From positions 1 to 51,856 of the forward strand of contig JADFOP010000011.1 of NCBI GenBank assembly GCA_022562795.1: a stretch of DNA of 51,856 nt. The letters are read 5' to 3'. Below are positions 1 through 51,856 of this stretch, piece after piece. Position numbers and translations under genes: made by a program. This stretch comes from Nitrospinota bacterium. Lineage in GTDB: Bacteria; JADFOP01. The notes beneath the pieces were generated by a model. The model had not been told where the DNA came from. It did not search any database and saw nothing but the letters and a program-made list of their open reading frames with translations. Each line of letters opens with the position of its first letter. Within the stretch, counting starts at the first letter, position 1.

Positions 1-789
1 CTCTCCAGCGGATTCGTCGCCACCGGAGACGGCCTCATCGTTGCCCCCGCGGGCGGGCTGGAGGAGTTGGAGTTCGGCCAGGAGATGAAGCTCACATGGA
101 CCGACAGCCGCGCCGCCGAGGGCTGGCTCGCCTGGAAGGACCTGGAAGTGGGGTTCGTCGTTGTTCGCCCTCTTGATCCCATTAAGCCCTTCCCGGCGAT
201 GGGCTGGCGGCGGGGTGGTGAGCCACGGCCGGGTGAGACCCTCTTCGCCCCGGGTCCCCTGACGGGCGGACAGCCGACCCTCTCCAGTGCCGAGGTGATT
301 GATGTCAGGGACTTGACCCTTCCGTCGGGCAGGCGTCTGGAGCGCGTCATCCTGGTGACTCCCGCCCTGGGGACTGGCCCCCTTCGGAGCCCCCTGCTGG
401 ATAAGGAGGGCAACCTGGTCGCTATGGTCACGACCCTGGCCCCGCCTCCCGGCTCCGCCCCAGGTACGGTGGTGGCGGTTCCGTTAAGCGCCATATGGCC
501 CGACCTGGCGGCGGCGCGCCACAGGCGGCCGCCAAGGCCCGTGGCGCAGCTTCCCGCGATGGTCAGGCCCACCTACCAAATCGGTATCGGCGTCGGCTCG
601 GGCGGTATTCGGCCTCGAATAGGCATCGGCCTGGGGAGACCCGGCGGCCTGTCGTCACGCCGGGGCCGGTGGAACGACCTCTACGATCCTCGACTTACGC
701 GCCAACAGGAGGCTGAGGACCGGGCCAAGACCGAGGCCCTCGAGCGGGAGCTGGAGGCGATGAGGCAGAGCGGGGGCGGGGGTCAGTAA
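1..789 (+). CDS. HtrA/trypsin-like degenerate serine protease (5' partial)
   Basis: The reading frame is open from the first base, so the N-terminus lies outside the window. The start SGFVATGDGLIV matches the beginning of the DegP/HtrA trypsin fold, where SGF and DGxIVT precede the catalytic His. Here the His strand reads IVAPAGG and has no His. The catalytic Asp strand appears as DLEVGFVVVRP. The region that should be GNSGG-x-L reads GPLRSPLL (window residues about 126-133), so the nucleophilic Ser aligns with Leu. The strand after it, EGNLVAMVT, is preserved. A Gly/Arg-rich stretch and a charged C-terminal helix follow, and no PDZ domain is seen. I infer a secreted or periplasmic pseudoprotease. 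The fold call is by motif alignment only, and the missing N-terminus could hold other domains. Confidence 0.55.
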   Translation, partial: LSSGFVATGDGLIVAPAGGLEELEFGQEMKLTWTDSRAAEGWLAWKDLEVGFVVVRPLDPIKPFPAMGWRRGGEPRPGETLFAPGPLTGGQPTLSSAEVIDVRDLTLPSGRRLERVILVTPALGTGPLRSPLLDKEGNLVAMVTTLAPPPGSAPGTVVAVPLSAIWPDLAAARHRRPPRPVAQLPAMVRPTYQIGIGVGSGGIRPRIGIGLGRPGGLSSRRGRWNDLYDPRLTRQQEAEDRAKTEALERELEAMRQSGGGGQ

Positions 790-893
790 TCTTAAGGTAT
801 CCTTATAAGCGGCTGCTGGCGAGATTCAGATATTTCCTGTAGGGGGATTCCTCATCCCTTCTCATATTCTAACGGGTAGAGGCGAAGCGTAGG

Positions 894-1190
894 CTATTTG
901 CTCTCGCTTAAGGAGGCGTCGAGGAGATCTATGAGCGCCTCTGCTTTTTGCTGGATGGCCTCGTCGCTTTGCTGCTCTAGAACGTCCCGAGCATCAAACA
1001 GTTCATCGGCGACGTGGAGGAGGCTAAAGATGGCTATCTGGAGAGGGGAGGCAGACGGCGGGGCCCGGTCTGCCACGGCCCGCATCTGTTCGTCTACGTA
1101 CGATGCGAGCTGTCGGGTGTATTCGTCGTCCTTATCGCCTTTGACTTGGTAGGTCCGCCCAAATATTTCTATATCAACGGGTTGCGTCAT
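894..1190 (-). CDS. zapA: Cell division protein ZapA
   Basis: This 98-residue protein has the ZapA layout: an N-terminal beta segment with VDIEIFGRTYQV, then EYTRQLASYVDEQMR, and a long helix that dimerises as a coiled coil. ZapA binds FtsZ at midcell and bundles its filaments. The length is typical of the family. The gene lies 20 bases downstream of a small coiled-coil gene (ZapB-like) and in line with pheT and pheS, an arrangement common in many Gram-negative lineages. In proteobacteria zapA is often followed by 6S RNA. The roughly 100 bases beyond this gene are too short and show no convincing 6S fold. The call is firm from the N-terminal motif. Confidence 0.88.
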   Translation of the reverse strand: MTQPVDIEIFGRTYQVKGDKDDEYTRQLASYVDEQMRAVADRAPPSASPLQIAIFSLLHVADELFDARDVLEQQSDEAIQQKAEALIDLLDASLSESK

Positions 1191-1210
1191 CAGCGCTCTC
1201 TTCGATAAAG

Positions 1211-1510
1211 TTAGTCGAGATCCAGCTTATCCAGACGGGATAGGATTTTCTCCACCTTCTTGCCGATGGTTTTCCGCTCGCGCTGGAGCCGACGGGCCTC
1301 CGATTGGATTTCGGTCTGACGCTGTTGCAGTTCCACGGCCTTCCCCTCGGCCCCCTTGAATCGCTTGATCTCGGCCTGCTGGGCCTTAAGGCTCGCCTCC
1401 ATCTCTTCGAGGCGCTCCATGAGGGTCGCCCTTTCGGTCGCCAGGGCCGTAAGGCGCTCGGCCGCCTCTCTGACCCGGATCTCCAGCTTCTCTAGGGTCT
1501 TAGTGCTCAT
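1211..1510 (-). CDS. ZapB-like coiled-coil protein
   Basis: This 99-residue protein is almost entirely predicted coiled coil: heptads of Leu with Glu, Lys and Arg run from residue 4 to about 95, with no membrane segment and no Cys. Its position directly before zapA and its length match the ZapB-like small coiled-coil proteins that link the Z-ring via ZapA. Sequence similarity in coiled coils is weak evidence, so the assignment rests mainly on context. The gene starts at ATG and is separated from pheT by 92 bases, so it may be expressed with pheST or from its own promoter. Confidence 0.6.
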   Translation of the reverse strand: MSTKTLEKLEIRVREAAERLTALATERATLMERLEEMEASLKAQQAEIKRFKGAEGKAVELQQRQTEIQSEARRLQRERKTIGKKVEKILSRLDKLDLD

Positions 1511-1602
1511 ACGGCTCCGTCCATCCTGAACGTGACTTGTGGTCTTTCTATATCACCTCGCCTGGAAGCCTGTCAAGGCACGGGCCCGCCGGGTAGCGGG
1601 CC

Positions 1603-3687
1603 TCAGGTCCTAAGCGAGGCCCCGAGGGCTACTTCAAGCCGGGCGATGACTTCGGCGTGGACCTCGGCGGCCTCTTCGTCGGTCAGCGTGCGGTCGGCCG
1701 CCCGGTAGGTCAGACTGAAAGCGAGGCTCTTCTTGCCCTCCTCGATTGGCTCGCCCGTGTAAACGTCGAAGAGGTTGGAGGCTTCGAGCAACGGGCCTCC
1801 CGCTTCCCGAATGACCTCCTCGACCGACGCCGCCGAGGTCTCTTCGCCCACCACGACGGCGAGGTCCCGGAGGATGGCCGGGAAGCGGGGTAGGGGGCTG
1901 AAGTCGACCGACGGCCTCTGGGCGGCCCGAAGGGCCTCTGCGTCGAGCTCGAAGGCAACAACAGCCTCCGGAAGGTTGAAGGCCTTGACGACGGCGGGGT
2001 GAATCTCCCCCACCACCCCGAGGGAGGCCCCGCCGCTGACGGGTGTGGCCGCCCGCAGGGGGTGGAAGGTCGGGTGGTCGGTGGGCTGCCAATGCTCGAG
2101 GGGCACGCGGAGGGCCTCGCAGAGGGTCTCCACCACCCCCTTTACGTCGAAGAAATCCGGCGGATCCGCCGCCTCACTCCACAGGTGCTCCTCCAGGGAG
2201 CCCATTAGAACGCCAGACACCCGCCCACGCTCCTCAGCCCCCGTATCTCCGGAGCCTGGGAAGAAGGCCTGGGAGAGTTCAAAGACGCGGTAGCTCTCGA
2301 CCCGACGGCTGGCGTTCAGGGCGCATCCCCTAAGGAGGCTCGGTAGCAGGGTGGTACGCATTACGGCCATCTCCGCACTCAGCGGATTCTGTAGGGGGAT
2401 TGACCGGCCAAGGGGATGGTCCTCGCCGAGCCTGCAGCAGGCCAGGTCATCTGCGCTTATGAAGCTGTAGTTGATAGCCTCGGAGAGCCCGCAGCCGGCC
2501 AGGGTATCCCGAACCTGGCTGGCCCACCCCAAAGTGGGCGTATGGGCCATGCCCACCGAACTACTTGCTGGCAGGGTGGATGGGAGCCGCTCGTAGCCGT
2601 GGAGGCGTGCAACCTCCTCCATGAGGTCCACCTCCCGCTCCAGGTCTCCCCGGTGTGAGGGGATTTGGAACGACAGCCGCTCGTCGTCCTCGGAGCCGAC
2701 CAGCTCAAGCCCGAGGCGGCGACAGTACCCGGCGATGGCTTCTCCTGTAAGCTCGACGCCGAGGACCTCGTTGGTCCGCGAGACCCGAAGGGTGACCGTA
2801 GGCCGCTCGATGACCTTTGGGTAGGCGTCGATAACGCCTGCAGCCACCGTCCCTCCGCTTACTTCTGCGATGAGCGCCGCAGCCCTAGCGCTGGCCGTTA
2901 AGACCGCATCGGGGTCCACGCCCCGCTCGAAGCGGTGGGAGCTTTCGGTGTGAAGCTTGAGGCGTTTGGCGCACCGTCGGATGGTCACCGGATCGAAGTA
3001 GGCGCTTTCGAGCAACACCGTGCGGGTGGCCTCAGAGACCTCAGTAGCCCGCCCTCCCATAACCCCGGCCACGGCCACCGGGCGGGCGGCGTCGGCGATT
3101 ACCAGCATGGTGGGCTCCAGTGCTGGCTCCTCCTCGTCTATGGTCTCAATGGTCTCGCCCGGACGGGCTCGTCGCACGATTATTCGGCCCTCAGCGAGGG
3201 TGTCGTAGTCAAAGGCATGGAGGGGTTGGCCCCACTCCATGAGGACGAAGTTCGTCACATCGACCACGTTGTTGATGGGCCTGAGACCCACTGCTGTGAG
3301 GGCCTGCTGGAGCCACGGGGGCGAGGGGCCGATGGCGACGTCCCGGATGATGCGGCCCACGTATCGGGGGCATGCATCGGGGTCTTCGATGTCGATGCTG
3401 GTGAAGGTATCTACGGCGGGCGGAGCTTCGGCAGAGAGGATGTCGGGCAGGGTCAGAGGAGCGCCGGTGATGGCTGAGACCTCGCGGGCGACACCTATGT
3501 GCGAGAGACAGTCGGGCCGGTTGGGAGTGAGGTCGATGTCTAGTATCACATCCGGAGGCTCGGAGCCCTGGCTTGAGTGTTCTATGCCCCCGACTTCGAT
3601 GCCGACCATGGTGAGGGCATCGGCCAGCTCCTCGGGCTCTAGCTCCACATCCACGTACCGGAGCAACCAGGATAGGCTGACCTTCAT
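1603..3687 (-). CDS. pheT: Phenylalanine--tRNA ligase beta subunit, short form without EMAP-like domain
   Basis: This is the beta subunit of the (alpha-beta)2 enzyme that charges tRNA-Phe with phenylalanine. The start MKVSLSWLLRYV, the B1 segment DLTPNRPDCLS, the B3/B4 editing core (residues about 110-290), the B5 segment, the catalytic-like module and the C-terminal FDX-ACB domain (about 600-694) are all present. The protein is 694 residues against about 795 in E. coli. The roughly 105 missing residues are the N-terminal OB-fold (EMAP-like) tRNA-binding domain: sequence passes from VGIEVGGIE to LDIDLTPNR with only a short linker. The gene starts 8 bases after pheS ends. The deletion is clean and in frame, so the protein is probably functional. 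Confidence 0.95.
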   Translation of the reverse strand: MKVSLSWLLRYVDVELEPEELADALTMVGIEVGGIEHSSQGSEPPDVILDIDLTPNRPDCLSHIGVAREVSAITGAPLTLPDILSAEAPPAVDTFTSIDIEDPDACPRYVGRIIRDVAIGPSPPWLQQALTAVGLRPINNVVDVTNFVLMEWGQPLHAFDYDTLAEGRIIVRRARPGETIETIDEEEPALEPTMLVIADAARPVAVAGVMGGRATEVSEATRTVLLESAYFDPVTIRRCAKRLKLHTESSHRFERGVDPDAVLTASARAAALIAEVSGGTVAAGVIDAYPKVIERPTVTLRVSRTNEVLGVELTGEAIAGYCRRLGLELVGSEDDERLSFQIPSHRGDLEREVDLMEEVARLHGYERLPSTLPASSSVGMAHTPTLGWASQVRDTLAGCGLSEAINYSFISADDLACCRLGEDHPLGRSIPLQNPLSAEMAVMRTTLLPSLLRGCALNASRRVESYRVFELSQAFFPGSGDTGAEERGRVSGVLMGSLEEHLWSEAADPPDFFDVKGVVETLCEALRVPLEHWQPTDHPTFHPLRAATPVSGGASLGVVGEIHPAVVKAFNLPEAVVAFELDAEALRAAQRPSVDFSPLPRFPAILRDLAVVVGEETSAASVEEVIREAGGPLLEASNLFDVYTGEPIEEGKKSLAFSLTYRAADRTLTDEEAAEVHAEVIARLEVALGASLRT

Positions 3688-3695
3688 TTTAGACC

Positions 3696-4718
3696 TCAGA
3701 ACTGGGCCAGAAAACGGGCGTCGTTCTCGAAGAATAAGCGGATGTCGTCGATGCCGTACTTCAGCATGGCGATCCGCTCAAGCCCCATGCCGAAGGCGAA
3801 GCCGACTATTTTTTCAGGGTCGTAGCCGACGGCAGAGAAGACGTTGGGGTCAACCATGCCGCTGCCGAGAATCTCGAGCCATCCGCTGCCCTTGCAGAGG
3901 CGGCACCCTTTGCCCCGGCAACCTACGCACTCGATATCCACCTCCGCGCTCGGCTCCGTATAGGGAAAAAAGCTAGGCCTGAAACGAACGGCCATCTCTG
4001 GGCCGAACATCCTTCGGGCGAAGAGCTCCAAAACCCCTTTAAGGTCCCCGAATGTGACCCGGCCCACCTCGTCCACAAGCAGTCCCTCAAGCTGGTGGAA
4101 CATCGGCGAGTGGGTGATGTCCGCGTCGCACCGGTAGACCTTGCCGGGCGAGATGATGCGCACGGGAGGGGATTGGTTCTCCATGACCCGGATCTGCACC
4201 GAGGAGGTGTGTGTGCGGAGCACAACCTCGTCGGCCACGTAAAAGGTGTCTTGCATGTCTCGCGCCGGGTGGTCCTTGGGGATGTTTAGAGCCTCGAAGC
4301 AGTACCAGTCGGTTTCGATCTCCGGGCCCTCGGCCACGGTGAAGTTAAGGCTCGTGAAGATGTCGATGGCCTCATCTAAAACCTGGGTTAGGGGGTGGAG
4401 GTGGCCTCGGGGCGGGCGGTGCCCTGGCAGTGTAATGTCCACCGGCCCGCTTAAGAGGGCCTCGGCGAGCGCCGCCTCCTCGATGGCATTGAGCCTCCGG
4501 GCGATCTCTTCTTCCAGGCGGACCTTGATCTCGTTGGCCCGAAGACCGACCTCAGGCCTTTCGTCTGGGGGCAACTCCCCCATAGCCTTTAGGGAGGAGG
4601 TCAGCGCCCCGCGCCGGCCTAAATAGCGGACCCGTACTTCGTGGACGGCCTCGGCGTCGGAGGCCTTGGTCAGGGCCGCGAGGGCTTCTTCCTCGAGCTG
4701 TCCGAGTTGCTGGAGCAT
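3696..4718 (-). CDS. pheS: Phenylalanine--tRNA ligase alpha subunit
   Basis: This is the catalytic class II synthetase subunit for phenylalanine. It has an N-terminal coiled coil (residues 1-90), then the catalytic core with HPLTQVLDEAIDIF, motif 2 around HTSSVQIRVM and KVYRCDADITHSP, and motif 3 GFAFGMGLERIAMLKYGIDD at the C-terminus. A small CxxC...CxxC insert (CVGCRGKGCRLCKGSG) precedes GWLEILGSGMV, as in many bacterial PheS. The 340-residue length is normal. It is the first gene of a minus-strand run with pheT, zapB-like and zapA. The infC-rpmI-rplT genes that often precede pheS are not here. Confidence 0.97.
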   Translation of the reverse strand: MLQQLGQLEEEALAALTKASDAEAVHEVRVRYLGRRGALTSSLKAMGELPPDERPEVGLRANEIKVRLEEEIARRLNAIEEAALAEALLSGPVDITLPGHRPPRGHLHPLTQVLDEAIDIFTSLNFTVAEGPEIETDWYCFEALNIPKDHPARDMQDTFYVADEVVLRTHTSSVQIRVMENQSPPVRIISPGKVYRCDADITHSPMFHQLEGLLVDEVGRVTFGDLKGVLELFARRMFGPEMAVRFRPSFFPYTEPSAEVDIECVGCRGKGCRLCKGSGWLEILGSGMVDPNVFSAVGYDPEKIVGFAFGMGLERIAMLKYGIDDIRLFFENDARFLAQF

Positions 4719-4862
4719 CGCTCACCGGGGTGTGTAAAACGGGCCGTATTAGAGCACATTTCCCCGGGGGGCGCAACGGCTGTCGCATCGAGGTAGAGCA
4801 TCATTACCGGCCTGTTGGTGAATTTAATAATTGGAAGTAGGCCCGACGTCGGGTGGATGTCT

Positions 4863-6332
4863 CTAATGAAGGTGCTCGTTGAATTGGTGCTCGGTCAGCA
4901 TCCAGCGTCCGCCCGCTCGCTTCGCTTTCATTGTGCTGATGTCGGCGAACCACCATCCCTTTTCTTCGTTGGTTTTGGCGAGCTCGAAGGATTGAAAGAA
5001 GCGCACTTGAGCCTCTCGGCCGGCGACATGGACGCTCAGCAGACGAATCTGGACGTGGTGAACCCTGTAGTTTTTCGCTATCGGCTGGCTCAGGTAGTCC
5101 TTGAGCTCATCGACAGAGAAGAACTTCGACGGGTCGCAGACCCCGCAGTGAGCTTCGATCCTCCCGTCGTCCGAAAAATGGGAGAAGGCGGTCTTCCAAT
5201 CCGAATTGTGAGCGGCGTCGAGGGTGGCTTGAGCGTCAGCAAGGAGACTTGCCTCCTCGGGGGTACGGGCATGATAGGCCTCGAAGGCCGTCCCCTCCAC
5301 TTTGGCTATCTGTTCGAGCTTTTTCAGGTGGTATAGGACGGTTGGCACGTACCCGGAATCGATGGCTGCGGCCCTTTGAAACTCCCCTCGCGCCCGGCTG
5401 TATTGGGCCTTAAGGAGATAGAGGATTCCGAGGCTGAAGTGGACTTGGGCGTAATAGGGATTCAGACGCAACGCCTCGCCGTACTCGGCAATTGCTTCCG
5501 CATCGCGGCTATGCCACTGGTGGGCGCGGGCAATCATGTAATGGGGCCATGCATGGGCGGGGTCCTTCTTGAGTCCCGCTTTAAACTCCGGTATGGCTTC
5601 TTCGTAGCGGCGCCTCTTCGAATGCTCATAGCCCTTGTGGAAGTGAGAGGCGGCTTCCCAGGTCGGAAGGCCCTTCGGTCCAGTCCAGATGGAGGTCCGA
5701 TACTCCAGGCCGTCGCCACCGCCCGATTGGGGGCGACCCTCAAATGCTTTTCTCGCATCCTTAGACTCATCGAGAATGTCGAGTCCCTGGACGCCAGGTT
5801 TCTCAGGCCGGACCGTTCCGACGTACGTCCCCTGGCCCTCCGGCAGCCGCCTGAACGTGTAGAGCACCGTGCCGCAGTAGGTGGCCGACGAGGGGGCCAC
5901 GTCACAGGTCAGATAGGTAAGCGGCGCTGATAGGCGGCTTGAGCCTGATACGGACTCCGCCTCGTAGGAAATCTCCTTCAAGACATATAGGCCAGGGGGG
6001 GCCTTCGGCCACGTCACGTACCCCTTCCGGTCGGTCACCAGATCCCGGCTCGTCCCGCTCCTTGGGTGGAAGAGGGTCACGTAGATGTCCCCGGTGAGGC
6101 GACCCCCCGGAATCCCTTCCCACCCGAAGATGTTGTGGATGACGAAGCGACTGAGGAGGGTGGCTCCCGCCTCGTCGCTCGCCGCCTGAGCAGGCGAGCC
6201 GGCCAATAGAGCCCCCTCAAAAGTCCAGAAGCCAACCGAAAGAAGGAGCGTGAGAGCGACGATGCGTGCAAGGGAGCGCATGGTGTCGGGAACTATATCA
6301 TTGGGGTAGTGCCTAGGGAAAGAGTAGCCCAT
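4863..6332 (-). CDS. Secreted TPR protein with N-terminal beta domain
   Basis: The protein has an N-terminal hydrophobic segment (residues about 20-45, ending SPAQA) that looks like a cleavable signal. A beta-rich domain follows, resembling a carboxypeptidase-type regulatory fold (GDIYVTLFHPRSG, residues about 80-160). Next come three or so TPR units (about 235-345: HFHKGYEHSKRRRYEEAI, WPHYMIARAHQWHS, AQVHFSLGILYLLKA) and a C-terminal SnoaL/NTF2-like segment (about 360-489). The ATG at 6332 has a good GAGGAA ribosome site. An internal ATG at 6281 gives a more usual signal peptide length but has no clear site. Function is unknown; scaffold or envelope assembly roles are only suggested by the TPRs. 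It is transcribed divergently from serS. Confidence 0.75.
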   Translation of the reverse strand: MGYSFPRHYPNDIVPDTMRSLARIVALTLLLSVGFWTFEGALLAGSPAQAASDEAGATLLSRFVIHNIFGWEGIPGGRLTGDIYVTLFHPRSGTSRDLVTDRKGYVTWPKAPPGLYVLKEISYEAESVSGSSRLSAPLTYLTCDVAPSSATYCGTVLYTFRRLPEGQGTYVGTVRPEKPGVQGLDILDESKDARKAFEGRPQSGGGDGLEYRTSIWTGPKGLPTWEAASHFHKGYEHSKRRRYEEAIPEFKAGLKKDPAHAWPHYMIARAHQWHSRDAEAIAEYGEALRLNPYYAQVHFSLGILYLLKAQYSRARGEFQRAAAIDSGYVPTVLYHLKKLEQIAKVEGTAFEAYHARTPEEASLLADAQATLDAAHNSDWKTAFSHFSDDGRIEAHCGVCDPSKFFSVDELKDYLSQPIAKNYRVHHVQIRLLSVHVAGREAQVRFFQSFELAKTNEEKGWWFADISTMKAKRAGGRWMLTEHQFNEHLH

Positions 6333-6485
6333 TGCTTTCCTCAGTGAGCGACGACCGCGAGAGTGAATGTCTCGCTTCTACTACTTCTTGACCCCGCCCA
6401 GGGGTGGATGGTATCATGGGTTATTGGGAGGGCGGTCTCAACCGATTGAAAAATAAAGAGGAACGTAAAAGCTCCGGAGATCCAT

Positions 6486-7775
6486 ATGCTAGACCTAAGA
6501 TACCTGCGAGCCCACACTGAGCGGGTCCGACGGGCGTATAAGGACAGGGGCGAGGCAACGGACCTAGACGAGCTGCTCGAGCGCGACGAGGAGCGCCGCC
6601 GCCTGATCGCCAAGAGCGACTCCCTCAAGGCCAGAAAGAACGAGCTCAGCAAGGCCGTCGGGGAGAAGAAGCGGGCCGGGGAGCCAGAGGATGATCTTGC
6701 TCCCCTCCTGGAGGAGTCCAAGTCCGTAACCGAGCAGCTAGGCGCCCTCGAGCAGAAGCTGGCAGGGCTCCAAGGGGCCTTGGATGCCGAGCTTCTTAGG
6801 CTGCCGAACGTGCTCCACGAAACCGTCCCCTACGGAGAGGGCGAGCAGGATAACCCCGTCGTTCGGCTCTGGGGAGAGCAGCCGGCCTTCGACTTCCCGC
6901 CCAAGGACCACCACGATCTCGGTGAAGCCCTCGGAATCCTCGACTTCCCGACGGCCGCGAAGCTCACCGGGGCCCGGTTCGTCCTCTACCGGGGGGCGGG
7001 TGCCCGGCTCGAGCGGGCCCTCCTCAACTTCATGCTCGACCTCCACACCAAGGAGCACGGCTATAAGGAGATGCTTCCGCCCTTTCTGGTCAACGCGGAT
7101 ACCATGACGGGCACGGGCCAGCTTCCCAAGTTCGAGGCCGACCTTTTTAAGACCGCCGTCGAGGGTTGGTACCTCGTCCCAACCGCTGAGGTTCCCCTCA
7201 CCAACATCCACAAGGACGAGGTCCTCTCCGCCGAGGAGCTCCCGAAATACTACACCGCCCACACCCCCTGCTTTCGGAGCGAGGCGGGGAGCTACGGCAA
7301 GGACACGCGGGGCCTCATCCGCCAGCACCAGTTCAACAAGGTAGAGCTGGTTAAAATCACCACCCCCGAGTCCTCTTACGACGAGCTCGAAGGGATGACG
7401 GCCGACGCCGAGGAGGTCCTGAAACGCCTGGGGCTTCACTACCGGGTCGTTGTGCTCTGCTCCGCCGACACCGGCTTCGCCGCCGCCAAAACCTACGACC
7501 TAGAGGTCTGGCTGCCAGGCCAGGACGCCTACCGGGAGATCTCCTCGGTCTCCAACTGCGAGGACTTCCAGGCCCGCCGGGCGCGCATCCGCTACAAGGC
7601 CGACCCGAAGGCCAAGCCGACCTACGTCCACACCCTCAACGGCTCCGGGCTGGCCGTCGGCCGAACCCTGGTGGCCATCCTGGAGCAGTATCAGCAGGCC
7701 GACGGGACCGTGGTAGTGCCCGAGGCCCTGGTGCCCTACATGGACGGCCTCGCCCAAATCGAACGGGAAGACTGA
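6486..7775 (+). CDS. serS: Serine--tRNA ligase
   Basis: This cytoplasmic class II synthetase charges tRNA-Ser (and tRNA-Sec, relevant because a selenoprotein is encoded at 42.3 kb). The N-terminal antiparallel coiled coil (residues about 30-100) binds the long variable arm. The core contains [13 protein letters not shown], motif 2 [20 protein letters not shown] with [10 protein letters not shown], and motif 3 with [19 protein letters not shown]. The length, 429 residues, is normal. A GGAG site lies just before the ATG. A TTG-started AsmA-like gene begins 12 bases downstream and is probably co-transcribed. Confidence 0.97.
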
Positions 7776-7787
7776 GAGAGCCTGACG

Positions 7788-8942
7788 TTGCGACGCTTCC
7801 GCCGGCTCGTAGTCCTGCTTATCCTCATATCCGCCGTCGTCCTCGCCGCCGAGTACGTCGCGGCGCCTACGGCCAGGAGGCTCTTGGTCGAGAAGATTAA
7901 GCGCGACACGGGCCTGACCCCGAAGGTAATGTCGGTAAGCCTCTCTCTCTGGCGGGGCGCGGCGACCGCTCACGACGTGGTCCTGGCCAACATTCCGCCT
8001 TTCCGGGAGCCGACGCTTCTACAGGCCCGCTCCATCACGGTCAACCTGGCGCTGCTGCCGCTCTTTTCGAGGAAAGTCGTCGTACAGAAAATCACTCTCA
8101 AGGAGGCGGTTCTCACCGTGGAGCGAAACCGCCGGGGAGAGACCAACCTTCAGGCCTTCCTGAAACGGATCGAAACCAACCGTAGGCCGGCTGCGCGGGA
8201 CCCGATTAAGGTGGACAAGCTCGTGTGGGCGGATTCCACCTTCCGGTTCATCGACCACACCGCTGGGTCCCCGCCGGCAAGACTCGTCTTGGAGGAGGTC
8301 CAATTCCTGGCAAGGGACATCGACAGCACCCGTATTGATGACCCTCTCCCCAGCCGCTTTAGCGCTCAGGCCGCCATTGCCACGCCCCGGCGGGGACGGC
8401 TCTCCATGAAGGGTCGCGCCAACCTCTTCCACCCCCTGGTCAACTTCGACCTGAATCTCACCCTCAAAAGCCTCGACCTGCCCGCCCTCCAACGCCTATA
8501 CCCCGCCTCGCCGGTCGTCTTTCGCGACGGTCTGGCGTACCTTTCCACATCGGCCACCTGCCGGAACTATCGGCTCAACGCGCAAAACCGGCTCGTCCTC
8601 CACCGCCTCGACTTTTGGCCCCGGGGCCAGGACCTCCGGGTCGCCGGCCTCCCGCTCCAGACGGTGGTGGCCTTCCTGGAGCGGGGAGAGAGCATCGAGC
8701 TGGAATTCCAGGTAACGGGCGACGTTCGCAACCCAAAGGCCCATCTGCCAGCCGTGGAAGGGCTCATCGCCAAGGCTATGCGGGATAAGATTCTTGCTGG
8801 ATCGGAGACATTATTCCAGGCGGGCAAGGCAGGGGCGACCGCAGGCGGCAAAGCCCTGAAGGTGGGCAAAAAGGCGGGCGGGGCGGTGCTTGAGGGAGTG
8901 AAGTGGCTCGGCAGCGGGCTTAAGAAGCTGTTCGGCCGCTGA
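7788..8942 (+). CDS. AsmA-family (DUF748-like) envelope protein
   Basis: The protein has a single N-terminal membrane anchor (residues about 6-26) followed by a periplasmic beta-rich region typical of AsmA/DUF748 proteins: LLVEKIKRDTGL then repeated short strands such as SITVNLALLPLFSRKVVVQKI and LKEAVLTVERN. These proteins are thought to bridge inner and outer membranes and help lipid or envelope assembly. The C-terminal 70 residues are Gly/Lys-rich and amphipathic. The start is a TTG 12 bases after serS. It is a short member (384 residues) compared with the giant AsmA-like protein at 45.9-49.3 kb. Confidence 0.7.
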   Translation: MRRFRRLVVLLILISAVVLAAEYVAAPTARRLLVEKIKRDTGLTPKVMSVSLSLWRGAATAHDVVLANIPPFREPTLLQARSITVNLALLPLFSRKVVVQKITLKEAVLTVERNRRGETNLQAFLKRIETNRRPAARDPIKVDKLVWADSTFRFIDHTAGSPPARLVLEEVQFLARDIDSTRIDDPLPSRFSAQAAIATPRRGRLSMKGRANLFHPLVNFDLNLTLKSLDLPALQRLYPASPVVFRDGLAYLSTSATCRNYRLNAQNRLVLHRLDFWPRGQDLRVAGLPLQTVVAFLERGESIELEFQVTGDVRNPKAHLPAVEGLIAKAMRDKILAGSETLFQAGKAGATAGGKALKVGKKAGGAVLEGVKWLGSGLKKLFGR

Positions 8943-8963
8943 GGCCACCGGGAGCGGCGGAGC

Positions 8964-8991
8964 TTGTTTTACCATCGCGTTGTGGTATATT
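8964..8991 (+). promoter_or_regulatory. Putative sigma-70 promoter of the tRNA-Arg gene
   Basis: TTGTTT (8964-8969) and TATATT (8986-8991) are separated by 16 bases, and the predicted start falls a few bases before the tRNA at 9006. The -10 box matches five of six consensus positions. Confidence 0.55.
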
Positions 8992-9005
8992 GAAGAACCT
9001 ACCGT

Positions 9006-9083
9006 GCCCCGGTAGCTCAGCATGGATAGAGCACAGGATTCCGGATCCTGGGGTCGGAGGTTCGAATCCTCTCCGGGGTACCA
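9006..9083 (+). tRNA. tRNA-Arg (anticodon CCG), CCA encoded
   Basis: The sequence folds as a full cloverleaf. The acceptor arm is GCCCCGG/CCGGGGT and the D arm contains AGCTCAGCATGGATAGAGC. The anticodon stem is CAGGA/TCCTG with loop TTCCGGA, giving anticodon CCG for codon CGG. The T arm is GGAGG/CCTCT with loop TTCGAAT. The discriminator A is followed by an encoded CCA. The gene has its own promoter upstream and a strong terminator directly downstream. Confidence 0.95.
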
Positions 9084-9092
9084 TGCACTTCT

Positions 9093-9132
9093 AAAATAGG
9101 GACCCGAGACGGCTTCGGGTTCCTATTTTTTT
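9093..9132 (+). terminator. Rho-independent terminator of tRNA-Arg
   Basis: AAAATAGG plus ACCCGA pairs with TCGGGT plus CCTATTTT around a short GACGGC loop, with a single unpaired base in each arm, and runs into T7. It lies 10 bases after the tRNA 3' end. Confidence 0.9.
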
Positions 9133-9263
9133 GGATACCCGATTGGACCTAGACGCGCCTTCCTAGTTGTCTCTCGCTATATTGGCCGAAATTTACCCCT
9201 TGTCCTCCAATCCGACGGGTGCTAGCGTCCATTACATACGGGAAATACAAGAGAGGATTTGCC

Positions 9264-10001
9264 ATGACAGAGCGGGTAGCGTTGATTACGGGAGGCGCGC
9301 GGGGGATCGGCCGCGAGATCGGCCTCGCCCTCGCCTCGGAAGGCTGGTCGGTGGCTCTCTGCTACCGAACCAGCGCCCAGGCGGGGGAGGAGACGGCCGA
9401 GGCCGCCAGGGAGCGCGGAGCGCCTCGCTCTATGGCCATAGAGTGCGATGTCTCGGAGCCGGAGGCGGCCGATGGGTTCGTCAGGAGAGTGGAGGATGAG
9501 TGGGGGCGCGTAGACGCCCTGATCAACTGCGCCGGCCCTTACCACCGGGTCAACCTGCTTGAAGAGACGCCCGAGGGCTGGCTCTCCATGTTCGCAAACA
9601 ACCTACACCCCGTCTTCTACTGCGCCCGGGCCGTCGCCCCGGGAATGAAAGAGCGCGGCTGGGGCCGGATCCTGAACTTCAGCATGGCGACGGCCGACCG
9701 CATCTCCGCCCAGCCCCAGATTACGGCCCACTTCATCGCCAAGAGCGGCATCCTGGTCCTCACCCGCTCGCTGGCCCGCCTCCTGGCGCCCCACGGTATC
9801 ACGGTCAACGCCATCTCTCCGGGCTTCATCGACTCGGGAAGCGCTCCCGCCGAGGAATTGGAGGGCATGATCAAGCACATCCCGGCCGGCTACATCGGCT
9901 CGACCCAGGATGCGGTCGGGGTGGCGCGCTTTCTGCTGTCTGAGGCGGCGAGCTACATCACCGGCGCCAACATCCACCTCAGCGGGGCCTGGGGACTTTA
10001 G
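9264..10001 (+). CDS. Short-chain dehydrogenase/reductase (FabG-like) with altered catalytic Tyr
   Basis: This is a Rossmann-fold oxidoreductase of the classical SDR type, 245 residues. It has the nucleotide-binding TGGARGIGREIG near the N-terminus, NCAG (residues about 88-91), the strand RILNFSMAT and the C-terminal PGFIDSG. In place of the catalytic YxxxK it reads H-F-I-A-K, with His156 (codon CAC at 9729-9731) where the acid/base Tyr should be; Lys160 is kept. A single T-to-C change would produce this. The ATG at 9264 is chosen over an upstream ATG because GAGAGGA precedes it and the motif begins directly after. Substrate is unknown, and whether it is catalytically active is open. Confidence 0.88.
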   Translation: MTERVALITGGARGIGREIGLALASEGWSVALCYRTSAQAGEETAEAARERGAPRSMAIECDVSEPEAADGFVRRVEDEWGRVDALINCAGPYHRVNLLEETPEGWLSMFANNLHPVFYCARAVAPGMKERGWGRILNFSMATADRISAQPQITAHFIAKSGILVLTRSLARLLAPHGITVNAISPGFIDSGSAPAEELEGMIKHIPAGYIGSTQDAVGVARFLLSEAASYITGANIHLSGAWGL

Positions 10002-10032
10002 CTCTTAAGGTGGGATAGGGCGGCAGGAGAGG

Positions 10033-10689
10033 TTAAATGGCAACCACCTGGACTTCTCGGGCGACCTTCCAGCCGATGACGCGCTGAGCCCCGTCTATGA
10101 GGAGTGTCAGGGGGCCCTCGAACGGTCCTTTATCCATGACTGTAATGGTTTTGTCGGGGGTGAGTCCCATCGAGGAGAGATATTGGAGCATAGCGGGGTC
10201 CTGGGCCGTGACGCGGCGAATCTCGGCCCGCTGGCCCACCTCCAGTTCGGTGAGGTCTGGCAGGGCTTCTTCATCCACGAGCCCCTCATGGGTAGGGATG
10301 GGGTCTCCGTGAGGGTCGACGGTGGGGTGGCCGAGGAGCTCAGCTATGCGCTCCACCAGCCGGTCGGAGACCGCGTGCTCCAGCCGTTCAGCTTCTGCGT
10401 GGACCTCATCCCATTGGAGGCCCACGACCTCGGTGAGGAAGAGCTCGATGAGGCGGTGGGCGCGGATGAGGCGCAGGGCCTCCTGTTCGCCCGCCTCGGT
10501 CAATTCGATCCCCTTATAGGGCGTGCGTCGGACGAGGTCGAGATCGGCGAGCCGTTTCACCATATTGCTTACCGATGCCGCGGCCACACCCAGCTGATCG
10601 GCCACCGCCGAGACCGCCACCCGCTCCTCCGAGCCCCGGAGGCTGTGGATGGCCTTTAGGTAGTCCCTCATCTTCTCACTGAGCGCCAT
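10033..10689 (-). CDS. DtxR/MntR-family metal-dependent transcriptional regulator
   Basis: The protein has a winged helix-turn-helix (residues about 1-70), a metal-binding dimerisation domain (about 70-140) and a C-terminal FeoA/SH3-like domain (about 150-218), the three-domain DtxR layout. Metal ligand positions can be read: AHRLIELFL carries the His and Glu of the ancillary site, and the primary site segment reads EAERLEH. The position that is Cys in DtxR/IdeR is Glu here, as in manganese-sensing MntR, and the N-terminal MRDYL keeps the Asp of MntR. I infer a Mn(II) or mixed Mn/Fe sensor. It is divergent from the multicopper oxidase-ZIP pair, and TTAGG-like elements occur on both sides of the shared intergenic region. 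Confidence 0.9.
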   Translation of the reverse strand: MALSEKMRDYLKAIHSLRGSEERVAVSAVADQLGVAAASVSNMVKRLADLDLVRRTPYKGIELTEAGEQEALRLIRAHRLIELFLTEVVGLQWDEVHAEAERLEHAVSDRLVERIAELLGHPTVDPHGDPIPTHEGLVDEEALPDLTELEVGQRAEIRRVTAQDPAMLQYLSSMGLTPDKTITVMDKGPFEGPLTLLIDGAQRVIGWKVAREVQVVAI

Positions 10690-10737
10690 CGCCCGCATGC
10701 TCCGAAAATGTGACCGCCTGAGCCTTCCCCTCTGAAT

Positions 10738-10768
10738 TGTAAGTTAGGCTGAGGCGGAGATTTAGGCC
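10738..10768. promoter_or_regulatory. Candidate DtxR/MntR box upstream of the regulator
   Basis: TGTAAGTTAGGCTGAGG (10738-10754) matches one half and the centre of the DtxR/IdeR consensus (TTAGGTTAGGCTAACCTAA). A second TTAGGC copy lies at 10763-10768, about two helical turns away. The site lies 50-80 bases before the regulator's start, so autoregulation is plausible. It is inferred by eye. Confidence 0.4.
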
Positions 10769-10950
10769 ACTACCATTTATCCGATAATCGTAAGCCGAAA
10801 GCAACCCCTGCTAGGCTCATTCAGGCGCTAAAACATCCCACCAAATTAATAGATCCGCGGAAATTCGCGGAAAATTCTCCGTCCGTGGGCCCTCCAAGGC
10901 CTTGGATGCGGCAAAAATTAGGGGATGTATAATTTAAAGCTAGATTCATC

Positions 10951-10983
10951 TTGACATTATATCATTACTAACCTAACTTTACA
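10951..10983 (+). promoter_or_regulatory. Promoter with overlapping DtxR-like box, multicopper oxidase-ZIP operon
   Basis: TTGACA (10951-10956) is followed after 17 bases by TAACTT, a weak -10. Overlapping the -10 is TACTAACCTAACTTTACA. Its reverse complement resembles the element before the regulator gene (TGTAA, GTTAGG, then T or CT). This would let the metalloregulator block polymerase when metal is plentiful. Confidence 0.45.
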
Positions 10984-11052
10984 ATCACCCCAGCCTAAGC
11001 CGCTGGAGTGGAGGGCGACATCGAGCACCGAAAGACCCTGGCCAGAGGTAAA

Positions 11053-12096
11053 ATGGTGACCCCCCTGAGAATAAAAACGGCAGTCGCAGCCTTGATTTGT
11101 CTCGGCGGAATTTTTCTCATTAAGCCGTTTATTACACCGGGTGCGCAAGAGACGAAACGCGATTATTTGAGCTTGCAGAAAACCGCTCAAGAACAGGTTG
11201 GGGTGAAGGGCGAATTTACGACAGAGGATTTTGACCCCATGGAGTTCTTAACGACCTGGAATTTTAATAATCTACCACCAGACGAGCGCCAAAAATTTTA
11301 CAAAGAATCAACCCTTCCCGATGGAAGGACGTTACGAGAATATTGGTTTCACGCCTTGGATAAAGAAATCGAAATCGCGCCAGGCGTCTTTTTTCCTGCC
11401 TGGACCTACAATGGCCAAGTCCCGGCCCCAACCATCAGAGCTACCGAAGGCGATCTCATCAGAATCCACTTCCAAAACCTAGGTACAAAACCCCACACCA
11501 TGCATTTTCACGGATTCCATCCCATTGAAATGGACGGCGCCCTGCCACATCAATTTGTCTACCCAGGAGAGACCTTCGTCTATGAATTTGATGCTGAGCC
11601 TTTCGGTGTTCACCTTTTCCACTGCCATTCAGTTCCTATTAGCCAGCACATCAGCAAAGGGCTCTATGGTGCGTATATTGTTGACCCAAAACATGATACG
11701 CGGCCGAAGCCGGACAAAGAACTGATTATGGTCATGAATGGGTTTGACACGAATTTCGATGAGGCGAACGAATTTTATGCCGTTAATACAGCCGCGTTTT
11801 ACTACGCAAAAAATCCTATTAAAGTAAAGGTCGGAGAACTTATTAGAATTTATTTAATAAATATTCTTGAGTTTGACCAAATTAATTCCTTCCACCTTCA
11901 TGCCCAGTTCTTTTATGAATATCAAACGGGGACAAGCCTGAAGCCCGACTTCTACACAGACATAACCGTTATGGGGCAGGGGGAACGATCGATCCTGGAT
12001 ATCCGATTCAAATTTTCTGGGAAAATTATGTTCCATGCCCACAAGACCGAGTTTGCTGAACAAGGCTGGATGGGGTTCTTTGAGGTACACGAATAA
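11053..12096 (+). CDS. Two-domain multicopper oxidase, periplasmic
   Basis: This 347-residue enzyme has a signal anchor at residues 6-26. The first cupredoxin domain carries PHTMHFHGFHP (His148, 151, 153) and HLFHCHSVPISQH (His190, Cys191, His192, His199), giving a type 1 copper Cys-His pair and His-x-His ligands. The second domain has SFHLHAQ (His281, 283) and MFHAHK (His328, 330) but no Cys, so it lacks a type 1 site. This is the pattern of two-domain oxidases in which the trinuclear cluster forms between subunits. Such enzymes oxidise phenols, Fe(II), Mn(II) or Cu(I) with O2. The ATG at 11053 follows AGAGGT; a GTG at 11008 is less likely. A ZIP transporter starts 2 bases downstream. Codon use is AT-richer than its neighbours, suggesting transfer. 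Confidence 0.88.
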   Translation: MVTPLRIKTAVAALICLGGIFLIKPFITPGAQETKRDYLSLQKTAQEQVGVKGEFTTEDFDPMEFLTTWNFNNLPPDERQKFYKESTLPDGRTLREYWFHALDKEIEIAPGVFFPAWTYNGQVPAPTIRATEGDLIRIHFQNLGTKPHTMHFHGFHPIEMDGALPHQFVYPGETFVYEFDAEPFGVHLFHCHSVPISQHISKGLYGAYIVDPKHDTRPKPDKELIMVMNGFDTNFDEANEFYAVNTAAFYYAKNPIKVKVGELIRIYLINILEFDQINSFHLHAQFFYEYQTGTSLKPDFYTDITVMGQGERSILDIRFKFSGKIMFHAHKTEFAEQGWMGFFEVHE

Positions 12097-12098
12097 CC

Positions 12099-13289
12099 AT
12101 GCTACGAAGACGACTCAAGACCGGCTTCAATGCTTTGCTTCCGGTATTCTTGTTACTTTTGCTCCTCCTTGTCTTCCTCAAATATGGCCCATTAGGGGTT
12201 TTCAAAGCGTCTGTGCCGCCGATTGAAGAAGTATTCATCCAAAAAGTGACCTTTTCCCCGGACCATATTGTGGTGGATGTGATTAACGACGGACCCGAGC
12301 CTGTGACGATTGCCCAAATCTTAGTGAATGAGGTCTTCTGGCAATTTCACATGGCGCCGAGCCAAACTCTCAATCCGTTGGAGCGGGGGAGGATTGATAT
12401 TTCCTATCCGTGGGTTGAAGGTGATGTCGAACGAATAACGCTGGTGTCACGAAACGGCGTAACGTTTGAAACAGAAGTGAACGTCGCAACGGTGACGCCC
12501 ACTTTTAACTTCCTCTACTTTAAGTCTTTTATGTTGCTTGGCGTGTACGTGGGTGTGATTCCGGTTCTGTTGGGCTTGATGTGGTTTCCTTTCCTCGTCA
12601 CCCTGCGCGGGAAAGGGTATGCTTTCCTGTTGGCGCTCACCGTCGGGCTATTGGTCTTTTTAGGTTTTGACGCGCTCTCGGAGTCGTTTAACCTCCTCAA
12701 GGACGTGCCGGAGTCGTTTAACGGTGTCGGGATCATCGTCATTGGATTGCTACTTGCCATTTTATCCTTGTCGGCTGTCAGTTACAAAACACAACACCAG
12801 AGAAGAGAAAAAGGCGAACATTATCAGGCGTTGGTCTGGGGCTATTTGATCGCCCTTGGGATTGGCTTGCACAATCTCGGCGAGGGATTGGCCATAGGCA
12901 GCGCGTACGCCATTGGAGAGATTGCCCTGGGAAGCACCTTGGTGATTGGTTTCATGATCCACAATGTGACCGAAGGCGTTGCCATTGTCGCCCCCTTGAC
13001 AAGAACCTACAAGCACATCAACCGCTTTCTCTTTCATCTGATCATGATGGGGCTGCTCGCCGGCGCTCCCACCATCCTCGGGACCTTGATTGGGGGCTTT
13101 GCATATTCTGCGGCCATAGCTGTGTTGTTCCTCTCCATCGGAGCTGGCGCCATATTCGATGTCTCCTTCGACATCCTGAATCATATGGCAAAAGGGAAAT
13201 GGCTTGAAATCTTTACGGTCACGAATGCCCTCGGATTTCTTTCAGGCCTTTTAATCATGTACGTGACAGGATTTTTGGTTGTGGGGTAA
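12099..13289 (+). CDS. ZIP-family metal transporter with N-terminal periplasmic domain
   Basis: The protein is 396 residues. A first membrane segment (about 11-30) is followed by an extracytoplasmic beta domain of about 100 residues (IQKVTFSPDHIVVDV through TLVSRNGVTFETEV). About eight membrane helices follow from residue 135 to the end. Two ZIP metal-binding motifs are clear: HNLGEG (257-262) and HNVTEG (287-292), the TM4/TM5 pair that binds the transported divalent metal. The added periplasmic domain is unusual for bacterial ZIPs. It is translationally coupled to the multicopper oxidase (2-base gap) and shares its AT-rich codon use. I infer uptake of Fe, Mn or Zn with the oxidase acting on the metal outside the membrane. 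Confidence 0.87.
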   Translation: MLRRRLKTGFNALLPVFLLLLLLLVFLKYGPLGVFKASVPPIEEVFIQKVTFSPDHIVVDVINDGPEPVTIAQILVNEVFWQFHMAPSQTLNPLERGRIDISYPWVEGDVERITLVSRNGVTFETEVNVATVTPTFNFLYFKSFMLLGVYVGVIPVLLGLMWFPFLVTLRGKGYAFLLALTVGLLVFLGFDALSESFNLLKDVPESFNGVGIIVIGLLLAILSLSAVSYKTQHQRREKGEHYQALVWGYLIALGIGLHNLGEGLAIGSAYAIGEIALGSTLVIGFMIHNVTEGVAIVAPLTRTYKHINRFLFHLIMMGLLAGAPTILGTLIGGFAYSAAIAVLFLSIGAGAIFDVSFDILNHMAKGKWLEIFTVTNALGFLSGLLIMYVTGFLVVG

Positions 13290-13318
13290 TTCATGTGCTC
13301 CCCTCGCCCCCCTCCGGC

Positions 13319-13348
13319 TTGACACAGCCCTGCCGCCCGCCCTATTCT
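13319..13348 (+). promoter_or_regulatory. Putative sigma-70 promoter of the TGS GTPase gene
   Basis: TTGACA (13319-13324), an 18-base spacer and TATTCT (13343-13348). The start codon is 34 bases further on. Confidence 0.55.
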
Positions 13349-13381
13349 TAGAGCCCAAACCCGAACCACGGGTGTCCTGTC

Positions 13382-14368
13382 ATGTCGGCCAACTTACCCC
13401 CGGAATATTACGTTGCGGAGAAAGTCTTCCGCGCCGCCAAGACCACTGAAGAGAAAATACGCGCCATTGAGGAGATGATCCGGGCCACCCCCCACCACAA
13501 GGGGACTGATAGGGTTCTGGGCAAGCTCCGCCAGAGGATCAAGAAGCTCAAGGAGCAGGCCGAAAAAAAAGCCGGCCCAGTCCGACGCGGGTTCCTCTAC
13601 GGAGTGAAGAAGGAAGGGGCGGCGCAGGTGATGCTCACGGGGCTGCCCAACAGCGGGAAGTCGGCCCTCCTCGAGGCATTGACCAATGCCCAATCCGAGG
13701 TAGCCCCCTGGCCGTTCACCACACGCATGCCACAGCCTGGGATGATGACCTTCGAGAACATCCAGGTCCAGATGGTGGACCTCCCCCCCCTGGGCGATGA
13801 GGCCTCTGTATCGTGGCTGTCCAATGTGCTTTTCGGAGCCGACGGCTACTGCCTCGTGGTGGATGTCACCGACGAGCCCGCCTTGGCGGTGGAGATGATC
13901 CGAGAGGAGCTCGCCCGCTGGAAGATCGCCCTGCGCCCTCGGGGGGACGTTACTCCGCCAGAGGAAGGCTGGAGAAAAAAGCACGCGCTTGTGGTCGGCA
14001 CGAAGGTGGACGAGCCGGGCGGGGCCGAGGGCTACCGCACCCTGGAGGCAGCGTGCGGCGAGACATTCATCACGGCAGCCTGCTCGATCCTTGAGCCGGA
14101 AACGCTGGAGGGCGTCAGGCGGGCCTTCTTCGATGCCCTGGCCATTATGCGCGTCTACACCAAGGCCCCCGGGAAGAAGCCCGACATGGAAAGCCCCTTT
14201 ATCCTGGAGGTGGGCGCGACGGTCCTCGATGCGGCTGCGGCCGTCCACAAGGACTTCGCGAATCAGCTCAAGGCTGCCCGATTGTGGGGCAGCGGGAAGT
14301 TCGATGGCCAGCAGGTCCAGCGCGACTACGTGCTCCACGACGGCGACATCATCGAGCTTCGCCTCTAG
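13382..14368 (+). CDS. DRG/Obg-like GTPase with TGS domain
   Basis: The 328-residue protein has a basic helical N-terminus (1-75), a G domain with G1 GLPNSGKS (87-94), a G2-like PFTTRMPQPGMM, G3 DLPPLG (133-138), G4 TKVD (207-210) and a G5-like TAACS, then a C-terminal TGS domain (about 253-328) ending YVLHDGDIIELRL. This is the plan of the DRG GTPases of archaea and eukaryotes, which bind ribosomes; bacterial members are patchy and little studied. G4 is TKxD rather than NKxD. The gene appears monocistronic with its own promoter. A long minus-strand frame overlaps it but is a shadow. Confidence 0.88.
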   Translation: MSANLPPEYYVAEKVFRAAKTTEEKIRAIEEMIRATPHHKGTDRVLGKLRQRIKKLKEQAEKKAGPVRRGFLYGVKKEGAAQVMLTGLPNSGKSALLEALTNAQSEVAPWPFTTRMPQPGMMTFENIQVQMVDLPPLGDEASVSWLSNVLFGADGYCLVVDVTDEPALAVEMIREELARWKIALRPRGDVTPPEEGWRKKHALVVGTKVDEPGGAEGYRTLEAACGETFITAACSILEPETLEGVRRAFFDALAIMRVYTKAPGKKPDMESPFILEVGATVLDAAAAVHKDFANQLKAARLWGSGKFDGQQVQRDYVLHDGDIIELRL

Positions 14369-14486
14369 CCCTTTAGGCCGCTCGCCCACCGGTGTTGCCT
14401 ACGATGGGGACATGCAAGCGGGTTGAACGTCGCGGAGTTCTTGAACTTCAACCGTGGCTGGGGTATAACTAATCGACCTTCCAACA

Positions 14487-14508
14487 ATAGGGTGATTTCT
14501 AGCCCTAT
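14487..14508. repeat. Short inverted repeat before the phosphate transport genes
   Basis: ATAGGG (14487-14492) and CCCTAT (14503-14508) form a 6-base inverted repeat with a 10-base spacer, 63 bases before the DUF47 start. It could be an operator. Nothing else is seen in 14369-14571. Confidence 0.3.
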
Positions 14509-14571
14509 GTAAGGGGGTTGGGTTGCGGGCAGGCGGCCTGAACCCTATCAACGAGCGAGGAATTTGCCTCC

Positions 14572-15243
14572 ATGCGTAGCATCGCCAAGCTTTTCGGACG
14601 CCCCCCTTTTGGCCCTCTTCAGGAACATATGCGAAAGGTCCGGGAGTGCTGCGAGAAGATTCCCGGGCTCTTTGAGGTCGTCAAGGAGGGCGATTTCGAG
14701 CGGTTACGGGAACTGCAACGGGAAATTTCCCGGCTCGAGTGGGAGGCCGACGAAATTAAGAACGATGTGCGGGAGCACCTCCCACGCAGCATCTTCATGC
14801 CTGTCGACCGGGCCGATATCCTGGACGTTTTGTCGGCGCAGGATGCTGTCTCAGATTGCGCAGAAGATGTAGGCGACCTCCTGACCCTTCGTCCCCTACC
14901 GTTCCTCGAGGGCTTTAACCCTGAGTTCGAGGCTTTCCTGGACCAGGTGATGGTCTGCTGCCGCATGGGAGCCGATATCACCGAGGAGATGGATAAGCTC
15001 GTTGAGGCCTCCTTCGGCGGGCCGGAGGCCGCCAAGGTCCTGGAGATGGTGAACGAGCTCTGCGAGGAAGAATACAAATCGGACCGTCTCCACCGCGCCT
15101 TTATCCGCAAGCTCTTCACCATCGAGGACCAGACCGACCCCATTAGCGTAATGATGTGGTATCAGGTTTCTGAAAAGGTTGCCCATCTGGCCAACTACTC
15201 CGAACGCATGGCCAACCGGGTGCGCCTGCTCCTGGCTAAGTAA
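14572..15243 (+). CDS. DUF47/PhoU-like phosphate transport regulator
   Basis: This 223-residue, mostly helical protein belongs to the DUF47 (TIGR00153) family, which is related to PhoU. The start SIAKLFGRPPFGPLQEHM and the segment LPRSIFMPVDRADILDVLSAQD are typical. These proteins pair with PiT phosphate permeases and are thought to control their activity at the membrane. Here the PiT gene starts 15 bases downstream, which supports the role. Confidence 0.9.
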   Translation: MRSIAKLFGRPPFGPLQEHMRKVRECCEKIPGLFEVVKEGDFERLRELQREISRLEWEADEIKNDVREHLPRSIFMPVDRADILDVLSAQDAVSDCAEDVGDLLTLRPLPFLEGFNPEFEAFLDQVMVCCRMGADITEEMDKLVEASFGGPEAAKVLEMVNELCEEEYKSDRLHRAFIRKLFTIEDQTDPISVMMWYQVSEKVAHLANYSERMANRVRLLLAK

Positions 15244-15258
15244 ACTCTCTCGGCTCTC

Positions 15259-16512
15259 ATGCCCCCTCCGGCAATCATTCTCCTCATTGCTGCGGCTGCC
15301 GGCCTTTACATGGCCTGGAACATCGGGGCCAACGATTTAGCCAACGCAATGGGGACCTCCGTGGGGTCGGGCGCCTTAACCTTAAAGCAGGCCGTGATCA
15401 TCGCGGCGGTCTTCGAGTTGGCCGGGGCGGTTCTCGTCGGCTCCCACGTGACCGAGACCGTCCGAAAAGGCATGGTGGACCCGGCCGTCTTCGCGCCCAA
15501 CCCCAACCTCATTCTCTGGGGCATGACCTCGGCCCTGCTGGCAGCTGCCATCTGGCTTCAGGTGGCCACAGCCCTCGGTATGCCGGTCTCCACCACCCAC
15601 TCCATTGTGGGGGCGGTCGTTGGCTTCGGTCTGGTTGGCGGCGGTTTGGGGGCCATCCGGTGGGCCAAGATCGGCCTGATTGCCGCTAGCTGGATCTTCT
15701 CGCCCCTCGTGGGTGGGGCCATCGCATTCGGCCTCTTCGTCTTCATCCGCCGCCGGATCCTCGAGGCGCCCGACCCATTGGCTTCGGCCAACCTATACGC
15801 GCCATGGTTCGTCTTCGTGGTGGTCTTCATCCTGGTCTTATCCTTCATCTACAAGGGTCTCAAGAATCTCCATCTCGATTTCCCCCTGCCCCAGGCGATG
15901 GGGATTGCCGCGGCCGTAGGGCTGGCCTGCACCTTCATCGGGCGCCGCTTCATCTCGCGCGCAGTTTTGCCCCCGGCCGGCGCCGACGGCCGCCCGACGC
16001 AGTCGGTCGAGGGGGTATTTCGCTTCCTTCAAATCGTGACCGCCGGATACGTGGCTTTCGCTCATGGCTCCAACGACACGGCCAACGCCATCGGGCCGCT
16101 TGCGGCAATCTTAGGGGTCTTACGCCACGAGCCTTTGGGTGCGCAGGTTGAGGTCCCCACCTGGGTTCTCCTTCTCGGCGGGATGGGCATCGTTCTTGGC
16201 CTGGCGACCTATGGCTACAAGGTCATCGAAACCATCGGCAAGAAGATCACCCACCTCACCCACGCCAGCGGCTTTGCGGCCCAGTTTGCAGCCGCAACGA
16301 CCATTCTCGTCGGCTCCAAGCTCAGCCTGCCTCTCTCTACAACCCATACCATTGTGGGGGCCGTTGTCGGCGTAGGGTTGGCCCGAGGTATCGCCGCTCT
16401 AAATCTCCGTATGCTTCGTAATATCGCAAACTCCTGGCTCATCACCCTCCCCTTCACAGCGGTCCTTACCATAATCTTGTATAAGCTCGCGCTCCTGATC
16501 ACCGGGGGATGA
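15259..16512 (+). CDS. PiT-family inorganic phosphate transporter
   Basis: This 417-residue inner membrane protein has about ten to twelve helices. Both PiT signature repeats are present: NIGANDLANAMGTSVGSGAL near residue 22 and AHGSNDTANAIGPLAAI near residue 272, each followed later by the STTH motif (MPVSTTHS and LPLSTTHT). The inverted-repeat halves are the mark of PiT symporters, which move metal-phosphate with H+ or Na+. Length is normal and the partner DUF47 gene lies immediately upstream. Confidence 0.95.
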   Translation: MPPPAIILLIAAAAGLYMAWNIGANDLANAMGTSVGSGALTLKQAVIIAAVFELAGAVLVGSHVTETVRKGMVDPAVFAPNPNLILWGMTSALLAAAIWLQVATALGMPVSTTHSIVGAVVGFGLVGGGLGAIRWAKIGLIAASWIFSPLVGGAIAFGLFVFIRRRILEAPDPLASANLYAPWFVFVVVFILVLSFIYKGLKNLHLDFPLPQAMGIAAAVGLACTFIGRRFISRAVLPPAGADGRPTQSVEGVFRFLQIVTAGYVAFAHGSNDTANAIGPLAAILGVLRHEPLGAQVEVPTWVLLLGGMGIVLGLATYGYKVIETIGKKITHLTHASGFAAQFAAATTILVGSKLSLPLSTTHTIVGAVVGVGLARGIAALNLRMLRNIANSWLITLPFTAVLTIILYKLALLITGG

Positions 16513-16594
16513 GGCGCGCATGGCCGCCGACAGGGCCGTTTGGCCCGTCTCATTCGACACCTCCCTCTCGACCCTTCTCTAAGTCATTAAAACC

Positions 16595-16623
16595 CTTCCA
16601 CTGCGTCCCAACTGCGGTATAAT
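16595..16623 (+). promoter_or_regulatory. Putative sigma-70 promoter of the fmdB-like gene
   Basis: A perfect TATAAT (16618-16623) has a weak CTTCCA -35 (16595-16600) 17 bases upstream. The ribosome site and ATG follow about 50 bases later. Confidence 0.5.
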
Positions 16624-16675
16624 AGACAGAGGTGAATCCCAAGGTCTTTCCGGTTGGATTTAGGAGGGCAGCAAG

Positions 16676-16840
16676 ATGCCGATCTATGAGTTTGTTTGCA
16701 AGAAATGCGGTGAGGAGTTCGAGTACACCCTTTCAATTTCAGAGCGGGAGACAAAGAAGGTCAGGTGTCCCTCTTGCAATAGCAAGCGGGTAGACCAGAC
16801 CCTCTCAACTTTTTACGCCAACACGTCGAGGAAAAGCTGA
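16676..16840 (+). CDS. FmdB-type zinc ribbon protein
   Basis: This is a 54-residue protein with start MPIYEFVCKKCG and a second pair CPSC about 25 residues later. The two CxxC knuckles and the MPxYEF-x-C start define the FmdB/CxxC_CXXC_SSSS family. Function is not settled; a regulatory or nucleic acid-binding role is usually proposed. A strong TAGGAGGG ribosome site lies at about 16661-16668. It is a typical small stand-alone gene. Confidence 0.88.
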   Translation: MPIYEFVCKKCGEEFEYTLSISERETKKVRCPSCNSKRVDQTLSTFYANTSRKS

Positions 16841-16962
16841 GGTTCGCTTCCGCTTGGTCCGACCATCCCGGCCCAAGCCCCGGCCGGGGGGGGCAGGCCC
16901 ACCCATGATGACGATAATACGGAATCCCTGCACCCGGGAACCCGCAGCAAGGTGAGAAGCCA

Positions 16963-17481
16963 TTGAGACCAGCGTACCATTGGGCTTTGGCCCTCTGGCT
17001 AGCCCTTGTTTTGGCGGGCTGCAACACCCAGAATGCCGAGCCACCGCCGAGAGAGATTCAGGCCTCTGCCACGACGGAGCGATTCGCAGAGTCCCCCTCC
17101 CCCTTGAAGCTGCCGCCATGGCACCCACCCATCGGGAAAGCCGCCACAATAGAGGGACGCATCTCTTTAGCCCCCGGGTTAGATGGGAATACCTCGCCCG
17201 AGGCAGTCCTCTTCATTATAGCCCGACCTTCAGGCTCTAAGATGCCCGTTGCCGTGGTGCGCCTCCAGGGGCCTACCTTCCCGCACAGCTACACCATCGG
17301 CCCCCAGCACATGATGATTCCCTCCGGCCGCTTCGAAGGAGAAGTGGAGGTCTCAGCCCGACTCGACGGGGACGGATTAGTTGGCCCGCCCCAGCCAGGC
17401 GACCTGGGGGGGAGCTATCCGAATAACCCCGTATCGGTTGGAGAGGGTCATGTAGATTTCCAGTTGGACAAGCTCTTCTAG
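16963..17481 (+). CDS. Lipoprotein with CcmI C-terminal-like beta domain
   Basis: The protein begins at a TTG with an AAGGTGAG site and has a signal peptide ending LVLAGC, a clear lipobox (Cys20). After a Pro-rich linker, residues about 60-172 resemble the C-terminal domain of the cytochrome c maturation protein CcmI/CycH: VLFIIARPSGSKMPVAVVRL, a strand, an MMIP turn, VEVSARLDGDG and QPGDLGG. In CcmI this domain helps handle apocytochrome c. Here it is an isolated outer- or inner-membrane lipoprotein with no Ccm genes nearby, 15 bases before a cupredoxin gene. The homology is my reading of the motif order. Confidence 0.65.
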   Translation: MRPAYHWALALWLALVLAGCNTQNAEPPPREIQASATTERFAESPSPLKLPPWHPPIGKAATIEGRISLAPGLDGNTSPEAVLFIIARPSGSKMPVAVVRLQGPTFPHSYTIGPQHMMIPSGRFEGEVEVSARLDGDGLVGPPQPGDLGGSYPNNPVSVGEGHVDFQLDKLF

Positions 17482-17496
17482 AAAGGAGGAGATAAT

Positions 17497-17949
17497 ATGA
17501 GCGCGAGAGTCAGTGCGGCGGTCGTGGCAATTACGGTTTTCGTATTGATGGGAATGGGGAGCGCGGACTACGTTCGCGATGCGGCTGAACGCGTGAAGGC
17601 CGCGGATTGGACCAAGATGAAAACCGTCAGTGTGACGCAAAAAGAGCACGCCTTCGCACCGTCAACGCTGGTCTTCCGGGAGGGCGTCCCTTACAAGCTA
17701 GTGATAACAAACAAAGGGGCGTCGAAGCACTATTTCACGGCTGAGAATTTTTTCAAAGCCATCGCAACCCGTAAAGTGCAAAATACCGACGGCGAAATCA
17801 AAGCACCATACTTCAAGGCTCTCGAGGTATTCCCGGGCCGCTCCATGGAGCTCTACTTCATCCCAGTCAAGAAGGGCGCCTACAACTTCTTGTGCACGAT
17901 CGAGGGGCACGCAGAGCTCGGCATGAAAGGCCACATACGGATCGAGTGA
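17497..17949 (+). CDS. Periplasmic cupredoxin-like copper protein
   Basis: This 150-residue protein has an N-terminal signal/anchor (residues 5-22) and a plastocyanin-like fold. Type 1 copper ligands are visible: His78 in SKHYFTAENF, Cys133, His138 and Met143 in FLCTIEGHAELGM. The strong site AAAGGAGGAGATAAT precedes the ATG. Such proteins carry electrons or copper in the periplasm. The lipoprotein upstream (15-base gap) is probably its partner. The ligand set is complete, so it should bind copper. Confidence 0.85.
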   Translation: MSARVSAAVVAITVFVLMGMGSADYVRDAAERVKAADWTKMKTVSVTQKEHAFAPSTLVFREGVPYKLVITNKGASKHYFTAENFFKAIATRKVQNTDGEIKAPYFKALEVFPGRSMELYFIPVKKGAYNFLCTIEGHAELGMKGHIRIE

Positions 17950-17965
17950 CCCGTAACCAGAACAC

Positions 17966-18700
17966 CTACCCACTTTTCCCCAACATGGCGGCGAACCACT
18001 GTACGGTCGCCTCAGCAGCCCTCTGCCGATGGTCGGGGTCCTTGAGGCGGTGATCTACGCCGGGCAGGATGATCAGTCGCTTGGGCTCCTCCGCCTGGGC
18101 GAATAAGCGATGGGCGTGAGCTACGGGGACCACCTCGTCAGCTTGGCCGTGGATTATTAACACCCGTGATTGCCCCCCAGGGAGCTCCAGCAGAGGGTGT
18201 CCCTCTAGGTCCTCGAAGAAGGCCTCAGGCAGGGGGGCGAGGCCCTCTGTGCCGGGCTGGCCCCGGCGAGATAAAAGCCCATAGAGGTCGTACGGTGTCG
18301 ACCAAACCGCCGTCGCGCCCACAGAGGGCTCTGCGAGGGCCGTGGCACAGGCCACGACGCCCCCAAGACTCGATCCCATCAGCCCCACCCGTGAGGCGTC
18401 AGCGGGGAGATAGCTCTTGAGGAATCCCAGCACCGCCCGGGCGTCCTCGAGCCGGCCCGAGAGGGTTATCGCCTCGGGCCCGCCCGTGCTGCCTCCAATC
18501 GCGCGAAAATCGAACCGCACAAAAGCCAGCCCAGCCGCCACTGCAATCTCAGCAAGCTGCAGGTACTTGCGGCTCGATTTGGACGAGAGCAAGCCGTGGC
18601 AGGCAACAACGGTGGCGAATGGGCCGTCGCCCATGGGGGTATGGCAGACAGCGGCAAGCGAGTACCGTCCGCTCGGGATTGTGAGCACTTCTACGGACAC
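17966..18700 (-). CDS. Alpha/beta hydrolase
   Basis: This is a 244-residue serine hydrolase with the nucleophile elbow G-S-S-L-G (Ser111), a probable acid Asp188 in GQADEVVP and His217 in GVDHRL, so the triad is complete. The oxyanion region ACHGLLSSKSSR is near residue 33. It resembles the dienelactone hydrolase/prolyl oligopeptidase-like group that acts on small esters or peptides. No signal peptide is seen. It is convergent with the cupredoxin gene. Confidence 0.85.
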   Translation of the reverse strand: MSVEVLTIPSGRYSLAAVCHTPMGDGPFATVVACHGLLSSKSSRKYLQLAEIAVAAGLAFVRFDFRAIGGSTGGPEAITLSGRLEDARAVLGFLKSYLPADASRVGLMGSSLGGVVACATALAEPSVGATAVWSTPYDLYGLLSRRGQPGTEGLAPLPEAFFEDLEGHPLLELPGGQSRVLIIHGQADEVVPVAHAHRLFAQAEEPKRLIILPGVDHRLKDPDHRQRAAEATVQWFAAMLGKSG

Positions 18701-19027
18701 GGGACCTTTCCCAGGAAGCCTCCAGCAGGCTATTGATGAGGGGTTATCCTATCCGAGGGCCTGAGGAGGTGTAAAGTGGCCTCAGGGGCGCGCTCGAGAA
18801 CGGACAATCCCGCTCATGAGGTCAAAACGTCAACGCTGGTTCGTAAAGACAGGTCTGCGTCCCCTGTCCACAACATCTGGAAACTGTATATACTAATATA
18901 CTACGAGCCAACACATCAGTGGTTTCAAGCTGTACATCGGATTTTCTAAAGAAGTTGCGGCAATTGCTAACATAAATGGGACGATGGTCCGATAATAATA
19001 AAGAATAAACAGGCGAGGTTGAGAATA
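18701..19027. other. Intergenic region before flaG
   Basis: There is no gene here. From about 18880 it becomes AT-rich. GTATAT (18886-18891) and ATATAC (18896-18901) form an inverted repeat around ACTA. TCCGATAA, a near match to the sigma-28 -10 box, lies about 40 bases before flaG, but no well-spaced -35 is visible. Confidence 0.4.
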
Positions 19028-19333
19028 ATGAGCGCGAACGGTGTGGGAAACATAGGCCGGGGTGTTAGGGCCGGGGGAGTGGGCGATTTGGCATCTTCAC
19101 CTTCTCGATCGCGCAGAACTCGCTCTTCCAGCGCTGGGGGGGAAGGCTCCGTGCCCGCTCCGCAGACGCTCAGCATCAAAGCCTTCGTGGATGATGAGAC
19201 GGGGCGGCCCGGCTTCGTCGTCATTGATGACGCCTCCGGGGAGGTCGTCAGGGAGATTCCCGCCGAAGAGGTTTTAGCGCTGGCCGCCAAACTGAAGCAG
19301 ATGACGGGGTTGCTCGTCAACGAGGCCGTCTAG
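19028..19333 (+). CDS. flaG: FlaG-family protein
   Basis: This protein of about 101 residues has a low-complexity N-terminus (Gly, Arg, Ser) and a C-terminal FlaG domain: LSIKAFVDDETGRPGFVVID then EVVREIPAEEVLALAAKL and GLLVNEAV. FlaG is encoded in flagellar loci and influences filament length. No other flagellar gene is in the window. The ATG at 19028 is preferred over a TTG 9 bases upstream. A CBS-domain gene follows after 34 bases. Confidence 0.75.
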   Translation: MSANGVGNIGRGVRAGGVGDLASSPSRSRRTRSSSAGGEGSVPAPQTLSIKAFVDDETGRPGFVVIDDASGEVVREIPAEEVLALAAKLKQMTGLLVNEAV

Positions 19334-19367
19334 CCGGCTGATTGGTTCTATAAAGGAGGATCGCATC

Positions 19368-20099
19368 ATGTTGGTGAAGGACGGCATGACTACCTACGTC
19401 CTCACGGTTTCGCCCGAGACAAACCTGGAAGAGGCCTACGACCTCCTTGAGAAACACGGCATTCGTCGGTTTCCGGTTGTAGACCAGGAGGGGACTCTAG
19501 TCGGTGTCGTCTCCATAAGCGACATCAAAATGGTGCTCGTTCCCCTGTGGAGGGGCAAACCCTTGCCCTCCCCGTTGAAGCAGGGAAGACTCAAGCCGAA
19601 ATCGTCCAAAAAGAGTGGAAAGAATGGACAGGAAATCGAGTATCACCTTCCCGGCGAGTTGACCGTCGCCGACGTGATGACCGAGGAAGTTTTCACCATT
19701 CACCCCTTCCAAAACGTTGCCGAGGCGGCCCGCCTTATCCATCGGCACAAAATTGGAGGCCTGCCCGTGGTAGATGAACAGGGCAAGGTGGTCGGCGTCA
19801 TCACGGCGATGGACCTCTTCGAGATTTTTATCAAAGTTATGGGCATCTCCCGCGCGGCGAACCGCATCGACGTGGACCTCAAGGACGACCCCGAAGGCCT
19901 AAATAAGGCCCTTGGGATTGTGCGAGACAATGGTGGAGGGATTATTTCCGTGAGCATGGGCGGGGCCGAGAATGGAAATGTGCACAGCTTCGAATTGGAG
20001 CCCTGCGACCTCAACCCCGTCATTGAGGCTCTAGGAAAGGCGGGCTATTCCGTGGTGGCCACCGCTGGAACTCGTTATCTGTATGCGGTCAATTTCTGA
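19368..20099 (+). CDS. CBS-pair protein with C-terminal ACT-like domain
   Basis: The 243-residue protein has two CBS motifs (residues about 3-60 with GIRRFPVVDQEGTLVGVVSI, and about 100-160 with KIGGLPVVDEQGKVVGVITA), separated by a basic linker, then an ACT-like domain (about 170-243). This layout resembles AcuB. CBS pairs bind adenine nucleotides and the ACT domain small ligands, so a sensor role is likely. AAAGGAGG precedes the ATG. Confidence 0.85.
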   Translation: MLVKDGMTTYVLTVSPETNLEEAYDLLEKHGIRRFPVVDQEGTLVGVVSISDIKMVLVPLWRGKPLPSPLKQGRLKPKSSKKSGKNGQEIEYHLPGELTVADVMTEEVFTIHPFQNVAEAARLIHRHKIGGLPVVDEQGKVVGVITAMDLFEIFIKVMGISRAANRIDVDLKDDPEGLNKALGIVRDNGGGIISVSMGGAENGNVHSFELEPCDLNPVIEALGKAGYSVVATAGTRYLYAVNF

Positions 20100-20211
20100 T
20101 AATTTATTTCGCCACGCCCCACATTCACAGATGAATATTTGATTGGCTCTGGAAGCTCCGCTTCACGGGCCCCCATGCCCCGATTCCTCTGTGCCCACGC
20201 TCCCCCCTCAC

Positions 20212-20240
20212 TTGACAACCCCCGCAGAGCCCCCTAAGTA
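20212..20240 (+). promoter_or_regulatory. Putative sigma-70 promoter of queG
   Basis: TTGACA (20212-20217), a 17-base spacer and TAAGTA (20235-20240). It would give a leader of about 125 bases; no riboswitch was recognised in it. Confidence 0.45.
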
Positions 20241-20373
20241 TGAGAGAGAGCCCCGCATGCCAAGCCGAATACTGTAAGGGCAGAGTGGCCGGGCTGTCTG
20301 CGAGGTTGTCGATGAACGTGAACCATAGGGGTGGGAATTTCCCGCCGAGGGATTGCCCACCGCCGGAGTCGCG

Positions 20374-21402
20374 ATGGACCTAACCCGCGCGGTCAAGGCC
20401 GAGGCCAGCCGTCTAGGATTCGACCTTGTCGGGGTTGCCCCGGCAGTCCCGACGGCCGAGCACGCCCGGTTCGCCGAGTGGCTCGACAGAGGGTTCCACG
20501 GCCGGATGGAGTATTTGGCCCGTCGTCCGTCCCGTCGGATGGATGTCCGGCAGGTCTTGGAAGACTGCCGCTCGGTCGTCGTCGTGGGCTTGCTCTACAA
20601 TACCGATGAACCCTTCTCGACCAACCTCGACGAGCCCTCCCGCGGCTGGGTCTCCCGCTACGCTTGGGGCGACGACTACCACGGCCTCATGGAGAAGAGG
20701 CTCCGCGAACTAGGCGCCTTCATCGAGAAGGCCGATCCCGACGAGGCCACCCGCTCCTACGTGGATACGGGGCCTGTCATGGAGAAGGCCCTCGCCCAGG
20801 CTGCCGGACTCGGCTGGATAGGGAAGAACACCTGCCTTCTCAACGACGAGTTAGGCTCCTTTATCTTCCTCGGCGTCGTCCTGACCACGGCCCAGCTCAA
20901 GCCCGACGCGCCGGCCGTCGATCAGTGCGGCTCCTGCACCTTGTGCCTCCAGGCCTGCCCAACGGGAGCGCTTGTCGAGCCCTACGTGCTTGACGCCCGC
21001 CTCTGCATCTCTTACCTCACCATTGAGCTGAAAGAGTCCATCCCCGAGGAACTGAGAGACGAGATGGGTCGCCACCTCTTCGGATGCGACATTTGTCAAG
21101 ACGTCTGTCCCTACAACCCGGGGGTGGCCACGACCAAAGAGGAGGTTTTTGCAGCCCGCCCTGCCTTTCTGCACCCGATTCTGGCCGAGCTCGTATCGTG
21201 GGACGAAGAGGCCTTTCTACGCGCCACCCGTCGCAGTCCGATTCGGAGGACGAAATTCCGGGGTTTCCGACGCAACCTGGCCGTTGCCCTGGGCAATTCG
21301 GCGATCCCCGAGGCGGCGGCGTTGCTGTCCGAGATGGCCGAAGACCCAGACCCCCTGGTGGCCGAGCACGCGCGCTGGGGGCTTGAGCGTCGCCGAACTT
21401 AA
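20374..21402 (+). CDS. queG: Epoxyqueuosine reductase
   Basis: This is the last enzyme of queuosine formation: it reduces epoxyqueuosine in tRNA using cobalamin and two [4Fe-4S] clusters. The N-terminal cobalamin-binding half has GFHGRMEYL near residue 45. The ferredoxin part has CGSCTLCLQACPTGAL and CDICQDVCPYN, giving the eight cluster cysteines. A C-terminal HEAT-like helical repeat is present (about 305-342). The ATG at 20374 with GGAG before it is chosen rather than a TTG 21 bases upstream. The length, 342, is near normal. Confidence 0.95.
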   Translation: MDLTRAVKAEASRLGFDLVGVAPAVPTAEHARFAEWLDRGFHGRMEYLARRPSRRMDVRQVLEDCRSVVVVGLLYNTDEPFSTNLDEPSRGWVSRYAWGDDYHGLMEKRLRELGAFIEKADPDEATRSYVDTGPVMEKALAQAAGLGWIGKNTCLLNDELGSFIFLGVVLTTAQLKPDAPAVDQCGSCTLCLQACPTGALVEPYVLDARLCISYLTIELKESIPEELRDEMGRHLFGCDICQDVCPYNPGVATTKEEVFAARPAFLHPILAELVSWDEEAFLRATRRSPIRRTKFRGFRRNLAVALGNSAIPEAAALLSEMAEDPDPLVAEHARWGLERRRT

Positions 21403-21620
21403 GCCCGACCCTTCCCATAAGAACGTCCGCAAGCTATCATACCCCATAGAGCGGTTTGAGAGATGCCCATCCGAAGCGGTCGTGGGGCCGCGAGAGGAGA
21501 AGCTCGAAGAGGAGTCTTCGAGGGAGGGGTGTTTCTGCGTTCCTGGTGTTTGCAAATTCACGCATCGAATGACGAGGGGTAGCTTTAATCATGCTTCCGC
21601 CGAGGCATATCTGAGGAGCG

Positions 21621-22493
21621 ATGGGGGGAATACCTAGAGCCGAACGGGTGCTGGTGACCGGAGGGGCGGGCCTGGTAGGTCGCCACCTGGTTGGGGCCCT
21701 TGCTGCCGAGGGGTTCTCCGTCGGCGTACTCGACCTGGCCGAGGCCGACTTGCCCGTTGAGACCTACCACCGGGCGGACGTCACCGACCCAGCAGCCCTC
21801 GCCGCAATCATCCCTGCGTGGGACTCCGTTGTCCACTTGGCCGCGCTCCTCCCCCGAGCCGGAGCGAGCCCTGAGGAGCTCTACCGGGTCAACGCCTACG
21901 GTACCTTCTGCGTGGCCGAGGCCTGCCTCCGGGGCGGGGTGGCACGGCTCATCTACTGCTCCAGCGACTCCGTGCTCGGCTTCGCCCTTGGAGAGGGTCT
22001 CCCCGATCCCCGATTCCTGCCTGTGGACGAGGACCATCCGGCCAGGCCCGTCGACCCCTACGGCCTGAGCAAGCTGGCTGGTGAGGATGCCTGCCGGGCG
22101 GCCGCCGCCCGATCCGATCTACGCATCCTGGCTCTTAGAGCGCCCTGGGTATGGGTTCCCGAGGAGTACGACATCTACCGGGAGTACACTGCCGAGCCGG
22201 CCCGGCCCGACTGGATTCGCGACCTCTGGGCCTACATTCACGTGGCGGACCTTGCCGCGGCGGTCTCCATGGCCCTCATCACCAAGGACCTCCAACCCTT
22301 CGAAGCGCTCTTTGTGGCCGCCGCCGATAACGGGACGGAACTCTCTAGCCGCTCTCTCATTCGCGAATACTTATCAGGCGTACCCCGAATAAACGGCGCC
22401 TTCGGTCGTCGCGAGAGCTTTATCAGCTCCGAGCGGGCCCGCGCGCGCCTCGCCTTCGTCCCCAAGATGAGCTGGATGGAATTCCTTCGATGA
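21621..22493 (+). CDS. NAD-dependent epimerase/dehydratase
   Basis: This is an extended SDR with 290 residues. It has TGGAGLVGRHLV at residues 14-25, HLAALLP, the catalytic SSDS segment and YGLSK (Tyr and Lys of YxxxK). Such enzymes act on nucleotide sugars or related uronate/lactone substrates; the substrate cannot be told from sequence. The stop overlaps the start of the nucleoside hydrolase gene by ATGA, so the two are co-translated. Confidence 0.88.
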   Translation: MGGIPRAERVLVTGGAGLVGRHLVGALAAEGFSVGVLDLAEADLPVETYHRADVTDPAALAAIIPAWDSVVHLAALLPRAGASPEELYRVNAYGTFCVAEACLRGGVARLIYCSSDSVLGFALGEGLPDPRFLPVDEDHPARPVDPYGLSKLAGEDACRAAAARSDLRILALRAPWVWVPEEYDIYREYTAEPARPDWIRDLWAYIHVADLAAAVSMALITKDLQPFEALFVAAADNGTELSSRSLIREYLSGVPRINGAFGRRESFISSERARARLAFVPKMSWMEFLR

Positions 22494-23467
22494 GCACCAT
22501 GAGAGAACAGCCTGGGGGGACGGTTTCCGAGCCCCAGAGACTAATTGTCGACGTGGACACCGGGGTGGACGACGCCATAGCCCTCTGCCTGGCCTGCCGG
22601 TGGCCTAATGCGGCCGTTGAGCTGGTGACCACCGTCGCGGGCAATATTGATTTGGACCAGGCGACCGCCAACACGCTCTTGGTTCTCGACCGGCTTGGAC
22701 TTGACCAAATTCCTCCAGTGGCTCGGGGGGCGGATGCGCCTTTGCACCGGGATCTCTTCTCAGCCGCCGAGGTCCACGGCGACGACGGCCTAGGCGGCGC
22801 GCGCGGGCGCTACCCTCCTCCTAGGCGCCTCTCGCTTCTGTCGACCCCGGCATGGGATGCGATTGGCGAGGCCGTGGCCGCCGCGCCGGGCGAGCTCACC
22901 CTCGTTGCAACCGGACCCTTAACCAACGTGGCCCGGGCGATCCAGGCCGCCCCGACCGCTATGACTCATCTTAAATCCATGGTGGTGATGGGCGGGGCCA
23001 TTCAGGAGCGGGGAAACGTTACTGAATACGCCGAGTTCAACATCTACGTCGATCCAGAGGCGGCCAGGCTGGTCTTCGCGAGCGGGCTGCCCTTGACCCT
23101 GGTGCCCCTCGATATCACCCACCAGGTGGTGCTGGAGCGGGCCGACCTGATAAGGTGGAAGAGCCTGGCGGGCACATCGGCCGATCTCCTAGCCTTCCTC
23201 GAGGCCGTAACCGGTCTCACCATGGCCTTCCACAACCTCAGGGTCGGGTTCGATGGTCTCTACCTACACGACCCCCTGGCCCTCGCGGTGGCGCTCGACC
23301 CGTCATTGGTAAAGACGCGGAAGGCGCGCCTCGAGGTGGAAACCGAAGGAGCCGCCCGAGGAAGGGTCAGAGCCTCCTGGGACGAAGGGGCGCCGTCGGC
23401 GGTCGCAACGGCCGTTGAGGCCGAGAGGTTCTTGACTCTAGTGAAGCAGGTGCTGACCGGCCTTTAG
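22490..23467 (+). CDS. Inosine/uridine-preferring nucleoside hydrolase
   Basis: The enzyme has the calcium-binding DVDTGVDDAIAL near residue 21, the family mark of nucleoside hydrolases that cleave ribonucleosides to base and ribose. Also present are TGPLTNVARA and VVMGGAI, and HDPLALAVAL near the C-terminus, where the Asp completes the metal site. The length, 325, is normal. The start overlaps the epimerase stop. An in-frame ATG three codons on is an alternative start. Confidence 0.93.
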   Translation: MSTMREQPGGTVSEPQRLIVDVDTGVDDAIALCLACRWPNAAVELVTTVAGNIDLDQATANTLLVLDRLGLDQIPPVARGADAPLHRDLFSAAEVHGDDGLGGARGRYPPPRRLSLLSTPAWDAIGEAVAAAPGELTLVATGPLTNVARAIQAAPTAMTHLKSMVVMGGAIQERGNVTEYAEFNIYVDPEAARLVFASGLPLTLVPLDITHQVVLERADLIRWKSLAGTSADLLAFLEAVTGLTMAFHNLRVGFDGLYLHDPLALAVALDPSLVKTRKARLEVETEGAARGRVRASWDEGAPSAVATAVEAERFLTLVKQVLTGL

Positions 23468-23592
23468 GGGGCCTTCGGGAGTAAGGCTGTCTCCGATGGA
23501 ATCCTGACACCCGCATTGGGTTAATTGCGCCCCCCGAAGCTCCTGTGATAGCATAAGGCTCCTCCCTCACCAACGACTCTGGGGGTAAAACG

Positions 23593-24420
23593 GTGGACCC
23601 TTTTTCGCCTTGGAAGCGCTACAGGGAGTGGATGCGGGGCCGGGAGCTCTCTTACCCCCGGCTCATCATCTTCATGATCGTGCTGGCCATGGGCTTTTAC
23701 GGCTACCGGTGGGTAGACCGATACATGGCCGCCCGCGAGGCGGCCAAGCTTGTTCGGTGCGACTTCCACCAGGAGATACCTCGCGTGGAGTTTGTTGAGG
23801 ATACAGAGGAGATAATCAATACGGCGGTCTGCCATAGCTCTCTTGAGCCTGCCGAGCTCTGGAAGGCTCTTACCGACTATCGCTCCTGGGCTCAGGAGCC
23901 CTATCGATCTCCGGAGGTCGAGTACGCCCGCTACCTTGCCGGCCCCGATGACCTCAAGGTGATCGCCGGGCGCTGGCCCGAGGAGGTCTCTGCCAACCAA
24001 GACCTCTCCGTCGTCAAGCTCAACTCCCCGGAGGAGGTTTACATATACCAAGAGCATTACCAGCTCGGCCTCATCTTCTTCTGGACAATCCTAGCCTACC
24101 GGACCAGGTACGTAAGTGAGGCTGATCGAGTCTACGAGCTCGAGTTCGAGCAGCCCGACGGGCTTGGCGATTTGCTATTTTACGGGGGCCGCTTCCGGCT
24201 TGAGCCCAACCCGGAGGGCGAGGGCACACGGATCACCTTCGTCCTTCGCCAGGCTATGCCCGAGCAACTCTCGGGCCAGGGGCTGCTGGGGATGGCCTCG
24301 CGCCTGATTACCATCGGCGGCTACGTCAAGGGTTTCCATCCATTTATGGAGGATGTGGTGGCCGGCTTGGAGCGGTTGGCCCGCGACCAATACAATTCGA
24401 GGTACTTGGAAAGACGATGA
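23593..24420 (+). CDS. Membrane-anchored SRPBCC/START-like protein, function unknown
   Basis: The GTG start gives a 275-residue protein with one membrane helix (about 23-43) and a soluble remainder that reads like an SRPBCC/START lipid-binding domain: SLEPAELWKALTDYRSW, then alternating strands (VYIYQEHYQLG, YRTRYVSEADRVYELEF), and a long C-terminal amphipathic helix with FMEDVVAGLERLARDQ. I do not recognise a precise family. It overlaps the DUF971 gene by ATGA, so the pair is translationally coupled. Confidence 0.65.
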   Translation: MDPFSPWKRYREWMRGRELSYPRLIIFMIVLAMGFYGYRWVDRYMAAREAAKLVRCDFHQEIPRVEFVEDTEEIINTAVCHSSLEPAELWKALTDYRSWAQEPYRSPEVEYARYLAGPDDLKVIAGRWPEEVSANQDLSVVKLNSPEEVYIYQEHYQLGLIFFWTILAYRTRYVSEADRVYELEFEQPDGLGDLLFYGGRFRLEPNPEGEGTRITFVLRQAMPEQLSGQGLLGMASRLITIGGYVKGFHPFMEDVVAGLERLARDQYNSRYLERR

Positions 24421-24758
24421 AAACCCCTGAGGCAGCAACCAAGCCCTTGAAGATTCAGCGGCTTCAAGAAACCCAGACCCTTCGGATCGAATGGGCCGAC
24501 GAGCACTCCTGCGAAATGCCGTATGACTACCTTCGCCGGGCCTGCCCCTGCGCCATCTGCTCGGACGAGCGGAGTAAGACCGCCGGTGGCCTGAGAGTGA
24601 TCAGCGGGGAGTCCCCGCAGGACGCTCTTAAAATCGATGAGATCAGTCTCGTTGGAGCCTACGCCGTAAATATGTCCTGGAGCGACGGCCACAATACCGG
24701 TATCTACTCCTTCCGTTTCCTCAGGGAGCTCTGCCCCCATAACGTGGCCGGCCTATAG
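24417..24758 (+). CDS. DUF971 (gamma-butyrobetaine hydroxylase N-terminal-like) protein
   Basis: The protein has 113 residues. The segments LRIEWADEHSCEMPYDYLRRACPCAICSDE and YAVNMSWSDGHNTGIYSFRFLREL are the DUF971 pattern, split here by a short loop. The C-P-C-A-I-C cluster with the H in DEHS suggests a zinc or iron-sulfur site. Stand-alone DUF971 proteins are often linked to iron-sulfur metabolism. It is coupled to the upstream SRPBCC-like gene. Confidence 0.85.
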   Translation: MKTPEAATKPLKIQRLQETQTLRIEWADEHSCEMPYDYLRRACPCAICSDERSKTAGGLRVISGESPQDALKIDEISLVGAYAVNMSWSDGHNTGIYSFRFLRELCPHNVAGL

Positions 24759-25022
24759 GATGCCTCTCTCGGGATCTTCGAAGACTACTGAGACCACTCC
24801 CCCCATCCTACAAGACAAGCTGGCGAATGAAGAAGAGGAAGGCCAAGGCGTGGACCATCCAAGAGACCTCACTGGCCCTCCCGGTACGGCGAAAAGGATC
24901 AGCCCCGCTCGCAGAAATTTGCGATCGACAATAAAACCTGCCTGCTCGAATTGACCGATTTCCGTGCTGATGGTGTCAAAGTAGTTGATGTTTAGGAGGA
25001 AGAGGGCATAGATGACGGTCAC
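24753..25022 (-). pseudogene. Possible decayed small membrane-protein gene
   Basis: The minus strand has a frame beginning MTVIYALFLLNINYFDTIS, plausible as a first membrane segment. Its second half is low-complexity, while a neighbouring frame over the same DNA (about 24825-24910) reads VSWMVHALAFLFFIRQLVL before a stop, like a second helix. A frameshifted remnant would explain this, but chance is not excluded. The rest of 24759-25183 shows no gene. Confidence 0.2.
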
Positions 25023-25183
25023 AAACTCAGATCGTGTGCAAGGGCCCTGTTAAAGCTAGTCATCTGCTTCGCTAGCGGGTACCGCGTGGAGCAAGGCTGG
25101 GGGTAGCTCAGGCCTGCTATCCGGCGTTATAAGGAAAAGATTGAACCATGTCTCAGCATTTGAAATCGCAACTAAAAAATTCC

Positions 25184-25213
25184 TTGACATGTTCAATTGC
25201 AACGTGGAATACT
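25184..25213 (+). promoter_or_regulatory. Putative sigma-70 promoter of the STN-repeat gene
   Basis: TTGACA (25184-25189), 18 bases, then AATACT (25208-25213). A second -10-like TATAAC lies at about 25222. The region is markedly AT-rich. Confidence 0.6.
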
Positions 25214-25361
25214 GTGTCTAGTATAACCACCCCAAAACATGTGTGAACTAGGCAGTGAGTGATAAACCATGTTCTCAAAGGAGCCAGGTTTTTTCACCCG
25301 TATCGTAGAATCGATATTTGATTTAGAGGAAGGCATTCTTAAAAGAAGAGGAATAGAACTT

Positions 25362-26222
25362 ATGACGCGAAGAGGACTCGTTACACTGGCAGCACTGCTG
25401 GCGATTGGGCTCGCCGCCGCGCCGGCCTGGGCAGGCGCCACCGAGGCTAATGGTGCCCTAAAGTTAAGCTGCGATAACGGAGCGCTGAGCCTAAAGGCCC
25501 GTGACGCCCTTGCCCCGGAAGTTTTCAGGGCCCTTGAAAAGAAATGCGGCCTTCTTCTTGGAGGGTCGGAGAACATTCCCGCCCACCCCTTGACGGTTGA
25601 CTACGACAAGATTTCGCTGGAGGAGGTGATCGAATCCCTCATACGGCTTACGGGCCTACCCAGCACCCTTTTGGCCACCGTCTCCTCAGGGGCGCTCAAG
25701 CTGGCTGTTCTGGCCACCGGCACCCCGATTACAGAGCCGATCAATGGGGCCGAGCCAACATCTATCAGCACCTTCGGGCTTGACGGGGACGAAGACGAGG
25801 ATGCCGCAATTGATGAGGCTCGGCGGCAGTTCCTGCTCGCCCAGACGTACGAGGAGCGCAAGCGGGCCCTGGAGGAGATGATGCGGCTCGACGCCGAGGA
25901 GGCCAGGGATCTCGATAATTTGAACGGAGATGCGTTGGAGTATGAGAGACTGGATGTCGGGCTGGAGGACGCCCGACGGCGCTTCCTGGTGGCGCAAACC
26001 GAAGAAGAAAAGCAGAAGGCGTTGGAGGATACGAGGGAGCTTGACCCCAACGCGGCCGATGAGCTCGAAGAGATCGACGAAGAGGAGCGCAAGGAAGCCG
26101 CGCTGGACGACCTTCTGATGCAGTACTATCTGTCCCGAACCGATGAGGATCGAAAGCGGTCTTACGAAGCGATCAAAAAGCTCGACCCCGAGGAGGCCAA
26201 ATACCTCCTCTTGGAAGATTAG
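25362..26222 (+). CDS. Secreted protein: STN-like domain plus three tandem repeats
   Basis: From the ATG at 25362 the product has 286 residues and a classic signal peptide (to about residue 25, APAWAGA). An upstream ATG at 25269 would add 31 residues and hide the signal. Residues about 40-100 look like a secretin/TonB short N-terminal (STN) domain with two Cys. An acidic linker (LDGDEDEDAA) leads to three imperfect 40-residue helical repeats at about 148-187, 200-239 and 246-285. Each repeat follows the plan D/E-x2-R-x2-FLxAxTxEExKxALEx-x-xLDPxxAxxL. I know no family with this layout. It is monocistronic, with a strong promoter and terminator. Confidence 0.75.
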   Translation: MTRRGLVTLAALLAIGLAAAPAWAGATEANGALKLSCDNGALSLKARDALAPEVFRALEKKCGLLLGGSENIPAHPLTVDYDKISLEEVIESLIRLTGLPSTLLATVSSGALKLAVLATGTPITEPINGAEPTSISTFGLDGDEDEDAAIDEARRQFLLAQTYEERKRALEEMMRLDAEEARDLDNLNGDALEYERLDVGLEDARRRFLVAQTEEEKQKALEDTRELDPNAADELEEIDEEERKEAALDDLLMQYYLSRTDEDRKRSYEAIKKLDPEEAKYLLLED

Positions 26223-26290
26223 ACTCAGGGGGCATCGGGCCGGACGTCGAGACGTATCACATTACAGTACAAAACCAAATTTTAAGATAG

Positions 26291-26327
26291 CAGCGGGGCG
26301 CCCCGACAGGGCGCCCCGCTTTTTTTC
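26291..26327 (+). terminator. Strong rho-independent terminator
   Basis: AGCGGGGCGCCC and GGGCGCCCCGCT form a 12-base perfect stem around CGACA, followed by T7. It ends the STN-repeat gene. Confidence 0.92.
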
Positions 26328-26371
26328 TATGGGGACAGAGCCATTTCGGCCGCCCCCGCATATCACCGAAC

Positions 26372-26698
26372 TTATTCGAAGTCGTCGGGCCCGAGGGTTA
26401 GTCGCTCAACCGGTTGGTTGCCCAGAAAGTGGTGCTCCACAATATCTTCAACGTCCTCCACCATGATTCGTCCGTACCAGACGTCGTCGGGGTAGACGGC
26501 CATAGTGACGCCGCTCTCACAGGTATCTAGGCAGGTGGTCCCTATGACGCGGACTTCTTGGAGCAGGCCCTTTTCCATCAGCAGCTCGGTGAGCCTCTCC
26601 CTGAGCCGCATGGAGCCCCGCTCGTGGCAGGAGCCTCGCGGGTGGCCGGGTGGCCGATCGTTCATGCAGATGAATACGTACCGCTCTCGTTTGGACAT
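26372..26698 (-). CDS. Thioredoxin-like [2Fe-2S] ferredoxin
   Basis: This 108-residue protein has the ligand set of the thioredoxin-fold ferredoxins: Cys11 and Cys24 (VFICMN ... GSC) and Cys56/Cys60 in TTCLDTCESG. The VxxV-x-YP segment (VTMAVYPDDVWYG) is typical. It carries electrons at low potential. It lies 45 bases downstream of the radical SAM-like gene on the same strand, which makes it a candidate electron donor for it. Confidence 0.88.
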   Translation of the reverse strand: MSKRERYVFICMNDRPPGHPRGSCHERGSMRLRERLTELLMEKGLLQEVRVIGTTCLDTCESGVTMAVYPDDVWYGRIMVEDVEDIVEHHFLGNQPVERLTLGPDDFE

Positions 26699-26743
26699 GC
26701 TCTCACGCTCCTTCTCGAGAAGATCAGCCCTCTCGCGGTCTCT

Positions 26744-27817
26744 CTAGTAACTTTCCTTTCGGCGGGTGAGCCGAGCTCCCTGACGTGTATCGCGGCGGGC
26801 CAGCTCGGCGTCAATAGTCACCAGCATCTCCTCAGGGCTCTGGCGCCAACGCGGGGCGAGCAGCCGCTCCCCTGGGTTGGGCTCGGCTACCAGCTGGTGA
26901 ATGACCGCCTCCGGAGGCAGGTGCTCCAGGACCGCCACGGCGAGATCAATGTATGCCTCGGCCGAAATGAGGGTGAAGTGACGCCGCCGCCAAAGATGCG
27001 CCAGGTCGGTCTCCTCGCGGACCATGAGGTGGTGGACCTTCACCCCGTCGACAGGTAGGGCGGCTACAGTGTTGACTGTCTCAAGCGTCTCTGCCCTCTC
27101 TTCGCCAGGCAGCCCGAGGATTAGATGGATCACCTGGTGGATGCCACGCCCTGCGGCTATTTCCACGGCCTCAACCCAATGCGCCGAAATCTCGCTTCGG
27201 TCCACGAGGGCCCGCTGTTCGTCGTGGACCGTCTGGGGGCCCATTTCGAGCCAGACCTCGTGGGTCTTGGCGATCCCCTCAAGGAGCCGCAGGGCTTCTT
27301 CGGTGAGATCTTCGGATCGGACTCCCACTGCGATGCCCACCACTCCGTCGACCTCCAGCGCTTCTCCATATCGTCGCTGAAGGACGTCTATGGGGGCGTG
27401 GGCGTTGGAGGAGGGCCTGAAAGATGCGATGGCGCATGCAGAGGGATGTCGGCGGCGTAGCCGCTCCAGCCCCGAGCTGACCTGCTCGGCCACCGGAACG
27501 GGTGGGTCCTGAAGGGACGTCGGAGGCCCTTGGCTGTAACAGTAGAGGCACCCGCCGGTCTGGGAGAGGCCGTACCTGGTTGGGGGGCTGGCGCCCGAGT
27601 CAACGAAGATCGGCCAAACGGGGAACGGGAAGCGCTCCTCCAAGAAGGACCGGAGCGTCCGGTAACGCTTGGTCTCTCTGGACGCCAACTCTCTCTCCTT
27701 CGCACCCAAGGCAAAGGCCGCCCCGGTCTGCCGAAGCGGCGCCATCCAATCACAGCCTGACCAATCTCGGTTGAGGCACTGATAACCCATGCTACCATAC
27801 GGACTAGCTCCCATCAA
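26744..27817 (-). CDS. YhcC-like (TIGR01212) radical SAM protein missing one cluster cysteine
   Basis: The protein aligns with the TIGR01212/YhcC family: YRTLRSFLEERF, then the cluster loop, VGIAVGVRSED, EVWLEMGPQT and HLILGLPGE. In family members the cluster loop reads FTCPNRDGxxGxGGCxFC. Here it is ASPPTRYGLSQTGGCLYC, so the first Cys is Pro78 (codon at 27584-27586), while Cys90 and Cys93 remain. A [4Fe-4S] cluster needs three, so normal SAM cleavage is doubtful. The first 45 residues have no clear counterpart and the start is uncertain. It is followed by a ferredoxin gene. Confidence 0.82.
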   Translation of the reverse strand: MMGASPYGSMGYQCLNRDWSGCDWMAPLRQTGAAFALGAKERELASRETKRYRTLRSFLEERFPFPVWPIFVDSGASPPTRYGLSQTGGCLYCYSQGPPTSLQDPPVPVAEQVSSGLERLRRRHPSACAIASFRPSSNAHAPIDVLQRRYGEALEVDGVVGIAVGVRSEDLTEEALRLLEGIAKTHEVWLEMGPQTVHDEQRALVDRSEISAHWVEAVEIAAGRGIHQVIHLILGLPGEERAETLETVNTVAALPVDGVKVHHLMVREETDLAHLWRRRHFTLISAEAYIDLAVAVLEHLPPEAVIHQLVAEPNPGERLLAPRWRQSPEEMLVTIDAELARRDTRQGARLTRRKESY

Positions 27818-27933
27818 GGCAAGAGCGTAGGCGGACCGCCTCGAGGATGGCTATTGAGGCAATGCAGGCCGAGCCTTTACATCCAGAGGCTGGTCGTGGT
27901 ATAGATGTCCGGTCTACAGAACAAGAGGGGGTC

Positions 27934-28476
27934 ATGGATAGGAATTGGACGCCGCAGGGGGCGGCAGCGTGGTTCGCACGAGCCGAGAGGGTAACGGCAG
28001 ATGCTCACAGCCTCATCCTCTTGGCCAAGACTGGAGGCCTGGAGCCTCTCGCTCGCGTAGTCACGCTTTTCTCTCCGCCTGCCGTAGCTGCTGAACTCTT
28101 CCAACCGCGCCTAGTTGGAGTCGAGGGTACCGTTATCCAGCAGACGATGAGGGAAGGCGGACTCATCGCGTTGTCCGGCCCGCCCGTCGACGCCCTCTCC
28201 CTCGAAGAGGCGTTGTTGATATGTCACCAGATGGCCGGGACCGACGCCGTGCTCACAGAAGACGGTCGCTTCAGCCGTCGCCTCGCTGCCGAGTCCGTCC
28301 CACACCTCAACGCGCTTCTCGTGCCGGCGCTCTTGGTCGGCCGTCTGTCCATGGAGTGGTCCGACGCCGAAAGGCTCTTCGGCCGCCTCCACTTGGCAGG
28401 CCAATACACCCCGTGGATAGTCGAGGAGGCGAGGCGGGAGCTTAACGCAAGCCTCCACGCTCCTCCGTCGAGGTGA
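27934..28476 (+). CDS. PIN-like (DUF3368-type) protein
   Basis: From the ATG at 27934 (GAGGGGG site) the product has 180 residues. ADAHSLILLAKTGGLEPL near residue 22 and LSLEEALLICHQM, then GTDAVLTEDGRFSRRLAAE give the acidic residues (Asp23, Glu91/92, Asp104, Asp110) expected for a PIN nuclease site. The order matches DUF3368 proteins. No antitoxin gene is adjacent, so a toxin role is not supported here. It is divergent from the radical SAM-like gene. Confidence 0.65.
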   Translation: MDRNWTPQGAAAWFARAERVTADAHSLILLAKTGGLEPLARVVTLFSPPAVAAELFQPRLVGVEGTVIQQTMREGGLIALSGPPVDALSLEEALLICHQMAGTDAVLTEDGRFSRRLAAESVPHLNALLVPALLVGRLSMEWSDAERLFGRLHLAGQYTPWIVEEARRELNASLHAPPSR

Positions 28477-28602
28477 GCCCGCCTGTGGAACTCGACGCTG
28501 GGCCTCCCGGACTTGGGCGCGTTCGGCGAATTTGACGTTCCAGGCCGGCGGTTTGTTCCGCACGAGACCTGTCGAAAACATGAGTATTGATGCACGAAAT
28601 GC

Positions 28603-28631
28603 TTGCTCCATCGCACCTGAGATGGTATACA
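28603..28631 (+). promoter_or_regulatory. Putative promoter of the phosphoribosyltransferase gene
   Basis: TTGCTC (28603-28608), 17 bases and TATACA (28626-28631), with a second -10-like TATAAG at 28633-28638. The gene starts 90 bases downstream. Confidence 0.4.
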
Positions 28632-28720
28632 CTATAAGGCGGCCCCGGTGACGGGGCTTGAGAAATGTCTGGAATTAATACCCCGTAAAGGGCTGTTTTT
28701 CTAATCGGTGGCTGGAGAGA

Positions 28721-29386
28721 ATGCCTGACTTTGCCCATCGTACAGCGGCCGGTGAGGCGTTGGCCAAAAGGCTCGCCTCCAATGGTTATGCCAACCCCGT
28801 CGTCGTAGCCATTCCCAGAGGTGGAGTTCCCGTAGCCGCCCCCTTGGCACGTCGCCTCGACCTGCCTATCGAGCTTTGTCTGGTGGCTAAGGTCCACCTG
28901 CCGTGGCGTCGGGAGGCCGGGGTTGGGGCTCTGGCCCCCGACGGAACCCTGCGGCTCAACCACGAGCTTATACATATCCTGGCCATGGAAGATGGGGCCG
29001 TGTCTCAGGCAGTGGATGAGGCTCGCGAGGTCCTCGACCAGCGCAGACGCGCCCTGGGGTCCTACACCCATCTTCCCGACCTGAGAGGAAAGACGTCCAT
29101 CGTCGTGGACGACGGCATGGCCACGGGCTACACCGCCCTGACGGCCGTCGAGTTCCTCCGGCGTCTCGAGCCCGACCACCGCATCGTCGTCGCGGCGCCG
29201 GTCAGCAGCATCTACGCCCTGGAAGCCCTGGCGGAGGCCGCCGTTGAGGCCGTTGTGCTTACCTCAGGCGACGGCCCCTTTTTCGACGTGGCCACCTACT
29301 ACGGCGACTTCGAGGAGTATGCCGACACCCAGGTCCTCCGCCTGCTGGAGCATCCTGCCCGCAGCAGCGCCCGGGCCGCCTCCTGA
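28721..29386 (+). CDS. Phosphoribosyltransferase-domain protein
   Basis: This 221-residue protein has the type I PRTase fold: VVVAIPRGGVPVAAPLA near residue 27 and the PRPP loop VVDDGMATGYT (128-138). It belongs to the stand-alone family often annotated as predicted phosphoribosyltransferase, in which the base substrate is unknown. The last residues are Ala/Ser/Arg-rich and poorly conserved. Confidence 0.88.
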   Translation: MPDFAHRTAAGEALAKRLASNGYANPVVVAIPRGGVPVAAPLARRLDLPIELCLVAKVHLPWRREAGVGALAPDGTLRLNHELIHILAMEDGAVSQAVDEAREVLDQRRRALGSYTHLPDLRGKTSIVVDDGMATGYTALTAVEFLRRLEPDHRIVVAAPVSSIYALEALAEAAVEAVVLTSGDGPFFDVATYYGDFEEYADTQVLRLLEHPARSSARAAS

Positions 29387-29442
29387 TCTCCCCTTCGTGG
29401 TTCCACCACACCCCCTAGAGGGGACCCTGTAAGGACTCATTC

Positions 29443-30087
29443 GTGATTTACCGTCGGATGAAGGGTTTTTTCCGCCGGGCCTACGAGACGGGGAAACACG
29501 GCTGGCCCACGGTGGGCCCGACCGCCCAGGTGGTGGAGTACTTCGATCGGGCCCGTCAGCGCTTTCCCGGAGGCCTTGTATTGGATATCGGGTGCGGGGA
29601 AGGCCGCCACTCAATCGCCTTCGCCGACCTCAGCCATCAGGTGGTGGCCCTGGATTACGAGCCGATGGCCCTAGAGCGGGCCAGAGGATTTGAAGCCAGC
29701 GCCGTAGTGCGAGTGCCCATACACTGGCTTTTGGCCGACGCCTTCCATCTGCCATTTCCGCCCGCCACTTTTCCCATTGCCGTAGATTACGGGATCTTTC
29801 ACCACGTCAAGGTTCCCGACCAGGCCCGCTACATCGCCGGACTCCAGCGGGTGATGGCACAGGGAGGCTGTCTGCTGCTGACCGTCTTTTCGACCAACTT
29901 CCAACATTACCCGGGGGAGGTGCGCCGCCGCAACTGGACCGTCCACCGCGACCACTACGACCGTTTCTTCACCCAGGAGGACCTCGGCCGGCTCTTTACA
30001 CCCGCCTTCGTCGTTGAAGAAGTGGTAGAGGAGATCGAAGGTCATTATGCTTTCCACCACGCCCTACTCGTGAAGGATGGTGCGTGA
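29443..30087 (+). CDS. Class I SAM-dependent methyltransferase
   Basis: The GTG start gives 214 residues. SAM-binding motif I is LDIGCGEGRHS (47-57), then VVALDYEPMAL (motif II Asp), ADAFHLPFPPATF and the DYGIFHHV segment typical of UbiE-like enzymes. The substrate is unknown. It overlaps an 85-residue gene by 4 bases (GTGA), so the two are coupled. Confidence 0.87.
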   Translation: MIYRRMKGFFRRAYETGKHGWPTVGPTAQVVEYFDRARQRFPGGLVLDIGCGEGRHSIAFADLSHQVVALDYEPMALERARGFEASAVVRVPIHWLLADAFHLPFPPATFPIAVDYGIFHHVKVPDQARYIAGLQRVMAQGGCLLLTVFSTNFQHYPGEVRRRNWTVHRDHYDRFFTQEDLGRLFTPAFVVEEVVEEIEGHYAFHHALLVKDGA

Positions 30088-30341
30088 AACAATACACCGC
30101 CTTGACCAAGAATTTTTTCCGTCAGCTGGCCAGGGGCGAGCCGGTTGCCTACCAGGGATGTGTAGTAGTGGCTACCGGGGAGAAGATCATCGTGCGCGGA
30201 TTGAGCAAGGACCGCGAGGTGGAGCTTCACTTCCGTCGCAAGTCCGGCCGGCTCTACGGCTTTTCGAAGGACCAGTTCGCAGGGATTTTCTCCAGCCGCG
30301 AGAAGCCCCTTTACACCGTCCGTTCCCCGGCGGCTCGCTAA
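30084..30341 (+). CDS. Small hypothetical protein
   Basis: This 85-residue basic protein starts at a GTG overlapping the methyltransferase stop. It contains YQGCVVVATGEKIIVRGLS, then ELHFRRKSGRLYGFSKDQF. It looks like a small beta-barrel or nucleic acid-binding domain, but I do not recognise a family. No membrane segment is seen. Confidence 0.6.
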   Translation: MKQYTALTKNFFRQLARGEPVAYQGCVVVATGEKIIVRGLSKDREVELHFRRKSGRLYGFSKDQFAGIFSSREKPLYTVRSPAAR

Positions 30342-30414
30342 GACGGGGGCTTCGCCAAAGGCTTGGGTCTCCGAACCCTTCGGTATCTACCGCCCCCTAA
30401 TTTTTGGCCTCTTT

Positions 30415-30442
30415 GACCCCAATAGTCCCTAAGGGGTCTTTT
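30415..30442 (+). terminator. Possible terminator after the 85-residue gene
   Basis: GACCCC (30415-30420) and GGGGTC (30433-30438) form a 6-base stem with a 12-base loop followed by TTTT. Confidence 0.45.
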
Positions 30443-30445
30443 CAG

Positions 30446-30474
30446 TTGACATAACCTGAGAAGTTTATTAGCTT
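30446..30474 (+). promoter_or_regulatory. Putative sigma-70 promoter of the S41 protease gene
   Basis: TTGACA (30446-30451), 17 bases, TAGCTT (30469-30474). The -35 is perfect and the -10 is weak. Confidence 0.45.
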
Positions 30475-30513
30475 TACCTTTTGCACCTTGGGTTCTCACA
30501 GGAGCGCATCGTC

Positions 30514-33285
30514 ATGGTTACAGCCCTCCGCCGCCGTCTCGTCATCACCGTCGTCATCCTTATTGGTGGATCTATAGTATTCGGGCTTCCCCGCTCGAGC
30601 GCCACCTCTAAGAAGGATAAAGGAGGTTCATCGGTCATCACCCAGGCAGTGGTGCGCCACATTGCCGAGCACTACGTTGAGCCCGACAGAGTAGACCCTC
30701 CCGAGCAGTTAAAGGCGGCTCTCATCGCCCTGGAAAAGGCCGTGCCCGAGGTCCTGGTGGACTGGGCGCCGGGCCAGGAGGCGCTCACCATCCACGTTGG
30801 CAAGACGACGAGGCGCGTGGCCGTCCCCTCACTTCAGTCCATTGGCGACATCGTTCCGGTGCTTCGAAGCGTTTATAGGATCGTCCAGGCCCACATGGTC
30901 AGTGACCTGGAGTGGCCGCGCATCGAGTACTCAACCGTCAACGGGTTACTCCAGAGCCTCGATCCTCACTCGGTGCTGCTGACCCCCGGGGTCAATAAGG
31001 AATTTCGCCTCAGCGCCAAAGGGTCGTTTGGTGGGCTCGGCATCGTCATCGGGATACGAGACGGGGAGCTTACCGTAATCTCCCCGCTGGAGGGGACGCC
31101 GGCTTACCGAGCGGGCATTCGGTCGAAGGATAAGATCGTCCAGGTAGAGGATGAAAGCACCGTGAACATGGACCTGATTGAGGCTGTGGGGAAACTGAGG
31201 GGTGAGCCGGGCACAGCTGTTACTATCAGTATCATGCGGGAGGGCCTGGCCGATCCTAAAGAGATCACCATCGTTCGCGACATAATTAAAATCCACGCTG
31301 TGGAAGCCTATGCACTGAGCGACGGTATCGGTTACATCACAATCAAGAGCTTCCAGGAAAACACGCGGCGAGACCTCAGAAAAGCCCTGCAGACCTTCCG
31401 AGAGGAGGGGACCACCCGAGGGCTTGTCCTCGACCTGCGCAACAACCCCGGCGGCCTTTTCGACCAGGCGGTGTTCGTAGCCGATAAGTTCATCGAAAAG
31501 GGGACCATCGTTATCACCGTAGGCGCGAACAACACCTACCGGAAATCCACCTACGCTCGTGGGTGGCGCACCGAGGGTCGTATCCCGATAGTTGTTCTCA
31601 TCAACCAGGGTTCGGCCTCTGCCAGCGAGATTGTCTCGGGGGCTTTCAAATACCTAGGCAGGGCCATCCTTGTGGGCACGCAGACCTTCGGCAAGGGCAG
31701 CGTCCAGCAGATATTCGACCTATCCGACGGAAGCGCTCTCAAGCTGTCCATCGCCCAGTACCTCTTGCCATCGGACCGCTCTATCCAGTCGGTCGGTGTA
31801 AGCCCGGACCTCTTGGTGAGCCCTGTCGAGCTGCCGTCGGGCGAAGACGACCGGGAGGTCCGCTTTGAGGTCGTCCGCGAAGGGAGGAAAGAGAGCGACC
31901 TAGAGCACTCCTTCGTCGAGTGGGCGTCCACCGCTGCTGAGCCCCCTCTCTTCCGCTTGGCATACCTGAAGGAGCGTGAGCCAGAGGAGGTCCGAGCTGC
32001 CGTGGAGCTGAACCGCCGGGAGAAAAGCGAGCGGCTCAAGACCGACTTCGCCGTGCAGCTCGCCAAGCGCATCCTTCTTGCCGCCCCTGATGGCTCGCGC
32101 CAGGCGCTGCTGGAGGCGGCCGACAAGGTTGTCAATCGGATGGCCCGTGAGGAGGAAGACCGCATCGTTGGGGCCTTGAAGACGCTTGGGGTTGACTGGT
32201 CGCGGCCTGAGCCGGACCTAGTTGCCCAGCCCCGGCAGGCTGCCGTGGATGAACCCACGATGGAGTTCGTCTTCTCGCCGGATCGCGTCGAGGCGGGCCA
32301 AGAGGTGACTCTCAGCCTTTCCGTTACCAATCCAGGCTCCCAGCCCCTGGCCCGTGTCCGGGCGGTGACCGAAGCCGATCTTCCATTGTTGGACAAGCGG
32401 GAATTTCTTCTGGGCCGCGTCGCCCCCGGCGAGACGCAGCGGTGGTCACTACCCCTGACCCTGCCTAAGAACATGGAGGCCCGTCAAGAGAAGGTGGTGG
32501 CCGTGGTACGCGATGACCGTGGCCTCCTGGGTCGGGCCGAGGGACTGCTCAACATCACACCAAAGGCCCGGCCTCAGTTCTCGATGCGCTACCAGCTTTT
32601 CGATAACGGCGAAATGGGCTCCAAGGGCAACGGTGACGGTCGGCCCCAGCGGGGCGAGACCATCGTCCTTAACATCACGGTGACCAATTTCGGAGATGGG
32701 CCGAGCGAGAAGAACGTGGCGGTGTTCAAACCCAAAAAGGGCCTCGAGGGAATATTCATCGAAGTCGGCCGCAGCGAGCTGGGATTCATGGCCTCAGGTG
32801 AGACCCGCTCGGTAAAACTCGTCTTCCGCACGCAGCCCGACTTCGTCGAGGGGCACCTGCCAGCAGAGGTGGTGGTGCTCGACACCGTCTTCCGCGAGGG
32901 CCTTGTGGCCAAGGTCGATCTGGGCATGCCGTCGGCCAGCACTTCCTTCCGCCCCCCCACCATCGGCTTTTCCGAGGGTATGCCGCCCGTAGTCGTCACT
33001 CGCGAAAGCATAACCCTTAAGGGCGTGGTACGCGATGAGCGCCGCGTGGCCAACGTAATCGTCTTCGCCAATGGCCGAAAAGTCCTCTACCAGGCCGGGC
33101 CGGCCGATCAGTCCGAGGGGGTGGCTTTTACAACTGATGTGACCCTCAAGGAAGGGGTCAACAAGATTCTCATTGTCGCCCGCGACGACCAAGACCTCGC
33201 CTCTCGGCGAAGGATCGTGGTCCGACTCGACCCGGCCCCCGCCATGGCAAGCCACGGCGGCAACAAACCTCTGGCGCGGCCTTAG
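30514..33285 (+). CDS. S41-family PDZ protease with C-terminal beta domains (MXAN_5808-like)
   Basis: This secreted or membrane-anchored C-terminal-processing protease has 923 residues from the ATG at 30514 (AGGAG site). A signal anchor (about 8-27) is followed by an N-terminal helical domain, a PDZ domain (about 165-250, GSFGGLGIVIG), the S41 catalytic core with Ser369 in QGSASASEIVSGA and Lys394 in QTFGKGSVQ, and the usual 25-residue Ser-Lys spacing. The last 400 residues add a helical segment and two or three Ig/CARDB-like beta domains (VTLSLSVTNPGSQPL, ETIVLNITVTNFGDGPS). This long architecture matches the MXAN_5808-type peptidases. A 59-residue membrane protein follows 26 bases later. 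Confidence 0.88.
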   Translation: MVTALRRRLVITVVILIGGSIVFGLPRSSATSKKDKGGSSVITQAVVRHIAEHYVEPDRVDPPEQLKAALIALEKAVPEVLVDWAPGQEALTIHVGKTTRRVAVPSLQSIGDIVPVLRSVYRIVQAHMVSDLEWPRIEYSTVNGLLQSLDPHSVLLTPGVNKEFRLSAKGSFGGLGIVIGIRDGELTVISPLEGTPAYRAGIRSKDKIVQVEDESTVNMDLIEAVGKLRGEPGTAVTISIMREGLADPKEITIVRDIIKIHAVEAYALSDGIGYITIKSFQENTRRDLRKALQTFREEGTTRGLVLDLRNNPGGLFDQAVFVADKFIEKGTIVITVGANNTYRKSTYARGWRTEGRIPIVVLINQGSASASEIVSGAFKYLGRAILVGTQTFGKGSVQQIFDLSDGSALKLSIAQYLLPSDRSIQSVGVSPDLLVSPVELPSGEDDREVRFEVVREGRKESDLEHSFVEWASTAAEPPLFRLAYLKEREPEEVRAAVELNRREKSERLKTDFAVQLAKRILLAAPDGSRQALLEAADKVVNRMAREEEDRIVGALKTLGVDWSRPEPDLVAQPRQAAVDEPTMEFVFSPDRVEAGQEVTLSLSVTNPGSQPLARVRAVTEADLPLLDKREFLLGRVAPGETQRWSLPLTLPKNMEARQEKVVAVVRDDRGLLGRAEGLLNITPKARPQFSMRYQLFDNGEMGSKGNGDGRPQRGETIVLNITVTNFGDGPSEKNVAVFKPKKGLEGIFIEVGRSELGFMASGETRSVKLVFRTQPDFVEGHLPAEVVVLDTVFREGLVAKVDLGMPSASTSFRPPTIGFSEGMPPVVVTRESITLKGVVRDERRVANVIVFANGRKVLYQAGPADQSEGVAFTTDVTLKEGVNKILIVARDDQDLASRRRIVVRLDPAPAMASHGGNKPLARP

Positions 33286-33311
33286 TAGGCCCCGGCTAGG
33301 GACGTTCCAAG

Positions 33312-33491
33312 ATGCAAACCGACCCTGACGAACTCCAAGTCGAGACCCCTCCTGGGAAGTCTTTCCTCGGCCGCCATGGGGACACCCTTCTGATGATGGG
33401 GCTGGTGGTTTACGTCGCTCTCTTGCTGGTCGGGACAATTGGCAACCTTTTTGATATCGAGGCGATAACGTCTTTCTGGCTCTATCGGTAG
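33312..33491 (+). CDS. Small membrane protein (59 residues)
   Basis: The frame begins MQTDPDELQVETPPGK, has one membrane helix at about residues 27-46 (LLMMGLVVYVALLLVGTIG) and ends FDIEAITSFWLYR. It lies 26 bases downstream of the S41 protease gene on the same strand, uses GC-rich codons and has a plausible GGGA site. I do not recognise a family. It may be a partner or regulator of the protease, by position only. Confidence 0.6.
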   Translation: MQTDPDELQVETPPGKSFLGRHGDTLLMMGLVVYVALLLVGTIGNLFDIEAITSFWLYR

Positions 33492-33571
33492 GGTGGCAGT
33501 CCTAGCAGGGGGTCCTCCTCGGTTGCCGCCTTCCGCCCAGCGGCCTCGGCATTCCCGCCTAACTCCTGACT

Positions 33572-34651
33572 TTAGGGTAGAGACGATTTCCCGCACAGCT
33601 GTCCGGCCTGTTCCTCCAACTCAGCCAGACCGTCGGTGTAGAGATGGTCGCGGTTTGCGTCAGTCAGCTCCCTGACCTGTACGCATCTTTCGAAGAAGGT
33701 CGCCGAGCGCTGCTGACGTTGTGCGGCCAGGGCCAGGTAGTATTCTGCCTCTAGCTTACGCATGTAGCCGTGGAAGGGGCGGGTGGGCAGGAAGCCCTTG
33801 ACCGATAGGAAGGTCTGCTCCACTTTGGGCCAGCGGCCTAGCGAAGCCGAGATAACCCCCTTCTGGATGCGGCTCGATATGTCATCAGGAAACTTTGCGA
33901 GCATCTCCTCGGTGAGCTTGAGAGCCTCCTCCCAGCGCTTCTCGTTCATCAGAATGGTTACAAGCGAGGCCTTGGCCTCGTAGCGGGCAAATTGGCCTTT
34001 AGTGCTCGCGAGGCGGATCTCCTCGATGCCCTGGGCGCGCTCATCGGCGAAGAAGGGCAGAAACCACAAGATGCTGGCTCTGACGCTGACCCAATAGTGG
34101 TAGGAGCCGATGCCGTAGTATGCGTCATAGAATTTCGGGTTGTAGCTAACGGCCTTATGGAGGTGGAAAACCCCTTTGGTGCCGTCGAGGAAGGCGCTGA
34201 GCCAACTGCCGACCAAGGTCTTGTCTATGCCCCGGTAGCCGTAAGCGCCGCCAAGGTAGAATTGGGCCTCTGCGTCGTTGTCGTTCACCCCCAAACGGGA
34301 TTCGGCCTTGGCGATGGTCAGATTGATGAAGTGGTTGAACTCCTGCTCGAATTCCCGGGTCTTATAGTCCTGCATGGTCACGCCGTAGACGGCCGCGGTG
34401 TAAAAGTATCCTTTGGGGTCATCCTTATGGCGGTCAATAATTTTTTGGAAAATGGAGAGGGCCTCGGTCATCCGCTCATTGGTAAAAAGGATAATGCCCC
34501 TGGTGATCTGCGCGTCAATTTCCTTTTCCGGAGTAAGGTCCGGCTCTTCGGAGACGGGGAATGTGGATTCCTGGGCTAGGGCTGCGCCTGAAAGGAGCAA
34601 ACTGAGGACGAAGGGGACGAGAAAAGAAATCGTGAGGAGGCGAGGGCTCAT
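33572..34651 (-). CDS. Secreted TPR-like protein
   Basis: From the ATG at 34651 the product has 359 residues and a clear signal peptide (SFLVPFVLSLLLSGAALAQ). Helical TPR-like pairs follow (ITRGIILFTNERMTEALS, AEAQFYLGGAYGYRG, AKASLVTILMNEKRWEEAL). A longer start at 34723 would bury the signal. It resembles uncharacterised outer-membrane-associated TPR proteins. It is the third gene of a minus-strand group with a DnaJ-like gene and a 114-residue hypothetical. Confidence 0.75.
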   Translation of the reverse strand: MSPRLLTISFLVPFVLSLLLSGAALAQESTFPVSEEPDLTPEKEIDAQITRGIILFTNERMTEALSIFQKIIDRHKDDPKGYFYTAAVYGVTMQDYKTREFEQEFNHFINLTIAKAESRLGVNDNDAEAQFYLGGAYGYRGIDKTLVGSWLSAFLDGTKGVFHLHKAVSYNPKFYDAYYGIGSYHYWVSVRASILWFLPFFADERAQGIEEIRLASTKGQFARYEAKASLVTILMNEKRWEEALKLTEEMLAKFPDDISSRIQKGVISASLGRWPKVEQTFLSVKGFLPTRPFHGYMRKLEAEYYLALAAQRQQRSATFFERCVQVRELTDANRDHLYTDGLAELEEQAGQLCGKSSLP

Positions 34652-34736
34652 TATCCCGTCAACGCTCCATTTGCCAGGTCCGCCGGCTTCGGCCCTATGC
34701 TTCATGCCGTCGATGAGGCTCATTCCTGGCGGAGCG

Positions 34737-35081
34737 TCACGTCTGACGGAAGAGGACGGTCCGCTCTTCGACGACGAACTCCACCCCGCCGAACTCCGGC
34801 TGCAGATGCAACAGCTCCCACCCCTGCCTCAGGGCTGAGGGAAGTTCCTCCTCGGCGCAGCAGTGTGTCGCCATGCCCTGGGCCTCGAGGTGGCTCTCCA
34901 GGAGGCGGAAGAGCTCCGGCTCAAGGTAGCACCTGACGCCGACGCACCGGGCTCCTGCCCCTTCGGTCGTCACCAAGGATTCGCCGCGGCCGTGCCACTG
35001 GTGGAGGCGGCTATGGTGCTCTCGGACCAAACCCAACAGCTGGTCGATCTCGGAGGGGGTGGGGGGAGATGGTTCGGTCAT
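34737..35081 (-). CDS. Hypothetical protein
   Basis: This 114-residue soluble protein has N-terminal helix IDQLLGLVREHHSRLHQW, four Cys (ARCVGVRCY and HCC) and a C-terminal segment GGVEFVVEERTVLF. I do not recognise a family. It sits between the DnaJ-like and TPR genes, with gaps of 34 and 85 bases, and is probably in the same operon. Confidence 0.6.
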   Translation of the reverse strand: MTEPSPPTPSEIDQLLGLVREHHSRLHQWHGRGESLVTTEGAGARCVGVRCYLEPELFRLLESHLEAQGMATHCCAEEELPSALRQGWELLHLQPEFGGVEFVVEERTVLFRQT

Positions 35082-35115
35082 CGTTTTTCCGCCTTTTTCC
35101 GCCCACGCCCCGAAG

Positions 35116-35946
35116 TTAGCCGGTGATGGTCAGGGCGATGTAACAGTCGCCGCGAGGTGAGCCAGGCTCGCCGTGATGGCCCTTGCCGCGAAGCCGAAGC
35201 TTCTGGCCCGCGCGTACGCCGGGAGGGATTTTAACCTGGAGGCGCTCGTCGTTCCCGTTGGTCCTAACCAGGATGGTCTTCTCGGCCCCCCCGACAGCCT
35301 CTTCGGCGGTGATGGCCAGATGGTAGAGGAGGTCTTCGCCCCGGACCTGTGTCGCCTCGCCACCGGTGGCCCGGACCGGCTGTTCCGCCTTCCGGCCGGT
35401 GAGAACCCGCTTGAAGGAGGCCAGCAGACCGTCCCGTTCGTCGGCCTCTTTCACCTTGGGCCGCTCGGCCGTCTCGCGCGGGAAGAAGAGGCGCAGGAGG
35501 CTCAATGGGTTGAGAGGGCCCATGAAGATGCCGCCGAAAAATATTCCGTGGACGCCTGGGAAAAATGTCCGGTGGACGAAGGGCTTATCAAAGCGCAGCC
35601 CCTGGCGGGAGAATTCCCGCATGAGCTCGTCGAAGACGCCCGAGGCTGGGCCTTGGAAGATGTCGCGGAAGATGTCCTCCGGACGGTAGTCGAACCCTTC
35701 GGTCCGGCGTGGGTCGAAGCCGGCGGCCCGCCATGAGTCGTACTGGCGGCGTTTGACCGGGTCGATGAGCACGCCGTAGGCTTCCGTGATCTCCTTGAAC
35801 CTCTCCTCGGCCTCGGCGTCACCGGGGTTGCGGTCGGGGTGCAACTCAAGGGCCTTTCGGCGGTATGCCTTCTTGATTTCATCCTCGGTGGACTCTTGGC
35901 CGACACCGAGAATTGCGTAGTAGTCCTTGTCCATCCTGTGCGCCAC
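35116..35946 (-). CDS. DnaJ-like (CbpA-type) J-domain co-chaperone
   Basis: The J domain at the N-terminus ([20 protein letters not shown]) has the HPD motif at residues 36-38, which stimulates DnaK. There is no zinc-finger domain. A Gly/Phe-type region with [20 protein letters not shown] follows, and the C-terminal substrate-binding fold ends [19 protein letters not shown]. The middle region includes an unusual aromatic Gly-rich stretch ([18 protein letters not shown]) that may bind membranes. I choose the GTG at 35946 because GGGAGGT lies 9 bases upstream; an ATG at 35934 also works. Product 276 residues. Confidence 0.87.
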
Positions 35947-36121
35947 GGCTCTTTCACCTCCCATTTGCGGGTAAGCCCCATTGTATCAAGGTGTGAGCGC
36001 GCGCTCAAGCGCCATAAAAGCTCCAACCTCTTTCCTTTTGCCCGCCCGGCTCCTACAATGGGCGGACTTGAACGCCGCCTGCCCTCGCCAGGTCCAAGGA
36101 GAGGGAGAACCGAAAGGGGTT

Positions 36122-37642
36122 ATGGAGATAATGCTCCGTCGCACCGCCCGGACCCTGCTCGTAGCCGCCGCTCTGATTGTCGCCTCCGCTCCGGTTGCCG
36201 AATCCGGGCTGCGCCTTGAGGTAGTGGAGCACACCCTGGCCAACGGCATGCGCTTCTACCTCGTGGAGCGGCACACATCCCCCACGGTCGCCTGCCTCGT
36301 AAGCTTTCAGGTCGGCTCGCGGCTGGAGGCCGCAGGCTCCACGGGCATAAGCCACCTCCTCGAGCATATGATGTTCAAGGGGACCAGGCAGGTCGGGACG
36401 ACCGACTACGAGACCGAGGCCCCGCTGATCGCGCGCCTCGACGAGCTCCAGGCCCGCCTGCGCGAGCTTCGCCAGGCGCCCGAGCCCGACCGGGAGGCCA
36501 TCGAAAGGACGGAGGAGGCCGTCTCAGCCCTGGAGGCGGAGCAGGCCCGCTACGTGGTCAAGAACGAGCTCTCGCAACTCTACCGAAGCCACGGGGGGGT
36601 AAGTTTCAACGCCGGGACGAGCAAGGACGGCACCCACTACATGGTCCGGCTTCCTTCGAACAAGCTGGAGCTGTGGGCCTACCTGGAGAGCGACCGGATG
36701 GCCGACCCGGTCCTCCGTGAGTTCTATAGGGAGCGCGACGTCGTTTTGGAAGAAAGGAGGCTTCGGATCGAGACCAGCCCAAGCGGGCTGCTGTGGGAGC
36801 GGTTCATGGCGGCGGCCTACATTGCCCACCCCTACGGGGTGCCCATCATCGGGTGGCCCGACGATGTGGACCGCTTCACCCGCCCTGAGGTCGAGGCCTA
36901 CTTCCAGCGCTTCTACGCCCCCAACAACGCCATCGGGGTGATTGTGGGAGACATCGACCCTGAGAGGGTAATCCCTACGCTGGAGCGGACCTTCGGGGCG
37001 ATCCCACGCCAGGCCCCGCCCAAAGTTCGGGTCCCCTCCGAGCCGACTCAGATGGGAGAGCGGAGGGTCGTCGTCCGCTACGAGGCCGAGCCTCAGCTTA
37101 TGGTGGGCTACCATGTCCCTGCCGTCACCCACCCCGACACATATCCATTAAAAATTTTGGCCGCCATCCTCGCCGACGGGCGGACGAGCCGCTTCTACGA
37201 GCGGCTCATCGACGGCCAGCGGCTGGCGGTCGCGGCCGACGCCGGCGCGGGCATCTGGAAGGACCCGGGGCTTTTCATCATCTCGGCAACTCCCAGGGCC
37301 CCGCACACGGTGGCTGAGCTGGAGTCCGCCTTAGCCGACGAGGTGCGCCGCATCCAGAGCGAGCCGCCCACGGCGTGGGAGTTGGAGAAGACGAGGAACC
37401 AAATTGACGCTTCCGCCGTCCACCAGTTCCGAAGCAACCTGGGCATCGCCTTCAGGGTTTCCCGCGCGGTGTCCCTAACGGGGGATTGGCGCTACATAGA
37501 GCGGGAGCGGGAGCTGCTGAAGGCGGTCACCGCTGACGACGTGCTCCGGGTGGCCAGGGATTACCTCAGGCAGGACAACCGTACCGTGGCAGTCCTCCTG
37601 TCGCCCGAGACGAAAGAGACCGTGAAAGAGGAGGCCCCATGA
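36122..37642 (+). CDS. M16-family zinc metalloprotease (active subunit)
   Basis: The 506-residue periplasmic protein has a signal peptide (LLVAAALIVASAPVAES) and the inverted zinc motif HLLEH at residues 78-82. Helical residues about 95-140 form an inserted coiled coil (LDELQARLRELRQ), as in this subfamily. The C-terminal half is the second M16 fold unit. Enzymes of this type degrade peptides or process small substrates. The start overlaps no gene. The downstream gene overlaps the stop by ATGA and encodes an inactive M16 partner, so a heterodimer is likely. Confidence 0.9.
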   Translation: MEIMLRRTARTLLVAAALIVASAPVAESGLRLEVVEHTLANGMRFYLVERHTSPTVACLVSFQVGSRLEAAGSTGISHLLEHMMFKGTRQVGTTDYETEAPLIARLDELQARLRELRQAPEPDREAIERTEEAVSALEAEQARYVVKNELSQLYRSHGGVSFNAGTSKDGTHYMVRLPSNKLELWAYLESDRMADPVLREFYRERDVVLEERRLRIETSPSGLLWERFMAAAYIAHPYGVPIIGWPDDVDRFTRPEVEAYFQRFYAPNNAIGVIVGDIDPERVIPTLERTFGAIPRQAPPKVRVPSEPTQMGERRVVVRYEAEPQLMVGYHVPAVTHPDTYPLKILAAILADGRTSRFYERLIDGQRLAVAADAGAGIWKDPGLFIISATPRAPHTVAELESALADEVRRIQSEPPTAWELEKTRNQIDASAVHQFRSNLGIAFRVSRAVSLTGDWRYIERERELLKAVTADDVLRVARDYLRQDNRTVAVLLSPETKETVKEEAP

Positions 37643-39153
37643 GGCGCCGCGGCGCTCTTGCAGCTTCTATACTCGCTGCCCTGTCCCTCGCCATCTTCCT
37701 TCCGGGATGCGATCGGCCCGAGGCCCCAGCCCCATTACCAAGCCGGCCACCGACAACGATGTCGCCCGGCGCAAGGCGCATCGAGGCGATGAAGTTCCCG
37801 CCGCTTAAGCTAACAATCCCGAAGGTCGGCCGGGATGTGGAGCGGCTTGAGCTTGAGGGCGGCCTCGTCCTATACCTCATGGAGGACCACACGCTTCCCG
37901 TATTCGACCTCCAGGCGACCGTCCGGACCGGCAGCCTCTATACCTTCGGCGTAAAGCCCGGCCTGGCCGGCTTCGCAGGCGGCCAGATGCGAGAGGGGGG
38001 CACCGAAGCCCATCCGCCGGAGGAGCTCAACCGGCGCCTTGAGCACATGGCCGCAAGTATCGAGACGGGCGCAGGCGTAGAGTCGTTAACCGCGAGCCTA
38101 AGCTGCCTGGCAAAAGACCTGGACCAGGGGCTCGCTCTCTTCGCCGAGGTGTTCCTTCGACCCCGCTTCGATGAGGCGAAGCTTGAGCTCGCCAAGCAGG
38201 GCCACCTCGAGGGGCTCAGGCGCAGGAACGACCGGCCCGGGGCCATCGCCCACCGGGAGTTCGAAAAGCTCCTCTTCACCGAGCGCCACCCATACGGTCA
38301 CGAGCTTCGTGCCGAAGAGGCTTCGGCCATCTCCCGCGACGGCCTTCTGGCCTTCCACCGCCGGTACGTTCGGCCCAACAATACATGGATGGCTGTGGTG
38401 GGCGACTTCGACCGGGCCACCATCGTTGAGAAGATAGAGCGGGCCTTGAGCGGGTGGGCTAGGGCCGAGACGCCCCTACCTCCGCCCTTGCCGGTCACCA
38501 GGCAACCCATCGGTGGAGTCTACCTTGGAGATAAGGACCTCGCCCAAAGCCACATCGTGGTGGGCCACTACGGCACTGCCCGGCACAACCCCGACCGCTA
38601 CGCCATCAACTTAATGAACTACCTCCTGGGCGGCGGCGGGTTCGCCTCCCGCATCTTACGGCGGGTGCGGGTTGAAGAGGGGCTCGCCTACGTCGCAGGG
38701 TCCTCCTTCCCAACCGGCGGGCCTGTGCTGGGCACCTTCCGGGCCGTCAGCCAGACCAAGCCTGCCACGGCCGAGCGGGCCATTAGGATTATCCTAGAGG
38801 AGATGGAGAGGCTCCGGCGCGAGCCACCCGGCGAGGCCGAGCTCAGCCGGGCCAAAGAGGCTTTCATTAACTCCTACGTCTTCAAATTCGCCGACCCGGT
38901 GGGAAACGTCGTCAAGCTCATGAACCTAGAGTTCTTTGGCTACCCGCCAGATTACTACGAAACCCTTCTGGATAAATACCGGGCAGTCACCCCGGCAGAC
39001 ATTCAAAGGGTCGCTAAAAAATACCTCCACCCGGATAATGCTGCGATAGTCGTCGTCGGCCCTCGTGAACCGTTGGCCGCAAGCCTCGAGGCTTTTGGGC
39101 CCCTCACCCAGCTAGACCTCTCCTTGAAGCCGCTCCAGCTCACACAGCGGTGA
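37639..39153 (+). CDS. M16-family lipoprotein, catalytically inactive partner
   Basis: This 504-residue lipoprotein has a signal ending LAIFLPGC (Cys24). The M16 fold is clear (LELEGGLVLYLMEDHTLPVFDLQATVRTGS, and the C-terminal GGGGFASRILRRVRVEEGLAY), but the zinc site is gone: the helix that carries HxxEH reads GLAGFAGGQMREGGTE. It overlaps the active subunit gene by ATGA. As in the processing peptidase pairs, the inactive subunit probably binds substrate; here it also tethers the complex to a membrane. Confidence 0.9.
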   Translation: MRRRGALAASILAALSLAIFLPGCDRPEAPAPLPSRPPTTMSPGARRIEAMKFPPLKLTIPKVGRDVERLELEGGLVLYLMEDHTLPVFDLQATVRTGSLYTFGVKPGLAGFAGGQMREGGTEAHPPEELNRRLEHMAASIETGAGVESLTASLSCLAKDLDQGLALFAEVFLRPRFDEAKLELAKQGHLEGLRRRNDRPGAIAHREFEKLLFTERHPYGHELRAEEASAISRDGLLAFHRRYVRPNNTWMAVVGDFDRATIVEKIERALSGWARAETPLPPPLPVTRQPIGGVYLGDKDLAQSHIVVGHYGTARHNPDRYAINLMNYLLGGGGFASRILRRVRVEEGLAYVAGSSFPTGGPVLGTFRAVSQTKPATAERAIRIILEEMERLRREPPGEAELSRAKEAFINSYVFKFADPVGNVVKLMNLEFFGYPPDYYETLLDKYRAVTPADIQRVAKKYLHPDNAAIVVVGPREPLAASLEAFGPLTQLDLSLKPLQLTQR

Positions 39154-39218
39154 GGGGGATGATTAATATTAAGTAGTGAGGGGTCATCTGGCGTTCGTGC
39201 GACGGGCGAGGGAAGGGG

Positions 39219-40721
39219 TCAGCGCCTCGGCCTGGTGGGCAGCGGCTCGGGGACGTGGGTGGGTAGCCGGACGGGGGCCGTGGGGGCCGGGGATGTGGCC
39301 TCAGGCCGCTCCGGGAGGGCGGCTGATGGCGAATCTTCGCTCTTCGGCAGGTCGGCCCAGCTTATAGCCATGCTGGCGCGGAAGCGGTCGAAATCGAGGC
39401 CCTCTTCCCACTCCAGACTGTAGTCGGCCCGCTCGCCGGGCCTTAGGAATTGGCGCTCGAGCCGCGCGAACCGCTGGGTGTGGAGGTTCCCGCTCATGCG
39501 GTCGAAGAGCCGGATGATGATATCGATGGAGGCCACCGGGTGGTCGCCCACGTTGACGACGAATCCGCGGAGGACGGGCTCGCCCTCCTCGGTCGCCGGC
39601 TTCGGGACGCTCACTTTGAGGGCGTCGCCGGGCTCTACCTCGTCGCCTCCGAAGAAGGTCGGCCTCTTTGCCCCGGACGGGCCCGCATCGCGTGCGGATG
39701 CTTCCCGGAGGGCCTGGTCGGCCTCGGGGTCCTCGATGATGGCCTTGACCTCGATGTCGAATTGGCCCGAGAGCTTCGGCGTGTTGGCCACCGACAGCCG
39801 CCAGGTCCCCCGCTGGCCGGGCTCCAGGCTTTCAGGCTCAGTGTGGGCCTCCACCTCGGATACGGTGCGCTGAGCCCGGTCGAGGAACCTGCAGACGATG
39901 GTTACATACTTGGCGGTAGCCCGCTCGGAGGTGTTGACGACTTGGCCCTCAACCACGTACCGGCCCCTCTCGATGCGGGTGACGGGGTCCTCTACCTGGA
40001 GGATGCCGGTCGAGCCCTGGGCCCGCCGCCGCTCCTTCTCAAGCTTTCTGAGACCTCGTTTGCCCCCCTGGTGAGAGGCGTCGAGGGAAAGGGCCTTCCG
40101 GTAGGCCTCCTCAGCCTGAGATAAGTCGCCCATTGCCTGGTAGACGTCGCCGAGGGCCGCGTGGGTGGTCGGGTCGTTATGCTTGAAGGTGAGGGCCCGC
40201 TTGAGGTGGGCCTCGGCGGCTTGCCACTGGCCCCGCCTAGTGGCGAGCACCGCCAGGGCGATGTCTATGGCCGGGTCGGTGGGATCGAGCCCCTGGGCCG
40301 TGGTGAGCTCCGTCTCTGCCATCCTGGTCTTGCCCTGATCGAGGTAGGCCCGGCCTAGAAGCAGATGTGCCTTCGGGCGCCGAGGATCCAGGCGGACCGC
40401 ATCGAGAAGGACCTCCTCGGCTTCGTCCAGCCGCCCGATCTTCATCAGGACGATGCCGAGGTTAAGGTGGATCGGCACGTTCTCGGGGGCGACCCGAAGG
40501 GCCTCGCGCCACTCGGTCACCGCCCCTTCGAGATCGCCCCTCTCAACCAGAGCAACGGCCCTACGGTTGTGTTCGGCTACGATGTCGAAGCTCTGGGCAG
40601 GGGCTGCAGGGGCTCCGACGGCTGCGAGGGCGCAGAAGAAAAGACCGGCGGCCGCCCATTTCGTGAACCGAGCGGCGCGGGCAGCCGAAACCTTGCGGGG
40701 AAGCCATGTGGGATTGGTCAT
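39219..40721 (-). CDS. Secreted TPR protein with two FxLYD-type beta domains
   Basis: From the ATG at 40721 (GAGAGGA site) the product has 500 residues: a signal anchor (about 20-42, ending APAAPAQS), five or so TPR units (residues about 45-225, LEGAVTEWREALRVAPENVPIHLNLG and repeats), then two FxLYD-like domains (YVVEGQVVNTSERATAKYVTI and LRGFVVNVGDHPVASIDIIIRL), and a Pro-rich tail. FxLYD domains bind partners in cell-surface proteins. Function unknown; it probably assembles an envelope complex. It is convergent with the M16 pair. Confidence 0.78.
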   Translation of the reverse strand: MTNPTWLPRKVSAARAARFTKWAAAGLFFCALAAVGAPAAPAQSFDIVAEHNRRAVALVERGDLEGAVTEWREALRVAPENVPIHLNLGIVLMKIGRLDEAEEVLLDAVRLDPRRPKAHLLLGRAYLDQGKTRMAETELTTAQGLDPTDPAIDIALAVLATRRGQWQAAEAHLKRALTFKHNDPTTHAALGDVYQAMGDLSQAEEAYRKALSLDASHQGGKRGLRKLEKERRRAQGSTGILQVEDPVTRIERGRYVVEGQVVNTSERATAKYVTIVCRFLDRAQRTVSEVEAHTEPESLEPGQRGTWRLSVANTPKLSGQFDIEVKAIIEDPEADQALREASARDAGPSGAKRPTFFGGDEVEPGDALKVSVPKPATEEGEPVLRGFVVNVGDHPVASIDIIIRLFDRMSGNLHTQRFARLERQFLRPGERADYSLEWEEGLDFDRFRASMAISWADLPKSEDSPSAALPERPEATSPAPTAPVRLPTHVPEPLPTRPRR

Positions 40722-40790
40722 GCCGGTCCTCTCGGCGAGGGTTATATCACGGGCCTTTGTGGCGGGCAACCCTCGGCCCAGCGAAAAGAG

Positions 40791-40819
40791 TTGACATGAG
40801 GCAACCGCCCGCCTACTTT
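40791..40819 (+). promoter_or_regulatory. Putative sigma-70 promoter of the M48-selenoprotein operon
   Basis: TTGACA (40791-40796), 17 bases, TACTTT (40814-40819). The -35 is perfect. Confidence 0.5.
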
Positions 40820-40878
40820 TGTTGTCTAACGAAGGGATGAATGATATGAGCCAGATGGATTTGAAGAGGGGAGGTCGA

Positions 40879-42345
40879 ATGCGCCGCGTTTTTCACTGGG
40901 TCGGGCTGGCTGCGGCCGGGCTCCTGGTGGCTGGCTGTGTCACCAATCCGGTCTCCCAAGAGCGGGAGTTCACGCTGGTGACCGAGTCCCAGGAGATCGA
41001 GATCGGCCGGGCGGCCCACGGGGAGATTCTCAAGCAGTTCGGCCAACATCCTGATTCGAGCCTGGAGAAGTACGTAGCCGGAGTGGGAGTGAAAATTGCA
41101 TCGGTCAGCCACAGAAAGCACCTGCCGTATCGGTTCACCGTGCTCGATAGCCCCATCTTAAACGCCTTCGCCCTGCCGGGGGGCGGCATATACGTGACCC
41201 GAGGGCTGCTGGCCGCTCTTAACAGCGAGGCGGAGCTGGCGGCGGTCCTCGGCCATGAGGTCGGCCACGTCACGGCCCGCCACGGCGCCCAGGCCGCCAC
41301 GCGGATCACGGGATACCAGCTCTTGAGCGGCCTGCTGGGTGCCCTGGACACCCGGCTAGCGAAATTGAAGCCCATAAGCGACGCAACGGCGGGTCTCATC
41401 TTCTTAAAGTACGGGCGTGAGGCCGAATATGAGGCCGACCAGATCGGAGCCAGGTATACCTACGATGCCGGTTACGACCCTCGATGGCTCGGGGCCTTCC
41501 TCCGAAGCCTCGCCGCCCAGGAAAAGGGTCGGGATGTGCCGCCGGAGTTTCTCTCGACCCACCCATCGACCCCCAATCGTATCGCTCAAGTCGACGCGCT
41601 GGCTGCTGAGCTCACCGCCTCAGGCACAAGACGGCTGGAGGTAGGCTCCAGCCCCTATAAGCAGCGCCTGGAGGGGCTCATCTACGGACCGGGGCCTCTT
41701 GGCTGGGTCTGGTCGGGAAGGCGGCTGGCCAACCAGGCTCACCGAATCTCCCTCAAGCCCCCCAAGGGGTGGGATGTAAAGACCGAGCGGCTCGCCTTCT
41801 CCATCCAGCACCGCCGCCTCAAAGGCGTAACGGCGGAGTGGCGCGTCCACGAGAAGGTGTCGACATTGCGGGTGGGCCGCTTCGCCGAGAAGATCGAGAA
41901 GCGCCTCAAGCTGGAAGGTGGGAAACGGTCGCCCTTTCGCCTAGGGCCGCTCGAAGGTATTAAGGCAATCTACTTCGGCCGCAGCCAGGGCACTGATGCG
42001 GCCCTCATCATCTACTACGCTATAGACGGGCGGGCCGGGTACACTTTATCGGCCATCGCCCCGGTGGAATTCCGGGACAAGATCGAGCCTGTCTACGACG
42101 TGCTGGCCCGCTCCCTGCTGAAACTGAGGGCCGAAGAGGCCAACGCCCTGCCCATCCAGCGGGTCCATCTCGAGCGGGTGCGTTCCGGCGAGGGGCTTGC
42201 TAAGCTTGTCCGGCGGGTCTATGGTAACTCTGATCACGTGGAGGCCATCGCCCTCCTGAACGGAGTGTCGCCTGAGGCCACCCTCACCGACGGGAGCCTC
42301 ATCAAAGTCGTCCTCCCTTCACCTACCATCAGGAGGTCCGAATGA
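40879..42345 (+). CDS. M48-family zinc metalloprotease lipoprotein
   Basis: From the ATG at 40879 (GGGGAGGT just upstream) the 488-residue protein has a lipoprotein signal ending LLVAGC (Cys20) and the zinc motif HEVGH (126-130) with a later EYEADQIG that supplies the third ligand. This is the BepA/LoiP type of periplasmic protease that clears misfolded outer-membrane proteins. A C-terminal extension (about 290-488) has an alpha/beta domain and a LysM-like segment (LVRRVYGNSDHVEAIALLNG). The stop overlaps the start of a selenocysteine thioredoxin gene (ATGA), so the two are co-translated. Upstream ATGs at 40837 and 40846 are weaker. Confidence 0.9.
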   Translation: MRRVFHWVGLAAAGLLVAGCVTNPVSQEREFTLVTESQEIEIGRAAHGEILKQFGQHPDSSLEKYVAGVGVKIASVSHRKHLPYRFTVLDSPILNAFALPGGGIYVTRGLLAALNSEAELAAVLGHEVGHVTARHGAQAATRITGYQLLSGLLGALDTRLAKLKPISDATAGLIFLKYGREAEYEADQIGARYTYDAGYDPRWLGAFLRSLAAQEKGRDVPPEFLSTHPSTPNRIAQVDALAAELTASGTRRLEVGSSPYKQRLEGLIYGPGPLGWVWSGRRLANQAHRISLKPPKGWDVKTERLAFSIQHRRLKGVTAEWRVHEKVSTLRVGRFAEKIEKRLKLEGGKRSPFRLGPLEGIKAIYFGRSQGTDAALIIYYAIDGRAGYTLSAIAPVEFRDKIEPVYDVLARSLLKLRAEEANALPIQRVHLERVRSGEGLAKLVRRVYGNSDHVEAIALLNGVSPEATLTDGSLIKVVLPSPTIRRSE

Positions 42346-42896
42346 AGGAGAGCTACAATAGGGCGGTGATAGCAGTCTTGGCGACGATGGGCCTTTTTCT
42401 CGTTCTCAATAGCCCGGCGGCGCCTGTGGGCGTCGAGACGCTCCAGCAGCTGGGTTTATCGCCCGTCCGGGGCATTGTCTTGGCGCCGGACTTCGTTCTG
42501 CCGACTCTCAACGGCGGCGATATGAGTCTGGTCGAGCACCGAGGCAAAGTCGTTATACTTAACTTCTGGACGACCTGGTGACCGTGGTGCCTCAGGGAGC
42601 GGGCCGCTCTCCAAGAACTCCACGAACTCTACGACGGTCGGGGCCTCGTGCTGCTCGCCATCTCTATGGATCGACCGGGCCGATCGGTGGTGGAGCCTTA
42701 CAAGAAGCGTAACCGCCTCACCTTCCCTCACCTTTTGGACGACCGTCTTGAGGTGAGCCGAACCTATGGGGTGCGGGCCACGCCGATGACCCTCATCGTA
42801 AACAAGCAGGGGCACGTAGTCGCCCGCGTCATCGGGGCCAGGCCCTGGGCAGACCCTGAATTTCAGCGACTTTTCGAGGAATTGATTGACGAGTAG
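42342..42896 (+). CDS. Thioredoxin-like (TlpA/ResA-type) selenoprotein, Sec at codon 80
   Basis: Read straight through, the frame stops at TGA 42579-42581, but the same frame continues for 105 codons with full thioredoxin homology. With TGA read as selenocysteine the product has 184 residues: a signal anchor (about 7-28), APDFVLPTLNGG, then VVILNFWTTW-U-P-W-C (Sec80, Cys83), then RATPMTLIVNKQGHVVARVIG with the cis-Pro of the fold, and an acidic end. In TlpA/ResA proteins this site is WCxxC, so Sec falls exactly on the nucleophilic Cys. A hairpin fitting the bacterial SECIS model starts one base after the TGA. I infer a periplasmic disulfide reductase or peroxidase-like enzyme. A stop mutation in a dying gene is less likely given the intact downstream fold. 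Confidence 0.85.
42579..42624 (+). promoter_or_regulatory. Bacterial SECIS element
   Basis: After the TGA (42579-42581) a lower stem CGTGG/CCACG (42583-42587 with 42620-42624) and an upper stem GGGAGCG/CGCTCTC (42595-42601 with 42605-42611, one G-U pair) enclose a GGC loop. The loop starts 20 bases after the TGA and has G in its first two positions, as the bacterial SECIS consensus requires for SelB binding. Confidence 0.75.
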
Positions 42897-43049
42897 TGAG
42901 CGCGGCCCGTCTTCGTAAGGATGATTTCGTCCCGCTCGCCGCTCTTATCCTGTTGAAAAATCAACGAGTTGGGAAACATCGGCGGCGGCGGGTGTTCCGC
43001 GGGGGGCGAAATTCCTGAAATCTATTGAAATGTATGGGGTTATGTGGTC

Positions 43050-43064
43050 GCCTAAAGATTAGGC
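43050..43064. repeat. GCCTAA-AGA-TTAGGC palindrome
   Basis: A perfect 6-base inverted repeat with a 3-base centre lies 225 bases before the solute-binding protein gene. Its TTAGGC arm also occurs twice upstream of the DtxR/MntR-type gene at 10.7 kb. It is a possible metalloregulator site. Confidence 0.4.
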
Positions 43065-43209
43065 AATCTGCAATAAAGGCTTAAAAAACAGAGCGTTAGA
43101 ACGACATCCAACAGCGTTTTCAACGGGCCTTTCACAGAAATTGTGGAAAGGTTTCCCCCGGCGGTGGAACGTGAGGAAGAGACGGAATTCGTTCCGGGCC
43201 TCTCGTTCA

Positions 43210-43238
43210 ATTTTCCGGGATTTTCCGGGATTTTCCGA
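43210..43238 (+). repeat. Direct repeats of ATTTTCCGGG
   Basis: Two full copies and one partial copy of a 10-base unit (TTTTCCGGGA, TTTTCCGGGA, TTTTCCG) in tandem end about 50 bases before the ATG of the transporter gene. They could be a regulatory site or chance slippage. Confidence 0.6.
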
Positions 43239-43288
43239 ATATGGCCGTGAAATTATGGTTTTTCCAACTCCCTGAAAATGGGCCGATA

Positions 43289-44230
43289 ATGAAAATGCCT
43301 CTTAGGCTGGTGCGGCGTGGGTTTGCGGCGCTTATGGTCGTTGTGGGCCTGGTGTGCCTAGCACTGCCCGCGCAGGCTCGAGCGGGCCGCCTCAAGGTGC
43401 TCACCACCATTCGCCCCTTGTACGCCTTCACCGTCCAGGTTGCCGGAGAGGCGGCCACGGTGGAAAGCCTCCTCCCGCCGGGGGTGGGTCCACACAACTA
43501 CGCCTTGCGCCCCTCGGACGCCGCTCGGCTCCATGGGGCTGACGTCCTCGTCATCAACGGTCTGGGGCTTGAGACCTGGCTTGAGGGCGCGGTGGATGCC
43601 GTCGGAAAGCCGGGCCTTATCGTCATAGATACCAGCGTTGGCATAAAGCCGTTGCCCCTAAGAGTGCTGAGCGCCCGTCAGGAGAGGCGTGCCGAGGCGG
43701 GCGGCCACGCCGAGGGCCGGTGGGACCCGCATATTTGGCTCGACCCCGTGCGGGCAATCCGCCAGGTCGAGAACATCCGGGATGGACTCGCCAGAGCCGA
43801 CCCTGCCAGCGCGGCCGTCTACGCTTCCAACGCAAAAGAGGCCATCGGGCGGCTCGAGGCGCTCCATGGGGAGATGATGGTCGTGACCGCCCGGTTCCGG
43901 CATCGCGAACTTATGACTTTCCATACAGCCTTCCAGTACTTCGCCCGCCGATACGGCCTCAGTGTGGTCGCTGTGGTCGAAGATGCTCCCGGCAAAGAGC
44001 CGACGCCGAAGTTCCTTGCCCGCCTCCATAAGCTCATCGAACGCCACGGACTCAGGGTCATCTACACCGAGCCCCAGTACCGTTCTCGGGTTGCCGAGGT
44101 GCTGGCCCGGGACATGGGACTTGAGGCAGCCGAGCTCGACCCCGGGGTCACGGGGCCCCTTGGGCCCGAGGCCTACGAGGCGGTCATGCGCAAAAATTTG
44201 AAGGTCTTATCCCGTTTTCAGAGCCCTTAG
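43289..44230 (+). CDS. Metal ABC transporter, solute-binding protein (Zn/Mn type)
   Basis: This periplasmic cluster A-I binding protein has 313 residues and a signal ending LALPAQARA. Metal ligands are PHNYALRPSD, a second His in DPHIWLDP, a third in MTFHTAFQYFARRY, and an Asp in ELDPGVTG near the end. A short His-bearing loop (GGHAEGRWDPH) replaces the long His-rich loop of many ZnuA proteins. Zn and Mn cannot be told apart from this. The ATPase and permease genes follow at once. The ATG at 43289 gives a normal signal; an upstream one at 43241 is less likely. Confidence 0.92.
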   Translation: MKMPLRLVRRGFAALMVVVGLVCLALPAQARAGRLKVLTTIRPLYAFTVQVAGEAATVESLLPPGVGPHNYALRPSDAARLHGADVLVINGLGLETWLEGAVDAVGKPGLIVIDTSVGIKPLPLRVLSARQERRAEAGGHAEGRWDPHIWLDPVRAIRQVENIRDGLARADPASAAVYASNAKEAIGRLEALHGEMMVVTARFRHRELMTFHTAFQYFARRYGLSVVAVVEDAPGKEPTPKFLARLHKLIERHGLRVIYTEPQYRSRVAEVLARDMGLEAAELDPGVTGPLGPEAYEAVMRKNLKVLSRFQSP

Positions 44231-44304
44231 GCGCTCCTTGCGGGCGGACAGGCTGCGTGCTACTATCATACGCCCCCCACGCCCGAAGGCCCTAGGAGAG
44301 CGCC

Positions 44305-45081
44305 ATGTCGTACCTGGAGATCGACGAACTCACGGTGGAGCTGGATGGAATCCGCGTGCTGGATCGGGTCTCACTGGCCCTTGAAAAGGGAGAGGTGGCG
44401 GCAATCGTCGGGCCCAACGGCGCGGGCAAGACGACACTGTTGAAGGCCGTTCTCGGATTGGTGCCCGTCGTCTCAGGCACGGTGAGCGTTGCTGGCCGAA
44501 AGGTCGAGCCGCACCACCGCGGGGCGCTCCCCATCGGATACGTCCCGCAGCGGATGGAGTTCGACCGGGGCTTCCCAATCACGGTGGCCGAATTCGCTGG
44601 GCTCCGCCTTTCAGCCGCCGGCCCCACCGCATTCTTGCAGCACCGGGGGGAGACGCGAGCCCTGGTCATGGAGGCCCTCCATCGGGTCGGGGCGGGCCAT
44701 TTGGCCCAGCGCCTTCTAGGCCGGCTTTCGGGGGGCGAGCTCCAACGACCCCTCATAGCCTTCGCCCTTCTGGGCAACCCTGAGATCCTCTTCCTCGACG
44801 AGCCCCTGGCAGGGCTCGACATTTCGGGCGAGGAGACCCTCTACCAGCTCGTCGACGAGCTGCGCCGCACTTCTCCCCCACTGACGGTCCTCATGGTTTC
44901 CCACGACCTCCAGGTTGTCTACCGGAGGGCCAGTCGGGTGTTTTGCCTCAATCGCAGCATAGTCTGTTCGGGCTCGCCCACCGAGGTGCTGACCGACGAG
45001 AACTTGCGCCGAGCCTACGGCGCAATGGTTGGTTTCTACGAGCATGACCACCCCCATTCAGAGGAGGCCGTTGATGGGTGA
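44305..45081 (+). CDS. Metal ABC transporter, ATP-binding protein
   Basis: This 258-residue ABC ATPase has Walker A GPNGAGKTT, the Q-loop region, signature LSGGELQR, Walker B ILFLDEP and switch His in VSHDLQVV. It is the ZnuC/MntB type that powers the permease. The stop overlaps the start of the permease gene by 8 bases. Confidence 0.95.
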   Translation: MSYLEIDELTVELDGIRVLDRVSLALEKGEVAAIVGPNGAGKTTLLKAVLGLVPVVSGTVSVAGRKVEPHHRGALPIGYVPQRMEFDRGFPITVAEFAGLRLSAAGPTAFLQHRGETRALVMEALHRVGAGHLAQRLLGRLSGGELQRPLIAFALLGNPEILFLDEPLAGLDISGEETLYQLVDELRRTSPPLTVLMVSHDLQVVYRRASRVFCLNRSIVCSGSPTEVLTDENLRRAYGAMVGFYEHDHPHSEEAVDG

Positions 45082-45883
45082 GATTCTCGCTTACCCGTTT
45101 ATGCAGCGGGCGCTCCTTGCCGCTGTAATAATAGGGCCTTTGTGCGCCTTCCTAGGCGTCTTCGTCATCCTTCGCCAGATGGCCTTCTTCTCAGACGCCA
45201 TCGCCCACGCGGCGCTGACGGGCATAGCGCTTGGCCTGCTGCTACAGATCCACCCAATGGCCGTTCTCGTCGTCTTCTCCCTCCTGGTGGCCGCGGCCAT
45301 AGTCTTCACATCTGAACGGACGACCCTGCCACAAGACACCGTGATAGGGGTCTACTTCTCTGGAGCGCTGGCCTTCGGGGTGCTCGTGCTAAACGCCATG
45401 GAGGGCTACCCGATTGATCTCTTCGCGTTTCTCTTTGGCGACATCTTGGTTGTGGGGCCCCTGGACCTCTTTATCATGGCGGCCCTGGCGATCGGCGTTG
45501 TGGCGGTGGTTATGTCCCGCCTGCGCGTCTTCGTGCTTTTGACCCTAAGCCCAGACCTCGCCCGGGCCGAGGGCCTACCGGTGAGGCTCTATCACTATAT
45601 CTTCGTGGGCCTTCTTGCCCTCGTGGTCACGGCGGGGCTTAAGATCGTGGGCGTTATCCTTGTGAGCGCTCTAATCGTCATCCCGGCCGCTGCTGCTCGG
45701 AACCTCGCCCAGACCTTCTCGGCGATGCTGGCGCTGAGCGCCGCCCTCGGGCTGGCTTCAAGCCTTGCCGGCGTAGTCACCTCCTTCCACTTCGACACTC
45801 CCACGGGCCCCACCATCGTCATGGTCTCCATCGCCATCTTCGCTGCCTCTTGCCTGTGGCCGCAGCGGGTGGCGCGCGCCTGA
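45074..45883 (+). CDS. Metal ABC transporter, permease protein
   Basis: This 269-residue membrane protein has eight or so helices and the ABC-3 fold: FVILRQMAFFSDAIAHAALTGIALG, then LRVFVLLTLSPDLARAEGLPV (the coupling region) and VTAGLKIVGVILVSALIVIPAAAA. It completes the three-gene importer. The ATG at 45074 has a GAGGAGG site. Confidence 0.94.
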   Translation: MGEILAYPFMQRALLAAVIIGPLCAFLGVFVILRQMAFFSDAIAHAALTGIALGLLLQIHPMAVLVVFSLLVAAAIVFTSERTTLPQDTVIGVYFSGALAFGVLVLNAMEGYPIDLFAFLFGDILVVGPLDLFIMAALAIGVVAVVMSRLRVFVLLTLSPDLARAEGLPVRLYHYIFVGLLALVVTAGLKIVGVILVSALIVIPAAAARNLAQTFSAMLALSAALGLASSLAGVVTSFHFDTPTGPTIVMVSIAIFAASCLWPQRVARA

Positions 45884-45887
45884 ATGC

Positions 45888-48800
45888 TTAATTTAGGTTG
45901 AGCCTGCGCGTAAGGTAGCGGAAGGGTCTTGTAGCGGCCCCCAGGACGCTGCCAACCGTCCCCTTTAGGTATGCCGCCTTCTCTTCAGCCGACATCGACT
46001 CGAGAAACCCCTGGAGGGCCTCCAAGCCCAGGAGAGATTGCAGGGTCTCTTGGATTTTGAATACCCTGGGTCGGAAGAACTCAATCCGCCTGTCATCGAT
46101 AGTTCCCGTGATGTGGGCAATCTCCACCCGGCTTGCTGACTCCAGGGTGTCGGGGATTTTATCGCGGAAGGGACGCAAACCTATGTTCTCGATGAGGTCG
46201 ACCACCACGAAGTAGTCAATCTCTCGGGTTCGGTGGTCCGTCCAGCCGTGCACGAAGAGGTTGACCGTCGGGGCCTCGAAGTGGATTCGGTTGCTCGAAC
46301 GCCCGGCCTTCCTGCGGGTCTCGATGAGGGCCCGATCGAAGGTGTAGTGGCTGAGGGTCAAGGTGGGAAATACCTGGCGGGTCTCTTGGGGTGTGGATGC
46401 GCTTACCACGTAGCCACGGTTGACCTCGACTGTGGAGGTTCCCTCAAGTGTCTCTTTCAGCCTGGCCGTATTGCCGAAGGAGGCTGCACCCTTGGCCGAA
46501 AGTTTCAGGGAGCCGGTCACGAAGAGGTTGGGGAAAACTCTATCTAGCAGCGCCCTTATATTAGGGTCCGCCCCCAGGCCCCACCAATCTACCGTCGCCT
46601 CGAGGGCCGGCTCAGGTCCTGTCAGATCAAAAGTGAGAACGTGATGGGCCTCGCCTCCAACCAAGCCGAAGTCAAGCAGGGGGACATGAATGACACCCTC
46701 GGAGCCGGTGACATCCATGGCCAGGTTGGTAACTCTGTAGGGATCGATGCGAAGCTCCTCGGCCTGAACCCTTCCGTGAAGCTGAACTCCTCCCATTATC
46801 TCAGTGGCGAGCTTTATCTTCCACGCGGCAGGTTCAGACTCGGTTGGCGGCTTGAGGTGAGCCCAGAGGTTCGTGAGATCAACCCGCCCGGCATCAACCA
46901 GGAATAACGCTCCCAGCCCGGAGGCTTTCTTCTCAACGGTCGCGGTGAGGGCGACCGGTTGGTCGTCTACGGTTAACAGGAGCCGCTCGGTAAAGAGGCT
47001 CGTTGGCGAGTGGGTGATGGTCCCATGTAGGCCCAGAGTAACGGCGGGCTCCTCGGCCAGGGTGAAAGAGGCGTTGTGGAAGTCGGCCGATCCATGGAGG
47101 GCCGCTCGTCCCTCAGCCCACTTCAGGTTTCCGCGGACCGCAATCCCCCCCCTGAGCGATTGGGTGGTCAGAGGCCTCCAGAGGGGGAATAACGTTGCCA
47201 GATCGCTAACGGAGCCCTCGTAAGTTAGGCTGGCGGTGGCCAAGTCCTCGGCCACACGGCCGGCGAAGCTCATTTCCACCGGGCCTACGTCCAAGCGGAT
47301 CTGGTCGAATTCCATCATCTCCCGCTCCAGCCGCCCGCCGGCCAGACGGAGGCGGGCCGGTAGGCCGGCGGCCTTGGATAAATCGGGGCCCCAGTGAACC
47401 TCCAGGGCGGTGGCGTCGACGTCAAAGTCCAACTCCATGGTCTCCTGGAAGCGGGCGACCGTCGCTTTAGCCTCCAATGACCCAGAAGTAGTTACCCCCG
47501 CAGGGAGCCAGAGGAGGTTTTGACCCAGGCGGCGCTTGAGCCCATCGACATCGATGTGCAGAGCCGCCTTAAGATCATATCGGGGCCTGATGGTTTGGAG
47601 GGGGAGCTTGCCCCTGAGCGAAGCGGCCGCCATGGGCAACCGCACCTCTGCATGACGTACCAAGAGGGTATGTTTCTTATATTCCAAGGTGGCTTCGACG
47701 ATTGCTGGTTCACCTTGGGCCTTCATCTCCATACCGCCTATCACGACACGCGCATCGGTTGCATCGAGCGTCCCGGCCAGGGTCAGTCCCTCCAGCAGGC
47801 CCCGCACGGTGAGCTCCGCTGTGACGTCGCCTGCGACGCTCACCGCCCTGGAGGAGGGAGGTTGGGAGGCGTACCACCGCTCCGCAAGAAGCTCGGCACT
47901 TGCCCGGCTCGTTACCCGAAGGTTCACGGAGGTTCGCTGGGGCTGCTCCCAGTTGACCATGCCTGTTAGATGAGTCTCTCCCTCCGGGGCCTTAAGCTCG
48001 ATCTGATGGATGGTCCACCGCTCGGCGACCCTTTCGAGGTTGAAGGCCAGGCGGGCAGGCTCACCCGGGGCCTTGAGCGCTAGGCCCGCTACCCGTACGG
48101 CGGCTGTCTCGAGATCAATGGAGCCCGAAACAGCCGTTCGCCCGGGACCAGCATTCAGCGTGGCCTCCCAGGTGATAGGACCCTCTATGTCCACCCCCTG
48201 GCTCGCCAACGCCTCCTGGGCCGTTCGCGGCAGCTTTTCGGGGATGAGCCTTCCCTGGATGGCGCCGTCGAAGGTCATGCCCTCTGGGGGCCGCTCCACT
48301 TGTCCTCTCACCTCCGCCTCCATCCAAGGGATTGAAAAGTGCAGCCGCTCAAGTCCAACCGCACCCGAGGCAACGTCGTACTGGCCCTTCAAGGATAGGG
48401 CCGCGTCGGTGAGCTCCACCGGCTGGCCGCCTGGCGCCTCCAAGCGGACCTGCCCGACGGTGAGGCTGCCTTCGACGTCCACCGCGTCCGTGCTCCGTCG
48501 GGCCAATGTAAGCTGGACGGTGGCATTGCGGACTAGGCCCGAAGCCAGAGGCGCGAGAGCCCCTTTAAGCTCCTCTGATGTGGTCGTCTCCCCCCAGTCG
48601 AACTCCTCCACCTTGATCTGGATAGCGCCCAGCAGAGCCCCCCAGGTCAGGCGCTCCGCCCCCTCAGCAAGGGAGAGCGTCCCTTCCAGCTCCACATTCG
48701 CCCGGTCGGAGGCATCGGGGACGCTGAAGGCGACCTGGAACCGGAGCGGCCCCCGGAGGCTCTCGAGGCGGCTAGTGAGATTTACGTTCCTCAGGGCCAG

Positions 48801-49310
48801 CCTTGGAGAGGCGTCGGGATTCATCAGGGTTACGGTGCCCTGTCTGACCTCAGCCCGCCCCACCATAAGGCCCAGAAGCCCCGAGCCAGATGTCAGTGGG
48901 AGGTCAAGTGCCGGGCGCCCTTCTTCTGAAAGAGGCACGAAGAGTTCTGGTTGGATGAATGTAGCATTCTCAACTGCGAGCTTGCCCCGAAACAGGGGGA
49001 CGATCTTCACCCCGAGGTCGAAGCTCGCCCACCGCACCAGGGGGATCGTCCGTTTCATGTTGCTCCAGATCACCACCTCATCTAGGCGAATGTGGCCCAG
49101 GCGGGTCACTCGAACCGCGCCGATGGACATGGGCCGATTCAGCGTCCCGGCGACAACGGTGGTGACCGCCTTCTCAATCCACGCTGTGGGGATGAAACGG
49201 GGCCATATCATGAAGAAGGCCCCGGCCAACAGGGCCACTGACAGGAGCGCGGCAACCAAAAAGGCGCGCCGTCGTCGGCGCGGGCTCCTTGAAGGTGTGA
49301 GTTCCGTCAT
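45888..49310 (-). CDS. Giant AsmA/TamB-like (YdbH-like) intermembrane protein
   Basis: This 1140-residue protein has one N-terminal membrane helix (about 17-36) and then repeating beta strands (bridge-like beta groove) typical of AsmA-clan proteins such as YdbH, TamB and YhdP. The C-terminal part contains the AsmA-like segment with ARLKETLEGTSTVEVNRGYV followed by IDYFVVVDLIENIGLRPF. Such proteins form channels for phospholipids between the two membranes. A DUF1318/YdbL-like gene lies upstream (50.4-51.1 kb), echoing the YdbH-YnbE-YdbL set, although two regulators stand between them. It overlaps a 69-residue frame by ATGA. Confidence 0.8.
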   Translation of the reverse strand: MTELTPSRSPRRRRRAFLVAALLSVALLAGAFFMIWPRFIPTAWIEKAVTTVVAGTLNRPMSIGAVRVTRLGHIRLDEVVIWSNMKRTIPLVRWASFDLGVKIVPLFRGKLAVENATFIQPELFVPLSEEGRPALDLPLTSGSGLLGLMVGRAEVRQGTVTLMNPDASPRLALRNVNLTSRLESLRGPLRFQVAFSVPDASDRANVELEGTLSLAEGAERLTWGALLGAIQIKVEEFDWGETTTSEELKGALAPLASGLVRNATVQLTLARRSTDAVDVEGSLTVGQVRLEAPGGQPVELTDAALSLKGQYDVASGAVGLERLHFSIPWMEAEVRGQVERPPEGMTFDGAIQGRLIPEKLPRTAQEALASQGVDIEGPITWEATLNAGPGRTAVSGSIDLETAAVRVAGLALKAPGEPARLAFNLERVAERWTIHQIELKAPEGETHLTGMVNWEQPQRTSVNLRVTSRASAELLAERWYASQPPSSRAVSVAGDVTAELTVRGLLEGLTLAGTLDATDARVVIGGMEMKAQGEPAIVEATLEYKKHTLLVRHAEVRLPMAAASLRGKLPLQTIRPRYDLKAALHIDVDGLKRRLGQNLLWLPAGVTTSGSLEAKATVARFQETMELDFDVDATALEVHWGPDLSKAAGLPARLRLAGGRLEREMMEFDQIRLDVGPVEMSFAGRVAEDLATASLTYEGSVSDLATLFPLWRPLTTQSLRGGIAVRGNLKWAEGRAALHGSADFHNASFTLAEEPAVTLGLHGTITHSPTSLFTERLLLTVDDQPVALTATVEKKASGLGALFLVDAGRVDLTNLWAHLKPPTESEPAAWKIKLATEIMGGVQLHGRVQAEELRIDPYRVTNLAMDVTGSEGVIHVPLLDFGLVGGEAHHVLTFDLTGPEPALEATVDWWGLGADPNIRALLDRVFPNLFVTGSLKLSAKGAASFGNTARLKETLEGTSTVEVNRGYVVSASTPQETRQVFPTLTLSHYTFDRALIETRRKAGRSSNRIHFEAPTVNLFVHGWTDHRTREIDYFVVVDLIENIGLRPFRDKIPDTLESASRVEIAHITGTIDDRRIEFFRPRVFKIQETLQSLLGLEALQGFLESMSAEEKAAYLKGTVGSVLGAATRPFRYLTRRLNLN

Positions 49311-49516
49311 AGGTCTGTCGGGCTCTCGACGGCCCGTCCCACGGTCGTTTTTCTAATATGGCGCAGGTCGGTAGGCTTGGTCATAACGGCGGTTTTGGAG
49401 AAGCCGAAGATGCGGCTCAACCGTGCCACGAGGTGCTTGAAGTAGGCCTCTTGCTCAGTCAAGGCGCGCCTGGAGGCTTTGGTGCGTGAGTGGGTCTCCT
49501 CCGCCCGGCAGACCAA
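49307..49516 (-). CDS. Small hypothetical protein (start uncertain)
   Basis: This 69-residue basic protein starts at a TTG (no good ATG is available) and overlaps the giant AsmA-like start by ATGA. It contains LTEQEAYFKHLVARLSRIFGF. No family is recognised. The ATGA overlap with the next gene is the best support; its frame also continues upstream without a stop into the regulator gene. Confidence 0.4.
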   Translation of the reverse strand: MVCRAEETHSRTKASRRALTEQEAYFKHLVARLSRIFGFSKTAVMTKPTDLRHIRKTTVGRAVESPTDL

Positions 49517-49550
49517 GAGATCGGTGTGCAGGCGGTTGGCTCGAGCATTC

Positions 49551-49928
49551 TTACGACGGAGACCGACGTCGGGCTCCAGAGCGTTTGAGGAGGCTGCGCA
49601 TGCGGGCCTGCTCTAGGAGGTGGCGGGCCACCTCCTTATCCGCCATAGCCCGCAACACCTCCTCCTGGGCTTTTGTCAGGGGCTTGCTCTTAGTTGAGGC
49701 CTTCCGAGCCCGCACGCGGCGCGGGAAAAAGTCGGCCACTTCGCACTCGTAGCAGGCGGCCAGCTTTTCCAGCTTGGCGACGTTGATGTTTCTAAGGTCG
49801 TTCTCAATCTGCGAGAGATGCGAGACCCCGATCCCCGTTTGCTCCTCGACCTTCTTTAGGGTCATCCCCTTGGTGTCACGCATACGGCGGAGAGTCTTTC
49901 CGATGACTCTTTTTGTTGCCCCCTTCAT
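49551..49928 (-). CDS. XRE-family helix-turn-helix regulator
   Basis: This 125-residue protein has a Cro/CI-type DNA-binding domain (residues about 8-65, RRMRDTKGMTLKKVEEQTGIGVSHLSQIEN) and a basic C-terminal tail with a helix (LTKAQEEVLRAMADKEVARHLLEQ). It is divergent from a second, shorter XRE gene 168 bases away. Confidence 0.87.
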   Translation of the reverse strand: MKGATKRVIGKTLRRMRDTKGMTLKKVEEQTGIGVSHLSQIENDLRNINVAKLEKLAACYECEVADFFPRRVRARKASTKSKPLTKAQEEVLRAMADKEVARHLLEQARMRSLLKRSGARRRSPS

Positions 49929-50027
49929 TGCCGATCCTCCCCCTAATCAGATTGCTGTTTACGAATGAGAGTGTCACAGTTTACCATTGGCACCCAAAAG
50001 AAAAGTCCCGCGGTGATTAATAAATGT

Positions 50028-50063
50028 TTGACAGCATGGCCAAAACTATTTATAGTTAATAGT
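50028..50063 (+). promoter_or_regulatory. Sigma-70 promoter with overlapping operator, XRE gene
   Basis: TTGACA (50028-50033), exactly 17 bases and TATAGT (50051-50056) make a near-consensus promoter. An inverted repeat ACTATT/AATAGT (50045-50050 and 50058-50063) covers the -10. This suggests repression by one of the adjacent XRE regulators. Confidence 0.7.
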
Positions 50064-50096
50064 AACATTAAGAGGCCAAGTCACCAGGGGGTGCTT

Positions 50097-50309
50097 ATGA
50101 TTGGATACATTCTTCGCGCCTACAAAGACGAGCATGGGTTGACCGTCCGCCAATTCGCCGGGCTGTTGGATGAGCACTACTCCACAATCAGCCTTTGGAT
50201 GAACGGTAAACGGGAACCCAACATGCAGCAAATCCGAAAGATTCGGGAGGTCACCGAGGTGCCTTACGAGCAGCTCCTCGGTGAGACCACTCGCTCCCGT
50301 CCCATTTAA
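50097..50309 (+). CDS. Small XRE-family regulator
   Basis: The 70-residue protein is little more than one Cro/CI-type helix-turn-helix domain: YKDEHGLTVRQFAGLLDEHYSTISLWMNGKREP. The ATG at 50097 follows AGGGGGTG. An ATG at 49965 would run through the promoter and is rejected. It probably binds the inverted repeat over its own promoter. Confidence 0.8.
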   Translation: MIGYILRAYKDEHGLTVRQFAGLLDEHYSTISLWMNGKREPNMQQIRKIREVTEVPYEQLLGETTRSRPI

Positions 50310-50362
50310 GCTCCGTTCCACCGAGGTTTTCTCGCCGGGGTGGCCTGAATTCACCAGCGCGC

Positions 50363-51073
50363 CTATTTCTTCACCCACTGGCCGTCGGGCAGCTGTATCC
50401 ATGTGCCCGGCAGTGAAAGACGGCGGCGTACGGCGGCCAATTCTCGCCACGTGGCCGGCATCTGGGCGATGATGAGCTTCTCGACGGGCTCCACCCCGTT
50501 GATGGCGACCACCGCCGTGGCCATCGCGCGCGCGATAATGCGCCGGTCGTCGTTCTCGTTGGAGACCCGCGCCAGAATTTCCCGGTTCACATCTCGGCGG
50601 TCGGTGATAAATGCGACCCGCCCATCCTTTGCCTCGCCGATGATTTCGTCCATCTTCCACTCTCGGATGAACGGCTCCCTGCTTTTACGACTGCTTAAGG
50701 CCTCCCTAAGCTCCGGCATGCGGCTCAATTCCTCGATGAGCGCTAGCTCGGGGTCGGGGGGCAACGTGGGCCGGGAAACCTCTTGGGCGCAGGCCGTGCC
50801 GACCAGCCACCACCATATGGGCGCCTTAGGGCAGTTGGGGTCCACGGTCGGCTCCAGGCCCGCTGTGGCGCCGATTCGTCGAGAGGTAAGGCCCTCGACG
50901 GCGGATGATGTCCGTCCAAGCAGCGAGGGCTCCGTCTCCAGCCGCTCTAAGACTGCCCGGACGGCCTGGTTGGGAAACTGGACGCGCCCGGTGATAACAG
51001 CGCACGCGACCATCCCCAGGACCGCGAGGGCGCTCAAGGGCAAGAGAGAATGATGGAGTGAGGGTCGTCGCAT
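50363..51073 (-). CDS. Lipoprotein-like DUF1318 (YdbL-type) protein
   Basis: From the ATG at 51073 the product has 236 residues, an N-terminal hydrophobic segment ending GMVACAV (a weak lipobox) and a Trp-rich middle (PIWWWLVGTACAQE). Residues about 140-185 (IIGEAKDGRVAFI then DVNREILARVSNENDDRR) resemble DUF1318/YdbL proteins, which work with YdbH-type AsmA proteins. The C-terminus has PGTWIQLPDGQWVKK. The family call is tentative. Confidence 0.5.
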   Translation of the reverse strand: MRRPSLHHSLLPLSALAVLGMVACAVITGRVQFPNQAVRAVLERLETEPSLLGRTSSAVEGLTSRRIGATAGLEPTVDPNCPKAPIWWWLVGTACAQEVSRPTLPPDPELALIEELSRMPELREALSSRKSREPFIREWKMDEIIGEAKDGRVAFITDRRDVNREILARVSNENDDRRIIARAMATAVVAINGVEPVEKLIIAQMPATWRELAAVRRRLSLPGTWIQLPDGQWVKK

Positions 51074-51283
51074 GGACTGCCGCTCCACGTTCGAAAGACG
51101 CTAAGACCCTGCGCCCTCTGCCGTTTGGGGCTACGGGGTCTCGTGTCGAAGGGCCCGCCATGGTCCTGCGCACTGAAGCCCTGCCTCGGGTGGAAGGGCA
51201 TCTTACCATCCGGTGCGGAGAGGGTCAACGCGCCCGGTCGCTCGCTCATAAGTTGGGGGAGCCCCGTCCCCAATGAAGCCTTG

Positions 51284-51856
51284 TTAGTCCCGAAGCCACT
51301 CTCTGAGCTCAGGTTCTTTGGGAAAAAGGGCGAAAAGGCCACCGGTGTGAATGAAGAGGATACGGCGGCCAAACCGGGCGGGGTCGGACTCGAGCTCCTT
51401 AAGGAGGCCGAAGAAGGCCTTGCCCGTGTAGACAGGGTCTAGGAGCAGGCCCTCGGTGCGCGCTACTTCAACTAAGGCCGACCACTCCACGGGACGATTC
51501 TTACCGTAGCCTTCTCCCACGTAGCCGTCAACCAACTCCATCGCTTCGGGCCCGCCACCTACATTCAGCCCGAGGTGGACTCGGGCCTCTTCGAGAATGG
51601 AGCCGATGATGCGGGTAAAGGTTTCGGCGTCGTCGCAGACGGGGATCCCCACGACGGCGGGCCGGAAGCCGTAGAGGGCTTGGCCCATGAGGAGGCCCGC
51701 TGACGTTCCTCCACTGCCCACGGCGTGGATTACTGAGTCGAAGGAGAGCCCATCTCGCTCGCACTGGCCCATGACTTCGGGCACCCAGTGGGCGTAGCCG
51801 CACGCCCCGAGAGCGTTCGAGCCCCCGTCCGGTATGAGGTAGGGCCGTCGTCCCGA
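51284..51856 (-). CDS. PLP-dependent D-cysteine desulfhydrase/ACC deaminase family protein (5' partial)
   Basis: The frame runs off the right edge, so the N-terminus with the PLP-binding Lys is outside the window. Visible parts are YLIPDGGSNALGACGY, HAVGSGGTSAGLLMG (the Gly-rich PLP phosphate loop), LNVGGGPEAMELVDGYVGEGYGK, GLLLDPVYTGKAFFGLLKEL and FIHTGGLFALF. These match the ACC deaminase/D-cysteine desulfhydrase group of fold-type II enzymes. Which activity applies cannot be decided without the N-terminus. Confidence 0.9.
   Translation of the reverse strand, partial: SGRRPYLIPDGGSNALGACGYAHWVPEVMGQCERDGLSFDSVIHAVGSGGTSAGLLMGQALYGFRPAVVGIPVCDDAETFTRIIGSILEEARVHLGLNVGGGPEAMELVDGYVGEGYGKNRPVEWSALVEVARTEGLLLDPVYTGKAFFGLLKELESDPARFGRRILFIHTGGLFALFPKEPELREWLRD

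Follow-up and report, generated by a model that had tools for sequence, protein, structure and literature searches.

The window, a stretch of 51,856 nucleotides from a Nitrospinota contig, encodes a multicopper oxidase (11053–12096, + strand; its reading frame has an alternative start at 11008) followed by a ZIP-family transporter (12099–13289, + strand). The two genes are 2 bases apart, as an earlier note on this DNA had remarked. Divergent from the oxidase gene lies a gene coding for a metal-dependent regulator of the DtxR/MntR family with a C-terminal FeoA/SH3 domain (10033–10698, − strand). Downstream of the pair are a TGS-domain GTPase (13382–14368) and, just 3′ of it, a PhoU-like (DUF47) gene and a Pit-type phosphate transporter (14572–16512, + strand). 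A CycH-Ig-domain lipoprotein-like gene stands beside a CopI/rusticyanin-like cupredoxin (16963–17949, + strand), and the two may work together in copper handling or electron transfer. The window further encodes an ABC metal importer of three genes (substrate-binding protein, ATPase, and permease; 43241–45883, + strand), by eye of the Znu/Mnt type. A search of the genome found neither an NRAMP nor FeoB, and no ZIP besides this one; the ABC importer and the ZIP seem to be its main systems of divalent-metal uptake.

The oxidase begins with a signal anchor or signal peptide and has two Pfam domains, Cu-oxidase_3 at residues 114–214 (E = 7e-22) and Cu-oxidase_2 at residues 236–345 (E = 2e-23). Its domain-1 copper motifs (11494–11664, + strand) hold the type 1 ligands H148, C191, and H199, invariant in 34 homologues, the axial L204, found in 32 of the 34, and the trinuclear-cluster histidines H151, H153, H190, and H192. 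Domain 2 (11893–12042, + strand) contributes H281, H283, H328, and H330, and the trinuclear histidines of both domains are invariant in the 34 homologues; ligands were assigned to sites by inspection, following the motif spacing of NirK and multicopper oxidases. Because the domain-2 motif HAHKTEF has no Cys, type 1 copper is restricted to domain 1. Hence, the two Pfam domains and the conservation of the ligands bear out the earlier description of a two-domain oxidase with type 1 copper in domain 1 only. In the current naming this arrangement defines the type C two-domain multicopper oxidases (PMC13151041), and judged by its domains and ligands the window oxidase is one of them. A nitrite reductase is rejected, as the trinuclear histidines are complete and the nearest relatives are oxidases. 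The closest solved chains, 3gdc (354 bits) and 7rab (339 bits), are both annotated merely as multicopper oxidases, and the literature searched yielded nothing usable on the function of 3GDC, 7RAB, or 7RAC. From its relatives, the oxidase is assumed to be a homotrimer with an inter-subunit trinuclear cluster. Among haloarchaeal oxidases (L020–L022 and L025–L029), the first copper motif reads HTIHPH, with HPH replacing HFH, and the interdomain insert is longer.

The ZIP protein scores 33.2 bits against Pfam Zip (cut-off 35.1), and its residues ~177–385 align with solved BbZIP (38 bits); its AF2 model contains the eight-helix ZIP fold and finds BbZIP in Foldseek with E = 2.3e-6. The metal motifs that had been read from the sequence are present: HNLGEG in helix 4 (H258–G263, with ligands H258 and E262; 12870–12887, + strand) and HNVTEG in helix 5 (H288–G293, with ligands H288 and E292; 12960–12977, + strand). 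Among 40 homologues H258, N259, E262, H288, N289, and E292 are invariant, as is the Thr of the second motif. The position of the second-site E240 of BbZIP, in helix 6, is occupied by Ala (A321) in 39 of the 40 (alignment by eye).

Preceding this core, the AF2 model (40 sequences, pLDDT 83) has a transmembrane helix at residues 2–29 (12102–12185, + strand) and an eight-strand beta-sandwich domain at residues 45–127 (12231–12479, + strand). The latter, which reaches a pLDDT of 89.6 when folded alone, confirms the extra beta domain proposed earlier. Among solved structures, Foldseek matches it best to FlaG and FlaF, which are stator proteins of the archaellum, and to archaeal type IV pilins (for FlaG, 5tuh, E = 7.5e-5, TM 0.70, 16% identity). 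The domain thus has a known fold, but one that serves protein–protein contacts, so the suggestion that it is a docking site is not refuted. N63, T70, W105, and G120 are invariant among the ZIP homologues, which have no conserved His, Met, or Cys in this domain and hence no conserved metal ligands there; this and the better match to FlaG/FlaF disfavour a metal chaperone of the PCuAC or CopC type. The N terminus of ZIPs is usually outside. The start MLRRRLK suggests that the N terminus of the window protein lies in the cytoplasm, and because of this charged terminus and the helix that follows, the beta domain would lie outside, where it would join the usual outer N terminus of the ZIP core.

The association of the two genes is conserved and reciprocal, which upholds the linkage expected from the window. 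Among related loci in GTDB genomes, the oxidase gene is directly upstream of the ZIP gene in 41 of 43, the remaining two being cut at contig ends, and in most pairs the genes overlap or abut. In 80 haloarchaeal genomes, all 57 oxidases of the family are directly upstream of a ZIP with the outer domain and all 57 such ZIPs directly follow an oxidase, whereas none of 18 ZIP paralogues lacking the domain is near such an oxidase. In actinobacterial genomes 31 of 34 oxidases are paired, as counted by eye from two tables; of the other three, one is broken across contigs and the remaining two are true exceptions. Since the genomes counted are related, these numbers do not stand for independent events; the pairing nonetheless spans phyla and domains. 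The trees of the two proteins are congruent (Mantel r 0.91, against a maximum of 0.13 in 500 permutations), and this agreement and the reciprocity in haloarchaea reject chance adjacency. The restriction of the outer domain to oxidase-paired ZIPs, in the haloarchaea where it was tested, is consistent with a docking role. In one Thermoleophilia genome, a further ZIP, which lacks the outer domain, is encoded ~2 kb away from the pair (L036, 8778–9659).

The pair is found in DPANN archaea, haloarchaea, actinobacteria, cyanobacteria, alphaproteobacteria, Bacillaceae, and Deinococcus, among others, and it is often plasmid-borne: ~150 plasmid records contain the ZIP, with a matching set of genera for the oxidase. 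The nearest relatives of the window's bacterial pair are in Woesearchaeota (about 72% identity), which implies that the pair has passed between domains. Viral spread was rejected, as viral contigs and phage records contain no relatives. In a genome of the same genus as the window (G001), one contig holds a tail of ~60 ZIP residues alone, 92% identical (L129, 3336–3515), and another fragment lies elsewhere; these are either a remnant or an assembly fault.

The regulator matches Fe_dep_repr_C (5.5e-32), FeoA (1.2e-20), and Fe_dep_repress (1.4e-14) in Pfam. Its best NCBIfam match is the MntR model NF047407, at 190 bits, below the curated cut-off of 350 for an equivalog, and its nearest PDB chains are 5zr4, 8pvt, SloR, and ScaR. 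A DtxR/MntR gene is next to the pair in 36 of the 54 loci that could be evaluated. Four alphaproteobacterial plasmids (of Ensifer, Pseudosulfitobacter, Shinella, and Sinorhizobium) have it annotated as MntR, and in some lineages the neighbouring regulator is ArsR or Fur, or there is none. The window protein has D12, H81, E104, E107, and H108 at the ligand positions, with no Cys. At the positions of Met10 and Cys102, which favour iron in IdeR and are Asp/Asn and Glu in MntR (PMC10317159), these regulators have Asp and one of Glu, Asp, or His, respectively. At the position of MntR Glu11 they have Lys, as does DR2539, which senses both Mn and Fe and is a repressor of mntH; DtxR-family sensors such as DR2539 often respond to both metals (PMC3327659). 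Given this shared Lys, it is possible that the regulator of the pair senses iron too.

The upstream regions also contain a candidate operator. The DtxR-type palindrome TTAG-N6-CTAA was counted 68 times in upstream windows totalling 38.8 kb at 111 loci, against 5 times in 860 kb elsewhere. Because the set includes near-duplicate loci, the ~300-fold enrichment should be read as a rate and does not tally independent events. The loci with the palindrome include 33 where no adjacent regulator was found, in many cases because too little upstream DNA was available to reveal one. The woesearchaeal loci have an almost perfect palindrome, AAGTTAGGYTAACCTAACTT, located between a TATA-like box and the start of the regulator gene. 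The 51,856 nucleotides of the window contain no full TTAG-N6-CTAA palindrome, only half-sites. The half-site AAGTTAGGCT occurs 3 times in the window (0.09 expected) and 5 times in the entire 2.15-Mb genome. Two copies are in the intergenic region between regulator and oxidase, one facing each gene: AAGTTAGGCT at 10741–10750 (+ strand), upstream of the regulator gene, and AAGTTAGGTT at 10970–10979 (− strand; CTAACCTAACTT on the + strand), upstream of the oxidase gene and matching one arm of AAGTTAGGYTAACCTAACTT. The third, at 47222, is inside the coding region of a 1140-residue open reading frame and is taken as chance. Binding to half-sites has been reported for IdeR (PMC10317159).

Other genes adjoin the pair in particular lineages. 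In Woesearchaeota and Micrarchaeota, an MntH-like NRAMP gene follows the ZIP gene, giving the order dtxR-mco-zip-nramp, which is also that of one Pacearchaeota locus. In one micrarchaeal locus the NRAMP gene is broken by a stop (L018, 7119–8362), and the ZIP stretch there appears with a TGA in the genome search (L087). A Rieske (2Fe-2S) gene is found 3′ of the ZIP gene in Chroococcidiopsis (L132, 10258–10692), Rhodococcus (L134, 10129–10548), Rubrobacter (L136, 10836–11297), and Nocardia (L147, 6186–6467), which suggests an electron-transfer partner. A gene of the plastocyanin/azurin family follows the pair in haloarchaeal plasmids (L137, 9100–9522; L148, 4798–5022). In Bacillaceae, TatA and TatC genes beside the pair (L131, 10167–10343; L138, 5123–6086) may provide the oxidase with an export route of its own. 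In some lineages, copper-handling genes (P-type ATPase, PCuAC, and SCO) are near the pair. Because Rieske, plastocyanin, TatA/TatC, or copper-assembly genes adjoin the pair, supplying the oxidase with copper and transferring electrons are kept as possible roles of these neighbours.

The regulator, the operator, and the NRAMP partner make Mn(II), or Mn and Fe, the most likely metal, which the earlier note had left unspecified. We give about an even chance to a mobile metal-acquisition module in which the outer domain of the ZIP holds an oxidase trimer at the mouth of the importer, an MntR/DtxR-type switch controls both genes, and Mn(II) is the ion imported. At metal sufficiency, a repressor of this type loaded with Mn(II) (or Fe(II)) would shut the pair off; at low Mn (or Fe) it would leave the operator, and both proteins would be made from one translationally coupled transcript. 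The FlaG/FlaF-like domain would then hold the two-domain oxidase trimer at the outer face of the importer, where Mn(II) would enter through a promiscuous ZIP made selective by the oxidase. With O2, the oxidase would remove competing Fe(II), and possibly Cu(I), at the pore while Mn(II) passes; alternatively, it might in some other way provide the redox species that the pore needs. Since Mn(II) resists oxidation, whereas Fe(II) and Cu(I) are readily oxidised, we favour the oxidase as a gatekeeper. A link between multicopper oxidase activity and cell Mn has a precedent in Pseudomonas putida GB-1, whose mnxG/mcoA double mutant contains 59-fold less Mn (PMC3798386). The fuller proposal, a cross-domain, plasmid-borne system in which an oxidase docked on the FlaG/FlaF-like domain makes Mn(II) uptake O2-dependent and redox-gated under an MntR-type switch, is held more tentatively. 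Several observations speak against an Mn module: oxidase trimers and ZIP dimers have mismatched symmetry, the regulator is ArsR, Fur, or absent in some lineages, copper or Rieske/plastocyanin genes are near other pairs, the window has half-sites only, and the pair of ammonia-oxidising archaea is modestly up under copper limitation (PMC7785015).

That last observation belongs to a published proposal for these archaea, copper acquisition, in which the oxidase would convert Cu(I) to Cu(II) and the ZIP would import Cu(II); there, MCO1 and the neighbouring permease are modestly induced when copper is limiting (PMC7785015). Copper-assembly and copper-transport genes adjoining the pair in some bacteria and haloarchaea also agree with it, but these genes might do no more than supply the oxidase with its four coppers. 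In addition, the regulator and operator that recur belong to the DtxR/MntR type and not to CsoR, CueR, or CopY, and the DPANN operons end in an NRAMP. We thus consider copper acquisition unlikely, and the sequence evidence favours acquisition of Mn(II), or of Mn and Fe, over it.

A direct hand-over, in which Fe(III) or Mn(III) formed by the oxidase is passed to the ZIP and imported as the oxidised ion, as in Fet3–Ftr1, would account for the strict pairing and for an outer domain able to hold the oxidase; oxidation-coupled Mn uptake and import of Mn(III) have both been raised as possibilities (PMC3798386). It is, however, less likely for a ZIP, and we find it more doubtful than copper acquisition: the His/Glu ligands are typical of divalent transport, the helix-6 second site has lost its Glu (A321), and no ExxE motif of Ftr1 is seen. 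We know of no ZIP that carries trivalent ions. Detoxification or redox protection, with the oxidase as the main actor of metal-resistance islands and the ZIP exporting metal or keeping its balance, would suit the plasmid copies surrounded, in heavy-metal islands, by genes for P-type ATPases, CDF, and ArsR, and also the Rieske or plastocyanin genes that at some loci suggest electron transfer. It is nonetheless the least probable explanation: an MntR/DtxR operator means that the genes are on when metal is scarce, ZIPs are as a rule importers, and the partner NRAMP is an importer too.

These results unite scattered annotations ("multicopper oxidase domain-containing protein", "metal transporter") in one two-gene unit, found from DPANN archaea to actinobacteria and on plasmids, and give it a likely regulator, an operator, and a metal class. 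They also offer a candidate function for orphan two-domain oxidases, including the one whose structure is 3gdc, and an alternative to the roles, Cu uptake or the oxidation of hydroxylamine, that have been proposed for MCO1 of ammonia-oxidising archaea. Should the oxidase couple oxidation to uptake, the unit would bear on the purpose of Mn and Fe oxidation at the cell surface.

Among the nearest described systems is the MCO1 and ZIP of these archaea (Nitrososphaera viennensis NVIE_000600/000590 and others), also a two-domain oxidase with a leucine-type T1 site next to a ZIP or zinc permease. The adjacency appears in a table of PMC5817080 and is taken up in PMC5767755 and in PMC7785015, which draws an explicit comparison with Fet3 and advances the copper hypothesis for MCO1 and its neighbouring permease. 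Adjacent genes and a Leu-type T1 are present in the window as well, but regulation here points to Mn/Fe, and the range extends to bacteria, DPANN archaea, and haloarchaea. The earlier statement that no such bacterial system is described needs correcting: the archaeal pair is published, while the bacterial one is annotated, with no functional description found in the open-access literature, outside which most subscription journals fall. The adjacency and the Fet3-like idea being already published, what is new is the adjoining DtxR/MntR regulator, the NRAMP of DPANN archaea, and the enriched operator.

An oxidase on a plasmid of Arthrobacter sp. FB24 belongs to the same subfamily and has the same gene order, with a divergent regulator and mco and zip genes overlapping by 4 bp; the deposited structure is that of the oxidase alone. 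From organism and family, we take this gene to be the probable source of the 3gdc chain, which would thus be the oxidase member of such a pair. BbZIP and ZupT-type transporters share with the window ZIP the C-terminal eight-helix core and the metal motifs of helices 4 and 5; the window protein differs by its added helix and FlaG/FlaF-like domain, by the replacement of the Pro of both motifs, and by Ala instead of Glu in helix 6. Mn uptake through MntH under MntR or DR2539 provides a parallel for the DtxR-family repressor, the inverted-repeat operator, and, in DPANN archaea, the NRAMP in the operon, but here the main target is the oxidase–ZIP pair. Yeast Fet3–Ftr1, the analogy drawn in the earlier note, likewise joins a multicopper oxidase to a metal permease. 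It is chemically a weak one, as Fet3 is a three-domain oxidase and Ftr1 an Fe(III)-specific permease with ExxE, whereas the window combines a two-domain oxidase with a ZIP, outside the Ftr1 family, whose His/Glu ligands are of the divalent type. If the Mn(II) reading is true, the pair would be a prokaryotic counterpart of Fet3–Ftr1 with an unrelated permease and a different metal, and, should oxidation be coupled to uptake, an independent solution to the same problem.

Follow-up and report, generated by a model that had tools for sequence, protein, structure and literature searches.

Results

The window analysed here (the whole stretch of 51,856 nucleotides) carries an M48 metallopeptidase gene followed by a TlpA/ResA-type oxidoreductase gene with an in-frame TGA codon (Table 1). 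The start of the second gene overlaps the stop of the first in an ATGA, and this overlap together with the AGGAGG motif makes ATG 42342 a well supported start. With the TGA translated as a residue, U becomes residue 80 in the context LNFWTTWUPWCLRER.

Table 1. Features at the proposed selenoprotein locus, in window positions.
Feature	Position	Strand	Remarks
M48 metallopeptidase gene, lipoprotein-like N-terminus	40819..42345	+	Pfam Peptidase_M48 6.9e-36
Shine-Dalgarno AGGAGG, strong	42331..42336	+	5 nt 5' of ATG
TlpA/ResA-type thiol:disulfide oxidoreductase gene, TGA read as Sec	42342..42896	+	184 aa, stop TAG 42894-42896
N-terminal signal anchor, residues 2-22	42345..42407	+	predicted helix, hydrophobic, without lipobox
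In-frame TGA (Sec80), first catalytic Cys of WCxxC	42579..42581	+	aligned codon is Cys in paralogues L011, L013 and L039, TGA at 14 further loci
Cys83, resolving Cys of UxxC	42588..42590	+	nearly invariant in alignment
SECIS-like hairpin gggagcg-GGC-cgcucuc	42595..42611	+	stem of 7 bp, loop of 3 nt with G first, -8.5 kcal/mol
Pro148, cis-Pro of thioredoxin fold (ATPMT)	42783..42785	+	invariant in 19-sequence alignment

The composition of the frame is alike on both sides of the TGA, with GC contents at the three codon positions of 0.61/0.41/0.75 upstream and 0.70/0.41/0.74 downstream. Openness of the frame alone means little, because 32 frames in this GC-rich window run across a TGA with at least 60 amino acids on each side. 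What lies above chance, and carries the weight, is the homology on both sides of the TGA and its location exactly at the catalytic residue; the window has one instance of the pattern FW-xx-WU-xx-C-xx-E, against none in 100 shuffled versions. Frame translation and homologue alignment thus agree with the first-pass annotation, which had placed the TGA at the nucleophilic cysteine (W-U-P-W-C).

A Pfam AhpC-TSA match (8.6e-25) extends over residues 48-161 and crosses the TGA, bearing out the earlier claim that the thioredoxin fold runs on to the ATPMT segment. Besides the cis-proline, the conserved glutamate after CxxC (E86) is invariant in the 19-sequence alignment. The same annotation had expected ordinary gene calling to split the gene, and table-11 ORF calling does return an 82-aa ORF at 42648-42896. 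Taken at face value, this output would mean two genes, the first for a short membrane peptide that stops at the TGA, the second for a protein starting from GTG 42648. Such an arrangement is already contradicted by homology, as the thioredoxin domain is unbroken through the TGA and the second ORF would have neither the active site nor the active-site helix of the fold; it has practically no chance of being correct.

By E-value the best curated model is ResA PRK03147 (4.1e-26), with a score of 91.9 bits against a curated cut-off of 170; for TlpA NF047696 the score is 49.3 of 230 bits. Judged from these scores, the product is to be classed as ResA/TlpA-like, neither ResA nor TlpA proper. The closest solved structure by sequence is 3kcm from Geobacter metallireducens (2.1e-27), and both printed alignments to solved thioredoxin-family proteins show a cysteine at position 80. 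An AlphaFold model (mean pLDDT 86.7) has a single N-terminal helix and a ResA/TlpA fold, its best fold matches being 3kcm (TM 0.94 of target), 3hdc and ResA (1st9, 2h1b), with TlpA (1jfu, 4txo) also among them. The hallmarks of TlpA/ResA-like oxidoreductases are present, namely a thioredoxin fold with WUxxC in place of WCxxC, the cis-proline and the glutamate after CxxC, and the helical, hydrophobic residues 2-22 are the predicted counterpart of their export signal or anchor. By homology the product is probably an exported thiol:disulfide oxidoreductase.

Sec and Cys relatives in other genomes

The DNA pattern FWxxWUxxCxxE was searched in 386 genomes (the window's own, those of its two relatives and further genomes of the domain) and was found at 15 sites in 13 genomes, that is, at 14 sites in 12 of 385 genomes beyond our own. 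The reversed pattern gave no site in the same search. Each of the 14 other sites falls within a frame encoding a protein of approximately 160-220 amino acids that has a hydrophobic N-terminal stretch and a full TlpA domain. SelA scored above the cut-off in 11 of these 12 genomes versus 20 of 42 pattern-negative genomes picked by hand from the same list (Fisher one-sided p = 0.006). At codon 80, for which a homologue check had been proposed, some homologues have Cys and others Sec, and the frames continue through; a phylum-wide search found no TGA orthologue at this codon in the two phylum relatives. A tree built from the Sec and Cys forms has low resolution; it shows five label changes, and a single origin may still hold. 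In one bacterial family two genomes have two Sec-TlpA paralogues each (L102 and L103 in G363, L104 and L105 in G096), and four of the five Sec-TlpA of that family (L103-L106, with L106 from G234) have in common a different SECIS-like hairpin, whose loop lies at +26. In the IMG/VR viral collection the pattern matched 12 times, never in a TlpA frame, and these matches were discarded as chance hits.

The hairpin downstream of the TGA

The window hairpin spans 13-29 nt downstream of the TGA, its loop lying 20 nt after that codon. Published bSECIS criteria comprise a loop of 3-9 nt with a G in its first two positions, a stem of 4-16 bp, a distance of 16-37 nt from the TGA and an energy of at most -7.5 kcal/mol (PMC13188914). 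The window hairpin agrees with all four, as do 8% of the TGAs in the window; agreement is likewise seen at 10 of the 15 Sec TlpA sites (the window and 9 of the 14 others) and in the SelD gene of the same genome. Taken alone, the window hairpin is unexceptional (MFE fold z -0.10; synonymous resampling p = 0.064), and the signal emerges only in the comparison across loci. Against synonymous-codon resampling, hairpins at +14 to +23 are stronger at the Sec sites (combined z 4.9, and 5.0 over the 12 rows left after near-copies among the closely related rows had been dropped), whereas 13 Cys homologues show no enrichment (z -1.8; Sec versus Cys, Mann-Whitney p = 0.007). A GUU loop in the same position is common to several different stems. 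Rfam SECIS_1 (RF00031) gave no match at the window and is uninformative here, as it also found nothing in any control genome.

These comparisons bear on the question of whether the TGA is a sequencing or assembly error, or a strain variant, in an ordinary Cys TlpA. A single base separates TGC or TGT from TGA, and the genome is a fragmented draft with one chimeric junction elsewhere. However, with TGC at Cys80 the gene would offer 53 single-base routes to a stop, 12 of them to TGA, and only one would put TGA at Cys80. Moreover, the same codon is TGA at the 14 other loci, SelA being detected in 11 of their 12 genomes, and a SECIS-like hairpin follows it here. We therefore regard an error or variant as very unlikely.

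Selenocysteine machinery in the genome and phylum

The assembly (2.15 Mb, 84 contigs, 97.1% complete) is probably metagenome-assembled. It contains an intact tRNA-Sec gene (selC, UCA anticodon, 77.6 bits) and SelD (313.8 bits), which is itself a selenoprotein with a TGA-encoded active site (GGUACK); its frame keeps this in-frame TGA and stays open for 231 aa to the contig end. SelD is split over two contig ends. Its N-terminal part ends contig C27 (L054, 1-693), and at L063 (G000:C45, 16036-17041) the C-terminal third of SelD follows in frame on a PAS/histidine-kinase N-terminus, a junction that is probably an assembly chimera. Since SelD is broken in this way, poor assembly near the sel genes is plausible.

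Of the sel genes that the first-pass annotation had wanted checked, selC and selD are thus present, while selA and selB were not found in this incomplete assembly and stand adjacent to each other in each of the phylum's two other genomes. At the scpA locus, syntenic to the scpA locus of one relative (G001) that carries selAB, other genes are found, which makes a real loss of selA and selB in this lineage conceivable. The TlpA gene could then be a decaying relic whose UGA now acts as a stop and which yields a 79-residue fragment only. Absence of both genes from a 97.1%-complete assembly and the occupied scpA locus speak for such a relic. Against it stand the intact tRNA-Sec, a SelD that retains its in-frame TGA and long open frame, and a TlpA frame that is free of other lesions and similar in codon-position GC on both sides of the TGA; in addition, the broken and chimeric contig ends at SelD point to a faulty assembly around the sel genes. 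Altogether, a relic appears unlikely.

Several further observations were made in these genomes. In the window's own genome, a segment made up of the tRNA-Sec 3' half and the flank downstream of it (L037, G000:C37, 1708-1797) recurs 14 kb further on at about 15750-15811; between the copies lies a urease and urea-transporter island, with no integrase seen, which looks as if it had been inserted at selC. In the relative G002, two selenoprotein candidates lie close together (L041, G002:C119, 1360-2016 on the plus and 769-1080 on the minus strand), one of them Prx-like with the motif KWUTYC, the other a small exported MerP-like protein with GCVUPGT, which also has a SECIS-like hairpin. G001, of the same genus as the window, has a Prx-like candidate with HWUPFC (L014, G001:C333, about 1381-1974, minus strand). 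It also has a TlpA-like gene with WAPPA, in which both active-site cysteines are replaced by alanine (L010, G001:C760, 1348-2034, minus strand), between an lgt-like gene and a DegQ-like protease gene.

Discussion

Our analysis indicates, with a probability of roughly 0.88, that the gene is a selenoprotein gene in which UGA codon 80 is decoded as selenocysteine. The computed basis comprises the frame, the homology, the position of the TGA, tRNA-Sec, a Sec-containing SelD, the SECIS-like hairpin and the recurrence of this arrangement in other genomes that encode Sec. Because of tRNA-Sec and SelD, the WUxxC TlpA frames in SelA genomes and a hairpin enrichment at Sec sites only, selenocysteine is very probably by far the best reading of codon 80; actual insertion we infer. 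The first-pass view of a TlpA/ResA-type protein with Sec replacing the nucleophilic cysteine is accordingly upheld by homology, fold and the Sec machinery of genome and phylum.

In the scenario that we propose, UGA codon 80 would be decoded by tRNA-Sec and SelB, aided by the downstream hairpin. After export, the N-terminal helix would anchor the product in the inner membrane, and the thioredoxin domain would lie on the side away from the cytoplasm. There Sec80 would attack disulfides of exported proteins, or their copper-site or sulfenylated cysteines, and Cys83 would resolve the mixed selenenylsulfide. A CcdA/DsbD-type membrane partner would re-reduce the enzyme, and its substrates, by analogy to ResA and TlpA, might be apocytochrome c or oxidase copper sites. 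Redox direction, electron donor and substrates are parts of this scenario that we infer. Genes named CcdA-like from their sequence adjoin paralogues in the window's own genome and in G002 as well as one Sec-TlpA (L094), and another Sec-TlpA (L102) adjoins a frame reading as cytochrome oxidase subunit I; the most likely general role would therefore be that of a reductase in cytochrome c or oxidase copper-site maturation.

The tie to the M48 protease that had been suggested for this gene does not extend to its relatives. No M48 gene is found near the other Sec-TlpA at any of the 14 loci, within flanks of mostly about 2.5 kb, and M48 as a conserved partner is rejected on the evidence of these flanks. 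The neighbour is BepA-like at most. A functional link is thinkable because BepA of E. coli assists in the assembly of LptD, whose maturation involves disulfide rearrangement (PMC8423444). That Sec-TlpA and the overlapping M48 protease form a dedicated redox-proteolysis quality-control unit, not described before, is an unlikely idea; if it were true, the protease would chaperone or degrade outer-membrane proteins whose disulfides the selenoenzyme rearranges or reduces.

The results show Sec use in an obscure phylum represented here by three genomes and add fourteen more Sec-TlpA loci, at which standard table-11 ORF calling truncates the gene at the TGA. The gene calls are thereby corrected, and support is given to the view that many lineages keep the catalytic cysteine of TlpA-type proteins as Sec; no new class of protein or mechanism is opened. 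The novelty claimed in the first-pass annotation does not stand, as TlpA-family UxxC selenoproteins are already on record. Table 1 of PMC13188914 lists a ‘Thiol-disulfide isomerase-like protein, cd02966, UxxC’, a ‘Prx-like thiol:disulfide oxidoreductase, PF00578, UxxC’ and a ‘UGC-containing TlpA disulfide reductase family protein, cd02966’; TlpA-family UxxC proteins are also among the selenoproteins of PMC9312934, and ocean metagenome data contain 321 ‘Trx-like 1’ (COG0526) and 225 ‘Prx-like 1’ (PF00578) UxxC sequences (PMC2398784). As to the supposedly new signal-anchored form, the predicted anchor is there, but being signal-anchored or exported is the norm among the relatives found.

Compared by description, the window protein has the domain family, the UxxC motif and the Sec position in common with the known TlpA-family UxxC selenoproteins (cd02966, PF00578, COG0526). 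A ResA-like WAxxUGC selenoprotein (NCBIfam NF041054) likewise combines the TlpA/ResA fold with an active-site Sec, but its motif is UGC and not UxxC, its model is longer (354 positions), and the window protein, at 62 bits, is far below its 300-bit cut-off. With the Cys forms of ResA (PRK03147) and TlpA the fold is common, the first cysteine of these standing where the window protein has Sec. The kind of protein is already known from many bacteria; what is particular to the window gene, and added here, is its phylum and its locus with the M48 neighbour.
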